Shown piece by piece: positions 1-42,681 of a DNA stretch of 42,681 nt. This DNA is from an uncultured Clostridia bacterium (lineage in GTDB: Bacteria > Bacillota > Clostridia > Christensenellales > Borkfalkiaceae): assembly GCA_944354535.1 (NCBI GenBank), contig CALVPY010000022.1, forward strand, positions 1-42,681. Direction: 5' to 3'. The first letter of the stretch is position 1. The number at the start of each line of letters is the position of its first letter. The position numbers and the translations under genes were made by a program. A model generated the notes under the pieces. That model ran no database searches, was not told the DNA's origin, and was given only the letters and a program-made list of their open reading frames with translations.

Positions 1-34
1 AACAAGACGAATGCAACCCCTCCCGCTTATTTTT

Positions 35-51
35 TTCGACAAATTTCGACA
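35..51. promoter_or_regulatory. Tandem 0A-box-like repeat pair
   Basis: Two exact copies of TTCGACA (35-41 and 45-51) are spaced 10 bp apart. Read on the minus strand they are TGTCGAA, the published Spo0A recognition heptamer, in the 10-bp tandem spacing seen at known Spo0A targets. The regulated gene is probably off the left edge; a G-rich stretch complementary to 20-27 could be its ribosome site. Whether Spo0A or the Spo0A-like product at 1544 binds is inference. Confidence 0.5.
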
Positions 52-91
52 TTTTTTTCATTCGGACGCATTTGTGCCTGTGATAAGAGCA

Positions 92-126
92 AAAGACCCT
101 GAAAACACGCTGTTTTCAAGGTCTTT
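92..126 (-). terminator. Stem-loop after the GNAT-like gene
   Basis: AAAGACC and TGAAAAC arms pair across an ACGCT-type loop, giving a stem of about 14 bp with one mismatch. On the minus strand the stem is followed by only a short mixed T stretch, so it would be a weak intrinsic terminator for the leftward gene ending at 159. The first 158 bases hold no credible coding region. Confidence 0.5.
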
Positions 127-158
127 CGTCCTATCAAGGGAATGATATTTCGCTTCCG

Positions 159-1271
159 TCAGATCTTTTTCACGAAGCAGCGGCGGCGCTTGTGGAGGAC
201 GTTGTCGAAGTGCTTCCACTGGTTGAGGATGTTGTAGTTCTCCTCGAGGTTCAAATTGGTCTCGCAGTATTTTGCGGTGCCTTCCGTCATCATGCGGCCG
301 ATGGCGTCGATCATCACAAGGCTGACGCCGCGGTAGGCGGGCAGCACGCCGATGAGGGCAAGGTCGATGATCTCGGGCTCTCTGACCGCCTTCAAGACGC
401 GGAAGAGGGTGGGGAGGGTCATCCTGCCGCCCGACTTTTGCAGCGCCTTGGAGATGGAAGGGAAGCACAGCCCGAAGCAGACGGGCCTTTCGTTCTCGTC
501 GAGGATCATCGCGACATAGCGGATGTCGATGATCTGGCGGAAGCTCTTGATGAGCTCCTTTTTCATATTTTCGGTGAAGGGCACGGTGCCGTAGATCTCG
601 GCATACGTCTCGTCGAGGATGCGGAAGAAGTCGTCTTTATAGAGGCGGATGAATTCGTCTGCCGACTTTGTTTCGCTCAGATGCACCTTGTAGCGCTTCA
701 TGATCTTGTCGCGCAGTTCGGGGAGACGCTTGTCGGGCTCTTTGGGAGGATAGAGCTTGTGCTCCACCCAGTCGACATCCTTCTGATACCCTAAATTTTC
801 GATGAGTTTTTGATAGTAGGGATAGTTGTACTGCTCTTCGAAGGTGGAAAGCTCCTCGAAGCCTTCGATGAGCAGGCCTTCGCGCTCGAAATCGGAAAAG
901 CCGAGGGGGCCGACGACTTCCTCCATGCCCTTTGCTTTCGCCCACCCTTCCACGGCAGAAAAGAGGGCGGAGGCGACTTCCTCGTCGTCGATGCTGTCGA
1001 AGCGGGTGAAGCGGACGCGCTTTTGCTGCCATTTCTCGTTGGCGGCTCGCTGCAGAATGCCCGAGATGCGCCCGACGACTTCGCCCTTTCGGTATGCAAG
1101 GAAGTAGACGGCTTCCGACGTCTCGTAGTAGTGATAGTCCTTCCTGAAGAGTTTCATCTCATCCGCATAGAGGGGCGGGACGAAGTAGGGGTTATCCTTA
1201 TAGAGCATGAGGGGGAAATTGACGAACGCGCGCTGCTCTTTGGGGGTTTTGACTTCTCTTATTTCGATCAT
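159..1271 (-). CDS. GNAT-like acyltransferase family protein, about 370 aa
   Basis: This is a cytosolic protein with two stretches resembling GNAT folds. The N-terminal half has 'YFLAYRKGEVVGRISG' near residue 65, a typical GNAT beta-strand pair. The C-terminal half has 'IDLALIGVLPAYRG' near residue 310, which resembles the acetyl-CoA-binding V-x-P-x-x-R-G segment. Proteins of this length are widespread in Clostridia and Bacteroidetes and are usually annotated only as N-acetyltransferases; the substrate is unknown. The ATG at 1271 is preferred because AAAGGATGG lies at a normal distance upstream; an in-frame ATG at 1283 has its G-rich stretch directly against the codon. A consensus promoter at 1303-1331 and a stem-loop at 92-126 suggest a single-gene transcript. 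It is divergent from the Spo0A-like gene across a region with 0A-box-like repeats. Confidence 0.75.
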   Translation of the reverse strand: MIEIREVKTPKEQRAFVNFPLMLYKDNPYFVPPLYADEMKLFRKDYHYYETSEAVYFLAYRKGEVVGRISGILQRAANEKWQQKRVRFTRFDSIDDEEVASALFSAVEGWAKAKGMEEVVGPLGFSDFEREGLLIEGFEELSTFEEQYNYPYYQKLIENLGYQKDVDWVEHKLYPPKEPDKRLPELRDKIMKRYKVHLSETKSADEFIRLYKDDFFRILDETYAEIYGTVPFTENMKKELIKSFRQIIDIRYVAMILDENERPVCFGLCFPSISKALQKSGGRMTLPTLFRVLKAVREPEIIDLALIGVLPAYRGVSLVMIDAIGRMMTEGTAKYCETNLNLEENYNILNQWKHFDNVLHKRRRCFVKKI

Positions 1272-1302
1272 ATCCTCTTCCATCCTTTGTTTACTTGCTG
1301 AA

Positions 1303-1331
1303 ATTATACGTCTTTCGCCGAAAAATGTCAA
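1303..1331 (-). promoter_or_regulatory. Consensus promoter for the GNAT-like gene
   Basis: On the minus strand TTGACA (1326-1331) and TATAAT (1303-1308) are separated by exactly 17 bp, a perfect housekeeping-sigma promoter. Transcription should start near 1296, leaving a leader of about 25 nt. Confidence 0.85.
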
Positions 1332-1407
1332 GAAAATCGGCCGTTCGGGTGCGGTGGAGGCGGTTAGGGACGGATGATGACGACGGGTGGAAAAAGAAAT
1401 CTTGAAA

Positions 1408-1444
1408 TTCGACAAATATCGACAAAAATACCATAAATTCGACA
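1408..1444. promoter_or_regulatory. Three phased 0A-box-like sites
   Basis: TTCGACA at 1408-1414, ATCGACA (one mismatch) at 1418-1424 and TTCGACA at 1438-1444 begin 10 and 20 bp apart, so all lie on the same helical face. TGTCGAA on the minus strand is the Spo0A box. The group lies between divergent promoters, about 30 bp upstream of the -35 of the Spo0A-like gene and about 80 bp upstream of the -35 of the GNAT-like gene, and could regulate both. Confidence 0.55.
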
Positions 1445-1475
1445 AGGATTGAGCAGATGTTTTTGCAAAAAATAC

Positions 1476-1504
1476 TTTACAATCAATAGCGGATATTTTA
1501 TAAT
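1476..1504 (+). promoter_or_regulatory. Promoter of the Spo0A-like gene
   Basis: TTTACA (1476-1481) and TATAAT (1499-1504) are separated by 17 bp. The expected start near 1511 gives a leader of about 33 nt that contains the AGGAGG ribosome site. Confidence 0.8.
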
Positions 1505-1543
1505 TTTAATCACAATAACAATTTCAGGAGGTAATGGAAAATT

Positions 1544-1825
1544 ATGGACATGACGGAACGGGAAAAATTTTCCGGACGTCTCTTTGCGCTCGGCTTGAAG
1601 CCGCACCTGAAGGGATACGCATACCTTCTTGCGGGAGCAGAGCGGTATGCTGCATCCGGCACTCTTCCGACGGAAGCAGAGTTGGCTGCGGCGTGCGGAG
1701 TTGCTCAGGATCATTTGGTGCGCGCGCTTGATATGTGCGCCGTCCTTGCTGAGTACCGCACGGGCAGGCACTTCGAAAACGGCAGAACTTTGCTTCGTGC
1801 AGTTGCTGCGGCGGAGGAAAGGTAA
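1544..1825 (+). CDS. Stand-alone Spo0A C-terminal-domain-like protein, 93 aa
   Basis: Residues 11-70 resemble the DNA-binding domain of the sporulation regulator Spo0A. 'GLKPHLKGYAYLLAGA' matches the hallmark G-x-x-x-H-x-K-G-Y-x-Y-L-x-x-A helix of Spo0A, and 'TEAELAAACGVAQDHLVRAL' corresponds to the region with the recognition helix. There is no receiver domain, so it cannot be switched by phosphorelay as Spo0A is. The recognition-helix arginines of Spo0A are only partly kept, so DNA specificity may differ. AGGAGG at 1526-1531 lies 12 bases before the ATG; other upstream ATGs are out of frame. A strong promoter precedes it, two hairpins follow it, and 0A-box-like repeats lie upstream. A role as a small regulator or Spo0A competitor is inference. 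Confidence 0.7.
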   Translation: MDMTEREKFSGRLFALGLKPHLKGYAYLLAGAERYAASGTLPTEAELAAACGVAQDHLVRALDMCAVLAEYRTGRHFENGRTLLRAVAAAEER

Positions 1826-1845
1826 AAACGGGAGAAAACAAAAGG

Positions 1846-1875
1846 GCGCGCGCCGCAGATCTCTGCGGCGCGCGC
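1846..1875 (+). terminator. 13-bp GC-rich hairpin
   Basis: A perfect 13-bp stem (1846-1858 with 1863-1875) closes an ATCT loop just after the Spo0A-like gene. No T-run follows, so it probably works with the next hairpin or protects the mRNA 3' end. Confidence 0.6.
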
Positions 1876-1882
1876 GTCGTAT

Positions 1883-1908
1883 AAAAAGCGCCGCTCGCGG
1901 CGCTTTTT
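1883..1908. terminator. Bidirectional intrinsic terminator
   Basis: AAAAAGCGCCG pairs with CGGCGCTTTTT around a CTCG loop. The A-run on one side and T-run on the other make it work in both directions, ending the rightward 93-aa gene and the leftward met operon. Confidence 0.9.
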
Positions 1909-1930
1909 GATAAAGTTCACGGTATTTCGC

Positions 1931-2833
1931 TCAATCGAAGCGGTAGGGCGTCGTCTGATAGACGAAGTTGAGCCAATTGTTGTAGAAGAGGTTGGCGGTC
2001 GACGACCAGTTCATCTTGATGCCGCCCGCATCGTTGAAGTAGTTGAAGGGTTTTTCGATGGGCAGCCCCTTTTTGAGGTCGCGCTCGTATTCCTTTTCCA
2101 GCGTGTCGCGGTCGTATTCCATGTGCCCGAGGACGAACACTTCGGAATGATCCAAATTGGAGACGATCGCGGCGCCCGCCCTGTGAGAGGCTGCAAGCAC
2201 TTTGAGGCGGGGTTCTCTTCTTAAATCGCTCTCGCGCACGGTGGAGTGGCGGGAGTGGCAGACGTGGAACTCATCCGAAATGCCGCGCATGAGGGGATCG
2301 GGATCGGCGGTCTGTTCCTTGCGGTGGGTGAACACGCCGAAGAGCTTGCGGGGGAGCGGATATTTGGGGATGCCGTAGAAGTAGTTGAGCGCCGCCATCG
2401 CCCCCCAGCAGATGAAAATGGTGGAGGTGACGTGCGTGCGGGTGAAGTCGAAGAGCTTGGTAAGCTCGTCCCAATAGGCGACGTCTTTGAATTCCATGTC
2501 CTCGACGGGTGCGCCCGTGACGATCATGCCGTCGAAGTGTCTCTCCTTCACGCGCTCGAAGGGCTGATAGAAGCGTTCGAGGTATTCCGCCTCGGTATTT
2601 TTGGAGCGGTAGCTCTCCGTGTGGATGAGGGTGATGTTCACCTGCAGCGGGGAGTTGGAAAGAAGGCGCATGAACTGCGTTTCCGTCTCCTTTTTGGTGG
2701 GCATCAGGTTGAGGATCGCGATCTCGATGGGGCGGATGTCCTGCGAGGTGGCGCGCTCCTTGTCCATCACGAAGATGCGCTCGCCCTGCAATACCGAATA
2801 GGCGGGGATGTTGCGGTCGATGACGATGGGCAT
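1931..2833 (-). CDS. metA: Homoserine O-acyltransferase (acetyltransferase type)
   Basis: MetA acylates L-homoserine in the cytosol, the first committed step of methionine synthesis. The 300-residue length is typical. The catalytic Cys142 lies in 'FICWGA', with His237 and Glu239 in 'LGHMEYD'. Residue 111 is Glu ('GAPVEDMEF'); published work on Bacillus cereus MetA links Glu at this position to acetyl-CoA use and Gly to succinyl-CoA, so acetylation is predicted despite the usual succinyltransferase label. This fits the neighbouring metY, whose product uses O-acetylhomoserine. The ATG is preceded by GAGG seven bases upstream, inside the end of metY, with only 2 nt between the genes. No S-box or T-box leader is visible directly upstream of metA or metY. 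Confidence 0.95.
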   Translation of the reverse strand: MPIVIDRNIPAYSVLQGERIFVMDKERATSQDIRPIEIAILNLMPTKKETETQFMRLLSNSPLQVNITLIHTESYRSKNTEAEYLERFYQPFERVKERHFDGMIVTGAPVEDMEFKDVAYWDELTKLFDFTRTHVTSTIFICWGAMAALNYFYGIPKYPLPRKLFGVFTHRKEQTADPDPLMRGISDEFHVCHSRHSTVRESDLRREPRLKVLAASHRAGAAIVSNLDHSEVFVLGHMEYDRDTLEKEYERDLKKGLPIEKPFNYFNDAGGIKMNWSSTANLFYNNWLNFVYQTTPYRFD

Positions 2834-2835
2834 AT

Positions 2836-4107
2836 TCAGACCTCGGCGAGCGCCTGCTTCAGGTCGGCGATGATGTCGTCTGGGTTCTCGATGCCGACGG
2901 AGAGACGGACGAGGTTCGCGGGGATGCCCGCCTTTTTGAGGTCTTCGTCCGAGAGCTGGCGGTGCGTCGTCGAAGCGGGGTGCAGCACGCAGCTCCTCAC
3001 GTCGGCGACGTGCGTCTCCTGCGTGATGAGCTTCAAATGCTCCATGAAGCGGGCGCAGTCGTGCGCGTCGCCTTTAATGCCGAAGCTCATCATGCCGCCC
3101 GTACCCATGGGCAGATACTTTTGGGCGAGGGCGTGATAGCGGTCGTGCTCCAGAGAGGGATGGCGCACCCACTCGATCTTGGGATGGCTGTTGAGGAAGG
3201 CGGCGACCTTCTTTGCGTTGGAGCAGTGACGCTCCATGCGGAGGGCGAGCGTGTCGCAGCCGAGATAGGTCAGAAATGCGTTCTGCGGGCTCATGATGGC
3301 GCCCGTATCGCGGATCATCTGCGCGCGGCACTTGGTGCCGAAGGGGACTTTCTCGTCCGCATACACGAGGCCGTGATAGCTCTCGTCGGGCGTGTTGAAG
3401 TCGGGATAGCGTGCATTGCCCTTGTAGTCGAAGTTGGCGATATCCACGATCATGCCGCCGAGCGCCGCAGCATGCCCGTCGATATACTTGCTCGTGGAGT
3501 GGATGACGATGTTGGCGCCGAGCTCGCCCGGGCGGCAGAGGATGGGCGTCGCGAGCGTGTTGTCGACGATGAATAAAAGCTTGTTCTCTTTGGCGATGGA
3601 GGAGAGCTTTTCAAAATCGAGCACGGCAACGACGGGGTTTGCGACTGTCTCCGCGTAGAGAAATCTCGTCTTGTCGTCGATAAGGGAGGCGATCTTTTCT
3701 TTGGGGTCGTCGACGTCGAACATCCTGCACTCGACGCCGAGCTTGGGGAGCGTCGTGCCGAAGAGGTTGAAGGTGCCGCCGTACACTTCGCTCGCACAGA
3801 CGATGTTGTCGCCCGCGCGGCAGAGCGTCATTGCGGTCAGTAAGATCGCAGACATCCCCGAAGCGCAGCCGATGCCGTACGCGCCCCCTTCGAGTGCCGC
3901 AACGCGCTTTTCGAGCGCTTCGACGGTGGGGTTTGCAAGGCGGGTGTAGAAGAAGCCCTCCGCCTTGAGGTCGAACAAATCCGCCATCTGCTGCGTGTCG
4001 CCGTAGAAGAAGGTCGTGCTCTGGCAGATCTGCGGGATGCGGCTCTCGCCCGTCTTGGGGGTATAGCCCGCCTGAACGCAGAGGGTGTCGCGCTGTAAAT
4101 TGCTCAT
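2836..4107 (-). CDS. metY: O-acetylhomoserine aminocarboxypropyltransferase (sulfhydrylase)
   Basis: This PLP enzyme of the Cys/Met metabolism family converts O-acetylhomoserine plus sulfide to homocysteine. The length (423 aa) and sequence fit MetY rather than the shorter MetB/MetC. The glycine-rich cofactor segment is 'GCASGMSAILLTAM' (about 80-93), 'IVDNTLATP' carries the PLP-nitrogen aspartate near residue 182, and the Schiff-base lysine is Lys207 in 'HSTSKYIDGH'. Two adjacent ATGs exist at 4110 and 4107; the GAGGTGAT ribosome site gives better spacing to 4107. It follows smpB by about 30 nt and precedes metA by 2 nt, so the last two genes of the operon carry out consecutive steps from homoserine to homocysteine. 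Confidence 0.95.
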   Translation of the reverse strand: MSNLQRDTLCVQAGYTPKTGESRIPQICQSTTFFYGDTQQMADLFDLKAEGFFYTRLANPTVEALEKRVAALEGGAYGIGCASGMSAILLTAMTLCRAGDNIVCASEVYGGTFNLFGTTLPKLGVECRMFDVDDPKEKIASLIDDKTRFLYAETVANPVVAVLDFEKLSSIAKENKLLFIVDNTLATPILCRPGELGANIVIHSTSKYIDGHAAALGGMIVDIANFDYKGNARYPDFNTPDESYHGLVYADEKVPFGTKCRAQMIRDTGAIMSPQNAFLTYLGCDTLALRMERHCSNAKKVAAFLNSHPKIEWVRHPSLEHDRYHALAQKYLPMGTGGMMSFGIKGDAHDCARFMEHLKLITQETHVADVRSCVLHPASTTHRQLSDEDLKKAGIPANLVRLSVGIENPDDIIADLKQALAEV

Positions 4108-4139
4108 CATGTATCACCTCGCAATGGTATTTCCGAAAG

Positions 4140-4592
4140 TTAGGACATATATTCTTTGGCTTCGCGGTCGGCGGCGCGCTTTTGATCGCGCTCGGCGATG
4201 GAACGCTTCTTGTCGTAGGTATGTTTACCGCGGCAGAGGGCGATCTCGACTTTGACGAGCGCGTCCTTGAAATAGACTTTGAGCGGCACGAGCGTATAGC
4301 CAGACTTATTGACTTTGCCCGCGATCTTGGCGATCTCGATGCGGTGCAGAAGGAGCTTCCGATCCTTCCTGCTGTCGCGCGTCGAGAAGGCGCCGCTCTT
4401 ATCGTAGAGGGCGATGTGCATGTTTTTGAGGAACACTTCGCCGCGCTCGACGAGGCAGAAACTTTCCGAAAGGGAGGCTTTGCCGAGGCGCAGCGATTTG
4501 ACTTCCGCGCCTTCGAGCACGATGCCCGCCTCGAACTTTTCCTCGATGAAGTATTCAAAGGAAGCTGATTTGTTGACGGCTACGATCTTCAT
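4140..4592 (-). CDS. smpB: SsrA-binding protein SmpB
   Basis: SmpB partners tmRNA in rescuing ribosomes stalled on broken messages. The 150 residues show the family start 'KIVAVNKSASFEYFIEEKFEAG', here only noted by position (2-23), the central 'GAEVKSLRLGKASL' near residue 30, and a basic C-terminal tail ending 'REAKEYMS' that would insert in the mRNA channel. The ATG at 4592 is chosen because GAGGGA lies six bases upstream; a GTG at 4604 would add four residues. It starts 8 nt after the rnr stop. secG-rnr-smpB is a conserved Firmicute order. Confidence 0.96.
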   Translation of the reverse strand: MKIVAVNKSASFEYFIEEKFEAGIVLEGAEVKSLRLGKASLSESFCLVERGEVFLKNMHIALYDKSGAFSTRDSRKDRKLLLHRIEIAKIAGKVNKSGYTLVPLKVYFKDALVKVEIALCRGKHTYDKKRSIAERDQKRAADREAKEYMS

Positions 4593-4600
4593 CTTTTCCC

Positions 4601-6697
4601 TCACGCCTTGTCGAGTTTCGTAAGGAGCCTGAACTGCGTCCTGCGCATGCCCCAGTCGACGCCCGCCACCTGCACGAGCAGCCGCTCGCCGAGGCGGAAG
4701 CTCTGGCGGGTGCCGCGCAGCTGAAAGCGCTCTTCGATAAATTCATAATAATCGTCGGGAAGGGTCTCGACGGGCAAAAAGCCTTCGATGGTGTTGTCGA
4801 GTTCTGCAAACAGCCCGAAGGAAGTGACGCCCGAGACGGTCGCTTCGAACGTTTCGCCGATCTTGTCCTGCATGTAGGCAACGGTGTAGAGGGCGTCGAC
4901 GTCGCGTTCGGCGTCTGTGGCGTTTTTTTCGCATTCGGAGGAGCGGTACGCCGCCTCGACGACAAAGTTTTTATACTTTTCCTTGGTCTCTTCGGGGCGG
5001 GAGAGGCTCTCCTTGATGATGCGGTGGATGCACAGGTCGGGATAGCGGCGGATGGGGGAGGTGAAGTGGCAGTAGCATTCGGAAGCGAGCCCGAAGTGGC
5101 CCACGTTCTCCGCCGAGTACTTCGCCTTCATCATCGAGCGCAGCATCACGCGGTTGACGAGGGGATAGAGCGCGTTTCCTTCGAGGGAGCGTAAAAGCTC
5201 CTGATAGTCGAAGGGGGTGACCTTTGCGGGGTTGAACTTCACGTTGACGCCCGCTTCGGAGAGGAACTTTACAAAGTCCTTCGCCTTCTCTTCGGAAGGG
5301 CTCTCGTGCACGCGGTAGACAAAGGGCATCTTCTTTTCCGTCATGAGCGTGGCGACCGTCTCGTTGGCGAGCACCATGAACTGTTCGATGAGCTCGTGCG
5401 AGATGGTGCGCTCGTATTCGGGGATGACGATCTTGCCGTCCACATACAGAATTTTCGCCTCTTTGAGGTCCATCGCGACGCCGCCCTTTGCAGAGCGCGC
5501 GTCCTTCAGAATTTTCGTAAGGCGCACCGCCGTGTCGATCATCCCGACGAGGTCGGGGTATTTTTTCACCGTCTCCTCGTCGCGCTCATAGAGCTTGGTG
5601 ACTTCGGTGTACGTCATGCGGTGGCGGGAGCGGATGACGGAGGGGGCGATGCGGCCCTTTATCACCTTGCCGCTCTTATCCACTTGCATGAGGCAGGAGA
5701 GGGTGAGCCGTTCCACGCCCTCGTTGAGGGAGCAGATGCCGTTGGAGAGGGCGGGCGGCAGCATGGGCAGCACGCGGTCGGGGAAGTAGACGCTCGTCCC
5801 GCGTTTGAACGCTTCTTTGTCGAGGACGCCGTTTCTCGTCACATAGTGCGTCACGTCCGCGATATGCACGCCGAGCGAAAAGACGCCGTCTTTTTCGGCG
5901 ACGGAGATGGCGTCGTCGATGTCGCGCGTGTCCTCGCCGTCGATGGTGATGATGAGCTCCCCGCGAAGATCGAGGCGGCTCCTTAGATCCTTCTCGTCGA
6001 AGAAGCGGTTTTCCTGTTTTTTGGCTTCTTCGAGGACGTCTTCGGGGAAAGTTTCATAGAGATGATGGGCGCGGATGAGGGAGAGCTCTTCCGCGAAGAA
6101 GTCGCCCTTTTCGCCGAGCACTTCCTTGATCTCGCCCACGGGCGTATTGTCGGGGCGGAAGGAGACGATCTTTGCGACCGCCTTGCTCTCCGGCGGGCAG
6201 TTGTTGGTCTTGCCGGGAAGGATGAGGACGTCGCGTGTGTATTTCCGTTCATCGGGATGCAGATAGCCGATCTTCCCTTCGCGGCGGAAGGTGCCGACGA
6301 GCTCCGTGTATCCGCGCGAAAGGACGGCCAAAATTTCCCCCTCGTCGTCCGAGCGGCCGCGCACGGGGATCACAAGCACCGTGTCGCCGTGGAGGGCGTT
6401 CTTGACGGCGCGGCGGGGGATGAAGAGATCGGGCGAGCCGTCTTCGGGGATGACAAACCCGAAGCCGCGCTCATTGCCCGAGAACGTGCCTTTCTTCGCG
6501 CCGAACTGTTGGGCGGTGCCGTAGCGGGAACGGCTGTCCGAAAGGAGTTCCCCTTCGCGGACGAGGGCGCGCAGAATGTCGCGAAGCCCTAAGCTCTCCT
6601 TTCTTCCGAGCTTTAAGCACTTTGCGATCTCTTCGTCGGTGAAAAGGGCGAAGGTGCCGTCCTTGATTTTTTGTAAGACAGATTGTTTTGCGTTCAA
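4601..6697 (-). CDS. rnr: Ribonuclease R (3'-5' exoribonuclease)
   Basis: RNase R degrades structured RNA and acts with tmRNA-SmpB on defective messages. At 698 aa it has the family order: winged-helix N-terminus, two cold-shock OB folds (about 75-220), RNB catalytic domain with 'GEDTRDIDDAIS' near residues 251-262 supplying the metal-binding aspartates, and a C-terminal S1 domain ('VTSFGLFAEL', about 640). A longer reading frame runs upstream into secG, but the likely start is TTG at 6697, giving 'LNAKQSVLQKIKDG', with GAGGTCA five bases before it. No ATG exists at a sensible place. It is the second gene of the secG operon and is separated from secG by a stem-loop that could attenuate expression. 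Confidence 0.93.
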   Translation of the reverse strand: MNAKQSVLQKIKDGTFALFTDEEIAKCLKLGRKESLGLRDILRALVREGELLSDSRSRYGTAQQFGAKKGTFSGNERGFGFVIPEDGSPDLFIPRRAVKNALHGDTVLVIPVRGRSDDEGEILAVLSRGYTELVGTFRREGKIGYLHPDERKYTRDVLILPGKTNNCPPESKAVAKIVSFRPDNTPVGEIKEVLGEKGDFFAEELSLIRAHHLYETFPEDVLEEAKKQENRFFDEKDLRSRLDLRGELIITIDGEDTRDIDDAISVAEKDGVFSLGVHIADVTHYVTRNGVLDKEAFKRGTSVYFPDRVLPMLPPALSNGICSLNEGVERLTLSCLMQVDKSGKVIKGRIAPSVIRSRHRMTYTEVTKLYERDEETVKKYPDLVGMIDTAVRLTKILKDARSAKGGVAMDLKEAKILYVDGKIVIPEYERTISHELIEQFMVLANETVATLMTEKKMPFVYRVHESPSEEKAKDFVKFLSEAGVNVKFNPAKVTPFDYQELLRSLEGNALYPLVNRVMLRSMMKAKYSAENVGHFGLASECYCHFTSPIRRYPDLCIHRIIKESLSRPEETKEKYKNFVVEAAYRSSECEKNATDAERDVDALYTVAYMQDKIGETFEATVSGVTSFGLFAELDNTIEGFLPVETLPDDYYEFIEERFQLRGTRQSFRLGERLLVQVAGVDWGMRRTQFRLLTKLDKA

Positions 6698-6726
6698 AAG
6701 TGACCTCGAAAAGTGCGAGAGGAACA

Positions 6727-6755
6727 AAACGGGGCAGCCGAAGCCGCCCCCGTTT
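6727..6755 (-). terminator. UUCG-capped stem-loop between secG and rnr
   Basis: On the minus strand a GC-rich stem with one mismatch and a bulge is capped by C-UUCG-G, an exceptionally stable RNA tetraloop, and is followed by TTTTGTTCC. It lies between the secG stop and the rnr ribosome site and may act as a partial terminator or a secG mRNA 3' stabiliser. Confidence 0.7.
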
Positions 6756-6770
6756 GGTTCGAGTTGTCTT

Positions 6771-7094
6771 TTACGCAGTCCAGATCGCGTCGATCTGCAG
6801 GATGAAGAAGACGACTGCGAGTACTGCCAGAACAACGAGGCAGATGATCGTCCAACGCTTCAGAACTTCTTCCGTCGACTTTCCTTTGTTCTTGCCGAAG
6901 AAGGTCTCGCTCGAGCCGCCGAGGGCGTCGATACCCTGCGAATTGCCGGGCTGAAGGAGGACGAGGACGATCGCGGCGAGGGCCGCCACGAACATGAGGA
7001 TGATGAAGACCGCGCTGATGGTGACATACGTATTGTATGCCGCATCCGAACTTGCAGGCGCAAGCAGATTGATGAGATAGCTCAGATAATTCAT
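6771..7094 (-). CDS. secG: Preprotein translocase subunit SecG
   Basis: SecG is the small auxiliary membrane subunit of the SecYEG channel. The 107-residue protein has two hydrophobic helices (about residues 25-46 and 82-102) separated by the cytoplasmic loop 'LLQPGNSQGIDALGGSSETF', the signature of the family. The extracytoplasmic N-terminus is somewhat long. The ATG follows GGAAGGA at nine bases. A promoter at 7129-7157 starts the operon that continues into rnr, smpB, metY and metA. Confidence 0.95.
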   Translation of the reverse strand: MNYLSYLINLLAPASSDAAYNTYVTISAVFIILMFVAALAAIVLVLLQPGNSQGIDALGGSSETFFGKNKGKSTEEVLKRWTIICLVVLAVLAVVFFILQIDAIWTA

Positions 7095-7128
7095 ACGGTG
7101 ATTTCCTTCCGATGCATAGTCACGAGCA

Positions 7129-7157
7129 AGTATAGCATATCGCGCTCAAAAACACAA
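7129..7157 (-). promoter_or_regulatory. Promoter of the secG-rnr-smpB-metYA operon
   Basis: On the minus strand TTGTGT (7152-7157) and TATACT (7129-7134) are separated by 17 bp. The expected start near 7122 leaves a leader of about 28 nt. Confidence 0.75.
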
Positions 7158-7187
7158 CTTTTTTTCGCACGCTTTCCCCGATTTCAC

Positions 7188-7218
7188 AAAAAAATTCCCT
7201 CCCGCGGCGGGGAGGGAA
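7188..7218 (-). terminator. Intrinsic terminator of the lipoprotein gene
   Basis: On the minus strand TTCCCTCCC (complement of 7210-7218) pairs with GGGAGGGAA and is followed by seven T. It lies just after the stop codon at 7232. Confidence 0.95.
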
Positions 7219-7231
7219 GGAGGAACAGGGT

Positions 7232-7657
7232 TTATGCATTGATGAAGGTGCTTGCAGCATCGCTGCCGAGCGCAAAGATCAGGACGCAGTTTTCCTTGAC
7301 CCAATCGCTCTTTTGCAGATCTTCGTAGACGCCTTTGAAGGTCGCGCTGTTTTCGGTCATCTCTTCGAGCGCTTTGGTGGAGTGGAATTCAAGGATCAGG
7401 GCAACTCCGGAATCCAAGAGCCCCTCGGTCTTGAGGAAGAGATGTACTGTGCAGGAATTCTCATAATCTTCGTTTTCTTCGCCCAGCGCTTCAACGATCT
7501 TATCCTGATACTGCTGAACGGACTCGCTTTCCGTATAGCCCGCATCCTCATACGCCTTTTTGATGGAGCCGTAGCTGCTGCAGGCGGTGAGAGCGAACAG
7601 CATCGAGAGCGTGAGGAGCAGGACGGTGAGAAGTGTGACTTTTCTTTTCATATTCAA
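7232..7657 (-). CDS. Small secreted lipoprotein of unknown function
   Basis: A 141-residue protein with a basic start, a hydrophobic stretch and the lipobox 'LTAC' with Cys26, so the mature product should be lipid-anchored outside the membrane. The mature part is acidic with two further cysteines and segments such as 'VALILEFHSTKALEEM'; I do not recognise a family. A TTG at 7657 is preceded at six bases by AAGGGGG, while an ATG at 7651 is the alternative start two codons later; both give the same lipoprotein. It has its own consensus promoter and terminator, so it is monocistronic. The segment 'STKALEEMTENSATFKGVYE' hints at an alpha/beta fold, but no function can be assigned. Confidence 0.8.
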   Translation of the reverse strand: MNMKRKVTLLTVLLLTLSMLFALTACSSYGSIKKAYEDAGYTESESVQQYQDKIVEALGEENEDYENSCTVHLFLKTEGLLDSGVALILEFHSTKALEEMTENSATFKGVYEDLQKSDWVKENCVLIFALGSDAASTFINA

Positions 7658-7687
7658 AGGGACCCCCTTGTTGATTTTGTCAACTGT

Positions 7688-7716
7688 ATTATATCACAGG
7701 TGAGGCAAAATGTCAA
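7688..7716 (-). promoter_or_regulatory. Perfect consensus promoter of the lipoprotein gene
   Basis: On the minus strand TTGACA (7711-7716) and TATAAT (7688-7693) have a 17-bp spacer, an exact match to the housekeeping-sigma consensus. Confidence 0.9.
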
Positions 7717-7771
7717 TACGCAAAATGTAATTTCTTTTTTTGGCGCCCTATAGGGAAAAAGCGTTTTCCGC

Positions 7772-7800
7772 TTTACAATCGGGGCGGTTTCTATTATAAT
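7772..7800 (+). promoter_or_regulatory. Promoter abutting the aroK-like start codon
   Basis: TTTACA (7772-7777) and TATAAT (7795-7800) have a 17-bp spacer. The ATG of the next gene begins at 7808, only seven bases after the -10, so transcription should begin at or within two bases of the start codon. No ribosome-binding sequence fits upstream of the ATG. Confidence 0.85.
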
Positions 7801-7807
7801 GTAGCAT

Positions 7808-8314
7808 ATGGATAACCTCGTACTCATTGGAATGCCCTCCTCGGGCAAGAGCACGGCGGGCGTGCTGCTCGCCAAGCGTATCGGCTACGGCTTCATCGAC
7901 TGCGACCTCATCATCCAGGGCGAAGAGGGCAAAATACTTTCCGAGATCATCGAAGACAAGGGCGTTGACGGCTTTATCGGCATCGAAGAGCGCGTCAATG
8001 CGGGCATCATGGCGACGCACTGCGTCATCGCGACGGGGGGAAGCGTCGTCTATTCCGACCGCGCCATGCAGCATCTGAAGGAGATCGGCACCGTCGTTTA
8101 TCTGGAGCTCGGCCCCGAAGAGGTGGAGCGCCGCATCCCCAGCCTTGCAAAGCGCGGCGTCGTCATGCGCGGGAACGTCAAAGACGTCAAGGGGCTGCAC
8201 GAAGAGCGGAAGCCCCTCTATGAAAAATATGCCGACATCACCGTCTCCTGCGACGGCAAGAACATCGACGAGACGGTGGAGGCGATCGCGTCCGCTGCGG
8301 GGTTCGAACTGTGA
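7808..8314 (+). CDS. aroK: Shikimate kinase-like P-loop kinase
   Basis: The 168-residue protein has the shikimate kinase layout: P-loop 'GMPSSGKST' (8-16), Asp33 in 'FIDCDL' at the substrate-binding position, 'ATGGSVV' (75-81), and 'EERKPLYEKYADI' matching the conserved Arg of the substrate pocket near residue 134. The F-R-x-x-E motif that supplies a second shikimate-binding arginine reads 'FIGIE' (56-60), with no Arg. This variant group is common in Clostridia and is annotated as shikimate kinase, but the substrate is less certain than usual. The start is fixed because the first beta strand begins at residue 3. The mRNA appears leaderless. The stop overlaps the GTG start of the next gene. 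Confidence 0.8.
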   Translation: MDNLVLIGMPSSGKSTAGVLLAKRIGYGFIDCDLIIQGEEGKILSEIIEDKGVDGFIGIEERVNAGIMATHCVIATGGSVVYSDRAMQHLKEIGTVVYLELGPEEVERRIPSLAKRGVVMRGNVKDVKGLHEERKPLYEKYADITVSCDGKNIDETVEAIASAAGFEL

Positions 8315-9273
8315 GGATTTGTATCTTCGGCGCGGGGGCGATGGGAACGAGCCTCGGCGCGGCGCTCATCAAAGCGGGCGTTCCCGTGGAGCTCGTCTCG
8401 CGCAATGCCGCCCATGTGGAGGCGCTGCGCACGCGCGGGGCAGTCCTTACGGGCTCGGTCTCCATGACCGTACCCGTCACCGCCATGCTCCCCGAAGAGA
8501 TGGCGGGCAAATACGACATCATCTTTCTTGCCATCCGCCAGCGGGGCAACCGCGAGGCGGCGCAGAGGCTGTTGCCTTTTCTCAAAGAGGACGGCGCGCT
8601 CGTTTCGGTGCAGAACGGCCTTCCCGAACGCGCGCTTTCCGAAGTGTTCGGGGCGGACAGGGTGTACGGCTGCGCCCTCTCGTGGGGAGCGGAGCGCATC
8701 GCCCCGGGGGAGATACAAATGACGGGCGGCTCTTTCTCCTTTTCCCTTGGCGCGTTCGGCGCGGGGAGCAAACTTCAGGAGATCGCCGCGCTCCTCAAAA
8801 AAGCGGGCAGCGTGACGGTGGGGGAGCTTCAGGAGCTCCGCTATGCAAAGCTTGCCGTCAACGCCGCCTTTTCGACGCTCTCCGTTCTCTCGGGCCTCAC
8901 CTTCGGCGAGCTTGCCTCGCGGCACAAAAAGCTTGCGCTTGGGCTCATGCGGGAAGTATTCTGCGTCGCCCGCGCTGCGGGCTGCAAAATGCTCCCTTTA
9001 AACGGACACGATCTTTTCCGCGTGTTTTCGGGGCCGTGGGCGGGGCTGCTGCTTCTTGTTGCCATGAAGCCTTATAAAAACACCCGTTCGGGGATGCTCA
9101 AAGATTTAGAGGCGGGCAGAAGAACGGACGTCGACTTTGTGGCGGGCGCCGCCGTAGATGAGGGCGGGCGGCTCGGCGTGGAAACGCCGCTTCTCGAGGG
9201 CGCCGTCTCCCTCGTGCACGACATCGAAAACGGGCTTGCGGAGATCGCGCCCGAAACATTGCAGTTACTGTAA
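8311..9273 (+). CDS. 2-dehydropantoate 2-reductase (ketopantoate reductase) family
   Basis: A cytosolic NADPH-dependent reductase of the PanE/ApbA family, 320 aa. The N-terminal Rossmann motif is 'IFGAGAMGTSLG' (5-16); 'SVQNGL' near residue 99 and 'KLAVNA' (Lys180, Asn184) match the catalytic Lys and Asn region of ketopantoate reductases. PanE makes pantoate for coenzyme A, but the family also includes enzymes with other 2-keto acid substrates, so the exact role is not proven. The GTG start at 8311 overlaps the previous stop as GTGA, indicating translational coupling. Confidence 0.82.
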   Translation: MRICIFGAGAMGTSLGAALIKAGVPVELVSRNAAHVEALRTRGAVLTGSVSMTVPVTAMLPEEMAGKYDIIFLAIRQRGNREAAQRLLPFLKEDGALVSVQNGLPERALSEVFGADRVYGCALSWGAERIAPGEIQMTGGSFSFSLGAFGAGSKLQEIAALLKKAGSVTVGELQELRYAKLAVNAAFSTLSVLSGLTFGELASRHKKLALGLMREVFCVARAAGCKMLPLNGHDLFRVFSGPWAGLLLLVAMKPYKNTRSGMLKDLEAGRRTDVDFVAGAAVDEGGRLGVETPLLEGAVSLVHDIENGLAEIAPETLQLL

Positions 9274-9283
9274 AGAGGAAGAT

Positions 9284-9988
9284 ATGCGGCTCATACTCAT
9301 TCGCCACGGCGATCCCGATTACGAACACGACACGCTCACTTCAAAGGGGCGGCGGGAAGCCGCGCTCCTTGCAGAGCGCACCAAAACATGGAAGGTGGAC
9401 GACGTTTACACCTCTCCCCTCGGAAGGGCACGGGCAACGGCTGAGCCCTCCCTTCGAAATTGGGGGAAGGAAGCCGTTGTCCTCGATTGGGCGCAGGAGT
9501 TTTTCTATCTTGTTCCCGACGGAAAGGGGGGAAAGCGCATCGCGTGGGATTATTTCCCTTCCGAATGGACGAAGTCCGACGAGAATTTCATCGAAAACAA
9601 GTGGATCGAGCGCGAGGAGATGGCGCCCCTCCGCGAAGATTATAGAAGGGTCACGCGCGCGTTGGACGGGCTTATCGCCTCTTACGGCTATGAGCGCGAC
9701 GGCAGGATGTACCGCGTGAAAGAACACTGTGATAAGACGATCGTCATCTTCTGCCATTTCGGGGTGAGCATGATCTTTTTATCGCATCTTCTCAACCTGC
9801 CCGCAGAGGCGCTCTTGCACGGGCTCATTTTGCCGCCCACGTCCGTCACCATCCTCAATACAGAGGAGCGCGTGGGGGACGAGGCGTACTTCCGCGCCGA
9901 ACGCATCGGCGATACCTGCCATCTGCTCGTCGGCGGCGAACCCGTCTCCGAGTCGGGCTACTTTACGACTATCTTTCAAGAGGTTTGA
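9284..9988 (+). CDS. Histidine phosphatase superfamily protein
   Basis: A 234-residue phosphoglycerate-mutase-like protein. 'LIRHGDPDY' (5-13) contains the RHG motif whose His forms the phosphoenzyme, 'YTSPLGRARATAE' supplies the second arginine, and 'IFCHFGVS' carries the second catalytic histidine. A roughly 60-residue insertion before the second His makes it longer than small phosphatases of the family. The substrate is unknown. The ATG at 9284 follows AGAGGAAG at a short, acceptable distance; the upstream in-frame stretch belongs to the previous gene. It ends inside the ribosome-binding region of gltX. Confidence 0.85.
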   Translation: MRLILIRHGDPDYEHDTLTSKGRREAALLAERTKTWKVDDVYTSPLGRARATAEPSLRNWGKEAVVLDWAQEFFYLVPDGKGGKRIAWDYFPSEWTKSDENFIENKWIEREEMAPLREDYRRVTRALDGLIASYGYERDGRMYRVKEHCDKTIVIFCHFGVSMIFLSHLLNLPAEALLHGLILPPTSVTILNTEERVGDEAYFRAERIGDTCHLLVGGEPVSESGYFTTIFQEV

Positions 9989-9990
9989 AT

Positions 9991-11634
9991 ATGGACTTAA
10001 AAGCACTTGCGGAGCGCCTGCTCCCCGGGGATTATCCCGCACTCTCCTATTATGAAGAGCTCTATCCTCCGCGCGATCTTGAAAAGGGCGCGGAAGTCAC
10101 CCGCCTTGCCCCTTCGCCCACGGGCTTCATCCATCTCGGCAACCTGTTTGTCGCCATCGCCAACGAGCGCATCGCCCATCAGAGCGGCGGCGTACTGTAT
10201 CTTCGCATCGAGGATACCGACGAGAAGCGCCGCGTCGAGGGTGCCGTGGAGGCAGTGAAGAACGCCCTCCGCTACTTTGATATCCGCTTTGACGAGGGCG
10301 CCGAGATCGAAGGCGCCGAAAACAAGTACGGGCCGTACTACCAGCGTCAGCGGACGGATATCTACCGCGCGTTCGTCAAAGACCTCATCGTCCGCGGCAG
10401 GGCGTACCCCTGCTTCTGCACCGAGGAGGAACTTTCCGCTCTCCGCGAAAAGCAGGTCGCCGAAAAGAAGATCACGGGCTATTACGGCGAGTACGCCAGG
10501 TGCCGCACCCTTTCCGAGGAGGAAATTTACCGCAATCTCGACGAAGGCAAGCCCTATGTCATCCGTCTGAAGTCGATGGGCGATCCCGAGCACAAGCTCT
10601 CTTTTCACGATGAGATCAAGGGCGACATCACGGTGACGGAGAACGATCAGGACGTCGTCATCTTAAAGAGCGACGGCATCCCGACCTATCACTTCGCCCA
10701 CGCCATCGACGATCACTTCATGCGCACGACGCTCGTCATCCGCGGCGAAGAGTGGCTCGCCTCTTTGCCCATCCATCTGGAACTTTTCGACGTGCTGGGC
10801 TTCCGCCGCCCCCGTTACGGGCATAACTGCTCGCTCATGAAGCAGGACGGCGAGACGAGGAGAAAGCTCTCTAAGCGCAAGGACCCCGAACTCTCCCTCG
10901 AATTTTACCGGCAGGAGGGCTACTTTGCCCGCGCCGTCAAGGTGTATATGCTCACCCTCCTCAACTCCAATTTCGAGGAATGGTACCGCAAGAACCCCGA
11001 CGCGCCCCTCGAGAGCTTCCGCTTCTCCGCCTCCAAGATGAGCAAGAGCGGCACGCTGTTCGACCTTGACAAGCTCAACGACATCTCGGCGGACGAGCTT
11101 GCCCGCCTTTCCGAAGAGGAGATGCTCTCCTTCCTCAAAGAGTGGGCGGAAGAGTACGGCACCGACGCGCAGAAGGCATACTTTAAGGACGAAGACTACA
11201 TGAAGAAGGTGCTTGCCCTCTGCATGGGCACGGGCAGCAAGAAGCGCAGAAAGGACTTCAAGACGGCTTCCCAGGCGATGGGGGTCATCTCGTACTTCTT
11301 CTCCCGCCCCGAGACGCACGAAAGCTACCGCGTCTCGCCCGAGGATAAGCGGGCGCTGCTCGACAGCTATTTAAGTTCTTACGACCACGGGGACGATGCG
11401 CAGGTGTGGTTTGCAAAACTCAAAGAAGTGGCGGCGGAAAACGGTTTTGCCGCCGAGATGAAGGCGTACAAGGCAGACCCTTCCGCCTATAAGGGGAGCG
11501 TCGCCGACGTTGCGGAAGTACTGCGCATCGCCGTCACGGGGCACGCGAACACCCCCGATCTCTGGACCATTCTTCACATCTTAGGTGAAGAGGAGGCGGC
11601 GGCGCGCATCAGGGCCGCAAGGGAGGAAGCATGA
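9991..11634 (+). CDS. gltX: Glutamate--tRNA ligase
   Basis: A class I aminoacyl-tRNA synthetase that charges tRNA-Glu. 'APSPTGFIHLGN' (40-51) is the HIGH-type ATP site, 'YLRIEDTDEKR' is typical of GluRS, and 'KLSKRKDPE' near residue 300 is the KMSKS equivalent. The length (547 aa) exceeds many bacterial GluRS, with an N-terminal extension of about 35 residues before the catalytic core. Whether it also charges tRNA-Gln (non-discriminating) cannot be told. ATG at 9991 follows AAGAGG by seven bases; the TTG six bases upstream is less likely. It overlaps thyA by ATGA. Confidence 0.95.
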   Translation: MDLKALAERLLPGDYPALSYYEELYPPRDLEKGAEVTRLAPSPTGFIHLGNLFVAIANERIAHQSGGVLYLRIEDTDEKRRVEGAVEAVKNALRYFDIRFDEGAEIEGAENKYGPYYQRQRTDIYRAFVKDLIVRGRAYPCFCTEEELSALREKQVAEKKITGYYGEYARCRTLSEEEIYRNLDEGKPYVIRLKSMGDPEHKLSFHDEIKGDITVTENDQDVVILKSDGIPTYHFAHAIDDHFMRTTLVIRGEEWLASLPIHLELFDVLGFRRPRYGHNCSLMKQDGETRRKLSKRKDPELSLEFYRQEGYFARAVKVYMLTLLNSNFEEWYRKNPDAPLESFRFSASKMSKSGTLFDLDKLNDISADELARLSEEEMLSFLKEWAEEYGTDAQKAYFKDEDYMKKVLALCMGTGSKKRRKDFKTASQAMGVISYFFSRPETHESYRVSPEDKRALLDSYLSSYDHGDDAQVWFAKLKEVAAENGFAAEMKAYKADPSAYKGSVADVAEVLRIAVTGHANTPDLWTILHILGEEEAAARIRAAREEA

Positions 11635-12461
11635 GCAGGGCAGATACTCTCTTCATCCAAAACTGCAAAGACATCATGCAAAACGGCGTGTGGGATACAA
11701 ATCTTCCCGTGCGCCCGCGCTGGGAGGACGGCACGCCCGCCCATACCGTCAAAAAATTCGGCATTGTCAACCGCTATAATTTGCAGGAGGAATTCCCCAT
11801 CCTCACCATCCGCAGGACGGCGTTCAAGTCGTGCATCGACGAAATTTTATGGATCTGGCAGAAGAAGAGCAACAACATCCACGACCTCAACTCGCATATC
11901 TGGGACAGCTGGGCGGATGAAACGGGCTCCATCGGCAAGGCGTACGGCTATCAGCTCGCCCAAAAGGCGGTCTATAAGGAAGGGGAGTTCGATCAGGTCG
12001 ACAGGGTGCTCTACGATCTGAAACACAACCCCGCTTCCCGCCGCATCCTCACCAACTTGTATAACTTTCAGGACCTGCATGAGATGCACCTCTATCCTTG
12101 CGCGTACTCCATGACCTTCAACGTCTCGGGCGATACGCTCAACGGCATCCTCAATCAGCGCTCCAACGATATGCTCACCGCCAACAATTGGAACGTCGTG
12201 CAGTACGCCGTGCTCCTCATCATGTTCGCGCAGGTGAGCGGGCTGAAAGCGGGCGAGCTCGTGCACGTCATCGCCGACGCGCACCTTTACGACCGTCATC
12301 TTCCCATCGTGGAGGAGATATTAAAGAACGAACCCAAGCCCGCGCCCAAGCTGTGGGTGGATCCCTCCGTCAAGAATTTTTACGATTTCACGGTGGACAG
12401 TTTCCGCCTCGAGGGATACGAATACACCAAGCTCGAGACCAAGATCCCGGTGGCGATATGA
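11631..12461 (+). CDS. thyA: Thymidylate synthase (ThyA type)
   Basis: Converts dUMP to dTMP with methylenetetrahydrofolate. The catalytic cysteine is Cys157 in 'LYPCAYSMTFN'; 'NQRSNDMLTANNWNVVQYA', here residues 175-193, is the dUMP-binding segment of the ThyA form seen in bacilli, and 'ADAHLYDRH' is also conserved. The 276-residue length is normal. The ATG overlaps the gltX stop and the stop overlaps the folA start, so translation is coupled with both neighbours. Its partner, dihydrofolate reductase, lies immediately downstream, which is needed to recycle the dihydrofolate that ThyA produces. Confidence 0.97.
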   Translation: MSRADTLFIQNCKDIMQNGVWDTNLPVRPRWEDGTPAHTVKKFGIVNRYNLQEEFPILTIRRTAFKSCIDEILWIWQKKSNNIHDLNSHIWDSWADETGSIGKAYGYQLAQKAVYKEGEFDQVDRVLYDLKHNPASRRILTNLYNFQDLHEMHLYPCAYSMTFNVSGDTLNGILNQRSNDMLTANNWNVVQYAVLLIMFAQVSGLKAGELVHVIADAHLYDRHLPIVEEILKNEPKPAPKLWVDPSVKNFYDFTVDSFRLEGYEYTKLETKIPVAI

Positions 12462-12955
12462 GAGCGATCTTCTGCGCCGACGAGAAGTGGGGCATCGGGA
12501 AAGGCAACGGGCTCTTGTTTTCCCTGCCCAAAGATATGAAGTTCTTCCGCGAGACGACGAAGGGAAAAGTTGTCGTCATGGGGAGGAAGACGCTCGAATC
12601 TTTCCCGGGCGGGCAGCCTTTGAAGGGGCGGGTGAATATCGTCCTCTCTTCCAAAGAGGCAAAGGAAGGCACGGTGGGGGCGAAGAGCCTCGATGAGCTT
12701 TTTCGGCTTCTGAAAAACTATCCCGAAGACGAGGTGTTCGTCATCGGCGGGGAGAGCGTCTATTGTGCCCTTCTGCCCTATTGCAGCGAAGTGTATGTCA
12801 CCAAAGTGGCGGCGGACGGGAAGGCGGATACCTTCGTGCCGAATTTGGACGAAGAGGAAGCCTTTGAGCTCGCGGCGGAAGGAGAGCCCGTGGAGGACAA
12901 CGGATATACTCTCCGCTTCTGCACCTACAAAAACAGAGCGCCCAAGCCTCTCTGA
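12458..12955 (+). CDS. folA: Dihydrofolate reductase
   Basis: Reduces dihydrofolate to tetrahydrofolate. The 165-residue protein shows 'WGIGKGNGLLFSLPKDMKFF' (residues 11-30) with the substrate-binding acidic residue Asp26, 'VVVMGRKTLESFP' for NADPH binding and 'VFVIGGESVY' near residue 95. ATG at 12458 overlaps the thyA stop (ATGA). It is the last gene of the operon and is followed by a strong terminator. Confidence 0.95.
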   Translation: MRAIFCADEKWGIGKGNGLLFSLPKDMKFFRETTKGKVVVMGRKTLESFPGGQPLKGRVNIVLSSKEAKEGTVGAKSLDELFRLLKNYPEDEVFVIGGESVYCALLPYCSEVYVTKVAADGKADTFVPNLDEEEAFELAAEGEPVEDNGYTLRFCTYKNRAPKPL

Positions 12956-12982
12956 AGGCGGCGGCAAACATCCAAAGATTTT

Positions 12983-13013
12983 AAGACTGCGCAAAAAAGC
13001 GCGGTCTTTTTTT
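12983..13013 (+). terminator. Intrinsic terminator after folA
   Basis: A 10-bp stem (12983-12992 with 12999-13008, one G-T pair) with an A6 loop runs into seven T. The remaining sequence up to 13191 holds the pst control region and no gene. Confidence 0.93.
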
Positions 13014-13091
13014 GTTTTCTTTTTGAAAAATGCGGCAAAATAGGGGAGAAAAGGGGAGAACGGGTGAGAAAAAAGGAAAATTTCTGATTTT

Positions 13092-13146
13092 TTTACAACT
13101 TTATTACAGGTGACGGGCGGAATTTATTACATCGGACTGTTATGAT
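13092..13146 (+). promoter_or_regulatory. Pho-box-like repeats and promoter of the pst operon
   Basis: TTTACA (13092-13097) and ATTACA (13103-13108) are direct repeats exactly 11 bp apart, and another ATTACA lies at 13126-13131. PhoP/PhoB boxes are TT-rich or TGTCA-type direct repeats on an 11-bp period. A -10 candidate TATGAT (13141-13146) has no good -35 at 17 bp, as expected for an activator-dependent promoter. Phosphate-starvation control is inferred from this layout and the genes downstream. Confidence 0.55.
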
Positions 13147-13191
13147 ATGCGTGTCAAAACAAAGAAAACAATTTGTAAGGAGAATCAAGTT

Positions 13192-14055
13192 ATGACTAAG
13201 GCAATGAAGAGAGTAACGTGCCTCGCCTGCGTGGCAGTTATGGGTCTGGGCGCAGCAATGTTCGCTGCCTGCGAGAAGGAGGGCGGCACGGATAACCCCG
13301 GTGGCAGCGCCGAAAAGACTGAAATTTACATTTCGGGTTCCTCCTCCGTCACCCCTTTGATGGAGAAGCTTGCGGCCGTTTACGAAGTGCTCAACGACGA
13401 AGTGGAGATCACCATCCAGATGAGCGATTCCGGTACGGGCGTTGCGGATGCACAGCAGGGCAAGAATGATTTCGGTATGGCTTCGCGCGATCTGAAAGAA
13501 TCCGAAACGGGCGTCGTTTCCAAGAAAATTTGCCTCGACGGCGTGGCGCTCGTCGTCAACAACAGCTGCTCCCTTACGGACGTGACGGGCGCACAGCTTT
13601 ACGATCTTTACGCCAATGGTACGGCGATCGGTTCCGTCACCAACGCCATCTCCCGTGAGGACGGTTCGGGCACGCGCGACGCATTCGACAGCCTCATCAA
13701 GAATGCGGCGGGCGACGAGCTCGGCGATCTGACGCAGTTTGCCGCCGTTGTCGAGATCAACAACAACACGGGTACGGTGATGAGCAACATCGCCGCCAAT
13801 AAAAACGGCAACACGATCGGCTACATCTCTATGGGCTCGCTGGACGATACCGTCAAGGCAGTCACCTTCGAAGGTGTTGAACCTACGGCAGAGAACGTCA
13901 AGAACGGCAGCTATACCCTTTCGAGACCTTTCAACATCGTCTATAAGAGCGAAGATTCCCTTTCCGCTGCGGCAAAGGAGTTCATCGACTTCATCATGAG
14001 CCCCGCAGGCCAGTGGATCGCGCAGTACGAAGGGTACATCTCCGAAACCCTTTGA
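13192..14055 (+). CDS. pstS: Phosphate ABC transporter substrate-binding lipoprotein
   Basis: PstS captures inorganic phosphate outside the membrane. The signal peptide ends in the lipobox 'FAAC' with Cys24, so it should be a lipoprotein. 'SGSSSVTPLMEKLA' is the classic N-terminal phosphate-binding segment, and 'ISREDGSGTRDAF' carries the second set of phosphate ligands. The 287-residue length fits Firmicute PstS. AAGGAG nine bases before the ATG sets the start. It is first in a pstS-pstCA-pstB operon; no phoU is present in the window. Confidence 0.95.
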   Translation: MTKAMKRVTCLACVAVMGLGAAMFAACEKEGGTDNPGGSAEKTEIYISGSSSVTPLMEKLAAVYEVLNDEVEITIQMSDSGTGVADAQQGKNDFGMASRDLKESETGVVSKKICLDGVALVVNNSCSLTDVTGAQLYDLYANGTAIGSVTNAISREDGSGTRDAFDSLIKNAAGDELGDLTQFAAVVEINNNTGTVMSNIAANKNGNTIGYISMGSLDDTVKAVTFEGVEPTAENVKNGSYTLSRPFNIVYKSEDSLSAAAKEFIDFIMSPAGQWIAQYEGYISETL

Positions 14056-14072
14056 TCCGACCGAGGCTTTCT

Positions 14073-15872
14073 ATGGCACAAAACGCTGCAACTGCAACAA
14101 AAGGGGCGGTCCGCAACGGAAATCTCGCTTCGGTGAGAGAAAATACCGCAAAGGGCGTATTCATCGCCCTTGCGGCATTTTCCATTCTCGCGGTCTTCGC
14201 CATCGTCATCTATCTGCTCTCGGCGAGCATCCCCGCATTCAAGGAGATCGGACTTTTCAAGTTTTTATTCGGAAGTACCTGGTCGGCGTCGCATAATATC
14301 TTCGGCATCCTGCCGATGATCGTGACGAGCCTCGTCCTTACCGTGCTCTCCGTGCTCCTCGGCGGGATCCTCGCCATCTTTACGGCGGTCTACATGGTCT
14401 ACTACTGCCCCATCTGGATGAAGAAGATCTATGAGCAGATCATCAACCTGCTTGCGGGCATCCCGTCCCTCATCTTCGGCTATTTCGGGCTCGTCGTGTT
14501 AAAACCGGTCATGGAAGATATGTTTCATGTCGGCTCGGCGTCGGGGCTGCTCCTTTCCACGATCGTTCTGAGCGTCATGATCCTGCCCACGATCACGTCG
14601 CTCGTCAAGAACAGCCTTGAAAACGTGCCCATGCACTATTACGAGGGCGCGCTGGCGCTCGGCTGCACCAAGAACCAGGCGGTGTGGAAGGTGTGCCTGC
14701 CCGCTGCCAAGAACGGTATCATCGCGGCGGTCATCCTCGGCATCGGCAGAGCGGTGGGCGAGACGATGGCGGTCCAGCTCCTGCTCGGCAATCAAGTGAG
14801 ATATCCGACCGATTTCTTTCTTCCTATCCGTTCGCTGACTTCCAACGTCATGCTGGAATTCGGTTATTCGACGGGGCTGCACCGCGAGGCGCTCATCGCG
14901 ACGGGCTTCGTGCTCCTCGTGTTCATCCTCATTATCAACCTCTGTCTTTGGGCGGTGAAGAAGAACGACTCCATCGCGGGCAACAAGTTCTTCTCGCGCA
15001 AGTTCAAGCAGACGAACAGCACGCTCGCTCAGCTCAACTACAAGAAGACGGGGAGCTTGCAGGATATCCTCTGGATCCTCTCGCACATCATCGCTATTTT
15101 GGTGGCGGTCGTGCTCGCGTTCATCATCGTCTTCGTCTTTATCCGCGGCATTCCTAATCTTTCCGCCGATTTCCTCTTCGGAGAGAGCGGGAACGCCGAT
15201 ATGACGCTTGCCCCCGCGTTTGCTTCCACGGGCATGCTCATCCTGATGTCGCTCCTCATCGCGCTGCCCTTGGGCATCGGCGCCGCCATCTTTTTGACGG
15301 AATATGCAAAGCGCGGCAGTAAACTCGTCAAGCTCATCCGCCTCTTCATCGATACGCTCGCGGGCATTCCCTCCATCGTGTTCGGCCTCTTCGGCGCCAT
15401 CTTCTTCGGCACCTACTGCGGCATGGGGTACAGCCTCATCAACGGTTCGCTGACGCTCGCGCTCATCATCCTTCCCACCGTTATCAGGAGCACCGAGCAG
15501 AGCCTTTCCGAAGTGCCCGACAGTATGCGGGAGGCAAGTTACGCCCTCGGCGCGGGGAAACTCAAGACCATCTTCGTCGTCGTGCTGCCCCAGGCCATCT
15601 CGGGCATCGTCACCTCCGTCATCCTCTCCATCGGCCGTATCGTCGGCGAGAGTGCGGCGCTCATCTATACCGCAGGTTCTGTTTCGACGATGCCGGAGGG
15701 CTACGGCTCGGCAGGTTCGAGCTTCGCCGTCATGATGTATAAGTTCATGAGCGAGGGGCTTGAGATCGATAAGTGCTATGCGACGGCGGCAGTCCTCATG
15801 ATCCTCGTCATCATCCTCAACATCCTCGTTACGGTCTCACAGAAATTCTTTCAACGGAGAAAAGCAAAATGA
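14073..15872 (+). CDS. pstCA: Fused phosphate permease PstC-PstA
   Basis: One 599-residue chain contains both membrane subunits that are normally separate. Residues 1-310 are PstC-like and 330-599 PstA-like. Each half has a hydrophobic core of about six helices and its own ATPase-coupling EAA loop: '[20 protein letters not shown]' in the first (about residues 192-211) and '[20 protein letters not shown]' in the second (about 489-508). '[14 protein letters not shown]' and '[14 protein letters not shown]' are the matching repeats of each half. The reading frame is continuous through the linker '[20 protein letters not shown]', so it is a true fusion. The ATG at 14073 follows GAGG by eight bases. 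It overlaps the pstB start as ATGA. Confidence 0.93.
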
Positions 15873-16726
15873 TCTTCAAGAGCAAAAAGATACAGGAAAA
15901 TAAACCCGCAGGAGAGAGCGCCGAAATGGTGCGCGCGGAGAAGCAGAGGGGGCTTTCGCAGTTTGCGATGGGGGATGTTGCCGTCTCCGTCCATAAGATG
16001 GACCTCTTCTACGGCAGCTTCCAGGCCCTCAAAAACATCAATATGGAGTTCCCTCAGAAGAAGCTCACGGCGCTCATCGGGCCTTCGGGCTGCGGTAAGT
16101 CGACGCTTTTGAAGTCGCTCAACCGCATGAATGACCTCGTCGACGGCTGTAAAATCACGGGCGAGATCAAAGTCGGCGATACCGACATCTACCAGCGCGG
16201 CGTCGATCTTGCACGCCTTCGCAAGAACGTGGGCATGGTGTTCCAGCGCCCCAACCCGCTTGCGATGAGCGTGTATGACAACATCGCCTACGGCCCCCGC
16301 ACCTTCGGTATCAAGAAGAGGGCGGACCTCGACGCCATCGTCGAAAAGTCGCTGCGCGGCGCCGCCATGTGGGATGAGGTCAAAGACCGCCTCAACAAGT
16401 CCGCGCTCGGCCTTTCGGGCGGACAGCAGCAGCGCCTCTGCATCGCCCGCGCGCTCGCCGTCGAGCCGCAGGTGCTCCTCATGGACGAGCCGACGTCTGC
16501 GCTCGACCCCATCTCGACGGGCAAGATCGAGGAGCTTTGCAAGGAGCTCAAAAACGAGATCACCGTCATCATGGTCACCCACAACATGCAGCAGGCGTTC
16601 CGTATCGCCGATTATACCGCATACTTCCTCCTCGGCGAGATGGTGGAGATGGGGGATACCCAGAAGATCTTCACCAACCCCGACGACAAGCGCACGGAAG
16701 ACTACGTCAACGGCAGATTCGGTTGA
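15869..16726 (+). CDS. pstB: Phosphate ABC transporter ATP-binding protein
   Basis: PstB drives phosphate import. Walker A is 'GPSGCGKST', the Q-loop segment reads '[15 protein letters not shown]', the signature is 'LSGGQQQR', Walker B is '[13 protein letters not shown]' and the H-loop is 'MVTHNM'. At 285 aa it carries an N-terminal extension of about 40 residues rich in Lys and Glu ahead of the usual PstB start. The ATG overlaps the pstCA stop, with GGAGA nine bases upstream. It is the last gene of the operon. Confidence 0.96.
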
Positions 16727-16808
16727 TATAAGCCGCGCGTGCGCGCAAACAAATATGCCCGAAAAGGGCAAATTACCCAACCCATTCATCCTTCATCTTT
16801 TCCCCGTG

Positions 16809-16839
16809 GCCCGGCGCAAAGTGCGTCGGGCTTGTTTTG
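16809..16839 (+). terminator. Intrinsic terminator of the pst operon
   Basis: A 10-bp stem (16809-16818 with 16822-16831, one G-T pair) with an AAG loop is followed by TTGTTTT. The stretch between pstB and this hairpin shows only short GC-rich inverted repeats. Confidence 0.85.
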
Positions 16840-16889
16840 CCCATCCGGGTACGGTTGGTTTTGTCCTCGAATTTGTATGCAAAAGGGGA

Positions 16890-16918
16890 TTGACAACCCG
16901 TCATTCGGGTGCTAAAAT
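16890..16918 (+). promoter_or_regulatory. Promoter of the ABC exporter operon with operator-like palindrome
   Basis: TTGACA (16890-16895) and TAAAAT (16913-16918) have a 17-bp spacer. The spacer contains the inverted repeat ACCCG-TCATT-CGGGT (16896-16910), an ideal place for a repressor to block RNA polymerase. No regulator gene lies nearby. Confidence 0.75.
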
Positions 16919-16960
16919 GTAGGAGTTTGCAATTGTTTTACGATCGGGAGAAAACGAGGG

Positions 16961-18751
16961 ATGATCTTCGGGAAATACATCAACAGATATTACTTGAAAT
17001 ACGCCTGGATCCTTTTGGTGGGGCTTGCGGCGCTCGTGCTCGTCGACTATTTCCAGCTCGAAGTGCCCGAACTTTACCGCATGGTCGTCAACGGCATCAA
17101 TACGGGGGTCGTCGAGACGGCGGAAGGCACCGTGCCCTTCGATCTTGACTTCCTGCTCGATGAGATCTGCCTGCCCCTCATTATCATCATCCTCGTGATG
17201 GTGGTGGGGCGCTTTACCTGGCGCATCTGTTTTTTCGGTACGGGCATCCGCGTGGAAACTTCCATCCGCGACAGGATGTTCGACCACTGCAAGGACCTTT
17301 CCGCCCAATACTATCAGGTCAACAAAGTGGGGAATCTGATGTCCCTCTTTACGAACGACCTCGAGACCATCCAGGAATGCTTCGGCTCGGGCATCATGAT
17401 GATGTGCGACGCGGCGTTTCTGGGCATCCTCACCGTCGTCAAAATGTGGCGCATGGACGTGGGGCTCACCCTGCTCGCGCTCATCCCCATGGCGCTGCTG
17501 CTCGCGAGCGGCATCATCGTCGGAAAATACATGACGAAGAAGTGGGAGACCCGCCAGGCCGCCTTTTCCGACCTTTCCGACTTCTCGCAGGAGAGCTTTT
17601 CGGGCATCGCCGTCATCAAGGCGTTCGTCAAGGAGACGAAGGAGCTGCTTGCCTTCCGCCGCCTCAACAAGCGCAACGAAGAGGTCAACGTCTCCTATAC
17701 GAAGGCATCGACGCTCCTCAATATCACGGTGACGCTCTTTGTCGAGTCCGTCATCTGCATCATCCTGGGCTACGGCGGCTATCTCGTCTATCTGAAGCAG
17801 TTCAACGCGGGGCAGCTCGTCGAATATATCGGCTACTTTACGGCGATGGTCTGGCCCGTGATGGCGGTCTCCCAGCTCATCGAAATGACGTCGCGCGGCA
17901 AGGCCTCTTTGAACCGCGTCAGCGAGCTGCTCGACGCGAAGCAGGACGTTGTCGATAAGCCTGATGTGGAGGACGTCAAGGACATTGAAGGGTGCATCGA
18001 GTTCCGCCACCTCACCTTCCGCTATCCGGACGGCGAGTTCGACGTCCTGAAAGATGTCTCCTTCACCATCGAACCGGGCGAAAACGTGGGGCTTGTGGGC
18101 AAGACGGGCTCTGGCAAGACGACCATCGTCGATCTTATCCTGCGCACCTACAACGTGCCTGACGGCACCGTCTTTCTGGACGGGCACGACGTCAACACCA
18201 TCCCCATCCGCGACGTGCGCGCCGCGGCGGCGTACGTCCCGCAGGATAACTTCCTGTTCAGCGACACCATCGAAAACAACATCGCCTTTGCCTATGAAGG
18301 GGAAAAGGCGGCGGAAGCGGAGGCGGCGGAAGAAGCGGCCCGCCTTGCCGCCGTGCACGACAACATCGTCGACTTCAAAGATAAATACATGACCATGCTC
18401 GGCGAGCGCGGCGTCACCGTTTCGGGCGGGCAGAAGCAGCGCATCTCCATCGCGCGCGCCCTCATGAAGCACGCCAAGATCCTCATCCTGGACGATTCCG
18501 TCTCCGCCGTCGACACCAAGACGGAGCAGGAGATCCTCACGAATCTCAAAAAGAACAGGGCGGGGCTCACGACCATCCTCATCGCGCACCGCATTTCCAC
18601 CGTCGAAAATATGGACAAGATCGTCTTCATCGACGACGGGCGCGTCGTGGACGTCGGCACGCACGACGAGCTCGTCCTGCGCTGCCCGGACTATAAGAAG
18701 ATGGTCGATCTTCAAAAACTCGAAGACGAGGGGAGGCAGCACAATGCGTGA
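16961..18751 (+). CDS. ABC exporter half-transporter, pair 1 subunit A (degenerate ATP site)
   Basis: A 596-residue type IV (exporter) half-transporter: membrane domain with six helices (about 1-320) fused to an ATPase domain. Walker A is 'VGKTGSGKTT' near residue 380, the signature is 'VSGGQKQR' near 487, and Walker B reads 'ILILDDSVSAVD' near 507, with Asp in place of the catalytic Glu. Its partner downstream has a normal Glu but a deviant signature, the pattern of heterodimeric exporters such as BmrCD and TM287/288. Drug, lipid or peptide export is likely but the substrate cannot be told. The ATG is preceded by GGGAG ten bases upstream. The stop overlaps the next start by 8 nt. Confidence 0.9.
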   Translation: MIFGKYINRYYLKYAWILLVGLAALVLVDYFQLEVPELYRMVVNGINTGVVETAEGTVPFDLDFLLDEICLPLIIIILVMVVGRFTWRICFFGTGIRVETSIRDRMFDHCKDLSAQYYQVNKVGNLMSLFTNDLETIQECFGSGIMMMCDAAFLGILTVVKMWRMDVGLTLLALIPMALLLASGIIVGKYMTKKWETRQAAFSDLSDFSQESFSGIAVIKAFVKETKELLAFRRLNKRNEEVNVSYTKASTLLNITVTLFVESVICIILGYGGYLVYLKQFNAGQLVEYIGYFTAMVWPVMAVSQLIEMTSRGKASLNRVSELLDAKQDVVDKPDVEDVKDIEGCIEFRHLTFRYPDGEFDVLKDVSFTIEPGENVGLVGKTGSGKTTIVDLILRTYNVPDGTVFLDGHDVNTIPIRDVRAAAAYVPQDNFLFSDTIENNIAFAYEGEKAAEAEAAEEAARLAAVHDNIVDFKDKYMTMLGERGVTVSGGQKQRISIARALMKHAKILILDDSVSAVDTKTEQEILTNLKKNRAGLTTILIAHRISTVENMDKIVFIDDGRVVDVGTHDELVLRCPDYKKMVDLQKLEDEGRQHNA

Positions 18752-20627
18752 GTATTATCCTCTCATCGTCGTGGGCGGCGTCATCGGGCTCATCTCCATC
18801 GTCTTTTCGCTTGCCTATGCGCTCATCAAGAACAAGAAGGAAGCGATCGGCTTCGACCGCAACATGAAGGACGGGGAGATCGTTCGGCGTCTCCTTGCAT
18901 ATGCAAAGCCTCATTGGCGGAGCTTTGTCTTCGCGGGGCTGTGCATGGCGTTCTCCATTGCCTATGACATCGCGTCGCCCCTCCTCATCGGCTATATCGA
19001 AGAGGTCGTGAGCGCCGAATTCGAACTTCCCAAGCTCTTTTTGCTCGTCGGCGTGTATGCGGGCATCCTCATCGTCTCGCTCGCAAGCTCCTATGCGCAG
19101 GCGATCGTGCTGCAAAAGACGGGCCAGCGCATCCTCTCGACGCTGAGAGAGGACCTCTTCTCGCATATCGAAGGGCTTTCGCACGCCCAGCTCAACCTCA
19201 TCCCCGTGGGGAAACTGGTGACGCGCGTCACCAACGACACCAACGCCATCTCGATGATGTTCACGAACATCCTCGTCAACCTCATCAAGAACGTGTTCGT
19301 CGTCTTCGGCGTACTCATCGCCATGTTCATCCTGCATCTCGAGCTCACCTTGATGGTGCTGTGCTTCGCGCCCTTCATCGTGCTCTTCACGCTCATCTTC
19401 CGCAAGTTCTCGCGGCGGGCGTACCGCAAAGTCAAGGACGGCACGACGGACATCAACACCTTCCTTTCGGAAAATTTGTCGGGCATGAAGATCACGCAGA
19501 TCTTCAATCGCCAGCAGCGCAAGATGCAGGAGTTCGACAAGAAGAATAAGACGCTCGCTTCTGCAAAGCATCAGCAGATCTTCGTCTTCGGGATATTCCG
19601 TCCGCTCGTCTATATGCTGTATATCGCCTCGGTGCTCTGCCTTCTCTATCTGGGCGGCAAGGGGTATCTGGACGGCGCGTCCTTCCTCGGAAATCCCGTG
19701 TCGAGCGCGACGGTCGTCACCTTCTATATGTACCTTTCCAAGTTCTTCAACCCCATCCAGAGCCTTGCGGAGCAGTTCAATTGGCTGCAGTCGGCGTTTG
19801 CTTCGGCGGAGAAGATCTTCACGGTGTTCGATATGCAGCCCGAAGTCGTCGACGAAGAGGGCGCGATCGAACTTTCCGAAGTGAAAGGGGAAATCGAATT
19901 TCAGGACGTGTGGTTTGCGTATGTGCCGGGCGAATGGGTCTTGAAGGGCGTTTCCTTCCACGTCAACGCGCGCGATACGGTGGCGTTCGTGGGCTCGACG
20001 GGCTCGGGCAAGACCACCATCCTCTCGCTCATCTGCCGCAATTACGACATTCAGAAGGGGCGCATCCTCATCGACGGCATCGATATCAAACACATCAAGA
20101 TCGCATCGCTCCGCCGCCATTTCGGGCAGATGCTCCAGGACGTGTTCCTCTTCTCGGGGACCATCCGAAGCAATATCGTGCTCCGCGACGACATCCCCGA
20201 CGAGGAGATCATGCGCGTGTGCGACTATGTGAACGCTTCTTCCTTCATCGGCAAGCTCGAAAAGGGGCTGGATGAAGAGGTGCGCGAGCGCGGCAACAAC
20301 TTCTCGGCAGGGCAGCGCCAGCTCCTCTCCTTTGCGCGCACCATCGTGCATAAGCCCTCCGTCATGATCCTCGACGAGGCGACCGCCAACATCGATACGG
20401 AGACGGAAGTGCTCATCCAGGATTCGCTCGAAAAAATGATGAACATCGGCACCATGCTCATCGTGGCGCATCGCCTTTCCACCATCCGCAACGCGGATAA
20501 GATCATCGTGCTCTCCCACGGGGAGATCCTCGAAGAGGGCACGCACCGCGAACTCCTCGAAAAGAAGGGGAGATACTACCGCCTGTATACCTTGCAGGCG
20601 CACCGCGAGCAGCTACAAAACGCTTGA
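18744..20627 (+). CDS. ABC exporter half-transporter, pair 1 subunit B (catalytic ATP site)
   Basis: A 627-residue exporter half-transporter. An N-terminal helix (about 4-24) followed by a charged linker precedes the six-helix domain. Walker A is 'VGSTGSGKTT' near residue 415, Walker B is 'VMILDEATANID' near 540 with the catalytic Glu, and the signature is altered to 'FSAGQRQ' near 520. It should pair with the preceding subunit: this protein's Walker A/B with the partner's intact signature makes the working ATP site. The 8-nt overlap with the previous gene indicates coupled translation at equal levels. About 30 nt separate it from the next gene. Confidence 0.9.
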   Translation: MREYYPLIVVGGVIGLISIVFSLAYALIKNKKEAIGFDRNMKDGEIVRRLLAYAKPHWRSFVFAGLCMAFSIAYDIASPLLIGYIEEVVSAEFELPKLFLLVGVYAGILIVSLASSYAQAIVLQKTGQRILSTLREDLFSHIEGLSHAQLNLIPVGKLVTRVTNDTNAISMMFTNILVNLIKNVFVVFGVLIAMFILHLELTLMVLCFAPFIVLFTLIFRKFSRRAYRKVKDGTTDINTFLSENLSGMKITQIFNRQQRKMQEFDKKNKTLASAKHQQIFVFGIFRPLVYMLYIASVLCLLYLGGKGYLDGASFLGNPVSSATVVTFYMYLSKFFNPIQSLAEQFNWLQSAFASAEKIFTVFDMQPEVVDEEGAIELSEVKGEIEFQDVWFAYVPGEWVLKGVSFHVNARDTVAFVGSTGSGKTTILSLICRNYDIQKGRILIDGIDIKHIKIASLRRHFGQMLQDVFLFSGTIRSNIVLRDDIPDEEIMRVCDYVNASSFIGKLEKGLDEEVRERGNNFSAGQRQLLSFARTIVHKPSVMILDEATANIDTETEVLIQDSLEKMMNIGTMLIVAHRLSTIRNADKIIVLSHGEILEEGTHRELLEKKGRYYRLYTLQAHREQLQNA

Positions 20628-20656
20628 ATATCCGGCTGCCCGCGTTCGGGAGTCCT

Positions 20657-22474
20657 ATGAAACAAAGCAAAAGCGCGCCCCGCTTTACGAAGACGGGGAT
20701 GCTCGTCTATTTTCTGAAGGGGAGCTTGGGGCTGTTCGCCGTGAGCATCCTCTGCAATCTCTTTATGACCTTTCTTCTCGTGCTCATCCCGCAGCTCATC
20801 GGCTTTACGGTGGACTGCGTCATCGGCACGGAGGAAGTTTCGTCTTCCTACGAGATCTTCGTCCGCATCTTCGGCGGGATCGAACGGCTCAAAGAAAATA
20901 TCTGGCTCATTGCCCTCGTCGTCGTGGCGCTTTCGCTCGTTACGGCGCTTTTCCGTTACGGCAACAACTTCTTTACGCTGCACGCCAATCAGATCATGCT
21001 GAAGCGCATGCGCGATACGCTCTTTTCGCATTTGCAGCGGCTGCCTCTTTCGTGGCACCATACGCACAACACGGGCGATATCATCCAGCGCTGCACCTCC
21101 GACGTCGACGCCATCTCCAACTTCGTCTCGGGGCAGCTCGTGACGCTCCTTCGCATCGTCATCATGATCATGCTCTCGCTGACCTTGATGTATCTCACCG
21201 ATGTGCGGCTCGCGCTCATCGCGACCGCCTTTCTGCCCGCCGTCGTGGGGTATTCGGCGGTGTTCTTTGCAAAACTTCTCCCCGAATATCAGAAGTGCGA
21301 CGAAGAGGAGGGCGTGCTCTCCACCATCGCGCAGGAGAATTTTACGGGCGTGCGCGTCGTGCGCGCGTTCGGCAGGGAAAAGGAGGAGCGCGACAAGTTC
21401 GAAGCGCAGAACACGCACTATACGGGGCAATGGGTGCGCGTCATGCGGCAGAGCGCGCTCTTCTGGACGTCGAGTGACCTTCTCACTGCCCTGCAGCTTC
21501 TCTTCATCCTCATCTTCGGCACTGTTTTCTGTGTGAACGATTCGCTGAGCCCGGGCGATCTCATCGTCTTCATCTCCTACAACACCCTGCTCGTCGGCCC
21601 TATGAACATGCTGGGGCGGGTCATCTCCAACATGAGCCGCGCGGGCATCGCGCTCGGGCGCATCGCGGAGATCATGAATGCGAAGGAGGAGGTCTACGGA
21701 AATCGGGAACCCCTGCACGGGGATATCGTCTTCGACCGGGTGACGTTCGGCTATGAAGAGGGCAAGCCCGTTTTGTCCGACGTCTCCTTCACCGTGAAAG
21801 AGGGCACGACGCTGGGCATCCTCGGCGGCACGGGGAGCGGGAAGTCGACGATCGCCTATCTTTTGGACGGGTTCTATCCTCTGACTTCGGGCAAGATCAC
21901 GATCGGCGGAAAGGATATTGCCGAACTTTCGCCTGCGACGGTCAGGGGCGCGGTCGGCTTTGTATTGCAGGAGGGCTTCCTCTTTTCGCGGACGATCGGG
22001 GAGAATATCGCGATCGCCGCCCCCGAAGCAGGAGAAGACGCCGTCCGCCGTGCGGCGCACCTTGCCTGCGTGGACGAACATATCGAAGCCTTCCCCGAAG
22101 GATATGCAACGGAAGTGGGGGAGCGCGGCGTCACCCTCTCGGGCGGGCAGAAACAGCGCGTCTCCATTGCCCGTACCCTCATGCGCAAGACGCCTGTGCT
22201 CGTCTTCGACGATTCTCTTTCCGCCGTGGACAGCGAAACGGACGCAAAGATCCGCGCCCGCCTCGGGGAAAACCTTTCGGGCGTCACCAAACTCATCATC
22301 TCGCACCGCGTGACGACGGTCATGGGCGCGGAAATGCTCATCGTGCTCGAAGACGGGCGCATCGCTGAGCAGGGCACGCATGAAGAACTTATGAAAAAAG
22401 GGGGCATCTACCGCACTATCTACGAGATGCAGATGGCGCTTCCCGAAGACCTCAAGGAGGAACTGTATGGCTGA
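20657..22474 (+). CDS. ABC exporter half-transporter, pair 2 subunit A (degenerate ATP site)
   Basis: A 605-residue half-transporter. Walker A is 'LGGTGSGKST' near residue 388, the signature 'LSGGQKQR' near 493 is intact, and Walker B is 'VLVFDDSLSAVD' near 513 with Asp replacing Glu. This repeats the features of subunit A of pair 1. The ATG at 20657 is preceded by GGGAG; an in-frame TTG at 20624 overlapping the previous stop lacks a ribosome site. The stop overlaps the next ATG by 8 nt, as in pair 1, suggesting that the gene pair arose by duplication of a unit. Confidence 0.9.
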   Translation: MKQSKSAPRFTKTGMLVYFLKGSLGLFAVSILCNLFMTFLLVLIPQLIGFTVDCVIGTEEVSSSYEIFVRIFGGIERLKENIWLIALVVVALSLVTALFRYGNNFFTLHANQIMLKRMRDTLFSHLQRLPLSWHHTHNTGDIIQRCTSDVDAISNFVSGQLVTLLRIVIMIMLSLTLMYLTDVRLALIATAFLPAVVGYSAVFFAKLLPEYQKCDEEEGVLSTIAQENFTGVRVVRAFGREKEERDKFEAQNTHYTGQWVRVMRQSALFWTSSDLLTALQLLFILIFGTVFCVNDSLSPGDLIVFISYNTLLVGPMNMLGRVISNMSRAGIALGRIAEIMNAKEEVYGNREPLHGDIVFDRVTFGYEEGKPVLSDVSFTVKEGTTLGILGGTGSGKSTIAYLLDGFYPLTSGKITIGGKDIAELSPATVRGAVGFVLQEGFLFSRTIGENIAIAAPEAGEDAVRRAAHLACVDEHIEAFPEGYATEVGERGVTLSGGQKQRVSIARTLMRKTPVLVFDDSLSAVDSETDAKIRARLGENLSGVTKLIISHRVTTVMGAEMLIVLEDGRIAEQGTHEELMKKGGIYRTIYEMQMALPEDLKEELYG

Positions 22475-24311
22475 GAATACCAAGCCGGCGCAGTCCGCGC
22501 CCGCCGCAGAAAAGCTCCGTTTCTTCGGGCTCGGGAAGATGAAGCCCTTCTTAAAGCCGTATGCTGCGATGTTTGCCGTCATGGTCGTCTTCACGCTCAT
22601 CGTCGGCGGGCTCCAGGTCATTCTGCCCCTCTTCCAGCAGTACGCCATCGACCATTTCATCGCCGAAAAGACGACGGAAGGGCTCGCGCTCTTTATCTGC
22701 GCCTATGTGGGCGTGCTTGCGTTGAGCGGCGTCCTCGACTTTATCGCGTGCTTTAACTGCAGCAAGCTCGAGATGTATCTTCTGCGCGATATCCGCCGCG
22801 CCTGTTTCGACCGATTGCAGCGGCTCTCCGTCTCCTATTACAGCCAAAACAGCGTGGGGCGGCTGCACGCCCGCGTGATGAGCGACCCTTCCAATATCGC
22901 TGGCAATATCGCGTGGGATACCTATTCGGGCGTGTGGAACGTCATCTATGTGCTGGGCGCGGTCGTCGTCATGCTCGCTTTGCAGCCCGTTCTGGCGCTC
23001 TGCGTCATCGTCGTCATCCCGCTCGTGGCGCTCGTTTCCGTTTATTTTCAGAAAAAGCTCACCAAGCTCAACCGCGAGGCGCGCGAACTCAACTCCGCCA
23101 TCACGGGCGCCTTCAACGAGGGCGTGACGGGCGTGGAGACCTCGAAGACGCTCTTCATCGAAAACGATCTCGATACCCGCTTCTTCGCTTCGACGGGGAA
23201 GATGCAGAAACGCTCTTCCAAGATCGGGCATTTCCGCGCGCTGTTTGTGACGGTCATCGCCTTTGCCTCCTCCGCGGCGCTCGCGCTCGTTCTGTGGTAC
23301 GGCGGCGCACTGACGGCGGACGGGCTTCTCCTTGTCGGCACGCTCTCCGTCTTCATGACGTACGCGCAGGGCATCATGGAGCCCGTGCAGTGGTCGGTGG
23401 ACTGCTTTTCCGACCTCATCACGGTGAAGGTCAACATCGAACGCGTCACGGCGCTGCTCGCTGCCGAGGGCGACGTCAAGGATACTCCCGAAGTCATCAA
23501 ACAATACGGCGACAGCTTTTCCCCCAAGCGCGAAAATTGGGAGCGGCTTTACGGGCATATCTGCTTTGACGACGTCACCTTCCGCTATCCCGACGGGGGA
23601 GAGAACGTCCTCGAGCACTTCTCTTTGGACGTGCCGCAGGGGACCAACGTCGCCATCGTGGGGGAGACGGGCGCGGGAAAGAGCACGCTCGTCAACCTCG
23701 TATGCAGATTTTACGAGCCGACAGAGGGGCGCATCCTCATCGACGGACGGGACGCTCGCGAGCGCTCCGTGCATTGGCTGCACAGCAATATCGGCTATGT
23801 GTTACAGACGCCGCACCTCTTTTCGGGCACCGTGCGCGAAAATCTCTTATACGGCAAAGAGGACGCGACGGAAGAAGAGATCGCCGCCGCCCTTCGCGCG
23901 GTCAAGGCGGACGGGGTCGTATCCCGCCTCGAACACGGCATCGATACGCGCATCGGCGAGGGCGGCAATTCGCTCTCGACGGGCGAAAAACAGCTTCTCT
24001 CCTTCGCGCGCGCCATTTTGGCAGACCCTGCCATCTTCATTTTGGACGAGGCGACGAGTTCCATCGATACGCTCACCGAAAAGCTCATTCAGGAGGCCAT
24101 CCAAAAGCTGATGGAGGGGAGAACGAGCTTTGTCATCGCGCACCGCCTTTCCACCATCACGCAGGCGGACATCATCCTCGTCGTGGACGGCGGGAAGATC
24201 GTCGAGCGCGGCACGCACGAGGAACTTCTCCGCCGCAGGGGAGCGTACTTCGCCCTCTACATGAAGCAGTTCCAAGAGGAGAACATCCAAAGGAGCGAAC
24301 AGCTCAACTAA
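22467..24311 (+). CDS. ABC exporter half-transporter, pair 2 subunit B (catalytic ATP site)
   Basis: A 614-residue half-transporter. Walker A is 'VGETGAGKST' near residue 397, Walker B is 'IFILDEATSSID' near 521 with the catalytic Glu, and the signature deviates strongly as 'LSTGEKQ' near 502. It complements the preceding subunit to form one working and one degenerate ATP site. AAGGAGG sits before the ATG inside the end of the previous gene. It is the last gene of the four-gene operon and is followed by a hairpin with a T-run. Confidence 0.9.
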   Translation: MAENTKPAQSAPAAEKLRFFGLGKMKPFLKPYAAMFAVMVVFTLIVGGLQVILPLFQQYAIDHFIAEKTTEGLALFICAYVGVLALSGVLDFIACFNCSKLEMYLLRDIRRACFDRLQRLSVSYYSQNSVGRLHARVMSDPSNIAGNIAWDTYSGVWNVIYVLGAVVVMLALQPVLALCVIVVIPLVALVSVYFQKKLTKLNREARELNSAITGAFNEGVTGVETSKTLFIENDLDTRFFASTGKMQKRSSKIGHFRALFVTVIAFASSAALALVLWYGGALTADGLLLVGTLSVFMTYAQGIMEPVQWSVDCFSDLITVKVNIERVTALLAAEGDVKDTPEVIKQYGDSFSPKRENWERLYGHICFDDVTFRYPDGGENVLEHFSLDVPQGTNVAIVGETGAGKSTLVNLVCRFYEPTEGRILIDGRDARERSVHWLHSNIGYVLQTPHLFSGTVRENLLYGKEDATEEEIAAALRAVKADGVVSRLEHGIDTRIGEGGNSLSTGEKQLLSFARAILADPAIFILDEATSSIDTLTEKLIQEAIQKLMEGRTSFVIAHRLSTITQADIILVVDGGKIVERGTHEELLRRRGAYFALYMKQFQEENIQRSEQLN

Positions 24312-24315
24312 GCGT

Positions 24316-24355
24316 AGAAAAAAGTCTTTCAAGCATTGCTTGATTGACTTTTTTT
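24316..24355 (+). terminator. Terminator of the ABC exporter operon
   Basis: AAAAAAGTC pairs with GACTTTTTTT and CAAGC with GCTTG, with a symmetric internal loop and an ATT apex. The T-run makes it an intrinsic terminator. It overlaps the -35 of the following promoter. Confidence 0.8.
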
Positions 24356-24372
24356 GCGTCTTGTGATACAAT
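24344..24372 (+). promoter_or_regulatory. Promoter of tldD-tldE
   Basis: TTGACT (24344-24349) and TACAAT (24367-24372) have a 17-bp spacer. The -35 lies inside the right arm of the upstream terminator. A perfect 8-bp stem (24385-24392 with 24398-24405, one G-T pair) begins about 6 nt into the expected transcript and ends just before the AAGGAGG site, a 5' hairpin that could stabilise the mRNA or tune translation. Confidence 0.8.
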
Positions 24373-24418
24373 TTGTTTCAGTCAGGCGCGGGAGATGCCC
24401 GTGCCGAAAAGGAGGACT

Positions 24419-25756
24419 ATGTTAAACTTCCGGAAAGATCTGTATGCCGACGTGCGCATCGAGGACCGCTTCACGACGAGCATCCGCTACCGCGACGGCG
24501 CGCTCGAAGAGTGCAAGGAGACGACTAAGAAAAAGGCGTTTCTGCGCGTCTTCGACGGCAACATCTGGTACTATGCATCCACCTATAAAGTGGACGATCT
24601 GCAGGGCGAGCTCGATCGCCTCTACGAGAGCGCGACGCCGAACAAGGACATCGAAGCGCATCCCGTCGTCAGGCGTTTTCAGGCGAACACGGACGAAAAG
24701 ATGCTCTTTGCGGGAAAGAGCGTGAAAAAAGTGCCGCTTGCCGAAAAGCAGAAGCTGCTCGAAGCGCGCTTCCCCGCCTTTGCAGTCTCGGAATATGTGC
24801 GCATGAGCATCGCGCTCTATCTCGACCGTTACAGCGCCTATGAATTTTATTCTTCCAAGGGTGCTTCCCTCAAATGGGACTATCAGACCTGCGGCTGCGT
24901 CTTTTCCTTCGCGCTTGCGAACGAGAAGGATAATTTTTCCGAAATGTTTCAGCGCTCGGCGTTCAGCTTCGAAGAGCTCTCCGTTCCCGAAGAGGAGCTC
25001 AAAAGCGCCGTTCTGGAAGCGGAAAACTTCCTCCTGCACGCAAAGCCCGTGGAGGCGGGCGTCTATCCCGTCATCCTCGCGCCCGTCGTTGCGGGCGTCT
25101 TCGCGCACGAGTCCTTCGGCCACAAGTCGGAAGCGGACTTCATGCTCGGCGACGAGACGATGAAGAAGGAGTGGGCGCTCGGCACCAAAGTGGGCGCGGA
25201 CATCCTCTCCATCTACGACAGCGGCATCGACTTCGGGTCGGGCTATACCCCTTATGACGACGAAGGCACCAAAGCCACCAAGACCTATCTCATCAAAAAC
25301 GGCGTGCTTTCGGGGCGGCTGCACTCCGTTTCGACGGCGGCGGATCTTGGCGAATCGCCCACGGGCAATGCGCGCGCCATCAGCTGCGACTATGAGCCCA
25401 TCGTCCGCATGACGAACACCGTCATCGACGCGGGCGACAAGACGAAAGAGGAGCTTTTCGCGGGCATTAAACACGGCTATTATATCAAGACGCTCAAGCA
25501 CGGCTCGGGCATGAGCACCTTTACGATCGCACCCTCGCTTGCGTATGAGATCGTGGACGGCAAGGTGGGCGATCCCGTCAAGATCGCCGTCATCACGGGC
25601 AACGTCTTTGAGACGCTCGATCTCATCGACGGGCTCTCCGATCATACGGAGATGTTCTCCTTCGTGACGGGCGGCTGCGGCAAGATGGAACAGTACCCGC
25701 TCCCCGTCGGCTTCGGGGGCCCGTATGTGAGCATTGCGAAGATGAACGTACAGTAA
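24419..25756 (+). CDS. tldD: TldD-type metalloprotease subunit
   Basis: TldD is the catalytic half of the TldD/TldE zinc protease, known to process short unfolded peptides and some modified peptide precursors. The 445-residue protein has 'HESFGH' (230-235), the HExxxH zinc motif, within 'VAGVFAHESFGHKSEAD'. The C-terminal 'FSFVTGGCGKMEQYPLPVGF' (about residues 414-433) is typical of the family. AAGGAGG lies just upstream of the ATG; an in-frame ATG at 24395 sits within the leader hairpin and is less likely. The tldE partner follows after 13 nt. No precursor peptide gene for a modified peptide is visible nearby. Confidence 0.92.
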   Translation: MLNFRKDLYADVRIEDRFTTSIRYRDGALEECKETTKKKAFLRVFDGNIWYYASTYKVDDLQGELDRLYESATPNKDIEAHPVVRRFQANTDEKMLFAGKSVKKVPLAEKQKLLEARFPAFAVSEYVRMSIALYLDRYSAYEFYSSKGASLKWDYQTCGCVFSFALANEKDNFSEMFQRSAFSFEELSVPEEELKSAVLEAENFLLHAKPVEAGVYPVILAPVVAGVFAHESFGHKSEADFMLGDETMKKEWALGTKVGADILSIYDSGIDFGSGYTPYDDEGTKATKTYLIKNGVLSGRLHSVSTAADLGESPTGNARAISCDYEPIVRMTNTVIDAGDKTKEELFAGIKHGYYIKTLKHGSGMSTFTIAPSLAYEIVDGKVGDPVKIAVITGNVFETLDLIDGLSDHTEMFSFVTGGCGKMEQYPLPVGFGGPYVSIAKMNVQ

Positions 25757-25769
25757 GGAGGGAGCAGTC

Positions 25770-26996
25770 ATGGAACGCGAACGTATCATCACGAGATCGA
25801 CAACTTACAGCTGCAACCTTGCAGCGAGCCGCGCGGAATCGCTGCGCATCAACGAGGACATGGAGAAAGTCGTCCGCGTCTATGAGGGCGGCAAGATCGG
25901 TGTTGCGGCGTGCGTGGGCGACGAGGCGGACGAAACCCTTACGGAGCGCGCAAAGAACGCGCTTGGTCAGGGCATTCCCTATCCCTGTTCTTTGACGGAG
26001 CACAGCGTGCGCCATGAGGACGGGCGGGCACCTATTTTGGAGCCCAAGGACTTTCTGAAGACGGTCTCCCGCCTTGCAGAGCGGCTCAATAAAGCCTATC
26101 CCGACTTCATTTTCTCCAACAAGGTGATGCTCGGGGAGGAGGAGACTTTCTATACGAACAGCAGGGGAACGGACTTTTCCTATCGCGGGAATTATTTTGT
26201 GCTCGATATCGTCATCAAGGCGAAGTCCTCCGCGAACATCATGGATCTTTACTATGGCGCTATGCAGTCGTATTATGATGAGGACGCCATCGTCGAAGAC
26301 ATCGGCAAGCTTCTGAGCGTCTACAACAAGAAGCTCCCGCTGCCCGAAGAGGAGTTGCCCGTCATCATCTCCGTGCAGGAAGCTGCGCCCTATGCGCTCC
26401 GCGAGATGGCGGCGGAAGGGTACATGAGCGGCACCGGCCTTCTGAAGGGCAGGTTGGGCGAGAAGGTGTTCAACGAGAAGTTCTCCCTTCTCACCGACCG
26501 CGCGCCCCGCAACCGCGGCTGCTATCCTTTCTTCGATGCCGAAGGCACGGTGAAGGAAGGGGACAAGTTCTACTTCGTCAAAGAGGGCGTCTTTGAAGGA
26601 CTTGCGACGTGCAAGCGCACGGCACAGCAGTTCTCGCTGCCCCTTTCGGGAACGGCGGCATCAAGCTTCGACTCCGTCCCTGCGGCGGGGTTCGGCGGGG
26701 TGACCGTCGCAAATACGCACGCAAAACTTTCCGACATTGTAAAAGGCAAGGCCGTCTATGTTGCCGTCACGTCGGGCGGGGATATGACGCCCGACGGCAC
26801 GCTGGGACTCCCTGTCATGCTCGCCTATCTCTATGAGGACGGCAAGCTTGTGGGCGCGCTCCCCGAGTTCAGCCTTTCGGGAAGCCTCTTCGACGTCTTC
26901 GGCAAAGATTTTATGGGGGCGGCGGAAAACGATATTTTCTCCTTTGCAGACAAAGAAAAGGTGCTTGTCACGAAATTCAGACTCAACCGCGCCTGA
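25770..26996 (+). CDS. tldE: TldE/PmbA-type metalloprotease subunit
   Basis: The 408-residue partner of TldD. It lacks the HExxxH motif, as expected for the non-catalytic subunit. Diagnostic segments include 'TNSRGTDFSYRGNYF' (about 128-142), 'FNEKFSLLTDRAP', 'SLPLSGTAASSFDSVPA' and the C-terminal 'VSGGDMTPDG'-like stretch reading 'VTSGGDMTPDGTLGLP'. A strong AAGGAGG site precedes the ATG. TldE homologues are diverse in sequence; the pairing with tldD makes the assignment firm. Confidence 0.88.
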   Translation: MERERIITRSTTYSCNLAASRAESLRINEDMEKVVRVYEGGKIGVAACVGDEADETLTERAKNALGQGIPYPCSLTEHSVRHEDGRAPILEPKDFLKTVSRLAERLNKAYPDFIFSNKVMLGEEETFYTNSRGTDFSYRGNYFVLDIVIKAKSSANIMDLYYGAMQSYYDEDAIVEDIGKLLSVYNKKLPLPEEELPVIISVQEAAPYALREMAAEGYMSGTGLLKGRLGEKVFNEKFSLLTDRAPRNRGCYPFFDAEGTVKEGDKFYFVKEGVFEGLATCKRTAQQFSLPLSGTAASSFDSVPAAGFGGVTVANTHAKLSDIVKGKAVYVAVTSGGDMTPDGTLGLPVMLAYLYEDGKLVGALPEFSLSGSLFDVFGKDFMGAAENDIFSFADKEKVLVTKFRLNRA

Positions 26997-27024
26997 AAAT
27001 CATTCGGTTTATTTTGTAAAGCGC

Positions 27025-27058
27025 ATACCCGAGACGAAAGTTTCGGGTATCTTTTTTT
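27025..27058 (+). terminator. Intrinsic terminator after tldE
   Basis: ATACCCGA (27025-27032) pairs with TCGGGTAT (27043-27050), followed by C and seven T. Confidence 0.93.
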
Positions 27059-27087
27059 GAAATCTGACTTTTGGTGCGCTCATCGGG

Positions 27088-27138
27088 TTGACAAAATGTC
27101 ATAATTTGGATATGATACTGTCATATATTTTTATGACA
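27088..27138 (+). promoter_or_regulatory. Promoter and operator-like repeats of the 1145-aa gene
   Basis: TTGACA (27088-27093) and TATGAT (27111-27116) have a 17-bp spacer. TGTCATA occurs in the spacer (27097-27103), again at 27119-27125, and inverted as TATGACA at 27132-27138. The last two form a perfect 7-bp inverted repeat with a 6-base gap at the expected transcription start; the first two are 22 bp apart. This is a likely operator; its regulator is unknown. TGTCATA also resembles enterobacterial Pho-box halves, so phosphate control is an alternative. Confidence 0.65.
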
Positions 27139-27166
27139 AGCGCCTGCGGGCGCGCATGAGGAGAAC

Positions 27167-30100
27167 ATGGACAAAAGTCAGAGTGCGGCAGAAGCGAATG
27201 CCGCAGAGAGTACAGCATGGAATACGGGCAAGAGAAAGCGGCTTTCCGTTATTTTGGCCGTTTCGGCGATCGTGCTTGCGATCGGGATCGCGGCGGCGGT
27301 CATCATCCCGCGCTTCTTTCATCAGCCGGGGCGCAATGAGGTGGAGGCGGGCTTTTCCACCGTTCTGCTTCCCGTGCCGGAAGACGGCTCCACGCCTGCC
27401 GATCATACGGCGATCGAAAACGTCGGCTATATGAACAGCGTATTCAAGGCGCAGAAGACGTGGTATTCCGAGATGCACGGCGAGACGGACGCCGCCGTCA
27501 TGACGCAGAAGGTGAGTACCTACAAACAGTACGCGAACGATGTCCTCATCGTGGCGGACGTGACCAAGAGTTCGCTCGTGAAATCGGCACGGCAGTTCTG
27601 CTATGTCGGGGACGAAGTGCTCTGGCGCCTCGGCAGCAGCTACGATGCCGAGACGTTTGACGAGATGCTCTCGCTGCAGTGGGAGTCGGGCGATCCCTGC
27701 GCGCGCATGAGCACGGAGGACTTCATGGCGCAGAACGGACTTCCCGCTTCGGAGTTCTGCGTCTATGTCATCAATGAAGAGACGCTGCTCTCTGCCGACC
27801 GCGTCGTAAAGAACGGGGACGGCACCTATTCGCAGACGTACCGCCTCGATCCCGCAAAGGACAAGGCGCCCGCATATTATGCCAATCAGATGGTGTTCTC
27901 GGGCGGGCTCACCGCGCTCCCCGAGTTTTCCGCAATCGAGGTGACGTTCACGTTCGATGAAGATTGGCGCATCCTGAAGAGCGTGGTGGACGAGTCCTAT
28001 CGCGCCGCCTTAGGGTTCAGCGTCAACTGTTCATCCCGATTCACGACGGATTTTGAGTATGATACGCCGCGTGCGGAGAGCACGGCATACGAGGAATATT
28101 TTGTCCGCTATGCGGGCAAGGGGGAGGCGGGGGAACCCGAAAAGCCGCTTCCGACCCTTGCGGGCTGCCTTGCAGACTGCTTTGAACGCCTGGCGGAAGG
28201 AGCGGTCTCCTTTGACGCGGAGCTGACGGCGGAACAGGCACGGCTTTCGGGCGCGCTTTGGCTGGATATCGGCGATATGACGCTCAACGACATCGACCTG
28301 CGTGCCGACTTCGGCGCCCTCCGCGTTTGGCTGGAGGAGGGAACGGCTTATCTTTCCTGCGGAAGCCTCAACGGCAAGGCCGCCGCGGAGGAGTTTTTGG
28401 CGCTTCCCGGCGCGCCCGAAGGCGGGCAGGCGTTTGCTGCGGAACTTTTGGAACAGCTCGGGAAGGGCGACTTCCGTTATGACGACGCGGGGGCCGAGCT
28501 CAATGCCGAGCTCTCCCTCGGAGACGGGGGCGTGATGCCTCTGAAGATCGCATTCCTCTTTGACGAGGAGGGCGGCGCCTCGCTCGGCGAGATAAGCCTG
28601 AGCTTTGAGGCGGGCGGGATGCCCGTCGGGTTGAAGCTCGTTCCCGGGGAGAGGGAACCTGCTCCGCTCACGGCGGCGGAGAAGGCGGCTTTTGCCGACC
28701 TTTCCCCCGTGCTGGAACGGGCGCTTCCCCTCATCGGCGGACGCGCGCTCTCCTTCGGCGGCAGCGTGTCGATCGATCTCGGGGATACCGCGCTCTCCGC
28801 AGACATCTTACGCGGAACATTGGAATGGGGGAACGGCTTTGCGCTGACCGTGGAGTGCGGCGTCCGTCTCGGCGGCGCCGAACAGCGGCTGTATCTCACT
28901 GCGGACGATGAGGAACTCCGCATCGTATGCGGGAAGTTCGGGCTCTGTGTTGCGCTCGGCGATCAACATACCGCGGAGGAGCTGAGCAGCCTGTTCGCCC
29001 GCGTACAGGGGCTTGCCGAACGCTTGGGCATACAGCTGCAGCTCCCCGATCTTTCTTCTCTCCTTTCCTTCGATCCGAGCGATCTTGCTGCTTTTCTGAA
29101 CGGGATGCGGCTGACGGAAGTGCCCGACGCCCTGCTGGGTGCGGAGGGGAACGGGTTCACCCTCCGCATCGCGGAACATCCGGAGAGCGTCTTCCTCGTG
29201 GACGGGGAGTACGCGGGCGAGGGCGTGACCGTACAGACGCAGCTCTCCGTCGATGTGTTGGAAGAAGCGCTGCAGCTTCCCTCTGCCGACTATTTCACGT
29301 TGGACGATCTCAATGAGCTCCTCGGCTATATCGAAGCGGTCTTCAATACCCTTTCCGCTCCCAACGTATCGGGCGAGCTTTCTTTTGCCGCAGGGGATGC
29401 CGCGCTTTCGGGGGAATACCGCAAGCAGGGGAACGATCGCTATCTTTCGCTTTCGGGGACTGAGAGCGCTGCACGGCCGCTCTTTTTGCAGGCATGGCTG
29501 CAGGGCGGAGAGCAAGGGGCGGTTTATGTGTCCGCGTCAAATTCTGCCTTCGACGCGGAGGGTGCGCTCACGCTGAAGCTGCCGCTTTCTGAACTTGGCT
29601 GCATCTTCTTCGCCCCTTCTTTCGGGGATATTCTCGGCTCGTCCGGGATGATCGGGAGTGGAGGCCTCGGCCAATTGATCGGGTCGGTCACGGTGGGGGA
29701 TGTGTTTTCCCTCGCGCTGGACGGGAGTGCCTTCGGTTTGCAGGGTGACATTGAAGTGCAGTTGGAAAAGAAGACGGAGAACGGCGCAGCGGTGCTCGGG
29801 GCTTTGTGCATTGCCGTCGGAGATGCAGAGCTGCGCCTGAATGAGATCGGGTGCGGCGGCGCCGTCTCCCTTCCCGAAGTCCCTTCTGCCGTACAGTACG
29901 ATCTGACGGGGCTCGGTTCGCTTGCCGCCGAGGCGATCGGGGCGTTGACGGACGTTGGGAGCGGCTCCCTTGCGCTCAAGGACGGCATCTTCCTGAACGG
30001 GACGGTCACGATGGCTGCGCTCGGCGATCCGCTCGTGATCGCCGTCTCGGCGGCGGTCTATCCGCAGACGGAAGAGGGGCTCGTCGTCAATGCGCGCCTG

Positions 30101-30604
30101 CACTATGAAAAGAATGCGCTCTTCAATCAGGGGGCGGCAACCGTCGATCTGACCGTGAAGGGCGGCAAGATCATGATGCGGCGCGATATCGACGAGGCTC
30201 CCGTGCAGACGACGACGGAAGAATTCGGCGCGGATATCAAGTACTATGTGAGTTATCTCCTGAATGCTTCCAAGTTGGTGGAGATGTTCTTCCCCGAGAT
30301 CGAGATCGCCCTTCCCGAAGAGAGTGCCGACCTCGGCGCGAAGGCCGCACATTTTATTTCCGCTTACAGCGGCTCGGAACTGACGGTCAACGGCGGCGCG
30401 CTTTTGGGCAGCAAATTCGGCGATGTCGGCGTGAGCTTCGGTGCGGCGGAAAACGGGGCGATGAAGATCGACTTTTCTACTTCCGTGACGATCGTCTTGA
30501 AGAGTACCGTATCGGGCAGTATGACGCTGTGCGGGGAGGACGAGATGGAGTATGTTCCCGCCGATCTTTTCGAACAGCTTTCGGACGGCGCGGAAGAGAT
30601 CTGA
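27167..30604 (+). CDS. Large membrane-anchored repeat-rich protein of unknown function, 1145 aa
   Basis: A short polar N-terminus, the basic 'GKRKR' (21-25) and one hydrophobic helix (about 26-48) anchor a very large extracytoplasmic region of about 1095 residues. The first part (about 55-310) resembles a single beta-rich domain. The rest (about 325-1140) is a series of loosely similar beta-strand units, recognised by recurring patterns such as 'GALWLDIGDMTLNDIDL', 'GGSVSIDLGDTALSADI', 'GELSFAAGDAALSGEY' and 'GSLALKDGIFLNGTV'. It is acidic and poor in Lys. Half-barrel lipid-carrier folds (LolA/LppX-like) or AsmA-like bridge proteins are possible, but this is a guess from pattern only. AGGAG precedes the ATG. 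It is monocistronic, with its own operator-bearing promoter and a terminator. Confidence 0.85.
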   Translation: MDKSQSAAEANAAESTAWNTGKRKRLSVILAVSAIVLAIGIAAAVIIPRFFHQPGRNEVEAGFSTVLLPVPEDGSTPADHTAIENVGYMNSVFKAQKTWYSEMHGETDAAVMTQKVSTYKQYANDVLIVADVTKSSLVKSARQFCYVGDEVLWRLGSSYDAETFDEMLSLQWESGDPCARMSTEDFMAQNGLPASEFCVYVINEETLLSADRVVKNGDGTYSQTYRLDPAKDKAPAYYANQMVFSGGLTALPEFSAIEVTFTFDEDWRILKSVVDESYRAALGFSVNCSSRFTTDFEYDTPRAESTAYEEYFVRYAGKGEAGEPEKPLPTLAGCLADCFERLAEGAVSFDAELTAEQARLSGALWLDIGDMTLNDIDLRADFGALRVWLEEGTAYLSCGSLNGKAAAEEFLALPGAPEGGQAFAAELLEQLGKGDFRYDDAGAELNAELSLGDGGVMPLKIAFLFDEEGGASLGEISLSFEAGGMPVGLKLVPGEREPAPLTAAEKAAFADLSPVLERALPLIGGRALSFGGSVSIDLGDTALSADILRGTLEWGNGFALTVECGVRLGGAEQRLYLTADDEELRIVCGKFGLCVALGDQHTAEELSSLFARVQGLAERLGIQLQLPDLSSLLSFDPSDLAAFLNGMRLTEVPDALLGAEGNGFTLRIAEHPESVFLVDGEYAGEGVTVQTQLSVDVLEEALQLPSADYFTLDDLNELLGYIEAVFNTLSAPNVSGELSFAAGDAALSGEYRKQGNDRYLSLSGTESAARPLFLQAWLQGGEQGAVYVSASNSAFDAEGALTLKLPLSELGCIFFAPSFGDILGSSGMIGSGGLGQLIGSVTVGDVFSLALDGSAFGLQGDIEVQLEKKTENGAAVLGALCIAVGDAELRLNEIGCGGAVSLPEVPSAVQYDLTGLGSLAAEAIGALTDVGSGSLALKDGIFLNGTVTMAALGDPLVIAVSAAVYPQTEEGLVVNARLHYEKNALFNQGAATVDLTVKGGKIMMRRDIDEAPVQTTTEEFGADIKYYVSYLLNASKLVEMFFPEIEIALPEESADLGAKAAHFISAYSGSELTVNGGALLGSKFGDVGVSFGAAENGAMKIDFSTSVTIVLKSTVSGSMTLCGEDEMEYVPADLFEQLSDGAEEI

Positions 30605-30699
30605 GCAAATTCAAACATACCGCTTTGGAAAGGGGCGCATTGGGGTTGGGCGATAAGCTCGTCCCGAAGGCACTCTTTCACAAAAGCAAAAGAAAATAG

Positions 30700-30739
30700 A
30701 GAGGACAGCCAAGAATCTTGCGCTGTTCTCTTGCTTTTT
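30700..30739 (+). terminator. Intrinsic terminator after the 1145-aa gene
   Basis: AGAGGACAGC (30700-30709) pairs with GCTGTTCTCT (30722-30731, one G-T pair) and CAAG with CTTG inside, followed by TTGC and six T. The 95 bases between the stop codon and the hairpin show no other feature. Confidence 0.85.
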
Positions 30740-30758
30740 TCCGAGAATATGATATAAT
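30731..30758 (+). promoter_or_regulatory. Promoter of the dehydrogenase-malic enzyme operon
   Basis: TTGCTT (30731-30736) and TATAAT (30753-30758) have a 16-bp spacer; the -35 overlaps the upstream terminator tail. The expected leader of about 130 nt contains two small hairpins (near 30782-30806 and 30834-30850) but no riboswitch I recognise. Confidence 0.7.
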
Positions 30759-30893
30759 ATCTATTAGAATGGGCGAGAATGGGACTCTTCCCGAAAAGGG
30801 AGAGCGAAAAGCACGGTCTCATCCCGCCGAGGCGTGCCGCATCGGCATGCAAGGAAAAGAAGAAACTACATTTTAAGAGGTAACAGCAAAACT

Positions 30894-31829
30894 ATGAGCA
30901 GACATTCCAAGATCAGTATCATCGGTGCCGGCACCGTGGGCGCGACCGCGGCGTTCTCCATTGCAACGCAGCGCCTCGTCTCCGAACTTGCCATCATCGA
31001 CATCAACGCGGCGAAAGCCGAGGGCGAAGCGATGGACATCAGCCACGGCCTCATCACGATGGGGGCGATGAACATCCACAGCGGCACCTATGAGGACGTG
31101 AAGGACAGCGACATCATCGTCGTTGCCGCGGGCCTCGGCAGAAAGCCCGGCGAAACGCGCCTCGACCTTGCTACGAAGAACATCGGCATTGCGCGCGACA
31201 TCGCACAGAACATCATGAAGTACTACAACGGCGGCGTCATCATCGTCGTCTCCAACCCCGTGGACGTCCTCACCTACGTCATCCAGAAGGAGACGGGCCT
31301 CCCCGCGGGCAAGGTCATGGGTACGGGTACCATGCTCGACAGCGCGCGTTTCCGCTATCTTCTGAGCACATCGCTCTCTGCGGATATCCGCAACATCCAC
31401 GGCTTCATGGCGGGCGAGCACGGCGAGAGCCAGTTTGCCGTCTGGAGCTCGGTACACGTCTCCTCCATGCCGATCGACAACTACTGCGCAAAGCGCGGCA
31501 TCTCCCTCAATAAGGAAGAGCTCGTTACCAACATCATCGGTTCGGGCGCGCAGGTCATCAAGCGCAAGGGCATGACCAACTTCGCGATCGCCGCCATCGT
31601 CGCAGAGCTCTGCGGCACCATCATGCGCGACAGAGGAAGCATTCTCACCGTCACTTCCTGCCTCGACAATTACTACGGTATCAGCGACGTCTGCATCAGC
31701 GTTCCCTGCATCATCGGCAAAGAGGGCATCCTCGACCATCTTGCTTATGACTTCAACGAAGAGGAGATGGCAAAACTCAAGAAGTCCGCAGAGAGCATCC
31801 GCTCCTTCATGGACAGCCTCAACGTATAA
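30894..31829 (+). CDS. LDH-type NAD-dependent dehydrogenase, probably malate-specific
   Basis: A 311-residue member of the lactate/malate dehydrogenase family. 'IIGAGTVGATAA' (9-20) binds NAD; Asp149, Arg152 and His176 ('GEHGES') form the catalytic set. The backbone is LDH-like ('KPGETRLDL', 'SNPVDVLTYV'). At the position that distinguishes substrates (residue 102 in LDH numbering), L-lactate dehydrogenases have Gln while malate dehydrogenases have Arg; here 'GLGRKPGETR' has Arg83. A Gln-to-Arg change here is known to turn Bacillus LDH into a malate dehydrogenase. The malic enzyme gene downstream supports oxaloacetate/malate as substrates. Automatic annotation would probably say L-lactate dehydrogenase. 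AAGAGGT precedes the ATG by 12 bases. Confidence 0.88.
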   Translation: MSRHSKISIIGAGTVGATAAFSIATQRLVSELAIIDINAAKAEGEAMDISHGLITMGAMNIHSGTYEDVKDSDIIVVAAGLGRKPGETRLDLATKNIGIARDIAQNIMKYYNGGVIIVVSNPVDVLTYVIQKETGLPAGKVMGTGTMLDSARFRYLLSTSLSADIRNIHGFMAGEHGESQFAVWSSVHVSSMPIDNYCAKRGISLNKEELVTNIIGSGAQVIKRKGMTNFAIAAIVAELCGTIMRDRGSILTVTSCLDNYYGISDVCISVPCIIGKEGILDHLAYDFNEEEMAKLKKSAESIRSFMDSLNV

Positions 31830-31852
31830 ACAATTTACAGGAGTTTGTATTT

Positions 31853-33025
31853 ATGGATAAGAAGCAATTTGCATTGGACAAACACCGCGAATGGGCGGGC
31901 AAGATCGAAGTCGTCACCCGCGCACCCATCACCAACCGCGAAGAACTCGCCGTCGCCTATACGCCAGGCGTCGCTGAGCCCTGCCTTGAGATCAGCAAGG
32001 ATGTCGATCTTTCCTACGTCTACACCCGCCGCTCCAACCTTGTGGCGGTCATCACGGACGGCACGGCAGTCCTCGGCCTCGGCGATATCGGCCCCGAAGC
32101 GGGTATGCCCGTCATGGAGGGCAAGTGCGCCCTCTTCAAGACCTTCGGCGACGTAGACGCCTTCCCGCTCTGTATCCGTTCGAAGGACGTCGATGAGATC
32201 GTCAAGACCGTCTCCCTCCTTGCAGGGAGCTTCGGCGGCATCAACCTCGAAGACATTTCCGCGCCCCGCTGCTTTGAGATCGAGAAGAGGCTCAAAGAGG
32301 TGTGCGATATCCCCGTCTTCCACGACGACCAGCACGGTACGGCGATCGTCACGATGGCAGCCATGCTCAACGCGCTCAAGCTTGCAGGCAAGAAGATCGA
32401 AGATATTTCCGTCGTCGTCAACGGTTCGGGTGCCGCGGGCATCGCCATCACCAAGCTCCTCATGAGCAAGGGCCTTAAGAAGGTCATCCTCTGCGACAGG
32501 AAGGGCGCCATCTACGAGGGCCGCGACGGCCTCAACCCCATCAAGGAAGAGATGGCGAAGATCTCCAACCTCGAAAAGAAGGCGGGCTCGCTCGCAGACG
32601 TCGTCAAGGGCGCAGATGTGTTTATCGGCGTCTCCGCACCCGGCAGCCTCACGCAGGAGATGGTCCGCACGATGGCAAAGGATCCCATCATCTTTGCGAT
32701 GGCAAACCCCGTGCCCGAGATCATGCCCGACGAGGCGGCAGCCGCAGGCGCGAAGATCATCGGTACCGGCCGCAGCGATTTCCCCAACCAGATCAACAAC
32801 GTGCTCGCATTCCCCGGCATCTTCCGCGGTGCGCTCGACGTGCGTGCAAGCGACATCAACGACGAGATGAAGATCGCGGCGGCAGAGGCGATCGCTTCCG
32901 TCATCCCCGAAAGCGAGCTCCGCCCCGACTATATCATCCCCGATTCCTTCGATCCCCGCGTCAAGGATGCGGTCGCAAACGCCGTCAAGGCAGCTGCCAT
33001 CAGAACGGGCGTTGCAAGAAAGTAA
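31853..33025 (+). CDS. Malic enzyme (NAD(P)-dependent, decarboxylating)
   Basis: Oxidatively decarboxylates malate to pyruvate and CO2. The 390-residue length is the short bacterial form. 'VAYTPGVAEPC' (34-44) is the family start, 'KCALFKTFGDVDAFPL' carries the catalytic lysine near residue 92, 'FHDDQHGTAIV' binds the metal ion, and 'VVNGSGAAGIAI' is the nucleotide-binding loop. AGGAG lies nine bases before the ATG. It follows the dehydrogenase by 23 nt in one operon; together they would link oxaloacetate, malate and pyruvate. A terminator follows directly. Confidence 0.95.
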   Translation: MDKKQFALDKHREWAGKIEVVTRAPITNREELAVAYTPGVAEPCLEISKDVDLSYVYTRRSNLVAVITDGTAVLGLGDIGPEAGMPVMEGKCALFKTFGDVDAFPLCIRSKDVDEIVKTVSLLAGSFGGINLEDISAPRCFEIEKRLKEVCDIPVFHDDQHGTAIVTMAAMLNALKLAGKKIEDISVVVNGSGAAGIAITKLLMSKGLKKVILCDRKGAIYEGRDGLNPIKEEMAKISNLEKKAGSLADVVKGADVFIGVSAPGSLTQEMVRTMAKDPIIFAMANPVPEIMPDEAAAAGAKIIGTGRSDFPNQINNVLAFPGIFRGALDVRASDINDEMKIAAAEAIASVIPESELRPDYIIPDSFDPRVKDAVANAVKAAAIRTGVARK

Positions 33026-33039
33026 GCGAAACTTCAACG

Positions 33040-33067
33040 AAAAGAGCCGAGTGATCTCGGCTCTTTT
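33040..33067 (+). terminator. Intrinsic terminator after malic enzyme
   Basis: AAAAGAGCCGAG pairs with CTCGGCTCTTTT around TGAT, a 12-bp stem with a short T-run. Confidence 0.92.
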
Positions 33068-33104
33068 GCTGTTCTTTTCGGGTGTTTTCGGCATACTATA
33101 GAGG

Positions 33105-33617
33105 ATGAAACACTTGCTTTTCGTGTTTGCCCTTCTGCTGCTGCTTGCGGGCGCAGTCCTGAGCTTTTTCGCCGCTTTCCCGCGGCCGTATCGGGCTATC
33201 GTCGGGGAAAGCGGTCTCGATCCTGCGCTCATCTATGCTGTGATGAAGGCGGAAAGCAACTTTCGGGAAGATGCTGAAAGCGATGCGGGTGCGGTAGGCA
33301 TCATGCAGCTTTTGCCCTCGACGGCGGCGTTTGTCTGCGAGCGGGAGGGCATCCTCTTCGAGCCGGCGCGGCTCAGAGAAGGGGAGTACAATGTAACGCT
33401 CGGCTGCGCGTATCTTGGCTATCTTATGGAGGAATTCGAGGAAGAGACGGCGCTTGCCGCATACAACGCGGGGGAGGGGAGGGTGCGCGAATGGCTCAAA
33501 GACGGGCGTTATTCCGCAAACGGCCGCACGCTTTTTCACATTCCCTATCCCGAGACGGCGCGCTATCTGAAAAAAATCTCCTTTTTCCGAAAAATTTATG
33601 GATTTTTCCCGTATTAA
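33105..33617 (+). CDS. Lytic transglycosylase (SLT domain), membrane-anchored
   Basis: Cleaves peptidoglycan glycan strands outside the membrane. Residues 4-24 form a hydrophobic anchor or signal. The SLT domain has the catalytic Glu50 in 'VMKAESNF', 'GAVGIMQLLPSTA' (62-74) and 'AYNAGEG', all standard motifs; at 170 residues there is little besides the domain. The closest match is the small Slt-type protein that in many Firmicutes lies next to coaE and polA, which are indeed close by. The start is unclear: GAGG touches the ATG at 33105, and a TTG at 33114 would have it nine bases upstream. A -10-like CATACT ends seven bases before the ATG, so a leaderless mRNA is possible. Confidence 0.88.
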   Translation: MKHLLFVFALLLLLAGAVLSFFAAFPRPYRAIVGESGLDPALIYAVMKAESNFREDAESDAGAVGIMQLLPSTAAFVCEREGILFEPARLREGEYNVTLGCAYLGYLMEEFEEETALAAYNAGEGRVREWLKDGRYSANGRTLFHIPYPETARYLKKISFFRKIYGFFPY

Positions 33618-33620
33618 AAC

Positions 33621-33649
33621 TTGACTTTTGGTTTTGGATGTTGTAAGAT
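33621..33649 (+). promoter_or_regulatory. Promoter of tRNA-Leu(AAG)
   Basis: TTGACT (33621-33626) and TAAGAT (33644-33649) have a 17-bp spacer. Transcription would begin near 33656, about 45 nt before the mature tRNA end. Confidence 0.75.
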
Positions 33650-33700
33650 ATAAAAGCTGTCAGCGAGGACATCATCCGAGCGGGCAGAACAACAAAATAT

Positions 33701-33785
33701 GCGGTCGTGGCGGAACTGGCAGACGCGCAAGACTAAGGATCTTGTGGGTAACACCATGCAGGTTCAATTCCTGTCGACCGCACCA
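33701..33785 (+). tRNA. tRNA-Leu, anticodon AAG
   Basis: Acceptor arms GCGGTCG and CGACCGC pair fully, with discriminator A and an encoded CCA (33783-33785). The anticodon stem CAAGA/TCTTG holds the loop CTAAGGA, so the anticodon is AAG (CUU codons, wider if A34 becomes inosine). A long variable arm and T-loop TTCAATT fit a class II tRNA-Leu. A34 in tRNA-Leu is uncommon in bacteria but is known in some Firmicutes. Confidence 0.95.
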
Positions 33786-33820
33786 CGAAAAAACGGAGCC
33801 TAAGCTCCGTTTTTTCGTGG
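33783..33820 (+). terminator. Terminator of tRNA-Leu(AAG), stem begins in the CCA end
   Basis: A perfect 17-bp stem (33783-33799 with 33804-33820) around CTAA contains an A6/T6 tract and GGAGC/GCTCC. Its left arm starts with the CCA of the tRNA. Confidence 0.9.
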
Positions 33821-33968
33821 TATGAACGAATTGAACCACAGCCGCCGATCATGCACGGAATGGGCATGAAAATCAATATCGGCTGTCGGTTCACGCGAGC
33901 CCGAAGGGCGACGCTTCGCCAAGGGGACCCCTTTGGGGTGTCGGCGAATTCCTGTCGACCGCACCACG

Positions 33969-34090
33969 TCGCCGCAAGGCGCGTAACAAAACAGCTTGGC
34001 AAAATGCCAAGCTGTTTTCATTTACGCCTGCGTCTCCTCTTCCCAAAAATCTTTGCCGGGGCAAATCTTTTTGGGAGCCCTAAGGGGGCT
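33969..34090 (+). repeat. tRNA-3'-end-associated palindromic element, copy 1
   Basis: It begins TCGCCGC immediately after CCACG of the tRNA fragment. A 13-bp perfect hairpin (33988-34000 with 34006-34018) lies between GGCGCGT and ACGCCTGCG flanks, followed by CTCC and a long palindrome (34041-34076) built on TCCCAAAAA and TTTTTGGGA, ending GAGCCCT. The same order of parts follows tRNA-Leu(CAA) at 38628, where the hairpin sequence is different but the flanks and palindrome are conserved. Confidence 0.75.
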
Positions 34091-34152
34091 TAAGCTCTGT
34101 TTTTTCGTGGTATGAACGAATTGAACCACAGCCGCCGATCGCGGGCAAATGC

Positions 34153-34180
34153 TTGCGGCCAAGGTTTTTTTTGCTATAAT
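34153..34180 (+). promoter_or_regulatory. Promoter of the unknown gene at 34221
   Basis: TATAAT (34175-34180) with a weak TTGCGG (34153-34158) and a 16-bp spacer. A leader of about 35 nt follows. Confidence 0.6.
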
Positions 34181-34220
34181 AGTTAGGGCAAATAAGATTT
34201 TTCGATCAAAACGGAGCACG

Positions 34221-35246
34221 ATGGAAAAGTTGATAACTATCACAACGGTAAACGAAATAGACAGAGAAAAACCCTACACCGCCGAAACGTTCCGTCAGGC
34301 GGGGGCAAAAAGGCTGGCTCGGCTGCAAGAGATCAAGGCGCTTTTGGAGTCGGAGGGGTATGAACAAAGGCGCGCGGCGTTTGAAGAGGAGCGCGATCGC
34401 ATGACGCAAAATTGGCAGCGCTTCACCGCACATATCGGGGAATGGGAAGAGGAAGCAACGCGAAAGATCATGAACGATGTTTCCCTCACAGAAGAAGAGA
34501 AGGGGCAAAAATTACAAAGCGAAGTGTATGCCAAGGTGCAGGAAATGTATCAAGAGGCAGAGAGCGGCGAGGCGTTCCAAAATGCCATAGGGGAGTATGC
34601 TGCATTCTTGCAGAACAATCAGCTGATGGATGAGGCGGCGGGATACCATCTTGAACGGACCTCGCCTAAGAGTATGCCCTTTTTCGATCTGGCGCAGGCT
34701 TTGTCCGGGGAAGAGTCCGACACGATCGATCTTGAAATGCCTTCGGACTGCATCTACGATCAGATCAAGATCTGGGAAGAGTATGTGGAGCGCGGGTACA
34801 CGGACGACTATCATAAAGCCTTCGCCGAGGACGAACGGGCAAAAAAACTTTCGGTTCTGCAGCTTGACTATCTCTTTGCCGAGTGTGATACCGTTTGTTT
34901 TCACGCGGAAGAGGGGATCCATATCGGGGACGAGTGTGATGTGCGCTTCGCCCAAATTTTAGACGAAGCCGTCAAGACAGAAAAAACCGAAAATTACGGC
35001 ATGAATGTGCTGAGGGTCTATCTGAAACCCACGCAAAAACTCAAAGATTACCTGTTGTCTTACAAGCGGTTTGACAGGTATCATTATGATGCATATCAAA
35101 GATATGATCCATACTTCGGCTTTGCCGACATAACTTTTTTGAAGGACGGCGAAGTGCTGTTGAGCTGCCTCACACACGAGGGCTATTTCGACATCGCAGA
35201 GAGCATTCGGCCCGTTTTCGATGGTTTTGAAGCACAGATGAAATAG
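34221..35246 (+). CDS. Protein of unknown function, 341 aa, possible cargo gene
   Basis: Soluble, strongly acidic and charged, with no signal or membrane helix. The N-terminal half (about 20-130) is predicted by eye to be long amphipathic helices ('RLARLQEIKALLESEGYEQR' region, rich in Glu and Arg), followed by a more mixed domain with 'VLRVYLKPTQKLKDYLLSYK' (272-291) and a beta-like end 'YFGFADITFLKDGEVLLSCL'. I do not recognise a family. ATG at 34221 is set by GGAG four bases upstream; in-frame codons before it lie upstream of or within the promoter. The gene is visibly less GC-rich than its neighbours and lies between two identical 26-bp repeats, next to a duplicated tRNA end, which suggests acquisition. 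Confidence 0.75.
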   Translation: MEKLITITTVNEIDREKPYTAETFRQAGAKRLARLQEIKALLESEGYEQRRAAFEEERDRMTQNWQRFTAHIGEWEEEATRKIMNDVSLTEEEKGQKLQSEVYAKVQEMYQEAESGEAFQNAIGEYAAFLQNNQLMDEAAGYHLERTSPKSMPFFDLAQALSGEESDTIDLEMPSDCIYDQIKIWEEYVERGYTDDYHKAFAEDERAKKLSVLQLDYLFAECDTVCFHAEEGIHIGDECDVRFAQILDEAVKTEKTENYGMNVLRVYLKPTQKLKDYLLSYKRFDRYHYDAYQRYDPYFGFADITFLKDGEVLLSCLTHEGYFDIAESIRPVFDGFEAQMK

Positions 35247-35257
35247 AACGGATACAT

Positions 35258-35308
35258 CAAGGCGCGTAACAAAACAGCTTGGCGTTTTGCTAAGCTGTTT
35301 TTCTTATG
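35258..35308 (+). repeat. Hairpin repeat and terminator, second copy of the element hairpin
   Basis: 26 bases (35258-35283) are identical to 33975-34000 in the palindromic element. The arm AAAACAGCTTGGC pairs with GCTAAGCTGTTTT beyond a GTTTT loop and is followed by T-rich sequence, so it terminates the 34221 gene. The palindrome block of the element is missing here. Confidence 0.8.
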
Positions 35309-35331
35309 TATCGGGTCCCGATGCATTGAAG

Positions 35332-35919
35332 TTACAAAAGGCCCTGCTCTTTCAGCGCTTCGAGCACATCGTCCACCTTTTTGCGGAGCGCCGCCTCATC
35401 GCCGTCGTTTTCGATCGCGAGGCAGCCGTCGGGAAGGGCGCCGTCGTAGTCGAACTGCTGCTTCATGCGCGCTTCTGCCCGCTCTGGGGTCAGCCCGTCG
35501 CGGGTGACGACGGCGCGGATGCGCTCCTCCTTGTTCCGCAGGACGACGATGATGCCGTCAAACAGTTCTGTCATGCCGCTTTCGAAGAGGAGGGGGACTT
35601 CCGCAAAGCAGGTTTTTTCGGTATCGTCCATTTCGCGCCGCAAGCGTTCCGCAATGCGCGGATGGGCATAGGCGTTGAGCGTTTTAAGCGCTTTCTTGTC
35701 CGAAAAGACGAGGTCGGCAAGCGCCGCTTTATCGAGCTTTCCGTCCTTCACGCAGGCAGGAAACAGGCAGCACAGCCCTTCGAGGTAGCTCCTCTCATTC
35801 AGGAGCGCGCGGTTGATCTCGTCGCAGGAAAAGACGGGATAGCCTCGCTCTTTCAGGATGAGGCATACGGCGCTCTTGCCGCTGCCGATGCCTCCCGTCA
35901 CGGCAAATTTACTTGGCAT
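35332..35919 (-). CDS. coaE: Dephospho-CoA kinase
   Basis: Catalyses the last step of coenzyme A synthesis, phosphorylating dephospho-CoA. The 195-residue protein has the P-loop 'GGIGSGKSAV' (9-18), 'SCDEINR' near residue 32, 'EVPLLFESGM' and 'RDGLTPERAEAR', all family hallmarks. AAGGAG lies eight bases before the ATG at 35919. Its start overlaps the end of polA by 11 nt; polA-coaE is a common Firmicute gene pair, followed in many genomes by a lytic transglycosylase, which here lies about 1.7 kb away beyond the tRNA region and on the opposite strand. Confidence 0.95.
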   Translation of the reverse strand: MPSKFAVTGGIGSGKSAVCLILKERGYPVFSCDEINRALLNERSYLEGLCCLFPACVKDGKLDKAALADLVFSDKKALKTLNAYAHPRIAERLRREMDDTEKTCFAEVPLLFESGMTELFDGIIVVLRNKEERIRAVVTRDGLTPERAEARMKQQFDYDGALPDGCLAIENDGDEAALRKKVDDVLEALKEQGLL

Positions 35920-38443
35920 CGTACCAGCTCCTTCCCATTGAGACGTCTGCAATGAGCGGCACTTCCAGCTTCGCCGCTTTTTCCATTTCATCTTTCAGTA
36001 CGGCAGCCGTGCGCTCTGCTTCCTCTTCGGGAGTATCGAGGATAAGCTCGTCGTGTACCTGCAATACGAGTTTTGCGCGGAGCCCTTCCTCGCGGAGGCG
36101 GCGGACGACGCCCAGCATGGCGAGCTTGATGATATCGGCAGAACTGCCCTGAAGGGGCATATTCATCGCAGCGCGTTCGCCGAAGGTGCGCGTCGTATAG
36201 TTGGAGGACTTCAGCTCGGGCATATACCGTTTGCGGCCGAGGATGGTCGTCACATAGCCGTCTTCCCTGGCGCGGCGCACGTTTTTCTCCATGTATGCTT
36301 TGACTTCTGGATAGGTCGCGAAGTAGCCGTCGATGTAGCCCTGCGCTTCGGTCGTGGAACAGCCGATGTCTTTGGCGAGCCCGAAGGCGGAAATGCCGTA
36401 GATGATGCCGAAGTTGACGGCTTTCGCGCGGCGGCGAAGCTCGGGCGTGACTTTTTCGGGCGGCACTTTGAAGATGAGTGAGGCTGTAGCCGCGTGGATG
36501 TCCTTGCCTTCGTGATAGGCTTTGCGAAGAAGCTTTGCGCCGCTGAAATGCGCGAGGAGCCTCAGCTCGATCTGCGAATAGTCGGCGTCGACGAGCACGT
36601 TCCCTTCACGGGCGATGAAGAGCTTCCTCAGTTCCCTGCCTTCCTCGCGGCGGACGGGGATGTTCTGTAAGTTCGGATTGGCGCTCGAGAGCCGCCCCGT
36701 CGTCGTCATCGTCTGATTATAAGTCGTATGCACGATGCCGTCTTTGATGAGCGGGAGGAAGCCGTCGATATAGGTGGAGCGGAGCTTCTGGATCTCCCGA
36801 TAGCGCAGGATGAGGCGGGCGATCTCATGCTCGCCTGCAAGCTGTTCGAGTACTTCGGCGTTCGTGGAATAGCCGCCCCGCGCCGTCTTCTTGACGCCCT
36901 TTGCGCTGTAGCCGAGGCGGTCGAAGAGGATCTCCGAAAGTTTTGCGGGGGAATTGAGGTTGAATTCACAGCCTGCAAGCGAGAAGATCTGCCGGGAAAG
37001 CGTGTCGATCTCCGCGGCATAGCGTGAGGATAGCTCGGGAAATTTTTCCTCATCGACGCGCACGCCCGTCTCTTCCATTTCATAGAGCACGCGGGAAAGG
37101 GGGAGCTCCAGCTCCCGGTAAAGGCGGTTGCAGTTATCGTCCGCGACGCGTTCCGCATCCCTGAAAGCCCGCATGAGCGCATAGGCGCAGTTGGAGGCGG
37201 GAAGGGCATATTCGCGCGCAAAGTCTTCTGCCGTCGTCGCCTTTCTGCCCGAATTGAGAAGATAGGACAGGAGCCCGACGTCCTCGACGGGGCAGGTCAC
37301 GGGAGAGGACGCAAAGCGATGTAAAAGCGCCTTATAGTCGGCGACGATCGCCCGCTTGTTCCCCGCAAAGAGGGGTGCAAAGAGCTTCGTGATGTCCTCG
37401 GGGAAGTACCCTGGCTCTAAAAGCGTCTTTTTGAGCGGAAAGATGTATTCCGTGCTGCCGATGCAGACGTGAGTTCCGCCCTCTCCGTCTTCGGCAAAGG
37501 AGAAGTGATCCGCCTGTGCAAGGGCAGCCTCGAAGACCTCTTTTTCGGGAAGCGTGACGCATTCCGCATCCGACGTTTCATACTCATCGAAGAGGGAAGA
37601 GTGTACGAGCGTGCGGAACTCCAACTTGTCGAGTGCGGCGCGCGCCTCGGCAGAGAAGGGGATGTGTACGGCAAATTCCTCGACGGGAATGGAGAGGGGG
37701 ACTTTCGTGTCGATGGTCGCAAGCGTGTGCGAGAGTTTTGCATCCTCCTTCCCCGCGATGAGCCGCTTCTGAAGGCCTGCGGCAAGTTCGTCAAGGTGCT
37801 CATAGACGCCTTCCGCTGTGCCGTATTTCTGAAGAAGGGAGAGGGCGGTCTTGGGCCCGATGCCGGGTACGCCGGGGATATTGTCGGAAGAGTCGCCCAT
37901 GAGCGCTTTTTCTTCGATGATCTGCGCGGGGGTAAGCCCCACCTTTTCGAAGAAGTTTTCGTTCGTGAGGCGGTCGGTATCGCTGACGCCGCGCTTTGTG
38001 AAGCAGACGGAGACATCTTCGTTCACCAGCTGATAGGCGTCGCGGTCGCCCGTATAGATGACGGAACGGACATTCTCATAGGCGCGTGAAAGGGTGCCCA
38101 TGAGGTCGTCCGCCTCATAGCCCTCCATTTCCACATAGCGGATATGCATGGCATTTAAGACCTCTTTGAGGGCGGGGAACTGCACTATGAGCTCCTGCGG
38201 GGTCGGATTGCGCGTGCCTTTATACTCTTTATAGAGCTTGTGGCGGAAGGTGGGGGCATGGACGTCGAAGGTGACTGCAAGGTAGTCGGGCTTTTCCTCT
38301 TCTATGATCTTGAAGAGGAATTTGATAAAGCCGAAGATGGCGTTGGTGGGGAAGCCGTCTTTGGTCGTGAAGCCGCCGAGTGCATAGAAAGCCCTGTTCA
38401 TGAGGCTGTTTCCGTCGATGAGAATGAATGTTTTCTTTTCCAT
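35909..38443 (-). CDS. polA: DNA polymerase I
   Basis: Repairs DNA and removes Okazaki primers. The 844 residues comprise the 5'-3' exonuclease ('LIDGNSLMNRAFYAL', 'YEADDLMGTL', 'GDSSDNIPGVPGIGPKTA'), a middle domain and the polymerase ('DADYSQIELRLLAHFSG', 'KAVNFGIIYGIS', 'LQVHDELIL'). The middle domain lacks the D-x-E and N-x-x-x-D motifs of 3'-5' proofreading ('HFSFAEDGEGG', 'VADYKALLHRF'), so it should not proofread, like Taq and Bacillus stearothermophilus Pol I. An open frame continues upstream through the antisense of tRNA-Leu(CAA), but the family N-terminus begins at the ATG at 38443. The promoter is so close that the mRNA is probably leaderless. Confidence 0.96.
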   Translation of the reverse strand: MEKKTFILIDGNSLMNRAFYALGGFTTKDGFPTNAIFGFIKFLFKIIEEEKPDYLAVTFDVHAPTFRHKLYKEYKGTRNPTPQELIVQFPALKEVLNAMHIRYVEMEGYEADDLMGTLSRAYENVRSVIYTGDRDAYQLVNEDVSVCFTKRGVSDTDRLTNENFFEKVGLTPAQIIEEKALMGDSSDNIPGVPGIGPKTALSLLQKYGTAEGVYEHLDELAAGLQKRLIAGKEDAKLSHTLATIDTKVPLSIPVEEFAVHIPFSAEARAALDKLEFRTLVHSSLFDEYETSDAECVTLPEKEVFEAALAQADHFSFAEDGEGGTHVCIGSTEYIFPLKKTLLEPGYFPEDITKLFAPLFAGNKRAIVADYKALLHRFASSPVTCPVEDVGLLSYLLNSGRKATTAEDFAREYALPASNCAYALMRAFRDAERVADDNCNRLYRELELPLSRVLYEMEETGVRVDEEKFPELSSRYAAEIDTLSRQIFSLAGCEFNLNSPAKLSEILFDRLGYSAKGVKKTARGGYSTNAEVLEQLAGEHEIARLILRYREIQKLRSTYIDGFLPLIKDGIVHTTYNQTMTTTGRLSSANPNLQNIPVRREEGRELRKLFIAREGNVLVDADYSQIELRLLAHFSGAKLLRKAYHEGKDIHAATASLIFKVPPEKVTPELRRRAKAVNFGIIYGISAFGLAKDIGCSTTEAQGYIDGYFATYPEVKAYMEKNVRRAREDGYVTTILGRKRYMPELKSSNYTTRTFGERAAMNMPLQGSSADIIKLAMLGVVRRLREEGLRAKLVLQVHDELILDTPEEEAERTAAVLKDEMEKAAKLEVPLIADVSMGRSWYDAK

Positions 38444-38449
38444 ATCCTT

Positions 38450-38478
38450 ATTGTAACACGCGCAGAGAAATTTTGCAA
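38450..38478 (-). promoter_or_regulatory. Promoter abutting the polA start codon
   Basis: On the minus strand TTGCAA (38473-38478) and TACAAT (38450-38455) have a 17-bp spacer. Only six bases separate the -10 from the ATG, so the expected start is the A of the ATG. AAGGA lies between them, too close to act as a normal ribosome site. Confidence 0.7.
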
Positions 38479-38496
38479 GAAAAAGGCGGAAATCGC

Positions 38497-38525
38497 TTGA
38501 TTTTTGAGCCTTGGTAGGATATAAT
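38497..38525 (+). promoter_or_regulatory. Promoter of tRNA-Leu(CAA)
   Basis: TTGATT (38497-38502) and TATAAT (38520-38525) have a 17-bp spacer, divergent from the polA promoter. The expected start near 38532 is 7 nt before the mature tRNA. Confidence 0.85.
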
Positions 38526-38538
38526 GAGCGGGTAAAAT

Positions 38539-38625
38539 GCCGCTGTGGTGGAATTGGCAGACGCGTCGGACTCAAAATCCGATGGTAGCGATACCGTATC
38601 GGTTCGACCCCGATCAGCGGCACCA
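38539..38625 (+). tRNA. tRNA-Leu, anticodon CAA
   Basis: Acceptor arms GCCGCTG and CAGCGGC pair, with discriminator A and encoded CCA (38623-38625). The anticodon stem TCGGA/TCCGA holds CTCAAAA, giving anticodon CAA for UUG codons. The long variable arm and T-arm ATCGG-TTCGACC-CCGAT fit tRNA-Leu. Confidence 0.97.
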
Positions 38626-38627
38626 CG

Positions 38628-39262
38628 TCGCGGCGGGGCGCATTTGGCGGGCAGTTGCTTAAAGCAACTGCCACGCTTACAACGCCCGCCGCTCCTTTTC
38701 CCAAAAATCTTTGCTTTGCAAATATTTTTGGGAGCCCTGTTAGACAGGCGCGTTTTAAGTCGGTTTGAGCAAACTCAAACCGACTTTTTTTAACGCCTGC
38801 GGCTCCTTTCCCCAAAAAAATACTTCGTCTTTTTTTGGGGGCCCCGTTGGGGCGCTCTTTTCGGGTGTTTGTCTAACGGCAAACACCACGTTTGGAGCGC
38901 CCGCCGTCTCGCGCGGTAGTGTCCGCGCTCGGTCAGGAAACGGCGCGCGCAATGCGCCGTTTCCAAGCTCGAAAGCGGTCAAAGCCACACCGTGGCTTTG
39001 ACAAGAAAGCGCTTTCTCGCCCTTTTCCCACAAAATTCGCTGCGCGATTTTTGCGGGAGCCCTGAAATTATTTCCCAAAAATCTTTTTCTGCGAAAAACA
39101 TTTTTGGGAGCCCTATGAAAACATTTTGTGGGCCTTCGCCATTCGGCGAAGGCCTCACTTATAACGTCGGTTCCTCCTTTCCCCAAAAAAATACTTCGTC
39201 TTTTTTTGGGGGCCCCATTTAGGCGCGTTTTAAGTCGGTTTGAGCTTGCTCAAACCGATCTT
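38628..39262 (+). repeat. Gene-free array of variable hairpins and conserved palindromes
   Basis: Variable perfect hairpins occur at 38650-38672, 38757-38786, 38864-38887 (inside an outer stem 38850-38902), 38936-38964, 38978-39002 (outer stem GAAAGCG/CGCTTTC), 39131-39154 and 39235-39258. Between them are five blocks of one palindrome type, CTCC-TTTCCCAAAAA...TTTTTGGGAGCCCT, at 38692-38738, 38803-38845, 39020-39063, 39071-39114 and 39174-39216; the second and fifth are identical over 43 bases. The hairpins at 38757 and 39235 share sequence; the others differ. All blocks point the same way. The 38757 hairpin with seven T probably ends the tRNA transcript. No credible coding region is present. 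Confidence 0.85.
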
Positions 39263-39266
39263 TGAT

Positions 39267-39340
39267 TGACAGGGGGTGTCAGTGCGGGGATATTTGTTCA
39301 GATGGTGAACTTTCCATGAAAATGTCACAGAATGGTCACA
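39267..39340. promoter_or_regulatory. Possible regulator sites upstream of the polysaccharide operon
   Basis: TGACA-GGGGG-TGTCA (39267-39281) is a 5-bp inverted repeat. GTCACA occurs at 39324-39329 and again exactly 11 bp later at 39335-39340. Both lie 40-115 bp upstream of the operon's -35 and could bind regulators; the 11-bp direct repeat resembles response-regulator sites of the PhoB type. Confidence 0.35.
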
Positions 39341-39379
39341 AGGTTGTATAAACTTCCGCAAATATATGGGCGCAAAGGT

Positions 39380-39408
39380 TTGACTTATTTGCGTATGGCG
39401 TGTATAAT
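39380..39408 (+). promoter_or_regulatory. Promoter of the polysaccharide operon
   Basis: TTGACT (39380-39385) and TATAAT (39403-39408) have a 17-bp spacer. If translation begins at 39543, the leader is about 128 nt. Confidence 0.85.
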
Positions 39409-39474
39409 TTAGTTGGAAGTTTATAAGAAAGGCCTTGCCCGTGTTTCAAGATCGGGGCAGAGGGTCGGACGGCA

Positions 39475-39504
39475 GGCTGCACACCATATGGCTGCACACC
39501 ATAT
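39475..39504 (+). repeat. 15-bp tandem duplication
   Basis: GGCTGCACACCATAT occurs twice in direct succession (39475-39489 and 39490-39504), in the leader or N-terminal extension of the sugar transferase gene. Its length is a multiple of three, so it keeps the frame. Confidence 0.9.
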
Positions 39505-39542
39505 TCGTATGCGCTGCTTTCCGTTCGCAAATCATTTGGATT

Positions 39543-40211
39543 ATGAACGATCACACGAAAGATCCTGCCGCGTTTTCGCGCGGCGGAGCAAAATATAAGA
39601 GCTATCTGTTTTTCAAGCGCGCGTTCGACATTTTCTCGTCGGGCGTCATGTTGCTGCTTCTTTCCTGGCTCTTTCTCATTCTGGCGCTTGCCGTCAAGCT
39701 GAGCGACGGCGGTTCCGTGTTTTATCGCCATCCGCGCGTCGGCAAGAACGGAAAAGATCTCTTTATCCCCAAATTCCGCAGCATGAGACGCAACGCCGAT
39801 CAGCTCAAAGATATGCTCACGCCCGAACAGCTTGAGCAATACCGCCGCGAGTATAAGATCGACAACGATCCCCGTGTTACGAAGGTGGGGCATTTTTTAC
39901 GCAAGACGAGCCTTGACGAGCTTCCGCAGCTTTGGTCCATCTTCAAAGGCGATCTTTCCGTCGTCGGCCCGCGCCCCCTCATGCGGGAAGAGGTGAAGGA
40001 GAAATACGGCGAGGATGCGGAAAAGCTTCTCTCCGTCAAGCCGGGGCTCATCGGATGGTGGGCGGCAAACGGCAGGAGCAAATGCACCTACGAGAGCGGC
40101 GAGCGGCAGAAACTCGAGTTATACTACGTCGACCATTGTTCTTTCGGGCTCGACATCAAGATCGTCTTCAAGACCATCGGCAGCGTTCTCCGCGGCGACG
40201 GCGCACAGTAA
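39543..40211 (+). CDS. Undecaprenyl-phosphate sugar-1-phosphate transferase
   Basis: Begins polysaccharide assembly by moving a sugar-phosphate from a nucleotide sugar onto the lipid carrier at the inner face of the membrane. The 222-residue protein has one hydrophobic membrane segment (about 28-50), then '[20 protein letters not shown]' (60-79) with 'KFRSM', '[19 protein letters not shown]' and 'VVGPRPL', all classic for the short PglC/WcaJ-type catalytic domain. The ATG at 39543 gives the usual length but has a weak ribosome site; a GTG at 39441 with AAAGG eight bases upstream would add 34 residues of unusual sequence. Which sugar is used is not clear. The GT4 gene follows after 11 nt. Confidence 0.9.
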
Positions 40212-40222
40212 AAAAGATTTCT

Positions 40223-41356
40223 ATGAAGATCCTGCACATCAGCAATTACTATCATCCTCACATCGGTGGGATCGAACAGGTCGCGCGTGACTGCGTTTCG
40301 GCCGTCTGCGGCGGCGCCGAGCAGCGCGTCTTTTGTTTTCACTCCCAAAAAGGCGACAGGCGCGATATGGTGGACGGCGTGGAAGTCGTTCGCGCGGGCA
40401 CTTTTGTAAAGGTCGCCTCGCAGTCGCTCTCTTTTTCTTACGGAAAACTTCTGAAGCGCGAGATGAAGGCGTTCGATCCCGATATCGTCATCTTTCACTT
40501 TCCCAATCCGTTTGCGTCGCACTATCTTCTGAAGTGCCTGAAAAGAAGCAGGGCGAAGCTCATTCTCTGGTGGCACCTCGATATCATCAAACAGAAATTC
40601 CTCAAAAAGCTCTTCCGCGGGCAGACGCTGCGTCTTCTGAGACGGGCAGATAAGGTCGTCGCGACCAGCCCCAACTACATCGAAGGAAGCGAATTTTTGC
40701 CCGCCTTCCGCGAAAAGTGCGTCGTCATCCCCAACTGCGCCGCAGACAGCCGCGTGAGCTTATCTGATGAGGAGAAGCGGCGCGCCGAAGAACTCAAACG
40801 CCAATATGCGGGCAAGTGCCTGCTCTTTGCGGTCGGCAGGCACGTCCCTTACAAGGGGATGGAATATCTCGTTCGCGCGAGCAAGCTGCTTCCCGACGAG
40901 TATGCCGTCTGCATCGGCGGGGAAGGGGAACTGACTCCTTCCTTAAAAGAACTTGCGGCGGGCGATAAGAAGGTGAAATTCCTCGGCCGTATTTCCGACG
41001 AAGAACTCAAAGCCTATCTTGCGGCCTGCGATATCTTCTGTTTCCCTTCCGTCACCAAGAACGAGGCGTTCGGCATCGCCCTTGCGGAGGCAATGTCCTT
41101 TGCAAAGCCCTCAGTCACCTTTACGATCGAAGGATCGGGCGTGAATTACGTCTCTTTGAACGGCGTCACGGGCATCGAAGTGAAAAACGGCGACGTCGAG
41201 GCATATGCCGCCGCCATCCGGAAACTGAAAGAGGATGAAACTTTACGCGAAGCGTACGGCAAGGCGGCGCGGGAGCGCGAGCAGGAACTGTTTACGGAAG
41301 CAGCCTTCCGCCGCAACGTGCGCGCGCTTCTCGGCTTTGAGGAGGCGGGCGTATGA
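40223..41356 (+). CDS. GT4-family glycosyltransferase
   Basis: A 377-residue retaining GT-B glycosyltransferase that would extend the lipid-linked sugar. 'HISNYYHPHIGGIEQVAR' (5-22) is the acceptor-side glycine loop, 'FAVGRHVPYKGMEYLV' begins the donor domain, and 'NEAFGIALAEAMSFAKPSV' (residues about 283-301) contains the E-x7-E motif. The linkage and sugar are unknown; many relatives transfer mannose, which fits the mannose-1-phosphate guanylyltransferase gene next to it. The ribosome site is weak. Its stop overlaps the next start as ATGA. Confidence 0.92.
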   Translation: MKILHISNYYHPHIGGIEQVARDCVSAVCGGAEQRVFCFHSQKGDRRDMVDGVEVVRAGTFVKVASQSLSFSYGKLLKREMKAFDPDIVIFHFPNPFASHYLLKCLKRSRAKLILWWHLDIIKQKFLKKLFRGQTLRLLRRADKVVATSPNYIEGSEFLPAFREKCVVIPNCAADSRVSLSDEEKRRAEELKRQYAGKCLLFAVGRHVPYKGMEYLVRASKLLPDEYAVCIGGEGELTPSLKELAAGDKKVKFLGRISDEELKAYLAACDIFCFPSVTKNEAFGIALAEAMSFAKPSVTFTIEGSGVNYVSLNGVTGIEVKNGDVEAYAAAIRKLKEDETLREAYGKAAREREQELFTEAAFRRNVRALLGFEEAGV

Positions 41357-42414
41357 AAGTTTACGGCGTCGTCATGGCGGGCGGCAGCGGAACGCGCTTC
41401 TGGCCGCTTTCGAGGCAGCACAGACCCAAACAGCTTTTGAACCTTACGGGAAAGGATGCGATGATCAACGAGGCGGTCGCCCGTCTCAGACCCGTCTGCA
41501 AGGACGGCATCTTCATCGTTTCGAGCAAGTCTCAAAGAGAGTGCCTTCTCGAAGTGCTCGACAAAGATTTCCCGAAAGATCATATCCTGTTGGAGCCTGC
41601 CGCGCGCAACACGGCTGCGTGCATCGGCTATGCCGCCATCGAGATCGTCAAGCGCTGCGGGGACGGCGTGCTTGCCGTCATCCCGTCGGACAGCTATATC
41701 AAAAACACCGAGGCGTTCTTATCGGCGCTCACGCTCGCCGTGAAGACGGCGGAGGAAAAGGACGCCATCGTCACCGTCGGCATCAAGCCGACCTTCCCCG
41801 CGACGGGGTACGGCTATATCCGCTATGAGGATGTGCCTTCGCCCGTCAAACCCGTGAGACAGTTTGTGGAAAAACCCGACCTCGCCCGCGCGGAGGAATA
41901 CCTCAAAAGCGGCGAGTTCGTCTGGAACAGCGGCATGTTCATCTGGAAGGCGTCGCTCATCCTGCAAAAATTGGAAAAATATCTGCCCGAGCTTTACAAA
42001 GAGCTTCTTCGCATCGGCGAGGCGGTCGGCACCGAACGGGAGGAGGACGTCATCGACAGCGTCTACCCCGAAATGCCTTCCATCTCCGTCGATTACGGCG
42101 TGCTCGAAAAGACGGACGGCATCTATGTGGTGCCTGCCGATCTCGGTTGGAGCGACGTGGGCAGTCTCGATATGCTCGGCGCCGTGCGCCGCGCGGACGA
42201 AAACGATAACGTCACCGTGGGGGAGACGTACCCCGTCGATACCCACCATACCATCATCTATACGGGCGGCAAGCCCGTCTGCACGGTCGGCGTGGACGAT
42301 CTTATCATCGTCGATACGCCCGACGTCCTTTTGGTGTGCTCCAAAGAGCGCGCGCAGGACGTCAAGAAGATCGTGGAAGAACTCCGCGCAAAGGGAAAAG
42401 AGGAATTGCTTTGA
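41353..42414 (+). CDS. manC: Mannose-1-phosphate guanylyltransferase
   Basis: Makes GDP-mannose from mannose-1-phosphate and GTP. 'MAGGSGTRFWPLSR' (8-21) is the nucleotide-binding signature, 'RPKQLLNL' follows, 'LLEPAARNTA' near residue 79 and 'VIPSDSYI' are typical, and 'FVEKPD' marks the sugar-phosphate site. At 353 aa it is the single-domain form without a fused isomerase. It supplies the donor for mannosyl transfer or for deoxysugars derived from GDP-mannose. It overlaps the previous gene by ATGA and the next by TTGA. Confidence 0.94.
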   Translation: MKVYGVVMAGGSGTRFWPLSRQHRPKQLLNLTGKDAMINEAVARLRPVCKDGIFIVSSKSQRECLLEVLDKDFPKDHILLEPAARNTAACIGYAAIEIVKRCGDGVLAVIPSDSYIKNTEAFLSALTLAVKTAEEKDAIVTVGIKPTFPATGYGYIRYEDVPSPVKPVRQFVEKPDLARAEEYLKSGEFVWNSGMFIWKASLILQKLEKYLPELYKELLRIGEAVGTEREEDVIDSVYPEMPSISVDYGVLEKTDGIYVVPADLGWSDVGSLDMLGAVRRADENDNVTVGETYPVDTHHTIIYTGGKPVCTVGVDDLIIVDTPDVLLVCSKERAQDVKKIVEELRAKGKEELL

Positions 42415-42681
42415 AGCATTACCGCGAAGAATATGAAAGATGGCTCTCATCCGCCGTCTTTGACGAAGATACCAAGCGTGAACTCTTGGCGCTTACCGAC
42501 GAGAAGGAGATCGAGGACCGCTTTTACCGCGACCTTGCCTTCGGAACGGGAGGCCTGAGGGGCGTTTTGGGTGCGGGCAGCAACCGCATGAACGAATATA
42601 CCGTCGGCAGAGCGACCCAAGGCCTTGCCGCGTTCCTTAACGCCGAGGGAAGGGACGGAGGCGTCGTCATCGCTTACGACA
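42411..42681 (+). CDS. Phosphohexomutase (phosphoglucomutase/phosphomannomutase), partial
   Basis: The first 90 residues of a phosphosugar mutase, cut by the window's right end. 'RDLAFGTGGLRGVLGAGSNR' (about 40-59) is the N-terminal signature of the PgcA-type family, which interconverts hexose-6- and hexose-1-phosphates. The TTG start at 42411 overlaps the manC stop and has GAGGAA about seven bases upstream; the family N-terminus 'YREEYERWL' supports it. The catalytic serine segment lies beyond the edge. In context it would provide mannose-1-phosphate for ManC, though glucose-1-phosphate is equally possible. Confidence 0.9.
   Translation, partial: MKHYREEYERWLSSAVFDEDTKRELLALTDEKEIEDRFYRDLAFGTGGLRGVLGAGSNRMNEYTVGRATQGLAAFLNAEGRDGGVVIAYD

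Follow-up and report, generated by a model that had tools for sequence, protein, structure and literature searches.

In Escherichia coli, the tyrT repeats with the rtT RNA carry the tRNA 3' end within repeats that lie behind the tRNA gene, a likeness to the array described here. We know of no hairpin families nested in one another among those repeats.

CGTC-tagged REPs (Di Nocera et al. 2013, PMC3733652) resemble BC, one of the repeat families that make up the array, in being high-copy, non-coding stem-loops that start with CGTC and have, in that account, no known dedicated transposase. They are described there as 20-40 bp long, with stems of 8-9 bp and mostly CCA tails. BC carries the CGTC tag, but it is about 112 nt long, lacks the 8-9 bp stem and the CCA tail, and adds to its bulged outer stem a variable inner hairpin and a second palindrome. 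The terms 'Clostridi' and 'Firmicutes' do not occur in the main text of PMC3733652. REPINs and GTAG REPs with RAYT, as outlined in PMC3116915 and PMC3733652, are small dispersed palindromes like those of the array; a REPIN joins two REPs in opposite orientation, whereas the five palindromes of the array share one orientation and no PF01797 gene was found in the genome that carries it. The fungal and sponge mitochondrial double-hairpin and repetitive hairpin-forming elements are also mobile-looking hairpins, a likeness drawn from their description in PMC2800124. That source relates no flanking duplication for the Allomyces elements, and in its sponge elements stems are kept while loops vary, whereas here stems vary together and linkers are kept. 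Hairpin maintenance by template switching, as set out in PMC8794818, shares two-sided compensatory change and loop inversion with the array, but it is a mutation mechanism and not an element family. By analogy, the array would work like the mitochondrial double-hairpin elements and start like the CGTC REPs, and its size and stems place it outside the REP definition.

A preliminary description of the locus knew of no family with this layout, and within the Rfam and literature searches that is still so: no paper carrying these sequences was found (the term matches listed were unrelated by title), with CGTC-tagged REPs and mitochondrial hairpin elements as systems of a related kind. A match to a REPIN or a MITE, which would have spoken against it, did not emerge. 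By eye, the inserted element A of the array shows neither of the two marks of a MITE, terminal inverted repeats (its ends are not inverted repeats of each other) and target-site duplication (none seen at sites with and without A or at the joints of the D repeat in genome G025).

The array behind tRNA-Leu (caa)

The window, the whole stretch of 42,681 nucleotides that was analysed, contains a tRNA-Leu gene (anticodon caa, ARAGORN) at 38539-38625, and the array starts at the next base. All features given here are on the + strand; the assemblies are metagenomic, and the order of units is as assembled. Seven perfect hairpins with arms of 8-13 bp were found between 38628 and 39262, the number and arm length first noted, and they are well beyond chance: 300 dinucleotide shuffles averaged 0.22 such hairpins with a peak of 2, and 64 further bins of 635 nt from the window averaged 0.14 and also peaked at 2. 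The fold z-score of the array was -13.7 (20 shuffles).

BC unit 1 (38626-38737; BC model R2, 112.6 bits, E 3.8e-28) has the CGTCG head, the outer stem, a variable hairpin at 38650-38672 and a palindrome at 38699-38733; palindrome positions here and below are approximate. Unit 2 (38742-38844; R2, 53.1 bits) has its variable hairpin at 38757-38786, followed by a terminator-like T run, and its palindrome at 38810-38840. Unit 3 (38845-39064), delimited by reading the sequence and with a weak R2 match at 38944-39062 (31.5 bits), consists of a variable hairpin (38864-38887), an inserted A and a palindrome (39026-39058). The 117-nt A lies at 38906-39022 (A model R1, 140.2 bits, E 2.4e-31, and covariation), with three hairpin domains and conserved linkers; two perfect hairpins (38936-38964 and 38978-39002) belong to it and not to the BC units. 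At 39071-39113 a lone BC-type palindrome (39073-39109) follows, with a weak, partial R2 match at 39071-39110 (model positions 73-112, 28.2 bits). Unit 5 (39114-39216; R2, 62.7 bits at 39103-39215) has a variable hairpin at 39131-39154 and a palindrome at 39181-39211. The partial unit 6 (39217-39262), an 88% direct repeat of 38746-38788, ends the array with a hairpin (39235-39258) whose arms are those of unit 2.

The preliminary description had seen five or more unrelated hairpins alternating with one palindrome type. Six distinct perfect hairpins remain when the arms common to hairpins 2 and 7 are counted once, two of the six (4 and 5) coming from the inserted A. The five palindrome copies in a single orientation are there, but the alternation is irregular, since palindrome 4 is not preceded by a variable hairpin and the final unit has no palindrome.

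A second BC unit of the window (33967-34080; R2, 90.8 bits) follows a repeat of the 22-nt tRNA-Leu (aag) 3' end. In this region (33701-34140), the tRNA 3' end (22 nt, identical) and the terminator region (59 nt, 93%) are directly repeated around the unit, and a perfect 18-bp hairpin behind the tRNA takes in its last bases.

At the orthologous tRNA-Leu in five relatives' assemblies, the array was absent in three, reduced to a truncated unit in one and replaced by a shorter, different array in one. The site was read in three of the 61 genus genomes (59 with a match), and G094 and G095 came from a separate search; G093 and G096 coincide in coordinates with G087 and G026 and were counted once. G034 and G026 have a plain terminator and no array, G094 has no array and a different neighbour, and G087 has one truncated unit. 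In G095 (Candidatus Gallimonas gallistercoris) the unit directly behind the tRNA aligns as the counterpart of unit 5; it is followed by a unit with the arms of units 2 and 6 and then by D with A. Because unit 5 directly adjoins the tRNA in G095, units 1-4 are probably an addition. The array would be a lineage-specific outcome of insertion and duplication of hairpin elements. The early suggestion of a landing zone for a tRNA-linked element is supported by these differences and by the BC units found against tRNA 3' ends in several species.

Two hairpin loops at this locus are inverted between assemblies: with similar flanks, the loop of unit 2 is CAAA here and TTTG, its reverse complement, in G095, and in unit 5 the ATTC of this array stands against GAAT in G087. 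Such inversion is described as a mark of template switching (PMC8794818, in outline). As a general process it was rejected: of 320 oriented pairs whose loops differed but were equally long, one was an exact inversion. In a small screen limited to BC hairpins, 27 arm-loop types included a single AAAA/TTTT pair, on which no weight was placed.

Dispersed families and their sites

The array is mostly composed of two dispersed families, BC and A. The source genome of the window (G000, Gallimonas-like; 1.93 Mb, 53 contigs) gave 86 BLAST matches to the array, and model searches gave 59 BC matches (R2, E<=1e-3), some of them partial or opposite-strand readings of the palindrome, and 35 strong A copies (R1, E below 1e-13). 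A BC copy starts with CGTCG and has an outer stem that bulges once, a variable hairpin and a CTCCTTTTCCC...GGGAGCCC palindrome that begins TCCC. Across 27 aligned copies, chosen from pattern matches, the length was about 106-116 nt, the bulged stem had 10 pairs, the end was GGGAGCCC, and G2, T3, C4 and G5 of the head were invariant (27/27). The linkers of A are TCTC, TCGGTCA, an ACAATG-like loop, an AAGTTCG-like and a CTCACCC-like stretch, and its conservation lies in linkers (TCTC, TCGGTCA and the C-rich 3' end), not in stems. At L026, the linker CTGACCG of an A element is replaced by a lone BC-type palindrome.

A was present in 26 of 49 genomes of the genus, with one borderline match elsewhere in the order. 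The A pattern occurred in 38 stretches of named genome records, a set possibly without the source genome, all of them Candidatus Gallimonas gallistercoris or uncultured Clostridia bins. BC was present in 47 of the 49 genus genomes and in 10 of 32 genomes of the order's other families, and BC-like repeats were found in 41 of 245 sampled genomes of the class (about one in six). The pattern of D, a further hairpin repeat, occurred in 42 of the 245, and its reversed-pattern control gave 0 among the matches listed. Three BC copies (L170, L171 and L172) have similar flanks on both sides and may be embedded in a larger repeat.

The hosts of A are other hairpin repeats (D, BC and a third type), in which it occupies a fixed joint, with the variable hairpin on one side and the next palindrome on the other. 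In the relative G025 the order is CCCTCAGTC, a hairpin and GACAGC, then A, then CCCC...GGGGAGCC; at least 23 near-identical A copies share this D joint (22 with both ends visible), and the D hairpins around them differ from one another. At this joint the short hairpin of D loses its outer pairs. By pattern, the 24 A sites of the source genome comprised 15 in D, 6 in BC and 3 elsewhere, of which two are in one common palindromic repeat and one is D-like. The host of A at L008 and L009 is a further palindromic repeat (CTCACGGCATTTGTTTTGCGAAGCAAAAGAAATGCGTGAA). The nesting also runs the other way, with BC within the apex of A's third hairpin at L023, L031, L042, L051 and L064.

Orthologous sites with and without A exist. 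In BC, L005 of the source genome is filled and L062 empty (flank identity 83-85%); in D, L042 is filled, its A carrying a BC, and L029 of the source genome is empty. Of 10 two-sided orthologous pairs, 8 were aligned; among the alignments listed, these two clear cases for A were used, and the others show larger turnover. No circle, excision or movement was seen, and gene conversion or deletion could be the source of some filled/empty differences. At L015 and L055 of the source genome, with flanks about 95% identical, the A copies differ in the stems of hairpins 1 and 3 and are identical in hairpin 2.

A stem starting at the 3' end of A reached a score of 4 or more in 24/24 copies and in 90% of 2000 control positions; for a score of 5 or more the figures were 15/24 and 56%. 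Only the BC sites stood out (scores 8-14). The rule that A always lies 5' of a hairpin was dropped as evidence for guidance by shape, since control positions score similarly. Because this generic test leaves the D sites like control positions, a joint guided by sequence is as possible as one guided by shape.

Several species have BC units immediately at tRNA 3' ends, and the family occurs at other sites as well. The gap to the tRNA was inspected in 43 matches (41 of a set of 98 and the two in the window): 12 start exactly after CCA and 3 more within 3 nt, and the 12 give no unbiased rate because many loci were fetched as matches to tRNA-Leu and its downstream sequence. The starts at gap 0 are behind tRNA-Leu of four anticodons and one tRNA-Arg. 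Among the 20 best BC copies of the source genome, two adjoin a called tRNA (38626, and C9:53499 at gap 1), two are behind tRNA-end-like letters (33967 and C51:70048) and 16 are behind neither. The four tandem BC units behind tRNA-Arg in G040 (L184) are a near-exact repeat of a two-unit block.

Pairing of the stems and explanations of the array

When a stem changes, its two arms change in concert; mismatches are few, and G-T is no commoner than A-C among them. In 24 A copies of the source genome, 97.6% of stem cells were paired, versus 84.3% when shuffled and 29-46% when slid, and 19 of 37 pairs showed two-sided change; these are 24 of 25 pattern-found copies in 30 loci, L023 being omitted as it has no 3' end. 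Across species, 24 distinct rows gave 96.7% paired versus 59.9% shuffled and 33-47% slid, with two-sided change in 36 of 37 pairs; this alignment was fitted to the model and contains 25 rows, one of which lacks hairpin 2, from a choice of 22 loci. In BC, 15 of 25 pairs changed on both sides. Covariation is commonly read as a sign of RNA structure, and RNA under selection would accept wobble on one strand. Among 1961 stem cells of 53 pooled distinct A copies there were 22 G-T and 27 A-C mismatches, versus 42 G-T and 4 A-C in 780 acceptor and T stem cells of 65 tRNAs from the same loci (Fisher p 1e-6). This p value is only a guide because the pooled copies are related and not independent; the pool was drawn from 35 of 56 relatives' matches, those of exactly 117 nt, together with 20 of the 24 copies of the source genome, and cutting copies to 117 nt introduces misaligned cells. 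In the aligned copies of the source genome, 884 cells included 7 G-T and 13 A-C. A therefore shows no preference for G-U over A-C at deviating stem cells, as an RNA gene would, and since both mismatches are equally rare, unlike in tRNAs, its pairing seems to be constrained at the level of DNA rather than RNA.

We favour reading the array as small, non-coding mobile DNA elements nested in one another, which moved as DNA, kept their arms and built up the array by duplication and insertion, and give this reading a probability of about one half. Hairpins in exposed single strands, such as those at replication forks, would assist the movement, and the joining, at a hairpin foot and with no target duplication, would be done by an enzyme in trans or by host replication and repair. 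The arms would stay perfect if recognition requires a Watson-Crick hairpin, if template switching copies one arm onto the other, or both; arrays would enlarge through tandem duplication and further insertion. Insertion at the DNA level with correction of the arms has the best support among the mechanisms, as an inference, and the least certain step is insertion guided by shape and not by sequence. A more specific version is tentative, with the odds against it: the elements would be recognised by shape, a trans-acting enzyme reading linkers and pairing, not stem sequence, and inserting them at single-stranded hairpin feet and behind tRNA CCA ends, so that they colonise one another and tRNA genes across Clostridia. 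The early proposal of selection for structure or copying by template switching agrees with the two-sided covariation, with the mismatch counts pointing to DNA rather than RNA.

That proposal's companion, a structured RNA, has become less likely. If A (and BC) were a regulatory or catalytic RNA with pairing selected in the transcript, the three hairpin domains, conserved unpaired linkers, strong covariation and RNA fold z of -6.0 would be expected, and the variable hairpins of BC behind tRNAs can resemble terminators; yet G-T is as rare as A-C, and in a permissive Rfam search of 38000-39900 the tRNA was the one credible match, with nothing else near its gathering score. The near-identical amplification of A within D repeats also suggests mobility, though an RNA element could be mobile too, and we consider this explanation unlikely. 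Somewhat less credence goes to REP-like or PATE-like elements moved on single-stranded hairpins by an HUH transposase (Y1, RAYT or IS200/IS605), for which the dispersed non-coding hairpins, the lack of visible target duplication and the CGTC start shared with CGTC-tagged REPs (as described in PMC3733652) speak. PF01797, the one HUH family covered, was found in neither of the two genomes richest in A, G000 (92.8% complete, 35 A) and G025 (71% complete, 33 A), and it does not track A: genus genomes with A have it in 6 of 26 cases and those without A in 8 of 23 (p 0.53). Reverse transcription and insertion of transcripts that end in the element would explain why BC starts exactly behind the CCA end of tRNA-Leu of several anticodons and of tRNA-Arg, and an RNA intermediate was proposed for the Allomyces hairpin elements (as related in PMC2800124). 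Against such spread through RNA, which we rate as very unlikely, stand the equal G-T and A-C counts and the 16 of 20 best own BC copies away from tRNA ends. The reverse transcriptase that a retroelement RNA calls for (PF00078, RVT_1) was not found in G000 or G025, and RVT_1 occurs in 3 of 26 A-positive versus 5 of 23 A-negative genus genomes (p 0.45). Neither enzyme is thus associated with A across the genus genomes, and both were rejected as drivers, with the qualification that absence is weak evidence in draft genomes and that these two families were the ones covered.

Two further explanations are both most improbable. Palindromes could arise and be perfected in place by replication template switching, with arrays formed by local duplication, a mechanism described for other hairpins (in outline, PMC8794818); the loop inversions at the tRNA-Leu locus, the duplicated tRNA ends and the tandem units agree with it, but it leaves the near-identical A copies at one joint in at least 23 separate sites unexplained, and it is weakened by the filled and empty sites and by the rarity of loop inversion overall. 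A BIME-like scaffold for a nucleoid, gyrase or recombination protein would fit hairpin clusters of a conserved type lying, here, outside long genes, whereas the patchy occurrence of A among the genus genomes argues against an essential role for it.

Families in which strong covariation goes with a DNA-like balance of G-T and A-C might be taken for riboswitches or ribozymes by error, and they offer a test case for template switching versus selection. A mover enzyme may stand behind these repeats. BC-like and D-like repeats each occur in about one sixth of the class genomes sampled, so common gut bacteria may have their intergenic regions and tRNA flanks shaped by this system.

At L155, L162, L164 and L165, from four species, BC follows the first part of a tRNA-Leu gene, which ends in GGCAGACGC plus one base, and at L164 the BC is followed by an apparent reverse complement of the anticodon arm.
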